Assembly: GCA_024640245.1 (NCBI GenBank)
Contig: JAHEFH010000005.1
Span: forward strand, 14,384-49,674
Source: Paracoccaceae bacterium
GTDB taxonomy: Bacteria > Pseudomonadota > Alphaproteobacteria > Rhodobacterales > Rhodobacteraceae
Direction: 5' to 3'
Length of the DNA: 35,291 nucleotides
Part shown: piece by piece, positions 1 to 35,291 of the stretch
Layout of the letters: every line of letters starts with the position of its first letter
How positions within the stretch are numbered: position 1 is the first letter of the stretch
Position numbers and translations under genes: made by a program
Notes under the pieces: model-generated
What the model was told of the DNA's origin: nothing
Databases searched by the model: none
The model's input: the letters and a program-made list of their open reading frames with translations, nothing else

Positions 1-944
1 GCCAGCGGCCGGTACTTGTTCTCGTTCAGCGTGCGCCAGTCGCCGACCGAAATCCCGTTTACGAACTTGTTCGGGTCGAAACTCGGAGCCGAGGCGAGGG
101 CCATCAGGTCGCCGTTGCGCACATCCATGACCACGGCCGCGGCACTCTCGGTCCCCAGCCTGCGCAAGGCGAGCGACTGCAGTCGCGCATCCACGGTCAG
201 TTGCAGGTTGGCGCCCTGTGTGCTTTCCTCGCGTCCCAGTTCGCGGATCACGCGGCCGACAGAATTGACCTCGATGCGCTTGACCCCGGCACTTCCGCGC
301 AACTCGTGATCCTCTCTTACCTCGATGCCGTTCTTGCCGATCTGGAATTTCGGTATCAGCAGCAGCGGGTCGTCGTCTTCGGTGCGTTCCAGGTCATAGT
401 CGCTGACCGGTCCGACGTACCCCACGATATGGGCGAAATCCGCGCCCTTGGGATATTTGCGGAACTGGCCCTCTGCCGGCAGGATGCCGGGCAGAACGGG
501 GGCATTGGCCGACACGGCGGCGATATGTTCCCATTCCAACCCGCTGACCACCGTCACCGGAACGAAACCGCGGCGCTTCGACATCTCCTTGAGTGCGCTG
601 TCGATTTCTTCTCGAGAAAGGGGCACGATCGCCGAAAGGCGTTCCAGAACCGCTTCGGGGTCGCCGGCCTGTTCGCGCACCATTTCGATCTTGTAGATCG
701 ACGTATTGGTAGCGATCGCCTCGCCGCGCCGGTCGAATATCAGGCCGCGTGATGGCGGGATCAACCGCATGTTGACGCGATTTTCCTCGGCCAGCAGGCG
801 GAATTCCTCGCCTTTCGTGACACCGAGTTGCCGCATCCGCCACCCCAGCAGGCCGACCACCGCCAACTGGCTGCCGAACAGGATCAAGCTGCGCCGGTTC
901 AGGCGCGACCGCAGTTTCTGGGCAGAGGATTTGCTTTGCTTCAT
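1..944 (-). CDS. mrdA: Penicillin-binding protein 2 (peptidoglycan transpeptidase), 5' part only, runs off the window start
   Basis: Reverse-strand translation from ATG at 944: MKQSKSSAQKLRSRLNRRSLILFGSQLAVVGLLGWRMRQLGV...NMRLIPPSRGLIFDRRGEAIATN...; PBP2-type N-terminus; 4-bp ATGA overlap with mreD. Absent from the ORF track because it is truncated. Confidence 0.93.
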   Translation of the reverse strand, partial: MKQSKSSAQKLRSRLNRRSLILFGSQLAVVGLLGWRMRQLGVTKGEEFRLLAEENRVNMRLIPPSRGLIFDRRGEAIATNTSIYKIEMVREQAGDPEAVLERLSAIVPLSREEIDSALKEMSKRRGFVPVTVVSGLEWEHIAAVSANAPVLPGILPAEGQFRKYPKGADFAHIVGYVGPVSDYDLERTEDDDPLLLIPKFQIGKNGIEVREDHELRGSAGVKRIEVNSVGRVIRELGREESTQGANLQLTVDARLQSLALRRLGTESAAAVVMDVRNGDLMALASAPSFDPNKFVNGISVGDWRTLNENKYRPL

Positions 945-1480
945 GACCGCGCCGACATTCCCGCAAAATCCCGCTGCACCGGTTTCTGGACGCCAAAGAC
1001 GACATTCAGGAAAAGCACGACCAGAGGATAGACTGTTATGGTGAAGATGATCATCGGCAGCAGGAGGGTCAGCGGTTCGCGCGGAACGAAGAGTGCGATG
1101 CGCAGGGCGTAGTCCGCCGCGCTGGCCGCACCGAAAAGGCCGGCGAACCAGATCCATTCCGACAGGAACAGCATCTCGCGCACTTCGCTGCGAGAGTTGC
1201 GCACCAGCTCTGATATCGCAAGTACAACGAGGGTCCAGAGACCCAGCGGCTGCTGCAACAGAATGTCATTGAGCAAAAACAGCACGACGACGAGCACCAT
1301 CGGCAGGGCGCGGGGGCGCCGCACGAGCAACGCGACCATCAGCGCGAACAGGATATCGGGCGGTGCTATCTGACCCGGCATCAGGTCGAGCGGGATCAGG
1401 CGTACGAAAAGAACGATCGCGAAGGCCGCGGTGAACAGGATACCCACCCGCAGATTTTTTATCCTCGCTGCCTTTTTCAT
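941..1480 (-). CDS. mreD: Rod shape-determining protein MreD
   Basis: 179 aa, multiple hydrophobic helices, between mreC and mrdA with ATGA overlaps. Confidence 0.9.
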   Translation of the reverse strand: MKKAARIKNLRVGILFTAAFAIVLFVRLIPLDLMPGQIAPPDILFALMVALLVRRPRALPMVLVVVLFLLNDILLQQPLGLWTLVVLAISELVRNSRSEVREMLFLSEWIWFAGLFGAASAADYALRIALFVPREPLTLLLPMIIFTITVYPLVVLFLNVVFGVQKPVQRDFAGMSARS

Positions 1481-2409
1481 TGCGCAACCCCTTCTTCCGC
1501 TGCCGAGGCCGGGGTCATTTCTGACCGTTCGGAGCCGGCCAGCGGCGGGAACTCCGGCCCGATCAGCCGGTCGGGGTTGTTGATCGGCGCGGTCGGTTCG
1601 AATCGGATGATGCGCAGGAACTCGAGCCGCCGGTAATCCGCCGACAGGCGCACCCGCAGCCGTCCATTGGCCCCCTGCGTGACCTGTCCGATCAGCAACC
1701 CGTTCGGGAATACGCCGCCGTCGCCCGAGGTCACGACACGGTCACCGGGCTGAACGCGATCGGAATTCTCCAGAAAGTCCAGCGGCGGCAACAGGCTGTT
1801 GTCTCCGGTCAGAATGGCGCGCTGGTCGAAAGGTTTGATCAGGACCGGAATATGGCTGTTGGTGTCGGTGACGAAGATCACGCGGCTGCTGTTCCGCCCG
1901 ACGCCCGAGATGCGGCCCACCAGACCCAGACCGTCCATCGCCGGCCAGCCGTCCTTGACGCCGTCGCGCGACCCGATGTTGATCAGGGCCGACTGCCGGA
2001 ACGGGCTGCCGGCATCGGTCAGAACCACGCCCGTCAGATAGCTTAGTTTCGGGTTCAGCCGCACTTTGTTCAGGTCGAGGAGCTTGGCGTTCTTCTGCTC
2101 CAGTTGCAGGGCGGCTTCACGCCAGGCCTTCATCTGCTGCAGTTCCTGACGAAGGTCCTGATTTTGCTGGTAAATCTGGGTGTAAGATTGGAAATCCGCT
2201 ACCATCCGCGCGGCCTTGGTCACCGGTTGCAGCGCCCAGTCCATATTTGGCACCAGACGGTCCACGACCGCGATGCGCAGGCGCTCTGCTCGCGGGTTGT
2301 CGATGCGCCACAGCAGCACGAGACCGGTCAGGAACATAAGCAGCAAAAAGAAGCCGAGCCGCCGAAGGGATCTGGCGAAGCTTATGTCGTTGTCGTCTCT
2401 CTTTGCCAC
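1477..2409 (-). CDS. mreC: Rod shape-determining protein MreC
   Basis: 310 aa, N-terminal TM, MreC-like core (LTGVVLTDAGSPFRQSALINIGSRDGVKDGWPAMDGLGLVGRI), downstream of mreB. Confidence 0.95.
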   Translation of the reverse strand: MAKRDDNDISFARSLRRLGFFLLLMFLTGLVLLWRIDNPRAERLRIAVVDRLVPNMDWALQPVTKAARMVADFQSYTQIYQQNQDLRQELQQMKAWREAALQLEQKNAKLLDLNKVRLNPKLSYLTGVVLTDAGSPFRQSALINIGSRDGVKDGWPAMDGLGLVGRISGVGRNSSRVIFVTDTNSHIPVLIKPFDQRAILTGDNSLLPPLDFLENSDRVQPGDRVVTSGDGGVFPNGLLIGQVTQGANGRLRVRLSADYRRLEFLRIIRFEPTAPINNPDRLIGPEFPPLAGSERSEMTPASAAEEGVAQ

Positions 2410-2436
2410 TTGTCTCCCCGAGCCTCTGGGTGCGAC

Positions 2437-3477
<1,041 letters not shown>

Positions 3478-3626
3478 TTATAAACCCTTTTTGTCAGCAG
3501 AAAACGCTTCTACCGGTCCTCGTTTATCAATAAACATATACGGTCGATAGGCTCTATCCGTAAAGGGGCAGTGGCGGGGAAAACTCGGCGTAATCTTGCC
3601 AATTGCACTGTTTTTTGGCGGCCCAA

Positions 3627-3661
3627 TCGAAAACGGGGCAGAGACTTCGCCCTTGCCCCGT
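3627..3661 (-). terminator. Rho-independent terminator of leuA
   Basis: On the minus strand ACGGGGCA-13 nt-TGCCCCGTTTTC: 8-bp perfect stem plus T-rich tail, just after the leuA stop. Confidence 0.8.
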
Positions 3662-3670
3662 GATCCTTGT

Positions 3671-5233
3671 CTACTTCGACGTCGACATCTGTGCGTTGAA
3701 CACAGGTTTTTGCCGCCGGACGATCAATTTGTTCAGCGCGTGGACGTAAGCCTTGGCGCTGGCGACCACTGTATCGGTGTCGGCGGACTGTCCGGTAACG
3801 ATTCGCCCGTCCTCTTCCATCCGAACACTGACGGTTGCCTGCGCGTCGGTTCCCTCGGTCACCGCATGCACCTGATAGAGCTGCAGGCGGACATTGTGAG
3901 GGTACAGCGCCTTGACGGCGTTGAAGGTCGCGTCCACCGGTCCGTCGCCCTGCGCCGTGGTCTGGAAGTCCTTGCCGTCGATGGTCAGGGTCAGGTCGGC
4001 GGATTGCGGTGCTTCGGTGCCGCAGATCACACGCAGGAATTTTACCTTCAGGTGCTCGCTGCCCGCCTCTGACGTGCTGTCTGTCATCAGCGCAATCAGG
4101 TCCTCGTCATAGACTTCCTTCTTGCGGTCGGCGAGCTCCTTGAAGCGGACGAACACGTCCTTCAACTGGTTGTCGCCGAGTTCGTAGCCCAGATCCTTCA
4201 GCTTGGCCCGCAATGCGGCCCGGCCCGAATGCTTGCCGAGCGGCAGCGAGGAAGACGACAGCCCGATATCCTGCGGGCGCATGATCTCGAAGGTTTCGGC
4301 GTTTTTCAGCATACCGTCCTGATGGATGCCGCTTTCGTGCGCAAAAGCATTTTTTCCGACGATCGCCTTGTTGTGCTGCACCGCAAAACCGGAGACAGCC
4401 GCGACACGGCGGCTGATATTCATGATCTTTGTAGTGTCGACGCCGGTGGAATAGGGCATGATGTCGTTGCGTACGCGCAAAGCCATAACAACCTCTTCCA
4501 ACGCTGTGTTGCCGGCGCGCTCGCCGAGGCCGTTGATCGTGCACTCGATCTGGCGCGCACCGCCCTCGACGGCGGCCAGCGCGTTGGCGGTCGCCATGCC
4601 GAGGTCGTTGTGACAATGCGTGGCGAAGATGATCTTGTCGGCACCCGGCACCTTGTTGATCAACATGCGGATCAGGTCGGCGCTCTCGCGGGGCGCGGTA
4701 TAGCCCACAGTATCGGGAATGTTGATCGTCGTGGCGCCAGCCTTGATGGCGGTTTCGACCGTGCGGCAGAGGTAATCCTCTTCCGTCCGCGTCGCATCCA
4801 TCGGCGACCATTGCACATTGTCGCAAAGGTTTCGGGCGCGGGTCACGGTGTCGTGGATGCGCGCGATCATATCGTCCTGCGACAGCGCCGTGATGTCGCG
4901 GTGCAGCGGAGAGGTGCCGATGAAGGTGTGGATACGCGGCTGGCGGGCGTATTTGACGGCCTCCCAGCAACGGTCGATATCCTTGTAGTTGGCGCGTGCG
5001 AGGCCGCAGATCACTGCGTTTTTCGAGCGTTCCGCGATTTCCGAAACCGCCTTGAAATCGCCTTCGGAGGCAATCGGGAAACCGGCTTCGATAATATCGA
5101 CGCCCATCTCGTCGAGCAGTTCGGCGATCTCCAGCTTTTCGTTGTGGTTCATGGTCGCGCCGGGGCTTTGCTCGCCATCACGGAGTGTCGTGTCGAATAT
5201 CAACACGCGGTCTTGCTTGGAATTCTTTGTCAT
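3671..5233 (-). CDS. leuA: 2-isopropylmalate synthase
   Basis: 520 aa; VLIFDTTLRDGEQSPGATM, THCHNDLGMATANALAAVEGGARQIECTINGLGERAGN; C-terminal LeuA regulatory domain. Confidence 0.98.
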   Translation of the reverse strand: MTKNSKQDRVLIFDTTLRDGEQSPGATMNHNEKLEIAELLDEMGVDIIEAGFPIASEGDFKAVSEIAERSKNAVICGLARANYKDIDRCWEAVKYARQPRIHTFIGTSPLHRDITALSQDDMIARIHDTVTRARNLCDNVQWSPMDATRTEEDYLCRTVETAIKAGATTINIPDTVGYTAPRESADLIRMLINKVPGADKIIFATHCHNDLGMATANALAAVEGGARQIECTINGLGERAGNTALEEVVMALRVRNDIMPYSTGVDTTKIMNISRRVAAVSGFAVQHNKAIVGKNAFAHESGIHQDGMLKNAETFEIMRPQDIGLSSSSLPLGKHSGRAALRAKLKDLGYELGDNQLKDVFVRFKELADRKKEVYDEDLIALMTDSTSEAGSEHLKVKFLRVICGTEAPQSADLTLTIDGKDFQTTAQGDGPVDATFNAVKALYPHNVRLQLYQVHAVTEGTDAQATVSVRMEEDGRIVTGQSADTDTVVASAKAYVHALNKLIVRRQKPVFNAQMSTSK

Positions 5234-5317
5234 GATTTTATCTCTGATTTACTTAGCTTTTCGGAATGTACCGGCGCGAATTTCACCCCCCGAGCGCGCG
5301 CGCCGTATCCGACACGC

Positions 5318-5404
5318 TCAGAGGTTGCTAAGTAGGATTAGCGCAACAGCGAAGGCCGCCAGAGGGGCGGTAAACAATTCGGTAGTATGTGCGCTCATTA
5401 ACAT
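5318..5404 (-). other. Candidate leuA leader peptide sORF (MLMSAHTTELFTAPLAAFAVALILLSNL)
   Basis: 28 codons, 7 Leu (TTA, TTG, CTG, CTA, CTA, CTT, CTC), ends 84 nt before the leuA ATG. No strong SD seen. Confidence 0.35.
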
Positions 5405-5429
5405 GACCGGAACTTATAAGCCGATTTTC

Positions 5430-5458
5430 GGGAAAGAAAAGGGCCGATGTGGCCCTTT
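5430..5458 (-). terminator. Rho-independent terminator-like hairpin in the leuA/uspA divergent intergenic region
   Basis: Minus strand AAAGGGCC-ACATC-GGCCCTTT followed by TCTTTCCC: 8-bp perfect stem, 5-nt loop. Confidence 0.65.
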
Positions 5459-5542
5459 CTGAAAATTCCTGTTTCGTAGCATCGAAATTCCGCTTCGTTC
5501 GTGCACTGGGTCGCCCATCCCCAGGTTCCGGAAAAATATAGG

Positions 5543-5559
5543 TGCGACCGTACGTCGCA
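5543..5559. promoter_or_regulatory. 17-bp inverted repeat TGCGAC-CGTAC-GTCGCA, candidate operator
   Basis: Perfect 6-bp arms; sits between a minus-strand TATATT and the plus-strand uspA promoter. Confidence 0.4.
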
Positions 5560-5563
5560 AAGT

Positions 5564-5592
5564 TTGACACAATTTTGTTATCGGTCAATACT
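5564..5592 (+). promoter_or_regulatory. Sigma-70-like promoter for uspA
   Basis: TTGACA-N17-AATACT about 80 nt before the uspA GTG. Confidence 0.55.
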
Positions 5593-5673
5593 TCCCGCTA
5601 ACGGAAGGGTCGCCGGAATTTAAACGGCATAGAAAATTTCAATTAAATCCCGATCCGTGAAAAGGAGAGACTA

Positions 5674-6111
5674 GTGTCATCAAAAATAGTTGTTGGCCTC
5701 GACGGTAGCGCATCAGGAGATCGCGCCGTGGCCTATGCCAAGAAAATGGCGAAGCTGATTGGAAAATGTGAGATAGTATTAGTGCATGTAATTGAGTGGT
5801 CGCCTTACTCGTTCCAGACCCCTGAAGAAAACGCCATGCGCCACAAGCGCCGCGAAGAGGAGCTCACGCAGGCAACGACCCGGATTATCGATCCGGCGGT
5901 GCAGGCGCTGAAGAAGGACGGCTTCAATGTCAAAGGCATCGTCCGCCACGGAGACGTTACAGACCTTCTGAACAAGGTCGCCGTCGACGAGGGGGCCGAC
6001 CAGATTGTCGTTGCCCGATCTTCCGAGCATGGATTTGTGGAGCGTATTTTCGGCTCTTCGACCGTAAAACTGGTGGCGCATGCAAGCGTGCCGGTCACGG
6101 TAGTGGTATAA
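5674..6111 (+). CDS. Universal stress protein (UspA family)
   Basis: 145 aa; SSKIVVGLDGSASGDRAVAYA, ending RIFGSSTVKLVAHASVPVTVVV; GTG start with AAGGAGAG upstream. Confidence 0.95.
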   Translation: MSSKIVVGLDGSASGDRAVAYAKKMAKLIGKCEIVLVHVIEWSPYSFQTPEENAMRHKRREEELTQATTRIIDPAVQALKKDGFNVKGIVRHGDVTDLLNKVAVDEGADQIVVARSSEHGFVERIFGSSTVKLVAHASVPVTVVV

Positions 6112-6121
6112 GGGAATTAAA

Positions 6122-7687
6122 ATGAAACTTTTCAACACAGCGGCCCTTGCAGGGCTGGCGGCTATTGCGTCCGCACCTGCGGCCATAGCGCAGGAAGCGC
6201 AATCCATCGACCAGAAGGTGAACGAGGTTTTCGCGAACCTCACTGGTCCATTTGTAAGCCTGATCTTCGCCCCGTTGCCGGGCACGAGTTTTCCATGGAT
6301 CGTGATGTGGCTGGTGATCGCTGCATCGGTCTTTACAATCTATTTCGGGTTTATCCAGTTCCGCGCCTTCATGATGTCGATCAGCATCGTCAAGGGCGAC
6401 TACTCCGATCCCAACGACGCGGGCGAGGTCAGCCACTTTCAGGCGCTTACGACGGCGCTTTCAGGGACGGTCGGCCTCGGAAACATCGCGGGTGTCGCGG
6501 TCGCCGTGGGTATCGGCGGACCAGGTGCCACTTTCTGGATGATCCTCGCGGGTCTTCTGGGCATGGCGTCCAAGTTCACCGAATGTACGCTGGGCGTAAA
6601 ATACCGGAACGAATATGCCGATGGCACGGTTTCCGGCGGCCCGATGTACTACATGTCCAAGGGCTTCGAGGAACGCGGCCTTCCGGCGGGCAAATTCCTG
6701 GCGGTGCTGTTCGCGATTTTCTGTATTCTCGGCGCGCTGGGCGGCGGCAACATGTTCCAGGCCAATCAGGCGCACCAGCAGATCGCCGGTGTCGTAGGTG
6801 ACTTTCCCGGGTGGATTACGGGGCTCATCTTCGCCGGCGTGGTATTCGCTGTGATTGTTGGCGGGATCAAGTCGATTGCGCGCGTGACGGAAAAGGTCGT
6901 TCCCTTCATGGGGATTCTCTACGTCGGCACGGCATTGATCATTCTGCTGGTAAACTATGACAAGATCGGGTGGGCATTCGGCCAGATTTTCGCGGGCGCT
7001 TTCACCGGTCTCGGTGTTGCCGGCGGTATGGTCGGCGCGCTGATCCAGGGCTTCAAACGGGCTGCCTTCTCGAACGAGGCCGGCGTCGGTTCCGCCGCGA
7101 TCGCCCACTCTGCGGTCCGGACGAAAGAGCCGATCACCGAAGGCTTCGTGTCCCTGCTGGAGCCGTTCATCGATACGGTTGTCATCTGTACGATGACGGC
7201 TCTGGTGATCGTGATCACCGGTCAATTGATGATCGACCCGGCCACGGGCAACTACATGACCGAGGGCGGCACGATCCAGACTATCGGCGGTGTTTCCGGC
7301 GTGTCCCTGACATCCGCTGCATTCGCGAGCGCCTTCAGCTGGTTCCCGTACGTGCTGGTGATCGCGGTGATCCTGTTCGCCTTCTCGACCATGATTTCAT
7401 GGTCTTACTACGGCCTGAAAGCATGGACGTACCTGTTCGGGGAAGGGCAGACGACAGAGCTGATCTTCAAGCTGATGTTCTGCGTCTTCGTGGTGATCGG
7501 TGCAGCGGCCAACCTCGGTCCCGTCATCGACTTCTCGGATGCGGCGATCTTTGCCATGGCGGTCGTGAACATCACGGCGCTGTACTTCCTGATGCCGATC
7601 GTGAAACGCGAATTGGATTCCTTCCTGTCGCGTGTCAAGTCGGGCGAAATCAAGAAGTTCAAGGGGTCCGGCGCACCGGCCGAATAA
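6122..7687 (+). CDS. Alanine/glycine:cation symporter (AGCS family)
   Basis: 521 aa polytopic; ALSGTVGLGNIAGVAVAVGIGGPGATFWMILAGLLGMASKFTE and GFKRAAFSNEAGVGSAAIAHSAV. Confidence 0.96.
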   Translation: MKLFNTAALAGLAAIASAPAAIAQEAQSIDQKVNEVFANLTGPFVSLIFAPLPGTSFPWIVMWLVIAASVFTIYFGFIQFRAFMMSISIVKGDYSDPNDAGEVSHFQALTTALSGTVGLGNIAGVAVAVGIGGPGATFWMILAGLLGMASKFTECTLGVKYRNEYADGTVSGGPMYYMSKGFEERGLPAGKFLAVLFAIFCILGALGGGNMFQANQAHQQIAGVVGDFPGWITGLIFAGVVFAVIVGGIKSIARVTEKVVPFMGILYVGTALIILLVNYDKIGWAFGQIFAGAFTGLGVAGGMVGALIQGFKRAAFSNEAGVGSAAIAHSAVRTKEPITEGFVSLLEPFIDTVVICTMTALVIVITGQLMIDPATGNYMTEGGTIQTIGGVSGVSLTSAAFASAFSWFPYVLVIAVILFAFSTMISWSYYGLKAWTYLFGEGQTTELIFKLMFCVFVVIGAAANLGPVIDFSDAAIFAMAVVNITALYFLMPIVKRELDSFLSRVKSGEIKKFKGSGAPAE

Positions 7688-7714
7688 GGCGTAAATCGCT
7701 GATCAAAAAGCAGG

Positions 7715-7741
7715 AAGGCGGCCCTCCGGGGTCGCCTTTTT
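7715..7741 (+). terminator. Rho-independent terminator after the symporter
   Basis: AAGGCGGCCCTCCGGGGTCGCCTTTTT. Confidence 0.8.
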
Positions 7742-7817
7742 CGCGAAATACCGCCTGTTCGGAATTTTTGGATGTCCAACGTTTTCCGCGGCCGGAATTC
7801 GCACTAGTTTCACTTTC

Positions 7818-8519
7818 ATGAGCAGCAATTTCAAAACACTCGATACCGGGACCCGCGCCCTGATCGTCGGTGCCTCGGGAGGCATCGGCCGTGCCGTAAC
7901 GCTGGCGCTGGGCGATATCTGCGGCATGGCGGGCCTCGTTACGGCCTCGCGTTCCGCCGACGGGTTGGAAATATCCGACGAGGGCTCGGTCCGCAGTTTC
8001 GCCGCCACTCTGGACGGGTCGTTTGACCTGATCCTGATCGCCACCGGCGCGCTGGAGCTTGCCGGGCAGGGGCCGGAAAAATCCGTCATGGCCATGACGC
8101 CGGAAGCTCTGCGCGCGCAGTTCGAGACGAACGCGCTGGGGCCGGCCCTGCTGATCAAGCATCTGCACGGGTTTCTGCCGCGGCATCGCCGCGGAGTGAT
8201 CGCAACATTGTCGGCGCGGGTTGGTTCCATCGGCGACAACCGCCTCGGCGGCTGGATATCCTATCGCGCGGCCAAGGCGGCGCTAAACCAGATCGTGCAT
8301 ACCTCTGCGATTGAAATTGCGCGCAAGAGACCGGAGGCAATCTGCGTCGCAATGCATCCCGGAACGGTGCGTACGCCGCTTACGAACAAATTCGTCGGCG
8401 GCAATCCGGCGGTGGACCCGCCGGAAGCGGCGCTGAACCTTCTGCGTGTGCTTGACGGGCTTAGCCCAGCGGATAACGGCGGGTTCTTCGACTGGCGCGG
8501 CGACAGTATCGTCTGGTAG
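7818..8519 (+). CDS. SDR family NAD(P)-dependent oxidoreductase
   Basis: 233 aa; ALIVGASGGIGRAVT nucleotide-binding motif and YRAAKAALNQ active-site motif. Confidence 0.92.
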   Translation: MSSNFKTLDTGTRALIVGASGGIGRAVTLALGDICGMAGLVTASRSADGLEISDEGSVRSFAATLDGSFDLILIATGALELAGQGPEKSVMAMTPEALRAQFETNALGPALLIKHLHGFLPRHRRGVIATLSARVGSIGDNRLGGWISYRAAKAALNQIVHTSAIEIARKRPEAICVAMHPGTVRTPLTNKFVGGNPAVDPPEAALNLLRVLDGLSPADNGGFFDWRGDSIVW

Positions 8520-8544
8520 GTTTGTCCGGCAAGGCCGCGTGGGC

Positions 8545-9942
8545 CTATTCCTTCAACAATTCGCCCTTGTCCCAGACTCCTTCGACGACAGAGCCGTCGG
8601 CATTTACCAGCTTGCCTTGCCCATGGCGCAATCCGTTCAGGAAACCGCCTGTGTAACGAACGTTGTCGGCGTCCTGCGCCATGCCCTGACCGGTGATCTT
8701 GCCTTCCATCCAGTCGCCCTCGTAGACAAAGCCGTCGGTCATATCCAGCCGTCCCAGTCCGTGCCGCTTGCCGTTTCGGAAGGCTCCGGTGTATATCGAG
8801 CCGTCCGAGTAATAGGCAACCCCCTCGCCTTCACGCATGCCGTCGTTCCAATCGCCTTCATAGCGGAAGCCGTTGGGGTACTGGATCGTACCCAGACCGT
8901 GATTGCGGGCGTTGCGGAACTCGCCTTCGTAGATGGTGCCGTTGGCATAGTGTGCGATGCCCTTACCCTCGATCACGCCGTTGATCCACTGGCCTTCGTA
9001 ACTGCCGCCGGTGGCATAATCGATGCGCCCGAAACCCGAAGGCACGTCGTCGCGGAATTCCCCCGTGTAGGTCGATCCGTCGGGATAGGTCATCGTGCCC
9101 TCGCCCGCGATCCGGTCGCCTGCCCACTGGCCGGTGTAGATGTATCCGTCGCCGGTCGTCAGTGTTCCAGTGCCGCTGCGCTGGTCATCGACATAGGTTC
9201 CGGTGAAGACATCGCCATCGAGCTTGGTCAGCGTGCCTTGGCCGTTGCGCTTGCCGGCCTCGAACATGCCCTCGTAGACGTCGCCGTTGCCATAGGTCAG
9301 CTTGCCCGTGCCGGACAGTTCGCCATTCTTCCATCCGCCCTGGTAATGCAGACCGTTGGCCGCGGTCAGCTGGCCCTGTCCGTCGCGCACGCCGTTGCGG
9401 ACTTCGCCCTTGTAAAGGCTGCCGTCGGCATAGGTGATATCCGCCTTGCCGTTTTTCTGCCCGTCGACCCAGTCCCCGCTGTAGCGATATCCCTGCCCGT
9501 CGGACATGGCGCCGGTGCCCTGGTGCTGCGCATCGACGAAGCCGCCCTCGTAGACGATGCCGCTGGCATAGACCGCGCGGCCCTGTCCGGTCATCTTGCC
9601 GTCGACCCAGTCGCCCTCGTAGGTTCCGCCGTCGGCGAATGTAATCTTGCCTTTGCCCTCGGGCTTTCCGTCGATGAAGCCGCCCTCATAGACCGAACCG
9701 TTCGGATAGTGCGCCACACCGTCGCCGAGGATCTCTCCGTTGACCCACTGGCCGAGGTATTCATAACCGTTCGGCAGGGTGTACTTGCCGATGCCGTGAC
9801 GTTTACCGTCCAGCATCGTGCCTTCGTAGATGCCGCCGGTTTCATATTGCTTTGTGATGATTTCGCCTGAAATCTGCGCCAGACCAGGGGGCGCGGACAG
9901 GGCCAGAAGGCCAATCAGGCAGAATGCGAAACGCGCATGCAT
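8545..9942 (-). CDS. Secreted MORN-repeat protein
   Basis: Signal peptide MHARFAFCLIGLLALSAPPGLAQ, then tandem YEGxWxxGxxxGxGxxxYxxGxx units. Start set at 9942 rather than the ORF-track 10053. Confidence 0.93.
   Translation of the reverse strand: MHARFAFCLIGLLALSAPPGLAQISGEIITKQYETGGIYEGTMLDGKRHGIGKYTLPNGYEYLGQWVNGEILGDGVAHYPNGSVYEGGFIDGKPEGKGKITFADGGTYEGDWVDGKMTGQGRAVYASGIVYEGGFVDAQHQGTGAMSDGQGYRYSGDWVDGQKNGKADITYADGSLYKGEVRNGVRDGQGQLTAANGLHYQGGWKNGELSGTGKLTYGNGDVYEGMFEAGKRNGQGTLTKLDGDVFTGTYVDDQRSGTGTLTTGDGYIYTGQWAGDRIAGEGTMTYPDGSTYTGEFRDDVPSGFGRIDYATGGSYEGQWINGVIEGKGIAHYANGTIYEGEFRNARNHGLGTIQYPNGFRYEGDWNDGMREGEGVAYYSDGSIYTGAFRNGKRHGLGRLDMTDGFVYEGDWMEGKITGQGMAQDADNVRYTGGFLNGLRHGQGKLVNADGSVVEGVWDKGELLKE
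8548..9828 (-). repeat. Coding tandem repeat: 18 full plus 1 partial MORN units, each exactly 23 aa (69 bp)
   Basis: Units counted by hand from YEGTMLDGKRHGIGKYTLPNGYE to VEGVWDKGELLKE; every full unit is 23 residues. Confidence 0.93.
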
Positions 9943-10143
9943 TTTGTACAATTTGTCTCCGGATCGCTCGCCATCCGGCTCCCTAATTCCCTTGGGCGGG
10001 TTCTGTGCCCACGTCTGAGGACAAAGGTTACGCGCTCGCCTCTTGCCTTTCAATGTTTTTCACGCCAGTTAGTTTTGAACTGTTATGGTTCTTGCAAAGA
10101 ACCTGTAATCGCGCCGGCGGCGGCGCAGAGCGAAGGATGACGG

Positions 10144-11805
10144 ATGAGCGGCAAACTGCGCCTGACACTGGCCCAGCTGAATCCCACGGTCGGAGATCTC
10201 GCCGGCAATATCGCCAAGGCGCAAAAGGCGCATGCCGAAGCCGCCGCAGCCTCGGCCGATATGGTGGTTTTCCCCGAGATGTTCGTCACCGGCTACCAGA
10301 CGCAGGACCTTGTCATGCGCGAAGCCTTCACGCTGGACGCCATGGCGCATGTGCGGAAACTGGCGGAAGCCTGCGCCACGGGACCCGCCATAGGCATCGG
10401 CGGCCCGCTGCTCGAGGACGGTAACCTCTACAACGCCTATTTCATTCTGCAGGGCGGTAAGATCGTCGCCACGATGCGCAAACACGAACTGCCGAATACG
10501 CATGTTTTCGACGAGTTGCGGCTGTTCGACAGCGGTCATATCTCGGGTCCCTACAATCTGAACGGTATCCGCATCGGAACCCCGATCTGCGAGGATGCCT
10601 GGCACGACCAGGTGTCTGAAACCATGGTCGAGTCGGGTGCCGAACTGCTGATCGTGCCGAACGGTTCGCCGTATTATCGCGGCAAGTTCGAACGGCGTAT
10701 CAACCACATGGTTGCGCGCGTGATCGAGAACGACGTGCCGCTGGTCTATCTGAACTTGGTCGGCGGGCAGGATGACCAGATTTTCGACGGCGGCTCCTTC
10801 GTGCTGAACCGTGGCGGGCAACTGGCCGTGCAGATGCCGCTGTTCGACGAGGCAATCGTCCATGTAGATTTCAGCCGCACCGCCGATGGCGGGTGGGCCG
10901 CCGAACATGGCGAGAAAATCGCCCATGTCGACGAATGGGAGCAGGACTACCGCGTCATGTTGCAGGGCCTGCGCGACTATCTGGCCAAGACTGGCTTCAA
11001 GAAGGTGCTGCTAGGCTTGTCGGGCGGTATCGACAGCGCGATTGTAGCCACCATCGCTGTCGATGCATTGGGCGCGGAGAATGTGCGCTGCGTAATGCTG
11101 CCGTCGGAATTCACCTCGCAATCTTCGCTGGACGACGCGGCAGAGGTGGCCGAAAACCTCGGTTGCCAGTACGACACGATACCGATCACGCAGGGCCGCG
11201 ATGCGGTTACCGAAACCCTCGCGCCGCTGTTCGAAGGCCTCGAACCCGACATCACCGAAGAAAACATCCAGTCCCGCCTGCGGGGCTTGTTGCTGATGGC
11301 ATTGTCGAACAAATTCGGGTCCATGCTGTTAACCACGGGCAATAAATCAGAGGTCGCGGTGGGCTACGCCACCATCTACGGCGATATGGCGGGCGGCTAT
11401 AACCCGATAAAAGATCTCTACAAGATGCGGGTTTTCGAAAGCTGCCGCTGGCGCAATGTTAACCATCGCGACTGGATGAAGGGGCCGAAGGGCGAAGTCA
11501 TTCCGCAACGCATTATCGATAAACCACCCAGCGCCGAGTTGCGCCCCGACCAGAAAGACAGCGACAGCCTGCCGCCCTACGAAGAACTCGACGCGATCCT
11601 CGACATGCTTGTCGATCAGGATTTTTCCGTGGCCGAAATCGTCAAGCGGGGCTACGATCGTGCCACCGTCAAGCGGGTTGAGCATCTGGTTTATATTTCG
11701 GAATACAAACGCTTCCAGTCCGCCCCCGGCCCGCGCCTGACGCACCGGGCATTCTGGCTGGACCGGCGCTATCCGATCGCGAACAGGTGGCGGGACGAGG
11801 GGTAG
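10144..11805 (+). CDS. nadE: NAD+ synthase, glutamine-hydrolysing (amidase plus synthetase domains)
   Basis: 553 aa; nitrilase-like N-terminus (VVFPEMFVTGYQ, TPICEDAWH) and LGLSGGIDSAIVATIAVDALG P-loop, TTGNKSEVAVGYATIYGDMAGGYNPIKDLYK. Confidence 0.97.
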   Translation: MSGKLRLTLAQLNPTVGDLAGNIAKAQKAHAEAAAASADMVVFPEMFVTGYQTQDLVMREAFTLDAMAHVRKLAEACATGPAIGIGGPLLEDGNLYNAYFILQGGKIVATMRKHELPNTHVFDELRLFDSGHISGPYNLNGIRIGTPICEDAWHDQVSETMVESGAELLIVPNGSPYYRGKFERRINHMVARVIENDVPLVYLNLVGGQDDQIFDGGSFVLNRGGQLAVQMPLFDEAIVHVDFSRTADGGWAAEHGEKIAHVDEWEQDYRVMLQGLRDYLAKTGFKKVLLGLSGGIDSAIVATIAVDALGAENVRCVMLPSEFTSQSSLDDAAEVAENLGCQYDTIPITQGRDAVTETLAPLFEGLEPDITEENIQSRLRGLLLMALSNKFGSMLLTTGNKSEVAVGYATIYGDMAGGYNPIKDLYKMRVFESCRWRNVNHRDWMKGPKGEVIPQRIIDKPPSAELRPDQKDSDSLPPYEELDAILDMLVDQDFSVAEIVKRGYDRATVKRVEHLVYISEYKRFQSAPGPRLTHRAFWLDRRYPIANRWRDEG

Positions 11806-11811
11806 GGCGGT

Positions 11812-11825
11812 TTGATCCTGATCAA
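11812..11825 (+). promoter_or_regulatory. FNR/FnrL-type box TTGATCCTGATCAA
   Basis: Exact TTGAT-N4-ATCAA. Centre is about 41.5 bp before a TSS inferred from GATATT (11848-11853). Confidence 0.75.
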
Positions 11826-11970
11826 TGTCAGGATCTTCGAAGCAACCGATATTGGAACGCGGTGAAAGGGCCGCCAAAACGCAGAAAAGGATACCTGTCG
11901 GGCGGTGTTTGGACAAGCGTTGGTCGCCGCTGTCCAGACGTTGATACGCTGGATCGGAATGGAGTTGGAA

Positions 11971-12528
11971 ATGGGAATTCTCGTTGTATACGAAACAGTT
12001 GAGGGGCAGACGCGCAAGATCGCGCAGTTCGCCGAAAGCGCAGTTCGACAGGCCGGTCTGGACGTGATAGCGCACAACACCGCGGACACAACCAAACCGG
12101 TTTCTTTCGCGGATGTAGAAAAAGTGATCCTCGCCGCGCCGGTACATGAAAGGCGGCACCCCAAGGTGTTCGAAGCCTTTATTGCAGCCAACCTTCCCGA
12201 ACTTGCGGCGCGGAACACGTTGATGCTCTCGGTCAGTCTGAAAGCCGCCTTCCCGGACAGCTTGGAGGAAGCCGAGGACTTTCTGATCGAGATGAAGATG
12301 CGTACCGGCTTTACCCCGGACGCCGAGGCTCTGGTTGCCGGCGCCGTGCGCGGCAAGAGCTATGACTATTATGCCGCCATGATTATCCAGCATGTGGTGA
12401 TGCGGAATCGGGATTACGAACTGCACAACGGCGAGCGCGAATTTACCGACTGGGATGCGCTCGGCACGAAGATTTCGGAGTTTCTGGGCAGTAAGTCCGG
12501 GTCCCGCCCGACGGCGGGACAGGGTTAG
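11971..12528 (+). CDS. Flavodoxin-domain protein, HemG (menaquinone-dependent protoporphyrinogen oxidase)-like
   Basis: MGILVVYETVEGQTRKIAQF flavodoxin P-loop-like start; C-terminal region (VAGAVRGKSYDYYAAMIIQHVVM...EFTDWDALGTKISEFL) resembles HemG. SD GGAG 6 nt before ATG 11971. Confidence 0.8.
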   Translation: MGILVVYETVEGQTRKIAQFAESAVRQAGLDVIAHNTADTTKPVSFADVEKVILAAPVHERRHPKVFEAFIAANLPELAARNTLMLSVSLKAAFPDSLEEAEDFLIEMKMRTGFTPDAEALVAGAVRGKSYDYYAAMIIQHVVMRNRDYELHNGEREFTDWDALGTKISEFLGSKSGSRPTAGQG

Positions 12529-12579
12529 CGTTTCGCAAAGCCCCGCGATTGGCCGAACATTTCGGGGTAACCGTAGCCC

Positions 12580-13266
12580 TCAGGCGGCAAGCCGCCCGGC
12601 CGCGGGGCACGCGCGCCGTTCCCGCGCGAAATGCCACAGCAGGGCGGAGGTTACCAGCATCTGCAGCAGGATTGTCAGGGCGAAGACCGTGCTTTGCCCG
12701 CCCAGCGCCGCTTCGCCGACGTTGACGTTGGCCGAATAGCTCGGCACCGCCGCGAGCGCCAAAAGCGCCATGAGGCCAAGCAGCTTCCACCCGCCGCCGT
12801 AGACCCGCCAGCAGAGCAGGCCCCAGAGCGTCTCCAGCGCCAGCGCCGTCATTGGCACTCCGGCATAGAGTCCGCTACCGAATTTCACCTCGTCGAAATA
12901 GGGTGCCAGCGCGATATCCGGAGCGTGGACCAGCAGGTCGAGCACGATATGGGACAAGACGCCGAGCGCCATGGCCGTGGCCACTGCCGAGGCCGCCCTT
13001 CCGCCACGCCATAGCACAGCGAGTCCGACGGCCGCCGCGGCGAGAAAGCTCGTGACGATGGAATGCGAAAACGGCATGTGCTCCAGATGGATATCCGCGA
13101 CCGAGGCCATGCCGTCGTCGATCACCGTCCGCTCGATGCCGATGAGGTTGAGTCCGACCCAGAGGTATTCCACCGCCTCGGTGGCCAGTATCAGTCCGAA
13201 CAGCGGGGCCGAAGGGAATTTCCGTTTCAGAATCAGCGCCGTTGCGGCGTGGTTGATCGCTTGCAT
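12580..13266 (-). CDS. Polytopic membrane protein with H/D motifs, membrane-bound metal-dependent hydrolase-like
   Basis: 228 aa; several TM segments, HLEHMPFSHSIVTS and LSHIVLDLLVHAPD. Confidence 0.65.
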   Translation of the reverse strand: MQAINHAATALILKRKFPSAPLFGLILATEAVEYLWVGLNLIGIERTVIDDGMASVADIHLEHMPFSHSIVTSFLAAAAVGLAVLWRGGRAASAVATAMALGVLSHIVLDLLVHAPDIALAPYFDEVKFGSGLYAGVPMTALALETLWGLLCWRVYGGGWKLLGLMALLALAAVPSYSANVNVGEAALGGQSTVFALTILLQMLVTSALLWHFARERRACPAAGRLAA

Positions 13267-13287
13267 GCTGTGTTCCCTTCAGAATTA

Positions 13288-13303
13288 GTTAGCGAATGCT
13301 AAC
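13288..13303. promoter_or_regulatory. Candidate TetR operator GTTAGCGAATGCTAAC (membrane-protein gene)
   Basis: 16-bp palindrome 22 bp upstream of the start at 13266; one base different from 13930-13945. Confidence 0.75.
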
Positions 13304-13324
13304 TTGTGAGTCAAAAAAAATGGA

Positions 13325-13921
13325 CTATGTGAGGCCGGACCTCAGGATGCGTTCGATCCCATCCGTGTATTTGCCGGCTGGCCCGCCGAGCGCGCCGAGG
13401 TAGAGTTGGCGGGTGATCTGGTTGAGCATCCCGGTTACGAGGGCGATCTGAAGCTCCGGGTCAGCCCGATTGCCGACCAGACCATCACGACGGCCGTCCG
13501 AGAGAAGTTCGCGCAGCAGGGTGATCACCGTGCGCTGCCGCAGCTTCTCCGGCACATGCGGCCAGAGCGCGGCGAGATTGTCGGTGGTGAACATCATGGC
13601 ATGGGGGTGCTCGTCGTAGAATTCGGCAAGTATGACGATATAGGCGCGGAATTTCGCCGCGAACCCATGTTCCCGGGCCGTGGCGGCGGTGAGGCGCCGC
13701 AGCACCTCCCGGTAGGCGCGTTCGAACAGGGCTAGCGCAAGGTCGTCCTTGGTCCTGAAATGCTTGTAGAGCGCCGGATTGCTCAGTTCCGCCGCCGCAG
13801 CGATATCCCGGATCGAGGTTGCCGACAGGCCCTTTTGCGCAAAGAGCCGCAGTCCCTCCCGCAGAATCCGTTGCTTTCCGGGCGGGTCGTCGTCGTGGAT
13901 ATAGAAATCTTCGCGTGCCAT
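13325..13921 (-). CDS. TetR/AcrR family transcriptional regulator
   Basis: 198 aa; RILREGLRLFAQKGLSATSIRDIAAAAELSNPALYKHFRTKDDL TetR HTH. Confidence 0.95.
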   Translation of the reverse strand: MAREDFYIHDDDPPGKQRILREGLRLFAQKGLSATSIRDIAAAAELSNPALYKHFRTKDDLALALFERAYREVLRRLTAATAREHGFAAKFRAYIVILAEFYDEHPHAMMFTTDNLAALWPHVPEKLRQRTVITLLRELLSDGRRDGLVGNRADPELQIALVTGMLNQITRQLYLGALGGPAGKYTDGIERILRSGLT

Positions 13922-13929
13922 GGGGAACA

Positions 13930-13945
13930 GTTAGCGATTGCTAAC
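13930..13945. promoter_or_regulatory. Candidate TetR auto-operator GTTAGCGATTGCTAAC
   Basis: 16-bp palindrome 8 bp upstream of the tetR start; matches 13288-13303 at 15 of 16 positions. Confidence 0.75.
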
Positions 13946-13990
13946 CACTTTGTCAAGAGCCGCGTCGCACGTCCGTGCCGTGCCGGAGTT

Positions 13991-15151
13991 TCACCCTCGG
14001 TCGACCACCTCGACTCCCAGTATCGTCGGCAAGTGGCGCGCGACCTCTTGCCAGTTTTCGCCTTCATCGAGGCTGGCGAACACCGACCCGCTGTTTGTTC
14101 CGAAGTAAACCCCCGCAGGATCTCGGTTGTCACCGCTCATCGCTTGGCGGAGCACCGTAAAAAAGCAGCCCTCCTGCGGCAGACCGCGGCGCATCGCCTG
14201 CCAGCTCAGCCCGCCGTCGCGGGTGCGCCAGACCGCCGCCGCCGCGTCCGGCGGAAACCGCCCGAGCATGTCGCCGTTCAGCGGAAGGGTCCAGACTGTA
14301 TCCGGATCGCGCGGATGCACTCGGATCGGAAAGCCGAATGTAGAGGGCAAGCCTTGGGTGATATCGTCCCAGCTTCGGCCTCCGTCGGCCGACCGCCACA
14401 CGCCGTGGTGGTTCTGTTGGTACAGCAGGTCCTTCGCGCCGGGTGCGCGCATCATGTTGTGGACACAGTGACCGGTTTCACCGTGGCGCGGCGCGGCCGG
14501 GTGGTCGTGGTGGACGCAGGTTTCGGCATTGGACAGGCGGTTGCGCCGCTCCCATGTCGCCCCGCCGTCCTCGGTGGCAAAAACACCTGCCGCGGAAATT
14601 CCGGTCCACAGTTTCGCCGGATTGCCGGGGTCGGAAACGATACTGTGCAGCACCAACCCCGCCGCACCGGGGTTCCAGCTATCGGACGAGGGATGATCCG
14701 ACAGGCCCTGCACCTTTTCCCATGACTTGCCGCCGTCCTTGCTGGCAAGCAGAGCAGCGGGCTTGGTGCCCGCATAAAGTGTTCCGTGCGCGTATTCGAG
14801 GGACCAGACCGAAGTGAACTCGTCCGCGAAGGGCAGTGGCGCGTCGGACCAGCCGATCATCTTGGCAAACTCGGGGTCGTTGGCCGCCCATTCGTCCATC
14901 GTGCCTTTGGAAAGTTTGGCGACGGTCCAGCTCTCGCCGCCATCATCGGACCGCCAGACTCCCGCACCATGCATGTCGCTGCCGCCGCCGGCCCAGAGCG
15001 TTCCGGTCTTTGGATCGCCAATGACGTGATTGATCGGCCAGCCCATGCAGAACGGGCCTTTGACAGTCCAGCCGCTGCGATCTTTTCCGCCGGAGATCAG
15101 GAAGGCGCCTTTGGTGGTGCCGACGAGGATAGAAATGCCGTTTGACGCCAT
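13991..15151 (-). CDS. BNR / sialidase-like beta-propeller repeat protein
   Basis: 386 aa; repeated SDDGGESW, SKDGGKSWEKV, TEDGGATWER, SADGGRSWDDI, TRDGGLSWQAM, SLDEGENWQEV. Confidence 0.88.
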   Translation of the reverse strand: MASNGISILVGTTKGAFLISGGKDRSGWTVKGPFCMGWPINHVIGDPKTGTLWAGGGSDMHGAGVWRSDDGGESWTVAKLSKGTMDEWAANDPEFAKMIGWSDAPLPFADEFTSVWSLEYAHGTLYAGTKPAALLASKDGGKSWEKVQGLSDHPSSDSWNPGAAGLVLHSIVSDPGNPAKLWTGISAAGVFATEDGGATWERRNRLSNAETCVHHDHPAAPRHGETGHCVHNMMRAPGAKDLLYQQNHHGVWRSADGGRSWDDITQGLPSTFGFPIRVHPRDPDTVWTLPLNGDMLGRFPPDAAAAVWRTRDGGLSWQAMRRGLPQEGCFFTVLRQAMSGDNRDPAGVYFGTNSGSVFASLDEGENWQEVARHLPTILGVEVVDRG

Positions 15152-15552
15152 GAAATCCGTGCTCCTGTGTCATCGGCGCAGATTATCACGGGAAAGGGTG
15201 GCCGTATAGCACAGTGTGCGGGCGCGTACGGCGACGTGTGTTCTAGTCTCCGAGCCTCTAAGGGCAGAAATACGGACAAAGCAATCGCTCGATCTTCAAT
15301 CAATAGCGGGTGTAACGGCCGGTTCCGGCTATTCGATTGCAGTGAAGAAAACGGCGGGTCAGAGTGCGAAATTGGACGGCAAACAGCGAGCGCAAAGTTC
15401 GGCAAGCGGTTTGCCGGAGAAGCGTATGCAAGTTTCTAAAACAGCTACTTCGTCGGACCGCTCCGATAAGCTCTGTGCATCATACCCAGCCATATTTGAC
15501 ATTTACGGAATGATTTTTCGAATGCATAGAGATGTCTAAATTGGAGAAACAA

Positions 15553-16212
15553 ATGACTGATCCCACCTTGCTTGACCGTCTGTCCGCCCTTGAAACGACG
15601 ACGGTATCCGACGCCCTGGATTTTCTCGGCCTCGAAGGGGCCACCTACGGGCTGAGGCCGCTTTGGGACTGCCCGCGCGTCGCCGGACGGGCGAGCACCA
15701 TTCAACTCGGCCCGAAACAGGACGCCGCACCTGCCGTTCACCTCATCTCGCCCGTTATCGACGCGGTTTCCACGGACGATCGTGTGCTTGTCATAGCCGG
15801 CGGACCCGAGGGCGTTTCATGCTGGGGGGACATCCTCGCGAATGCTGCTGTGTCAAAGCAGATCCGCGGATCGGTCATCGACGGCATGAGCCGCGATATC
15901 GAAGGTAGCGAGGTTATCGGCTATCCGGTTTACGGTCGCGGCATCACGATGATCAGCGCGCGCAACCGGATTGTCCAGATAGCCTCGGGGACACCGGTCA
16001 ACATGGCGGGTGTGACTGTCGAAGAAAACGATTTCGTTCTCGCAGACCGTTGCGGCACTGTCTTTATTCCTCAGGGCAGGGCAGAGGAAGTGATCGATCT
16101 GGCCGAGCGGATCGCCCGCAGGCAGGAAGGCATGGCAGCCGCCGTGCGCGCCGGACGGTCCGTCGCCGAGGTCATGCACGACAAGGAATTCGAGGCAATC
16201 CGTTCGAAGTGA
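15553..16212 (+). CDS. RraA-like / dimethylmenaquinone methyltransferase-fold family protein
   Basis: LDRLSALETTTVSDALDFLG, ISPVIDAVSTDDRVLVIAGG, AVSKQIRGSVIDGMSRDIEG; SD TTGGAG before ATG 15553. Confidence 0.85.
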   Translation: MTDPTLLDRLSALETTTVSDALDFLGLEGATYGLRPLWDCPRVAGRASTIQLGPKQDAAPAVHLISPVIDAVSTDDRVLVIAGGPEGVSCWGDILANAAVSKQIRGSVIDGMSRDIEGSEVIGYPVYGRGITMISARNRIVQIASGTPVNMAGVTVEENDFVLADRCGTVFIPQGRAEEVIDLAERIARRQEGMAAAVRAGRSVAEVMHDKEFEAIRSK

Positions 16213-16328
16213 GGATCGTTTCTTTAAGTAAGAAAAGCCGTGAGCGGCAACCCCTTTCGGGCGCGTTGCTGTAATTGGTAAATGGCCTCAAAGGGGCCTT
16301 CCAGACTGACGCCCCCGCTCTCAAAATC

Positions 16329-16973
16329 CTACCGCGCCGCCCGCCACCCAGCGCGCTGCGCCTCTGCCTCGTTGCAAAACCACCTTTCACCCTTGGCGGT
16401 GTTGATCTTGGTCCGAGAATACCACTTTGACCACGGCGTGTGATAAATCCTGCCATTGTCCGAGATGTTGCCCTTGATCGGGCAGCCCTCGGGCGCCTCC
16501 TTGCTGGCGGCGCTCCATTTCTGTTCGCGGAACTCCCACGCGGGTTGCGCCGGACCCTGCCAGATGCCACGCTTGTCGGCCTTTGCCTGCGCTTGGTCGC
16601 CGGCATAGACGTCCGAGAATTTCAGGAACGCCCATGCCATGCCTTGTGCCACCATCGCGCGGCCCAGATCGGATCCACCCGCCGAACAGGTGGCTATATC
16701 GCGGCCATAGATGTCCTGTCCCAGCGTTTTGCAGGTGACCCGTTTGCGCTTGGTCAGTTTTACTAGCATTTCCGTCGCCGCCTCGCCGCATTTCCAGTTC
16801 TTGCCGGCGGCGGTCTTGCAGTTCTGCGCCTGCTCCGGCGCGTCGATCCCGTTGAGGCGATAGCGGATACCGTTCAGGTCCAGGGTGTCGCCGTCGATGA
16901 CGGTGCCGTCGGCAGCGGCGATCTGGGCCGACATCAGTACGGCCAGCAGGCCGGTGATAAGTTTTCCTGTCAC
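16329..16973 (-). CDS. Secreted thermonuclease (SNase-like)
   Basis: 214 aa; signal peptide, VIDGDTLDLNGIRYRLNGIDAPE, DIYGRDIATC; C-terminal GCPIKGNIS...WYSRTKINTAKGERWFCNEAEAQRAGWRAA. Confidence 0.92.
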   Translation of the reverse strand: MTGKLITGLLAVLMSAQIAAADGTVIDGDTLDLNGIRYRLNGIDAPEQAQNCKTAAGKNWKCGEAATEMLVKLTKRKRVTCKTLGQDIYGRDIATCSAGGSDLGRAMVAQGMAWAFLKFSDVYAGDQAQAKADKRGIWQGPAQPAWEFREQKWSAASKEAPEGCPIKGNISDNGRIYHTPWSKWYSRTKINTAKGERWFCNEAEAQRAGWRAAR

Positions 16974-17060
16974 GCGCTCACTCTCTATTTATTGGTGTCG
17001 GATTGGCGCAATCTTAACCACTTATTAATAATTGTTAACAGCTTTGGTCCTGTGTGGGCG

Positions 17061-17104
17061 TCATACGCCCTGTGCACGCAAATCATACACTTTTCATACG
17101 GCCT
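17061..17104 (+). repeat. 44-bp array of four 11-bp units, copy A
   Basis: TCATACGCCCT/GTGCACGCAAA/TCATACACTTT/TCATACGGCCT, in the SNase/gltX divergent intergenic region. Confidence 0.85.
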
Positions 17105-17209
17105 GAAATCCCGGATGACGGCGAAGGTTAACGCGGCCCTTGGCGTTTCTGCATGGCGCGTGTAAGAGGTGCCTTCAGACTTCAAGGCCCCGAATCCGAG
17201 AGCGCATCC

Positions 17210-18541
17210 ATGACCGCATCCAAGACCGTTACCCGTTTCGCCCCGTCGCCCACAGGCTATATCCACGTTGGCAACCTGCGCACCGCGCTGTTCAACTACC
17301 TGATCGCCCGCAAGGCCGGCGGGACTTTCATCCTGCGCCTCGACGACACCGATCCGGAACGGTCGAAACAGGAATACGCAGACGGGATTCAAGAAGATCT
17401 TCAGTGGCTTGGCCTGAACTGGGACCGGATGGAGAAACAGTCGGAGCGTCTTGACCGCTATGCGCAGGCCGCAGATGAACTGCGCGCCTCCGGCCGGCTC
17501 TACGAATGTTTCGAGACGCCGACCGAACTGGACCTGAAGCGCAAGAAGCAACTCAACATGGGCAAGCCCCCGGTCTATGACCGTGCCGCGCTTAAACTGT
17601 CAGAGGCCGAAAAAGCCGCCCTGCGCGCGGAGCGCCCCGGCCATTGGCGTTTCAAGCTGGACCAGGAACGGATCGAATGGACTGACGGCATTCTGGGCGA
17701 ACTTTCCCTCGACGCCGCCAGCGTTTCAGACCCCGTCCTGATCCGCGGTGACGGGCAGGTTCTGTATACGATGGCGTCGGTCTGCGATGATATCGATTTT
17801 GGCATAACACATGTTGTGCGCGGCTCTGACCATGTCACCAATACTGCGACACAAATCCAGATAATTCAGGCACTTGGCGGAAAGCCGTTGTCCTTTGCAC
17901 ACCATTCCCTGCTGACCGGTCCGCAAGGCGAGGCCCTTTCGAAGCGGCTCGGTACGCTGGCGCTGCGCGACCTGCGCAAGCGCGGAATAGAGCCGATGGC
18001 CCTGTTGTCGCTGATGGCGCGTCTGGGCTCCGCCGATCCGGTGGAGGTGCGCAAATCTATAGACGAGATCGCCGAGAATTTCGACCTGTCGCGCTTCGGC
18101 TCCGCCCCCACCAAGTTCGATGTCGAGGATCTGGTGCCACTGACCTCGAAATACGTTTCCGGCCTGTCCTTCGACGAAATTTCCGCCGAGCTGACCACGC
18201 TGGGCGTGCCGTCGGACATTGCGGAGTCTTTTTGGGATGTTGCCCGCGAAAACATCACCTTCCGCTCCGATCTGGCAGCCTGGTGGGCGCTTTGCCGTGA
18301 TGGTGCCGATCCGTTGATCGATCCAGAGGATGAAGAGTTTGTCGCGACGGCAAAAACGTTGCTGCCCGCGCGCCCGTGGAATGAAAATACATGGTCCGAA
18401 TGGACCGCAGCCGTCAAAGAGGCGACAGGCCGAAAGGGCAAGGGCCTGTTTATGCCGTTGCGCAAGGCCCTGACCGGCCAGCAACACGGGCCGGACATGT
18501 CAAAACTGATGCCGCTGTTGCAGAGCGTCAAGCTCCAGTAA
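17210..18541 (+). CDS. gltX: Glutamate--tRNA ligase
   Basis: RFAPSPTGYIHVGNLRTALFNYLIARKAGGTFILRLDDTDPERSK and ALSKRLG. Start set at 17210 rather than 17153. Confidence 0.97.
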   Translation: MTASKTVTRFAPSPTGYIHVGNLRTALFNYLIARKAGGTFILRLDDTDPERSKQEYADGIQEDLQWLGLNWDRMEKQSERLDRYAQAADELRASGRLYECFETPTELDLKRKKQLNMGKPPVYDRAALKLSEAEKAALRAERPGHWRFKLDQERIEWTDGILGELSLDAASVSDPVLIRGDGQVLYTMASVCDDIDFGITHVVRGSDHVTNTATQIQIIQALGGKPLSFAHHSLLTGPQGEALSKRLGTLALRDLRKRGIEPMALLSLMARLGSADPVEVRKSIDEIAENFDLSRFGSAPTKFDVEDLVPLTSKYVSGLSFDEISAELTTLGVPSDIAESFWDVARENITFRSDLAAWWALCRDGADPLIDPEDEEFVATAKTLLPARPWNENTWSEWTAAVKEATGRKGKGLFMPLRKALTGQQHGPDMSKLMPLLQSVKLQ

Positions 18542-18591
18542 GCGCGCGCCGTTCCAGTCATCATCGGATCTTAGCACGTGAAACCGGTATT

Positions 18592-19161
18592 TTAGGCCCG
18601 TTCGACCACCGCCGACAGATCCTGCAAATGCCGGTCTACCAGCGCGCTTTCCGCGTGGTTCAGCGTCTGCGCGCGCATATAAACGGGCGCTGCGCGATCG
18701 TCCCTGATCGGTGTGTCCCAGCCGCCGGTCGTCGCGAAAAAGGCCTCGACACCTTCCGCTCCGAAAACCTTGAGATAGCCCTGTATCACGACATCCAGAT
18801 AGCTGAGCAGAATGGGTTTCCGGCTGTCCACCGGATCGATGAAGGCCGGGTTGGCCTGATATATCTGCACGGCGGGTGGCTGGGCCAGATCGCAGGACAG
18901 CGCGCCGTCGCCCACGTTTGTCCGGAAATAAGCGTGCTCGCGTTCGTCGAGTGCGGCCCAGTCGCCGTTCGGGATTTGCGCGATCAAGCCGTGCAGCATG
19001 CCGTCTTGGGCGGGAACGGCGCTGAGGAAAGAGACATCGCGCCGCGCCGAGGATACCCACGACCGCTGCCATCCGCGCACCGCGGCCGGACGGCAGTCCT
19101 CGTAGGTGTGCGTCAACCGGTTGACCAGTGAACCATAGCCGAAAAAGTAGTGCCCGCTCAT
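18592..19161 (-). CDS. Gamma-glutamylcyclotransferase (GGCT/ChaC-like) family protein
   Basis: 189 aa; N-terminal FFGYGSLVNRLTHTY, central LDEREHAYFR. Confidence 0.8.
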   Translation of the reverse strand: MSGHYFFGYGSLVNRLTHTYEDCRPAAVRGWQRSWVSSARRDVSFLSAVPAQDGMLHGLIAQIPNGDWAALDEREHAYFRTNVGDGALSCDLAQPPAVQIYQANPAFIDPVDSRKPILLSYLDVVIQGYLKVFGAEGVEAFFATTGGWDTPIRDDRAAPVYMRAQTLNHAESALVDRHLQDLSAVVERA

Positions 19162-19165
19162 GCCG

Positions 19166-19909
19166 CTACCAGACGATCGGCGCTACTTCGCCGCGCGCCT
19201 TTGCGGCGTTGATCACGGCGGTTGTCTGTTCGACCGTCTGGATGCGGTCGTAAGACGGCGGGTGCGTTGACAGAAGGCCGTTCGAGCCCTGCGTCCGCCG
19301 GAAGCTCTCTGCACCGATCAGCGGGTCGTATCCGGCTCGCGACGACAGATGTGCCCCGATCCGGTCCGCCTGCAACTCGAACTTCTTGGAATAGGCCTGC
19401 CCGCCGATCATGCCCCCCAGATCGAGGCCGGCTTGCGGATCGGCGCCAATGGCGACCATCAGCAATCCGCCGATCAGCGCACCGGTGTTGGCGTTTCCGA
19501 CCTTCTGGTTGATGTGCTGCGCGATCTGGTGTCCGGCCTCGTGCCCCATGATGAATGCGATTTCATGGTCGTTCTTGACTGTCCGTAGCATGTTGATGTT
19601 GAAGGTGATAACCGGCCTTCCGTCGCGCCCGATGGACTGGAAGGCGTTGGGCGGTTGTTTGGGATCGTTCAGAACCTCGAAGCCGAAGTCGCAAAACTCG
19701 ATCCGGATGCTCGGATAGAGAGACCGGCAAGCGCTTTCGGCCACAGGTTCGACCCGCGCCGACACCCGCCGGTAGTTGGCGATTGCCTTCGTGTCGGATC
19801 GCTGGACGACCGGTTCCTCGTAAGGGGTCTGGGAAACCGGGCCGGGTTCCGTCGCGACACAGGCGGACAGAGCAGTCGCGCAGAAAAAAAACATTAGTCG
19901 TCGGAACAT
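19166..19909 (-). CDS. M48 family metalloprotease, lipoprotein
   Basis: MFRRLMFFFCATALSACVA lipobox, IMGHEAGHQIAQH (HExxH), ELQADRIGA. Confidence 0.92.
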   Translation of the reverse strand: MFRRLMFFFCATALSACVATEPGPVSQTPYEEPVVQRSDTKAIANYRRVSARVEPVAESACRSLYPSIRIEFCDFGFEVLNDPKQPPNAFQSIGRDGRPVITFNINMLRTVKNDHEIAFIMGHEAGHQIAQHINQKVGNANTGALIGGLLMVAIGADPQAGLDLGGMIGGQAYSKKFELQADRIGAHLSSRAGYDPLIGAESFRRTQGSNGLLSTHPPSYDRIQTVEQTTAVINAAKARGEVAPIVW

Positions 19910-20093
19910 CTGGGCCTCTGGCATGGATCGGTCTGTTTGCCATAATCTATGGGAATCACATGGGAATACCAGCCGTCCTGAAGAAATTGTGCACGATCGG
20001 CACAAGAATGCCGCCCGAATTCCGCCAAGCGGGGTTGTAGCAGCGGCGCGTTTTCGCCAATGTCCACTCAACAGGACAAGATCGGGGGCCGCG

Positions 20094-21137
20094 TTGGTCA
20101 AAAAGAACGTACAGGCCGTATTGAACGGATTGGGAATCGCGGTTTTCGTCTTGGACAAGAACCGGACCGTCCTGTTTGCAAACTCCATGGGCCGCAAGCT
20201 GTTCGGTAAGGGGCTGACCGGCAGTTCCTTTGACGCGGCGTTGCCGGACGACAAGTTTCAGTTTGTTTTCGACAAGGTGTTGCGCGGACAGGAAAGCGCC
20301 GCTGCCGACATTCTGCTGCCGACCACGGTTCCGACCCTATACCGCGTTTCCGTGACCCGCTTCGATGACGAGAGCAACAGCGAACCCTTCCGTGCGGCGG
20401 TCAGTTTCGAAGATATCTCGCACGTCCGCGACGCCCAGCTGATGCGCAGCGATTTTGTGGCCAACGTCAGCCACGAATTGCGCTCGCCGCTGACCGCAGT
20501 CTATGGCCTGATCGGAACGCTGCAGGGCTCGGCCAAGGACGACCCGGAGGCGCAGCAGCGGTTTCTGGAGATGATGGAAACCGAAGCCAAGCGTATGATG
20601 CGGCTTGTCGACGATCTGCTCTCGCTTTCCAAAGTCCAGGCCAGCGAACGCCAGCAACCCGAAGACCAGTTGGACATCCTTCCGCTGCTCGAAAGCGTTG
20701 TGAATACCTTGGGGCCGGTAATTGCCAAAGAGGAAAAGCGCGTCAAGGTGACCTCGACACAGCTGCGTACACATGTGATCGGCGACGCAGAAGAGTTACG
20801 GCAAGTTTTTCAGAACCTGATAGAGAACGCGGTCAAATACAGTCCGCGCGGCACCGAGGTGGAGGTATATACTTGCAGCCAGAAAGCGGAGCCGGGGTAT
20901 CTGTGCATTTGCGTCGCGGATCAGGGTGACGGTATCGATCCGGCTGATATTCCCCGCCTGACGGAGCGATTTTACCGTATCGACAAGGGCCGGTCGAGGG
21001 CAAAGGGCGGCACCGGGCTGGGGTTGGCGATTGTGAAACACATCCTGATCCGGCACCGCGGAAAACTGAAAATAGAAAGCAAGCCCGGCAACGGCAGCAC
21101 GTTTTCGGTGTTTTTGCCCCGGGTCGGGCGAGCCTGA
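20094..21137 (+). CDS. phoR: Phosphate regulon sensor histidine kinase PhoR
   Basis: PAS-like start (QAVLNGLGIAVFVLDKNRTVLFAN), H-box DFVANVSHELRSPLTAVYG, N-box FQNLIENAVKYSP, GGTGLGLAIVKHI. The start is uncertain (TTG at 20094 proposed; track start 19923). Confidence 0.92.
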   Translation: MVKKNVQAVLNGLGIAVFVLDKNRTVLFANSMGRKLFGKGLTGSSFDAALPDDKFQFVFDKVLRGQESAAADILLPTTVPTLYRVSVTRFDDESNSEPFRAAVSFEDISHVRDAQLMRSDFVANVSHELRSPLTAVYGLIGTLQGSAKDDPEAQQRFLEMMETEAKRMMRLVDDLLSLSKVQASERQQPEDQLDILPLLESVVNTLGPVIAKEEKRVKVTSTQLRTHVIGDAEELRQVFQNLIENAVKYSPRGTEVEVYTCSQKAEPGYLCICVADQGDGIDPADIPRLTERFYRIDKGRSRAKGGTGLGLAIVKHILIRHRGKLKIESKPGNGSTFSVFLPRVGRA

Positions 21138-21198
21138 GCCCGACGGGCCGCGATTTAAAAATTCGTGAAAAAAGGATTCAAGGCGCTGAATAAGGCCG

Positions 21199-21236
21199 CT
21201 GTCATAATACTGTAACAAAACATTCATAAATATTAG
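21199..21236 (+). promoter_or_regulatory. Pho box plus -10 of the pstS promoter
   Basis: CTGTCATAATA/CTGTAACAAAA/CATTCATAAAT in 11-bp register. The first 22 bp end 10 bp before TATTAG (21231-21236). Confidence 0.88.
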
Positions 21237-21307
21237 ATGCTGGCTGGGTAGTGAGTCGGTGTCCAGATGACCCGGACGTTAAATCTTGACCAGTAAGGAC
21301 ATTTAAA

Positions 21308-22306
21308 ATGTTTACAAAATCCTCCACTCTTGCGGCTTTGGCCATCGGGCTCACAGCGCTTACGACACAGGCAGCCGTTGCAAGGGATCAAATCCGCATC
21401 GTAGGCTCTTCCACTGTATTCCCCTTCTCGACTGCTGTCGCAGAGCAGTTTGGCAAAACGACCGGCTTTCCGACACCGGTTGTTGAATCCACCGGTTCCG
21501 GTGGCGGCTTCAAGCTGTTTTGCGCAGGCGTCGGCGCCGACACGCCGGATATCACCAACGCTTCGCGCCGGATGAAAGCCAGTGAGTTCAAGACATGCAA
21601 TGAAAATGGCGTCACCGAAATTGTGGAATCGGTTGTTGGTTTCGACGGGATCGTTATTGCCAACGCGATCGACGCACCATCATTCGCCCTGACCCGTGAA
21701 CAGCTTTTCAAGGCTCTGGCCAAAGGTCAGGGTGAGCCAAAGAAATGGTCCGATATTGACCCATCTCTGCCCGATGAAGCGATTGAGGTTCTGGGGCCTC
21801 CTCCATCCTCCGGCACACGCGATGCGTTCGAGGAATTGGTTATTCAGGAAGGCGCCAAAGAGGCAGGACTCGATAAAGAAGCCATTTCGAAACTGGAAAT
21901 CCGCACCGACGGTGCTTGGATTGATGCTGGCGAAAACGACAACTTGATGGTTTCGAAACTAGCCACCAACCCGCATGCGATTGCCGTTTTCGGGTATTCT
22001 TTCCTCGATCAAAACTCGGATTCGATCAAGGGCGCGTCCATCGAAGGCGTGGAACCAGAATTCGAAGCCATCGCATCCGGTGACTACAGTGTGTCCCGCT
22101 CGCTGTACTACTATATCAAGAAAGCCCATGTCGGCGTGATCCCCGGTATCGCTGAATACGCCACCGAGTTCGCTTCGGAAGCGGCCGGAGGTGAGGACGG
22201 TTATCTGGTCGACAAAGGGCTGATCCCGCTGCCGGACGAGGCTTTCGTTGCCAACCAGGAAATAATTTCGAAAATGACCGTCATCACTGGGGAAGCGCTG
22301 CACTAA
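21308..22306 (+). CDS. pstS: Phosphate ABC transporter substrate-binding protein PstS
   Basis: 332 aa, signal peptide, IRIVGSSTVFPFSTAVAEQFGK, ESTGSGGGFKLFC, GPPPSSGTRDAFEELV. Confidence 0.97.
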   Translation: MFTKSSTLAALAIGLTALTTQAAVARDQIRIVGSSTVFPFSTAVAEQFGKTTGFPTPVVESTGSGGGFKLFCAGVGADTPDITNASRRMKASEFKTCNENGVTEIVESVVGFDGIVIANAIDAPSFALTREQLFKALAKGQGEPKKWSDIDPSLPDEAIEVLGPPPSSGTRDAFEELVIQEGAKEAGLDKEAISKLEIRTDGAWIDAGENDNLMVSKLATNPHAIAVFGYSFLDQNSDSIKGASIEGVEPEFEAIASGDYSVSRSLYYYIKKAHVGVIPGIAEYATEFASEAAGGEDGYLVDKGLIPLPDEAFVANQEIISKMTVITGEALH

Positions 22307-22325
22307 CTGCAAGCGCAAGAATTTT

Positions 22326-22381
22326 CCGGGGGCGGCATCCGCCCCCGGCTTCATTAACAAAGGGCCGGCGATCGCCGGTCC
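22326..22381 (+). other. Two consecutive hairpins between pstS and pstC
   Basis: CCGGGGGCGG-CAT-CCGCCCCCGG (10-bp perfect stem) then GGGCCGGCGATCGCCGGTCC. Confidence 0.8.
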
Positions 22382-22406
22382 GACAAGTGCAGAAAAAGGA
22401 CCTAAG

Positions 22407-23792
22407 GTGAACAGTATTTCTACCTTGATGCCACTTTTTGTTCTGGCTCTGGCTGGTCTTTTCTACGTCGCGGGCCGCGCCCGTGCGCGCAACATTGCCG
22501 CGGGCGATTTCGCCGCTCTGCATTCGCGTCCCGAACAGCATGGCATGCTGGCGCTGCTATGGGTGTTGCTGGCCGGACTCTCGTCCTATCTGGTGATCCT
22601 GATCTTCGGCAATTGGTTGATAACCAGTTCACTCCTGTCCGAAATTTCCAGCGCCAACCCGGACCTGAGCGGTATCGAGGCGCAACTGGTCCTGTCCGAC
22701 GCCAAGGCCATCGCCATGGATACCGTCGCCTCGCGTCAGGGCGACCTGAGGTCGGCAATTGCCGCCAGATATACCTTGCTCTCCACGGTTCTGGTCTGGA
22801 CGATGGTTCTGGTTCCCGTCGCCCTGGGCATAGCGACCGGTTTGCGGCAGATGCAAAACATCACGCTGGAGTGGCGCGCTCGAAACCGGTCGGAGACTAT
22901 CCTGCGCGGGTTCCTGTTCGCCTGCGCAGCGATTGCAGTTCTGACCACGATTGGTATTGTTCTGAGCCTTGTGTTCGAGACCTTCAGTTTTTTCAACAAG
23001 ATAGGCTGGCGGGTCGATAAATACCTGTTCGGCACCAACTGGTCACCGCTGGCCGGTGTGACCGAGGGCAAGATGGACCCGGAGCGGGTCGGGGCCGTGC
23101 CGCTGTTCGCGGGCACATTGCTGATCACCGCAATCGCGATGACCGTTGCCGTCCCGATCGGGCTGCTTGCCGCGGTATTCCTGTCGGATTTCGCCAGCGC
23201 CCGCGTGCGGGCCTGGGCCAAGCCGATGCTGGAAATCCTCGCCGGTATCCCGACCGTGGTCTACGGGTTTTTCGCCGCGATTACTGTTGCGCCCGCATTG
23301 CGAGGCTTCGGTGAGTCAATTGGCTTGTCGGTCGCCTCGGAAAGCGCTCTGGCCGCCGGTATCGTTATGGGCATCATGATCATCCCGTTTATTTCATCAC
23401 TGTCGGACGACGTGATCAACGCCGTGCCGCAGTCCCTGCGCGATGGATCATACGGCCTCGGTGCGACCAAGGCCGAAACCATTCGTCAGGTCGTCCTGCC
23501 GGCCGCTTTGCCGGGGATTGTTTCGGCGGTTCTGCTGGGCGTGTCGCGCGCCGTAGGGGAAACGATGATCGTTGTGATGGCCGCAGGGCAGGGCGCGAAC
23601 CTGTCGCTTAATCCTCTGGATGCAGTGACGACCGTGACCGTGCAGATCGTCATGCTCATCACCGGCGATACGGAGGCGTCCACCGCCGCAGGACCGGCCT
23701 TCACGCTCGGCTTCACCTTGTTCTGCGTGACTTTGGTTTTGAACATCATCGCTTTGCGCACGGTGCGCAAATACCGCGAACTTTATGATTAG
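22407..23792 (+). CDS. pstC: Phosphate ABC transporter permease PstC
   Basis: 461 aa; C-terminal PLFAGTLLITAIAMTVAVPIGLLAAVFLSDFA, ILAGIPTVVYGFFAA; GTG start. Confidence 0.96.
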   Translation: MNSISTLMPLFVLALAGLFYVAGRARARNIAAGDFAALHSRPEQHGMLALLWVLLAGLSSYLVILIFGNWLITSSLLSEISSANPDLSGIEAQLVLSDAKAIAMDTVASRQGDLRSAIAARYTLLSTVLVWTMVLVPVALGIATGLRQMQNITLEWRARNRSETILRGFLFACAAIAVLTTIGIVLSLVFETFSFFNKIGWRVDKYLFGTNWSPLAGVTEGKMDPERVGAVPLFAGTLLITAIAMTVAVPIGLLAAVFLSDFASARVRAWAKPMLEILAGIPTVVYGFFAAITVAPALRGFGESIGLSVASESALAAGIVMGIMIIPFISSLSDDVINAVPQSLRDGSYGLGATKAETIRQVVLPAALPGIVSAVLLGVSRAVGETMIVVMAAGQGANLSLNPLDAVTTVTVQIVMLITGDTEASTAAGPAFTLGFTLFCVTLVLNIIALRTVRKYRELYD

Positions 23793-23803
23793 GGGACGCT
23801 GAC

Positions 23804-25591
23804 ATGATGAAAATGTCCGAACTTTCCAAGGTTCACGATACTCCCGCTTCGATGGCGCGTTTGCGAAAGCGGCGGGCGGCCGAAACGCGCCTGCGCCTTT
23901 ACGGAATTATGGCCATTGTTGTCTCGGGCCTGGCTCTTGTGAGCCTCTTGTGGACCGTGATCGGGAACGCGTCGGGCGCGGTCAGGGAAAACTATATCAC
24001 GCTGTCCGTTCCCTTGGCGCAGCAAGAGATTGATCCGGACGCAACCGGAGATCCGGATGTCATCGGCAAAGTAGACTTCGGCGGTTTCACCAAAGACATT
24101 CTGCGCGCGAAATTCCCGAACGTGTCGGGCCGCAACGAAAAGAAGGACCTTTATGATCTGGTCAGCGCAGGCGCCGCTTTCGAATTGCGCCAGCGCGTCG
24201 TCGACGATCCCTCCTTGGTCGGGCAGACCATAGATTTCCGTTTTCTGGCATCGGACGTGTCCGACCTCTACCTGAAAGGGTTTTACGGCGAATTGCAGGA
24301 AACCGGCCAGAGTGCGACGTTAACCATCACACCGTCGGACAAGAAGGATGAAGTTGAGGTCTCCGTGGATCAGACGGTGTTTGCGAACGCCCTCGTGCTG
24401 GTGGGCGAGGAACTGCGCCGCAAGGCCCGGTTGGTGCGGGATCAGGCGCAATTGCAAGATAATGGCGTGATAGAATTCGAGCGGCGGTTGACCACCACGA
24501 TCACGGATGAGGAACGGGCGGAATTCACGCAACAGGTTGAAATTCGCACCACGAAACGCGACGACTTGCTGGCCGAGGCCGATGCGCTGGAGGCCCGTGC
24601 CGTCAATCCGACAGGAACTGAGGAACTGGACGACCGGATGCCCTCGCTGTTGTTGAAGGTCGGGAACGGCTGGCTGAAAATGACCGAGATCGGGCCGTCC
24701 GGAGGGCGCGCAAGGGTGATCCATCCTATGGGCGAAGTCACCCGGCTCGCTTCATCGGACTGGCACTATTACATAAACGAAGTGCCGGAAGTGGCTCGAA
24801 AAGTCTCTGACAGCCAGATCGTCTGGCTGGAAACTCTCAAGGAACAGGGCGCCGTATCGAGCAATTTCAACTGGCGGTTCTTTACCGCCGGCGACAGCCG
24901 CGAACCGGAGCTGGCCGGCATCTGGGGGGCAGCCGTCGGATCATTCTGGACCATGATGGTGACGTTTTGTCTTGCCTTCCCGATCGGCGTGTTGTCGGCG
25001 ATTTATCTCGAGGAATTCGCGAAAAAGAACCGTCTGACGGATTTCGTCGAGGTCAATATCAACAATCTGGCCGCAGTACCTTCGATCGTCTTCGGCCTGC
25101 TTGGGTTGGCGATCTTCCTGGGCATATTCGGTGTGCCGCGTTCCGCGCCGCTGGCGGGCGGGATCGTTCTGGCGCTGATGACTCTGCCGACGATCATCAT
25201 CGCGGCGCGCGCCTCGATCCGCGCCGTGCCGCCGTCGATCCGCGACGCGGCGCTGGGACTGGGCGCGTCCAAGATGCAAACCTCTTTCCACCATGTGTTT
25301 CCGCTGGCGATGCCGGGTATCCTGACGGGTACCATCATCGGCATGGCGCAGGCGCTGGGCGAGACCGCGCCGCTGATCATGATCGGCATGGTCGCATTTA
25401 TCGTCGACGTGCCGGGCGGGATCACCGACAGCGCCACGGTGCTGCCGGTGCAGGTCTTCCGTTGGGCGGATTTCCCGGAACGCGCCTTCGAGGCCCGAAC
25501 AGCCGCCGCGATCTGCGTCCTGCTGGTGTTTCTGGTCCTCATGAATGCGCTGGCGGTTTTCCTGCGCAAGAAATTCGAACGCAGGTGGTAG
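23804..25591 (+). CDS. pstA: Phosphate ABC transporter permease PstA, with long N-terminal domain
   Basis: 595 aa; C-terminal permease (FPIGVLSAIYLEEFAKKN, LAAVPSIVFGLLGLAIFLGIFG); about 370 aa N-terminal extension (DUF3333-like). Confidence 0.96.
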   Translation: MMKMSELSKVHDTPASMARLRKRRAAETRLRLYGIMAIVVSGLALVSLLWTVIGNASGAVRENYITLSVPLAQQEIDPDATGDPDVIGKVDFGGFTKDILRAKFPNVSGRNEKKDLYDLVSAGAAFELRQRVVDDPSLVGQTIDFRFLASDVSDLYLKGFYGELQETGQSATLTITPSDKKDEVEVSVDQTVFANALVLVGEELRRKARLVRDQAQLQDNGVIEFERRLTTTITDEERAEFTQQVEIRTTKRDDLLAEADALEARAVNPTGTEELDDRMPSLLLKVGNGWLKMTEIGPSGGRARVIHPMGEVTRLASSDWHYYINEVPEVARKVSDSQIVWLETLKEQGAVSSNFNWRFFTAGDSREPELAGIWGAAVGSFWTMMVTFCLAFPIGVLSAIYLEEFAKKNRLTDFVEVNINNLAAVPSIVFGLLGLAIFLGIFGVPRSAPLAGGIVLALMTLPTIIIAARASIRAVPPSIRDAALGLGASKMQTSFHHVFPLAMPGILTGTIIGMAQALGETAPLIMIGMVAFIVDVPGGITDSATVLPVQVFRWADFPERAFEARTAAAICVLLVFLVLMNALAVFLRKKFERRW

Positions 25592-25615
25592 TGATGAACA
25601 GATACCCGGACATAA

Positions 25616-26410
25616 ATGGGGGCCGATTTGAATAAGCAGAAAAAAGTCTCGGAAGAGGTCAAGATCACCGCGCGCGGTGTGAATGTTTTCTATGGAGAGA
25701 CCCATGCGATCAAGGATGTGGACGTGGACATCCGCAACCACACGGTGACGGCCTTTATCGGGCCGTCGGGTTGTGGCAAGTCCACCTTCCTGCGCTGCCT
25801 GAACCGAATGAACGACACCATCGACATTTGCCGCGTGACGGGCGAAATCCTGATGGATGACAAGGACATCTATGCCCCGGACGTGGATCCCGTGCAGCTG
25901 CGCGCCAAGGTCGGTATGGTGTTTCAAAAACCGAATCCCTTTCCGAAATCGATTTATGATAACGTGGCTTACGGGCCGAAAATCCACGGTCTGGCGCAGA
26001 ACAAGGACGATCTGGATCATATCGTCGAGCGTTCGTTGAAGCGTGCCGCCCTGTGGAAAGAGGTCAAGGACCGGCTGCATGAACCCGGAACCGGACTGTC
26101 CGGCGGCCAGCAGCAGCGGCTGTGTATTGCCCGCGCGATCGCCACGGCGCCGGAGGTGCTGTTGATGGACGAACCCTGTTCGGCGCTTGACCCGATCGCG
26201 ACCGCCCAGATCGAAGAGCTGATTGACGAGTTGCGCAAGAAATATTCGGTTGTGATCGTGACGCACTCGATGCAGCAGGCCGCACGCGTTTCGCAGGAAA
26301 CCTCTTTCTTCCACCTCGGCGTTCTGGTGGAAAGCGGCAAGACGCAGAAAATATTCACGGCGCCGGAAGACGAGCGGACACAGAATTATATCACCGGTAG
26401 AATCGGTTAG
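25616..26410 (+). CDS. pstB: Phosphate ABC transporter ATP-binding protein PstB
   Basis: 264 aa; [47 protein letters not shown]. Confidence 0.99.
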
Positions 26411-26424
26411 ATCGGAGTATCCAG

Positions 26425-27108
26425 ATGGAAAAAACCCATATCGTCACCAGGTTCGACAAGGAACTGAAAGAGATCGACAAACAGCTGCATCACATGGCGG
26501 AACTGGTGGTCCAGCAATTGGCCGATGCGACCGAGGCGCTGAGCGAAAAGGACGTGAAACTGGCGAAGCGCGTGCGCAAGGGCGACCGGAAGATCAATGA
26601 CCTTGAAGATACGATTTTCGATCTGACAACGCGTCTTATCGCTCTGCGGCAACCCATGGCCGAAGATTTGCGCAGCGCGATCACTACGTTCAGGGTCGCC
26701 ACCGATCTGGAACGTATCGGTGACTATGCCAAGACTATTTCGAACCGGACCGCAATCCTTGCCGAGGAAATGCCGATGAAATCGGCCACCAACAGCATCA
26801 AGCGCATGAGCATTGTCGTTCAGGCCATGCTGACCGAAGTCATGGAAGCCTATGCGGAACGCGATCTGAGCAAGGCTGAACATGCGCGGGTGCAGGACGA
26901 GGATGTGGATCAGATGAACAGCGCTCTTTTCCGCGAACTTCTTACCTACATGATGGAAAACCCCCGCAACATCGAAGCCAGCACTCACCTGCTGTTTATC
27001 GCCAAGACCTTCGAGCGCGCCGGAGACCACATCACAAATATCGCGGAGCACGTGTATTACCTTGTGACCGGCGAGCAATATGAAAACGGCGAAATCGACG
27101 TGGAGTAA
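26425..27108 (+). CDS. phoU: Phosphate signaling complex protein PhoU
   Basis: 227 aa; HIVTRFDKELKEIDKQLHHMAELV, DLERIGDYAKTISNR, FERAGDHITNIAEHVYYLVTGE. Confidence 0.98.
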   Translation: MEKTHIVTRFDKELKEIDKQLHHMAELVVQQLADATEALSEKDVKLAKRVRKGDRKINDLEDTIFDLTTRLIALRQPMAEDLRSAITTFRVATDLERIGDYAKTISNRTAILAEEMPMKSATNSIKRMSIVVQAMLTEVMEAYAERDLSKAEHARVQDEDVDQMNSALFRELLTYMMENPRNIEASTHLLFIAKTFERAGDHITNIAEHVYYLVTGEQYENGEIDVE

Positions 27109-27151
27109 CCGGGGCCTGTAGCCGCAATTTGTTCAAGGATCGAGATATTCC

Positions 27152-27850
27152 ATGACCGAGAATACCGCCCCCGTCATTCTGGTTGTCGAAGACGAGCCGG
27201 CGCAGCTGGAACTCCTGAGCTATAATCTGTCCAAAGAGGGCTACAGCGTCGTGCGCGCTGAGGACGGGGAGTCGGCGATGCTGTTGGCCGACGAGGTCGA
27301 GCCGGACCTGATCCTGCTGGACTGGATGCTGCCGAACATCTCCGGTATCGAGGTTTGCCGCCAGTTGAAGCGGCAGAAACGCACCGCTTCGACGCCGGTA
27401 CTGATGTTGACGGCACGCGGTGAGGAAGAGGACCGTATCCGCGGTCTGGACACGGGCGCTGACGACTATGTCGTAAAACCCTATTCGATCAAGGAACTGC
27501 TGGCGCGGGTGCGCTCCATGCTGCGCCGGACCCGGCCGGGCAGCGTCGGGCAGACGCTGGAGTACCGTGAAATCGTGCTCGACCCAGTGCAACACAAGGT
27601 CACCCGGGGCGGGCAGTCCATCAAGCTGGGGCCGACGGAGTTCCGTCTGCTGGTCACTTTGCTGGAAATGCCGGGGCGGGTCTGGAGCCGCGACCAGTTA
27701 CTGGACAGGGTCTGGGGCCGGACGGCGGACGTGGATTTGCGGACGGTGGACGTGCATGTCGGGCGGCTGCGCAAGGCGTTGCGGGAATACGATGACCGCG
27801 ATCCGATCCGCACCGTGCGCGGCTTCGGTTATGCGCTGGATCAGGACTAG
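27152..27850 (+). CDS. phoB: Phosphate regulon response regulator PhoB
   Basis: 232 aa; ILVVEDEPAQLELLSYNLSKEGY, DLILLDWMLPNISGIEVCRQLK, C-terminal winged helix. Confidence 0.98.
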   Translation: MTENTAPVILVVEDEPAQLELLSYNLSKEGYSVVRAEDGESAMLLADEVEPDLILLDWMLPNISGIEVCRQLKRQKRTASTPVLMLTARGEEEDRIRGLDTGADDYVVKPYSIKELLARVRSMLRRTRPGSVGQTLEYREIVLDPVQHKVTRGGQSIKLGPTEFRLLVTLLEMPGRVWSRDQLLDRVWGRTADVDLRTVDVHVGRLRKALREYDDRDPIRTVRGFGYALDQD

Positions 27851-27864
27851 CGACCGGCCGCGCC

Positions 27865-28089
27865 CTACCAGTGGGGCGGAACCTCGTCACCGAACACATG
27901 ACCGCCGGTGCCGGCCGCCTCTTGCTCGCGGGCACGGTCGAGAAGCTGGTTCAGCCTTTTTTCCATCCTGTCAAGCCGCAAGGCCTGTTCCGCTACGATA
28001 TCGGATAGTTCCTCGTTCGATCTGGTCAGATGGGCCAACTGGATTTCCAGTTCGTCTATCCGGTAATCCTGTTTGTCATCTGGTTTCAT
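27865..28089 (-). CDS. slyX: SlyX family protein
   Basis: MKPDDKQDYRIDELEIQLAHLTRSNEELSDIVAEQALRLDRMEKRLNQLLDR...PPHW; coiled coil with SlyX-type C-terminus. Confidence 0.85.
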   Translation of the reverse strand: MKPDDKQDYRIDELEIQLAHLTRSNEELSDIVAEQALRLDRMEKRLNQLLDRAREQEAAGTGGHVFGDEVPPHW

Positions 28090-28257
28090 GATCCTGTGCC
28101 TTCCGAATTGAACGCCAATAGTTGTAGGGCCCTTGCTCGCAGTCATTTAGGGCGTTGGTCTGATCACTGCAAGCGGCCCCGTGTCGCTTGCCCATGGGAT
28201 TGTGATACGTTAGACGGTTGCCAAACGGCACAGCCGCACGAAAAGGATGCCTGAACG

Positions 28258-29772
28258 ATGGCAAAAGACAAGAAAAACAAGGTTCACAGACCCAAGGCGA
28301 TAACACCCAAAGGGTTTCGCGACTATTTCGGATCAGAGGTGACCGAACGCGCTGAAATGCTGCGCGCGATCACGGATGTCTATCATCGTTATGGCTTCGA
28401 TCCTTTGGAAACTTCGGCTGTTGAAACCGTCGAGGCGCTCGGCAAGTACCTGCCTGATGTGGACCGCCCGAACGAGGGCGTTTTTGCCTGGCAGGAAGAG
28501 GACAGCGACTGGCTGGCTTTGCGCTATGATTTGACCGCGCCGCTCGCCCGTGTCTACGCCCAGTTCCGCAATGACCTGCCGACGCCCTACCGCCGCTATG
28601 CGATGGGACCGGTCTGGCGCAATGAAAAGCCGGGGCCGGGACGGTATCGGCAGTTCTATCAGTGCGATGCTGATACGGTAGGATCGGGTTCCGTTGCGGC
28701 GGATGCCGAGATCTGCTCCATGCTGTCCGATACGCTGGAGGCCGTGGGCATTCCGCGCGGCGACTATTTGGTGCGCGTCAATAACCGCAAGGTTCTGAAC
28801 GGGGTGATGCAGGTGGCGGGCGTTCTGGATCCGTCCGATCCCGATAAGTTCCATTCCGAACGCGGCATCGTTCTGCGCGCAATAGACAAGCTCGACCGAC
28901 TGGGGCTGGACGGCGTGCGTGCGCTTCTGGGCGAAGGCCGCGAGGATGCATCGGGCGACTTTACCAAGGGCGCGGGCCTTGGTACGGAGCAGGCAGAGGT
29001 CGTCATGGGCTTTATGCAGGCAAAGCGCGACAGCAAGGCTGCGACGGTTGCGCGGCTGGCCGAACTGGTAAAAGGGTCGGACATCGGAACGAAAGGCGTG
29101 CAGGAACTGGAAACCATTGCAGAATTGATGGGCGCACAGGGCTATGGGCCTGACAGGATCGAAATCGACCCCAGCGTTGTGCGCGGTCTGGGCTATTACA
29201 CCGGTCCGGTCTACGAGGCCGAACTGACCTTTCAAATCTTCGACGACAAAGGCCGTCCCCGCAATTTCGGATCGGTCGCCGGCGGCGGACGCTATGACGA
29301 TCTGGTCAAGCGCTTCACGGGTCAGGAAGTGCCCGCCACGGGCGTGTCCGTTGGCGTAGACCGCCTGTTGGCGGCCTTGAGGGAAAAGGGTCGCATCCAT
29401 TCGGTGTCCAAGGGCCCTGTGGTCGTAACCGTCATGGATCGTGACCGCATGGGCGATTATCAGGCCATGGTCGCGGACCTGCGTAACGCAGGCATTCGGG
29501 CCGAAGTCTATCTCGGCAACCCTAAGAACTTCGGCAACCAGTTGAAATATGCCGACCAGCGCGACAGCCCGGTCGCGGTGATCGAAGGTGGCGACGAGCA
29601 GGCGCGGGGCGTGGTCCAGATCAAGGATCTGGCGCTGGGCGCGCGGCTTGCTGCGGAAATCGAGACAACCGAAGAATGGAAAGCCCAACCTGCGCAAATG
29701 GAAATCGCGCGCGGCGATCTGGTCGCGGAAGTGCGCAAGATGATCGCGCGCGCTGAAAAGGGACAGGCTTGA
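28258..29772 (+). CDS. hisS: Histidine--tRNA ligase
   Basis: 504 aa; [66 protein letters not shown]. Confidence 0.98.
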
Positions 29773-30896
29773 TGTCGAACGGGCTGCGCGCGGAAATCAA
29801 GGCGGTCGCGGCGCGGTTGCAGCAGGCGTTCGAGGACGCAGGTGCTGTCATGCGCGAGCCGGACAGCCTGCAGCCGGCGGAGGTTCTGCTGGACCTCTAC
29901 GGCGAGGATATCCGCGCGCGCGCCTACATCACCCACGACCCCGTTCTGGGCGAACAGATGCTTCGGCCCGATTTCACGGTGCCGATTGTCCAGATGCACA
30001 TGGCCGAGGGCGCAGAACCGGCGCGGTATACCTATAACGGGTCCGTATGGCGCAAGCAGCTTGCGGGCAGCGCGCGCGGACCGGAAAACACGCAAGTCGG
30101 TTTCGAGTTGTTCGACCGCACGAATCCGGCGGCGGCGGATGCCGAGGTTTTTTCCCTGTTCAACGGCTTGCTGGATGAATGGCGCGGTTTTGGCGCCATT
30201 GCCGTGGCCACGGGCGACATCGGCATATTGCAGGCCGCCGTGCGCGGGCTGAAAACAACCGATCGTCGCAAGGCCGCTCTTTTGCGCCACCTCTGGCGTC
30301 CAGCGCGGTTTCGGCAGTTGCTGGACCGTTTCGGCGGTCGCGCACCGGTCCCCGAAGGCCGCGAGGCGCTGGTCGCCGCAGCCGCCCAGACCTCTTCCGA
30401 GACCCTGGTCCGCGAAGCGGGGCCACTTGTGGGTTTGCGCACCGTGGAAGAAATCGCGGCTCGGATCGTCGATCTTGCGGAAGACCTTGCCGAGCCGCCG
30501 ATTTCGGCTGGCGAATATGAAATGCTGGGGCAAATCCTGTCGCTGAAGTCGGGCTCTGTCGCGGCGCTGGACAGCCTGCGCACTCTTCAATCGGAAATGC
30601 CGGTTCTAAAGGCGGCGGTCGACCGGATGGCGACGCGGCTCGATGCGCTGTCAGCCAAGGGTATCGACGTCGAGAACCTGCCGTTCGAGGGCAAATTCGG
30701 GTTGACCGCCATGGAGTATTATGACGGCTTTGTCTTCGGTTTCTATGCCGAGGGTCGCCCCGATCTGCCGACGCTGGCCAGCGGGGGGCGCTATGATGCG
30801 CTGACGCGGGTACTGGGGCAGGGCAGGTCGATACCGGCTGTCGGGGGCGTGTTTCATCCAGAGGCGCTGGTGGCGCTGTCCGGGGGTGTGGAATGA
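29772..30896 (+). CDS. hisZ: ATP phosphoribosyltransferase regulatory subunit
   Basis: HisS-like fold (LRPDFTVPIVQMH, SGGRYDALTRVLGQG) between hisS and short-form hisG; 1-bp overlap with the hisS stop. Confidence 0.93.
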   Translation: MSNGLRAEIKAVAARLQQAFEDAGAVMREPDSLQPAEVLLDLYGEDIRARAYITHDPVLGEQMLRPDFTVPIVQMHMAEGAEPARYTYNGSVWRKQLAGSARGPENTQVGFELFDRTNPAAADAEVFSLFNGLLDEWRGFGAIAVATGDIGILQAAVRGLKTTDRRKAALLRHLWRPARFRQLLDRFGGRAPVPEGREALVAAAAQTSSETLVREAGPLVGLRTVEEIAARIVDLAEDLAEPPISAGEYEMLGQILSLKSGSVAALDSLRTLQSEMPVLKAAVDRMATRLDALSAKGIDVENLPFEGKFGLTAMEYYDGFVFGFYAEGRPDLPTLASGGRYDALTRVLGQGRSIPAVGGVFHPEALVALSGGVE

Positions 30897-31606
30897 GCGC
30901 GTTGAAACTGGGTGTTCCGTCCAAGGGGCGGCTGCAAACACTGACCATTGACTGGTTCGCGGGCCGAGGTATCGAACTGGCGCGATCCGGGTCCGAACGC
31001 GAATACGCGGGCCATGTTGTCGGCATGAACGATATTGAACTGGTGCTGCTCTCCGCTGGCGAGATACCCAAGGAGCTGGCCGCCGGCCGCATCCATCTGG
31101 GCGTAACCGGCATCGACCTGATCCACGAGAAGATCCCGCTGTGGCAGACGCGCCTGACCGAGGTCGAGCGCATGGGCTTTGGCTTTGCCGATCTGGTGCT
31201 GGCGGTGCCGAACGCCTGGATCGACGTGACCTGTATCGAGGATCTGGACGCGGTCGCCGCGAGGTTCCGCGCCGAGCATGGCTTCCGCTTGCGGATTGCC
31301 ACGAAATACCACAATCTGGTACGGGGATTCCTGCGTGAAAAAGGCGTGGCCGACTATCAGCTTGTCGATAGTCAGGGCGCGACGGAGGGCACCGTGAAGA
31401 ACCTGACGGCAGAGGCCATTGCGGATATTACTTCCACCGGCGAGACGCTGGTGGCGAACCACTTGCGCATCCTGTCGGACGGTCTGATCCTGAAATCGCA
31501 AGCCACTGTTTATGCTTCGAAAACTGCCAAGTGGAGCGCGAAATCGAAGGCTGCCTATGCCGCTCTTGCGGCCAAGGCGGTCTGGCCGGAAGGGGTCCAT
31601 AAATGA
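30893..31606 (+). CDS. hisG: ATP phosphoribosyltransferase catalytic subunit (short form)
   Basis: 237 aa; LGVPSKGRLQTLTIDWFAGRGIEL, LRIATKYHNLVRGFL; ATGA overlap with hisZ. Confidence 0.96.
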   Translation: MSALKLGVPSKGRLQTLTIDWFAGRGIELARSGSEREYAGHVVGMNDIELVLLSAGEIPKELAAGRIHLGVTGIDLIHEKIPLWQTRLTEVERMGFGFADLVLAVPNAWIDVTCIEDLDAVAARFRAEHGFRLRIATKYHNLVRGFLREKGVADYQLVDSQGATEGTVKNLTAEAIADITSTGETLVANHLRILSDGLILKSQATVYASKTAKWSAKSKAAYAALAAKAVWPEGVHK

Positions 31607-32451
31607 CGCTCCTGACAGTGGAAACCATCGCTGATCTGCGAAGGAAAGTCGCTGAATGGAAAGCTGCGGGCCTGACCGTCGGACTGGTTCCGACGATGGG
31701 TGCGCTGCACGAGGGCCACCTGTCGCTGATCACCCGGATGCTGGGACATGCGGACCGTGTAATCACGACGATTTTCGTCAATCCGACGCAGTTCGGCGCG
31801 GGCGAGGATCTGGACGCCTATCCGCGCACCCGCGAAGCCGATACGGCCATGATCGCGGAAACCGGTGGGCATCTGCTGTTCGCACCGCCCGTAAGTGAAA
31901 TCTACCCCGAAGGGTTTGCGACGCGGGTCGAGGTCGACGGGCTGACCGATGTGCTATGCGGACAGTCCCGGCCGGGGCATTTCGACGGGGTGACGCAAGT
32001 CGTCGCCAAGCTGCTGAACATGGCGCAGGCGGATTTCGCGATCTTCGGCGAGAAGGATTGGCAGCAGCTTGCCGTGATCCGACGGATGGCTAAAGATCTT
32101 GATATTCCAACGGAAATCAAGGGCGGGCCGATTATTCGGGACGAACTCGGGTTGGCGCTGTCATCGCGAAACGCCTATCTGAACGAGGCGGAGCTGGCGA
32201 TTGCGCGTCAGTTGAACGTGGTATTGCGCAAGGCGGCTTACGACATCGCGGCGGGCGGCTTCGCGCCGGATACCTGCGCGGCGGCGGCAGAGAAGCTGCT
32301 GGAAATCGGGTTCCGCGAGGTGGACTATGTCGAATGTCGAGACGCGGCCAGTCTGGTGCCGGTCGAACGCGTCGGCGAGGCCCCCGCGCGGATTTTCGGG
32401 GCGGCGCATATCGGGCGGGCAAGGCTGATCGACAACCACGCAGTCAACTGA
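31603..32451 (+). CDS. panC: Pantoate--beta-alanine ligase
   Basis: 282 aa; VGLVPTMGALHEGHLSLI, TIFVNPTQFGAGEDLDAYPR, FGEKDWQQLAVIRRM; ATGA overlap with hisG. Confidence 0.98.
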   Translation: MTLLTVETIADLRRKVAEWKAAGLTVGLVPTMGALHEGHLSLITRMLGHADRVITTIFVNPTQFGAGEDLDAYPRTREADTAMIAETGGHLLFAPPVSEIYPEGFATRVEVDGLTDVLCGQSRPGHFDGVTQVVAKLLNMAQADFAIFGEKDWQQLAVIRRMAKDLDIPTEIKGGPIIRDELGLALSSRNAYLNEAELAIARQLNVVLRKAAYDIAAGGFAPDTCAAAAEKLLEIGFREVDYVECRDAASLVPVERVGEAPARIFGAAHIGRARLIDNHAVN

Positions 32452-32464
32452 AAACGCCTCAAAA

Positions 32465-32508
32465 GGGGCGTATGATTTGTGTATGACATGCGTGCACAGG
32501 GCGTATGA
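32465..32508 (-). repeat. 44-bp array of four 11-bp units, copy B
   Basis: Minus strand TCATACGCCCT/GTGCACGCATG/TCATACACAAA/TCATACGCCCC, same register as copy A. Confidence 0.85.
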
Positions 32509-32541
32509 CAGTTGTCGGACCCGTCCGGCTTCGGATCAGGA

Positions 32542-32976
32542 TCAGCGCAAGCCCAGAATATTCAGTGCATCGGCCAGATCGGCGGGCAGGGGCGTGTCGT
32601 CGGCGCGCGATTTAGGCAGGTCGGCCGGAGCGTCGGCGGCGGCCAGATAGCGCCAGCCCTGAAACGGGCGGCGCAGGGCGCATGTCGTGCGCACTAGCTC
32701 GGGCTCCATGACGATACCGCAGCGGCGGATACCGTCGGCGCCGATGACCTCTTCCAGTCGCAGGACGCGCTGGCGCACCTGCACAGAGCCTTTTATCACC
32801 CAGTAGAGCGAGCCGCCGTTGAGCAGTTCTTCGGCGCGTTTCGGCCACATGCGGGTGACATGCATCGGCTGGTTTTCCGGATCGGCGGCGATGCGCGCCG
32901 CCTGCCAGTCCGCCAGATCGTCGATGCTGTCTGTACCGACGCTGAGTTTTATCAAGTTGATGTATTTTTGTCCCAT
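32542..32976 (-). CDS. DUF1489-like family protein
   Basis: MGQKYINLIKLSVGTDSIDDLADWQ...HVTRMWPKRAEELLNGGSLYWVIKG. Start set at 32976. Confidence 0.8.
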   Translation of the reverse strand: MGQKYINLIKLSVGTDSIDDLADWQAARIAADPENQPMHVTRMWPKRAEELLNGGSLYWVIKGSVQVRQRVLRLEEVIGADGIRRCGIVMEPELVRTTCALRRPFQGWRYLAAADAPADLPKSRADDTPLPADLADALNILGLR

Positions 32977-33090
32977 CGCGACTCTAGATGTAGGGGTTTT
33001 TATAGGATTGTCCAAGCCTCTTTTGATTGACCAGCGAAACGGAAACCCGTAGTCTGAACGCTCTTTTCAAGCCAACGAGGTAGTCCCCAT

Positions 33091-35291
33091 ATGAGCCGTT
33101 TCGCCGCCCCCATAGCCGAGCAGATTTGGGATATGAAATACCGTCTGAAAGACGAGGGCGGGAAGCCGGTGGACGAAACGGTCGAGGATAGCTGGCGTCG
33201 CGTCGCGCGCGATCTGGCATCGGTCGAAAAGAAGCCAAAGGATTGGGAAGACAGGTTTTATTCGGCACTGGAGGATTTCAAATTCCTGCCGGCGGGCCGC
33301 ATTCTAGCGGGTGCCGGAACCGGCCGGTCCGTCACGCTGTTCAACTGTTTTGTCATGGGGACGATCCCTGACAGCATGGGCGGCATCTTCGACATGCTGA
33401 AAGAGGCGGCGCTGACCATGCAGCAGGGTGGCGGCATCGGCTATGATTTCTCGACGATCCGTCCCAAGGGCTCTGCGGTCAAGGGCGTGTCGGCGGATGC
33501 GTCCGGCCCGCTGTCCTTCATGGATGTCTGGGACGCGATGTGCCGCACTATCATGTCCGCCGGATCGCGGCGCGGCGCCATGATGGCGACCATGCGTTGC
33601 GACCACCCCGATATCGAGAGCTTCATTGTCGCCAAACAGGATTCGGCGCGGCTGCGTATGTTCAACCTGTCGGTGCTGGTGACCGACGATTTCATGGCGG
33701 CGGTCAAGGCAAACGCGGGCTGGGACCTGAAATTCGACGGCAAGGTCTACAAGACCGTCGAGGCGCTGGACCTGTGGAACCGGATCATGCAGGCGACCTT
33801 CGATTTCGCCGAACCGGGCGTGATTTTCATCGACCGGATCAACCAGAAGAACAACCTGTACTATACAGAGTCGATTGCGGCCACGAACCCCTGCGGCGAG
33901 CAGCCGCTTCCGCCTTACGGCGCCTGTTTGCTGGGCTCTATCAACCTGTCGCGGTTGGTCAGCGATCCGTTCGGCAAGGCCGCCAAGCTGGACGGCGCGG
34001 CGCTGGACGCCTTGGTGCGCACCGCGGTCCGTATGATGGACAACGTGGTCGATGCGTCCCGCTTTCCGCTGGAGCAGCAAAGGCTGGAAGCGCAGAACAA
34101 GCGCCGGATCGGGTTGGGTGTCACCGGGCTGGCCGATGCTCTGCTGATGATCGGACTGCGCTATGGCTCGGAAGAGGCTGCGGCGCAGACCGAAGTCTGG
34201 ATGAAGGCGATTGCGCGGGCCGCTTATCTGGCCAGTGCCGATCTGGCCGCTGAAAAGGGTGCGTTTCCACTGTACGACCGCGAAAAATATCTCGCTGGTG
34301 AAACCATGACGGAAATGGACGACGACGTGCGCGCCGCGATTGCCGAAAAGGGCATCCGCAACGCGCTACTGACCTCGATCGCGCCGACGGGCACCATCAG
34401 CCTCTATGCCGGCAACGTTTCCAGCGGCATCGAGCCGGTATTCGCCTACAGTTACACCCGCAAGGTGCTGCAAAAGGACGGATCGCGGACCGAGGAAGAG
34501 GTCGTCGATTACGCCGTCGATTTGTGGCGCAAGAAATTCGGCGAGGGCGAGTTGCCGGATTACTTCGTTAACGCGCAGACTTTGGCTCCGCTGGATCATG
34601 TGCGCATGCAAGCGGCGGCGCAGACATGGATCGACAGCTCGATTTCCAAAACGATCAACTGCCCCGAGGATATCTCCTTCGAGGATTTCAAGTCGGTCTA
34701 CATGGCGGCCTGGGATCAGGGCTGCAAGGGCTGCACCACCTATCGCCCGAACGATGTAACCGGATCTGTTCTGAGCGTGTCCGAGAAAGAGGACAAGGCC
34801 CCCGATATCGATACCGGTGCCGAAGTGGTCTATCTGGCCGCGCCGCTGGACCGTCCGCAGGCGCTGGAGGGCAATACCTACAAGATCAAGTGGCCAGAGA
34901 GCGAACACGCGATCTATATCACCATCAACGACGTGATCCAGAACGGCACGCGCCGCCCGTTCGAGGTGTTCATCAACTCCAAGAACATGGAGCATTACGC
35001 CTGGACGCTGGCGCTGACGCGCATGATCTCGGCCGTGTTCCGGCGCGGCGGCGACGTGTCCTTCGTGGTCGAGGAGCTGAAAGCGGTGTTCGATCCGCGC
35101 GGCGGGGCCTGGGTTCAGGGGAAATATATCCCCTCGATCCTAGCGGCCATCGGCGGTGTCATCGAGCATCACATGGTCCAGATCGGATTTATCAAGGGCG
35201 AGGGCCAGCACCTGAAATCGGACCCGAAAGCCAAGGTGGCGGTGATGGGCGCAGGAGAGGGTCGCGGCAAGACCTGCCCGAGCTGCGGCAC
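33091..35291 (+). CDS. nrdJ: Adenosylcobalamin-dependent (class II) ribonucleoside-diphosphate reductase, 3' truncated by the window end
   Basis: FLPAGRILAGAGTGRSVTLFNCFVMG, ATNPCGEQPLPPYGACLLGSINL, TSIAPTGTISLYAGNVSSGIEPVF, DQGCKGCTTYRPN. Absent from the ORF track because it is truncated. Confidence 0.95.
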   Translation, partial: MSRFAAPIAEQIWDMKYRLKDEGGKPVDETVEDSWRRVARDLASVEKKPKDWEDRFYSALEDFKFLPAGRILAGAGTGRSVTLFNCFVMGTIPDSMGGIFDMLKEAALTMQQGGGIGYDFSTIRPKGSAVKGVSADASGPLSFMDVWDAMCRTIMSAGSRRGAMMATMRCDHPDIESFIVAKQDSARLRMFNLSVLVTDDFMAAVKANAGWDLKFDGKVYKTVEALDLWNRIMQATFDFAEPGVIFIDRINQKNNLYYTESIAATNPCGEQPLPPYGACLLGSINLSRLVSDPFGKAAKLDGAALDALVRTAVRMMDNVVDASRFPLEQQRLEAQNKRRIGLGVTGLADALLMIGLRYGSEEAAAQTEVWMKAIARAAYLASADLAAEKGAFPLYDREKYLAGETMTEMDDDVRAAIAEKGIRNALLTSIAPTGTISLYAGNVSSGIEPVFAYSYTRKVLQKDGSRTEEEVVDYAVDLWRKKFGEGELPDYFVNAQTLAPLDHVRMQAAAQTWIDSSISKTINCPEDISFEDFKSVYMAAWDQGCKGCTTYRPNDVTGSVLSVSEKEDKAPDIDTGAEVVYLAAPLDRPQALEGNTYKIKWPESEHAIYITINDVIQNGTRRPFEVFINSKNMEHYAWTLALTRMISAVFRRGGDVSFVVEELKAVFDPRGGAWVQGKYIPSILAAIGGVIEHHMVQIGFIKGEGQHLKSDPKAKVAVMGAGEGRGKTCPSCG

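Follow-up and report, generated by a model that had tools for sequence, protein, structure and literature searches.

The stretch of DNA analysed here (the window, 35,291 nucleotides of a Paracoccaceae genome, G000) carries two similar arrays of four 11-bp units. Array A occupies positions 17061-17104 on the plus strand, between a divergent gene for an SNase-like nuclease (16332..16973, minus strand; Pfam SNase, 3.9e-15) and gltX, which encodes glutamyl-tRNA synthetase (17210..18541, plus strand; Pfam tRNA-synt_1c, 1.1e-72) and whose start codon lies about 110 bp past the last core. Its units read, in order, TCATACGCCCT, GTGCACGCAAA, TCATACACTTT and TCATACGGCCT; the four cores (17061..17099) follow one another at 11-bp steps as TCATAC (17061-17066), GTGCAC (17072-17077), TCATAC (17083-17088) and TCATAC (17094-17099), with the 5-bp spacers GCCCT, GCAAA and ACTTT between them. 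Array B (32465-32508, minus strand) sits where two genes converge, between the 3' ends of panC (pantoate-beta-alanine ligase; 31603..32451, plus strand; Pfam Pantoate_ligase, 8.5e-95) and of a DUF1489 gene (32542..32976, minus strand; Pfam DUF1489, 2.8e-53), the latter separated from the start of the array by 34 bp. Its units are TCATACGCCCT, GTGCACGCATG, TCATACACAAA and TCATACGCCCC, and its cores (32470..32508) are TCATAC (32503-32508), GTGCAC (32492-32497), TCATAC (32481-32486) and TCATAC (32470-32475). The 3' edge of array B, GCCCCTTTTGAGGCG (32455..32470, minus strand), fits the family 3' boundary RCCNNTTTT; its sequence can form a short GC hairpin, and the edge may double as a terminator. 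Elsewhere in the window, positions 8548-10050 (minus strand) encode a protein with at least 10 MORN repeats, which have a 69-bp period in the DNA.

The first-pass annotation had placed the two copies correctly and in the same register: the core offsets 0, 11, 22 and 33 are identical in A and B, and the arrays are 86% alike over 44 bp. The 20-mer common to them occurs exactly twice in the window and is absent from all of 100 dinucleotide shuffles, even with three mismatches. The genome also holds more copies than chance would give, the first of two points on which the annotation had said it could be refuted. We found that a 39-bp pattern (up to three mismatches) occurs at six places in G000, at two in G018 and at one in G032, with zero matches to its reversed control in all three genomes. 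A sequence-only profile built from nine sites recovered seven arrays in G000, the seventh weaker, and a much larger number in relatives. A pattern that tolerates variant spellings (BYRYACRNNNN repeated four times, one mismatch) gave 37 matches in G027, 30 in G032, 28 in G018, 18 in G024 and 8 in G000, overlapping matches in one array being counted more than once; its reversed control gave 0-3. Near-identical arrays occur within G027. A chance origin is ruled out by the shuffles, the genome pattern counts and the reversed-pattern controls, which are mostly zero. All counts rest on pattern searches of genomes that are mostly drafts, and the array counts and gene calls are our own.

A genome that carries arrays has about 7-44 of them. 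When the family was sampled with one genome per genus, 33 of 397 genomes had arrays readable in the first code, with up to 62 matches, a lower bound given that other dialects escape the first-code pattern; in the class minus the family, 4 of 381 genomes had one minisatellite-like place each. The gltX array, whose conservation among relatives was the second such point of the first-pass annotation, occupies the same position in six further genomes of the genus and is thus present in 7 of 30. The remaining genus genomes have no periodic array in any word at gltX, so the system is patchy. As many members of the genus do without the gltX array, the array system is dispensable. In the draft genome G006 (C84:1637-2953; L420) the gltX frame is interrupted by a single TGA, which probably reflects a sequencing error or a broken gene. 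Dispersed intergenic 11-bp arrays were also seen in Flavobacteria, Prevotella and other Bacteroidales (loci L119-L234, e.g. L145:566, L164:6146 and L221:1468), with the words CCATACACTAT, CCATACACATR and TCATACGCNCR, some preceded by a conserved leader of at least 35 bp; they have no gene context in common with the Rhodobacteraceae arrays, and their word match says little about kinship, because a search by pattern picks out the very word it is given. Three related marine phage contigs in IMG/VR (L235:501, L237:1379 and L239:270) carry TCATAC arrays: an 11-bp array of the TCATACGCTTT type, then inverted copies, just before a structural gene block. Such phages may have taken over the word of their host or may bind it, and these array-like repeats of Bacteroidetes and some phages may or may not be related to the Rhodobacteraceae family.

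We assessed the architecture of the family in 133 non-redundant arrays. Exactly four units are present in 106 (80%); the others have five (16 arrays), three (9) or six (2). A four-unit pattern supplied many of the arrays and so partly sets the minimum unit number, but the sharp drop beyond four is not produced by the search. Direct repeats at 11-bp steps, within the 10-11-bp spacing of OmpR/PhoB operators, are found in A, B and 106 of the 133 arrays, and the head-to-tail repeats, at about one unit per turn, match the BldC/Xis type on unit layout only. Among the cores, CCATAC was counted 333 times, TCATAC 130, GTGCAC 50, GCATAC 14 and GTGTAC 9; strand is not assignable for the palindromic words GTGCAC and GTGTAC. 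The bases 5' of the first core are TG (frequencies 0.78 and 0.90), and the consensus 3' of the last core is RCCNNTTTT. Two genomes of the genus, G028 and G023, contain arrays solely of self-complementary GTGCAC/GTGTAC-type units (e.g. G028:C124:1453), legible on either strand. Between arrays of G000, similarity is 0.85 inside the array and 0.24-0.37 outside it. Likeness among arrays of one genome fades within about 20 bp of the array, and G000, G018 and G091 show none past the array edges; the arrays are therefore not a fragment of some longer mobile element. The array has none of the inverted arms or inverted repeat ends of REP and MITE elements. We also rejected a minisatellite, because four units make up 80% of arrays, spacers are unlike between units and positions are kept across genera, and a structured RNA element, because an Rfam search of the window gave no match and array orientation is independent of the neighbouring genes.

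With genes called by a simple codon-usage caller, all 61 sampled arrays of Amylibacter-group genomes lay clear of called genes. In high-GC genomes it put some arrays inside spurious ORFs. The arrays occupy short gaps, directly past stop codons or just ahead of starts, in all orientations. Grouped by the directions of their flanking genes (divergent, convergent or either co-directional order), the arrays divide almost evenly (10/9/8/8), whereas background gene pairs show a co-directional excess; a second array set leans toward the same/same setting (15 of 30). Some arrays lie 14-40 bp ahead of the start codons of lpd, soxD, chorismate mutase and gph, while several are found within operons expected to be co-transcribed, such as soxB-soxD and bchY-bchZ. 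In several species (loci L064, L083, L103 and L018), the array is separated from the start codon of lpd by a small hairpin of varying sequence (CGCCATTTTGGCG, GCCGATTTTCGGC, GCCAAAATGGC). The genes beside the arrays have unrelated functions and no common pathway, and among the flanking genes we found none that is both common to the arrays and able to encode a reader. OmpR/PhoB operators are expected in promoters of regulated genes; the places taken by the arrays include convergent 3' ends and intra-operon gaps. These results divide the earlier proposal of a binding site for one regulator. What stands is a multi-subunit direct-repeat layout on one helical face, in winged-helix style, repeated in the genome and conserved at gltX; what finds no support is a regulator of gltX specifically, as there are dozens of sites beside functionally unrelated genes in every gene arrangement. 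The position upstream of gltX is incidental, and of the two types suggested, OmpR/PhoB-type or iteron-like, the "iteron-like chromosomal element" was the better half of the guess.

Relative to replication, the array strand runs against the fork direction in 37 of 53 arrays from two genomes (P=0.005 pooled, with replichores taken from coarse GC skew). In G091, only 2 of 32 arrays fall within the megabase around the inferred terminus (P=0.005 with the region taken as given, 0.13 as an open scan). Both the strand bias and this sparsity are suggestive only. Strict replichore polarity was rejected, the bias being only 37:16, as was terminus exclusion, suggestive in G091 only.

The first-pass annotation could not see two features of the family, the ancestral positions of the arrays and the genome-specific unit word. 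Arrays recur in one gap, at one distance and in one orientation at lpd in six genomes, at soxD in four, at gltX in four, in the gltB/gltD gap in four (another genus included) and at other places; at gltX the array position is kept within the genus. Arrays 14-40 bp ahead of the chorismate mutase start are written GTGTAC in G342, TCATAC in G127, CCATAC in Maritimibacter and TGTGCAT in G088. Similarly, a 3-oxoacyl-ACP-synthase-like gene has an array in G342, Pseudooctadecabacter, Amylibacter and G141, and the arfB-yhhQ gap has one in G342, Pseudooctadecabacter and Marinosulfonomonas. The soxD array is also present in G141 and the lpd array in G335. The bchY-bchZ gap holds arrays in G141 and G091 in opposite sense, the sense of an array between dialects being partly a matter of definition. 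Array positions are common to genera with quite different words.

Depending on the genome, the unit word is TCATACG, CCATACG, GTGYACR, TGTGCAT, TGCCCGACA or another. In the 19 family genomes with a placeable chorismate mutase start, we looked word-blind ahead of this gene for four units, whatever their sequence, and found strong 11-bp periodicity in 7 of the 19; other periods of 7-16 bp were strong in none or one. New words appeared at this locus: TGTGCAT in G088 and G141, TGCCCGACA in G091, CCCTACG in G066 and TCATATGCAAA in G069. A word read at the chorismate mutase locus alone was then searched genome-wide. TGTGCAT at 11-bp steps gave 87 matches (44 arrays) in G088 and 36 (19 arrays) in G141, and none in eight other genomes; TGCCCGACANN gave 56 matches (32 arrays) in G091 and was absent from nine other genomes. 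The reversed controls of both searches were all zero. The word taken from one locus thus predicts arrays only in its own genome, or in a genome with the same word. Most words are one or a few bases apart and retain an A, then C or T, near the core end, which suggests that they drifted from one ancestral site. G018 and G032 use TCATAC/GTGCAC and CCATAC side by side, and such a pair of words requires us to suppose either two readers or a transition. A NikR half-site, brought to mind by TCATAC, was dropped because the units are repeated directly and TCATAC is missing from other dialects. The structural alternation YRYACR as sole code fitted the first words and failed for TGCCCGACA.

G018 and G032, both Amylibacter genomes, share seven orthologous arrays in which the word was kept and seven in which it was switched. 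In the kept-word arrays, 166 of 168 core positions are identical (98.8%), compared with 70 of 84 spacer positions (83%; P=6e-6 for core versus spacer) and 557 of 686 flank positions (75-87%). In the switched arrays the cores drop to 118 of 168 (70%) while the flanks hold at 514 of 686 (72-78%), indicating that a word switch hits the array as a block. Most core changes in switched arrays retain the purine/pyrimidine class.

Our data reveal a fixed four-unit architecture on one face of the helix, conserved places, genome-wide words and en-bloc switching. Our reading, in which we have about even confidence, is that A and B are members of a dispersed family, ancestral in Rhodobacteraceae, of fixed-size sites for one protein, whose specificity drifts while the sites follow, with a role at the level of the chromosome. 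Each site has four (sometimes five) 11-bp direct repeats; about 6-7 bp of a unit would be recognised and about 4 bp left free, and four protomers of one putative protein would occupy the site, head to tail on one helical face at one protomer per turn. The likeliest reader would be a winged-helix domain of the OmpR/PhoB or BldC/Xis type, predicted to bind about 10-45 intergenic sites around the chromosome. A function in chromosome organisation, segregation or division timing seems likelier than regulation of the neighbours, because no gene arrangement is avoided and the adjoining genes are unrelated. Drift of the reader between genomes, with the sites following by co-evolution, would leave each genome with its own word at inherited positions. 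Against this reading count that no reader protein came to light, that G018 and G032 use two words, that many genus genomes lack the array at gltX, and that the position bias is weak.

Could the arrays instead be operators of one OmpR/PhoB-family response regulator, with their neighbours as the targets of an ordinary global regulon? OmpR/PhoB proteins favour units of about 7+4 bp repeating every 11 bp on one helical face, the classical layout of the family, and the arrays 14-40 bp ahead of lpd, soxD, chorismate mutase and gph are placed as operators might be. Many others, however, lie between convergent genes or within operons in either orientation, the neighbours have no common pathway, and a genome-wide change of word between relatives is rare for broad regulons; we regard this explanation as unlikely. 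Quite unlikely, in our view, is a selfish or mobile short repeat that spreads by copying and whose word is kept uniform in each genome by concerted evolution (gene conversion between arrays). Uniformity within genomes, en-bloc switches and the near-identical arrays in G027 speak for it, but similarity past the array edges is absent in G000, G018 and G091, positions are inherited across genera, and the sites have mostly four units, no inverted ends and no Rfam match.

Arrays in short gaps past stops or ahead of starts, in all orientations, and the terminator-like edge of array B are also compatible with a protein roadblock or insulator between transcription units, in which bound arrays halt RNA polymerase from either side. 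We consider this very improbable, as 10-45 sites per genome are far fewer than the transcription unit borders, and several arrays are inside operons meant for co-transcription (soxB-soxD, bchY-bchZ). Least probable is a self-recognition tag by which a cell would know its DNA as its own, for uptake, protection or repair. Dispersed sites with a word peculiar to each genome do resemble the uptake-sequence dialects of Neisseriaceae (PMC3630211), and TCATAC arrays occur on the marine phage contigs (L235, L237, L239); yet tens of sites rather than thousands would give poor coverage for uptake, and strict four-unit arrays are unnecessary for a tag.

Within the reading of co-evolving sites and reader, we tentatively suggest, at somewhat less than even confidence, a chromosomal address system of a kind not described before. 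In it, one putative reader would evolve so fast that a word of its own marks many genera and at times even a sister species, while dozens of four-iteron sites stay at their ancestral positions and are rewritten together as a set. Such a system might be a bacterial counterpart of co-evolving centromere repeats, or of recombination-hotspot motifs, and their readers. We found no paper describing the arrays in the searchable literature. If the reading of co-evolving sites and reader is right, Rhodobacteraceae carry a dispersed site-and-reader system in which the sites are fixed and the word changes genome by genome, and this would show how a DNA-binding protein can change specificity yet keep dozens of targets, a long-standing question. 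The family has many culturable members with dialects already legible, and would offer a new handle on chromosome organisation in abundant marine bacteria.

Known systems resemble the arrays in part. OmpR/PhoB operators are normally found in promoters and have a stable word, whereas the arrays occur in all intergenic settings and their word changes between genomes. The nucleoid occlusion sites of SlmA and Noc are not known to form tandem direct-repeat arrays; in common with our arrays, they are spread over the chromosome, perhaps more sparsely towards the terminus (PMC4117426, PMC4331003). REP/BIME and MITE-like repeats are likewise short, dispersed and intergenic, but the arrays lack a palindrome or inverted ends and have inherited positions and a strict unit number. 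With the winged-helix filaments of BldC, RdfS and lambda Xis, the arrays would have in common several protomers placed head to tail on direct repeats: BldC binds in this way, four perfect repeats taking four subunits (PMC5859096), as does the RdfS/Xis group (PMC11963761). BldC, in contrast, uses 9-bp units in variable number in a developmental regulon (PMC5859096), where ours are 11 bp, and is not known to have dialects. The closest precedent for differing words is the DNA uptake sequences of Neisseriaceae, which are dispersed, uniform within a species and different between relatives (PMC3630211). Those, however, are single short words read by ComP and present in thousands of copies (uptake sequences in general number hundreds to thousands per genome), whereas here the word is written in tandem four-unit arrays, tens per genome.
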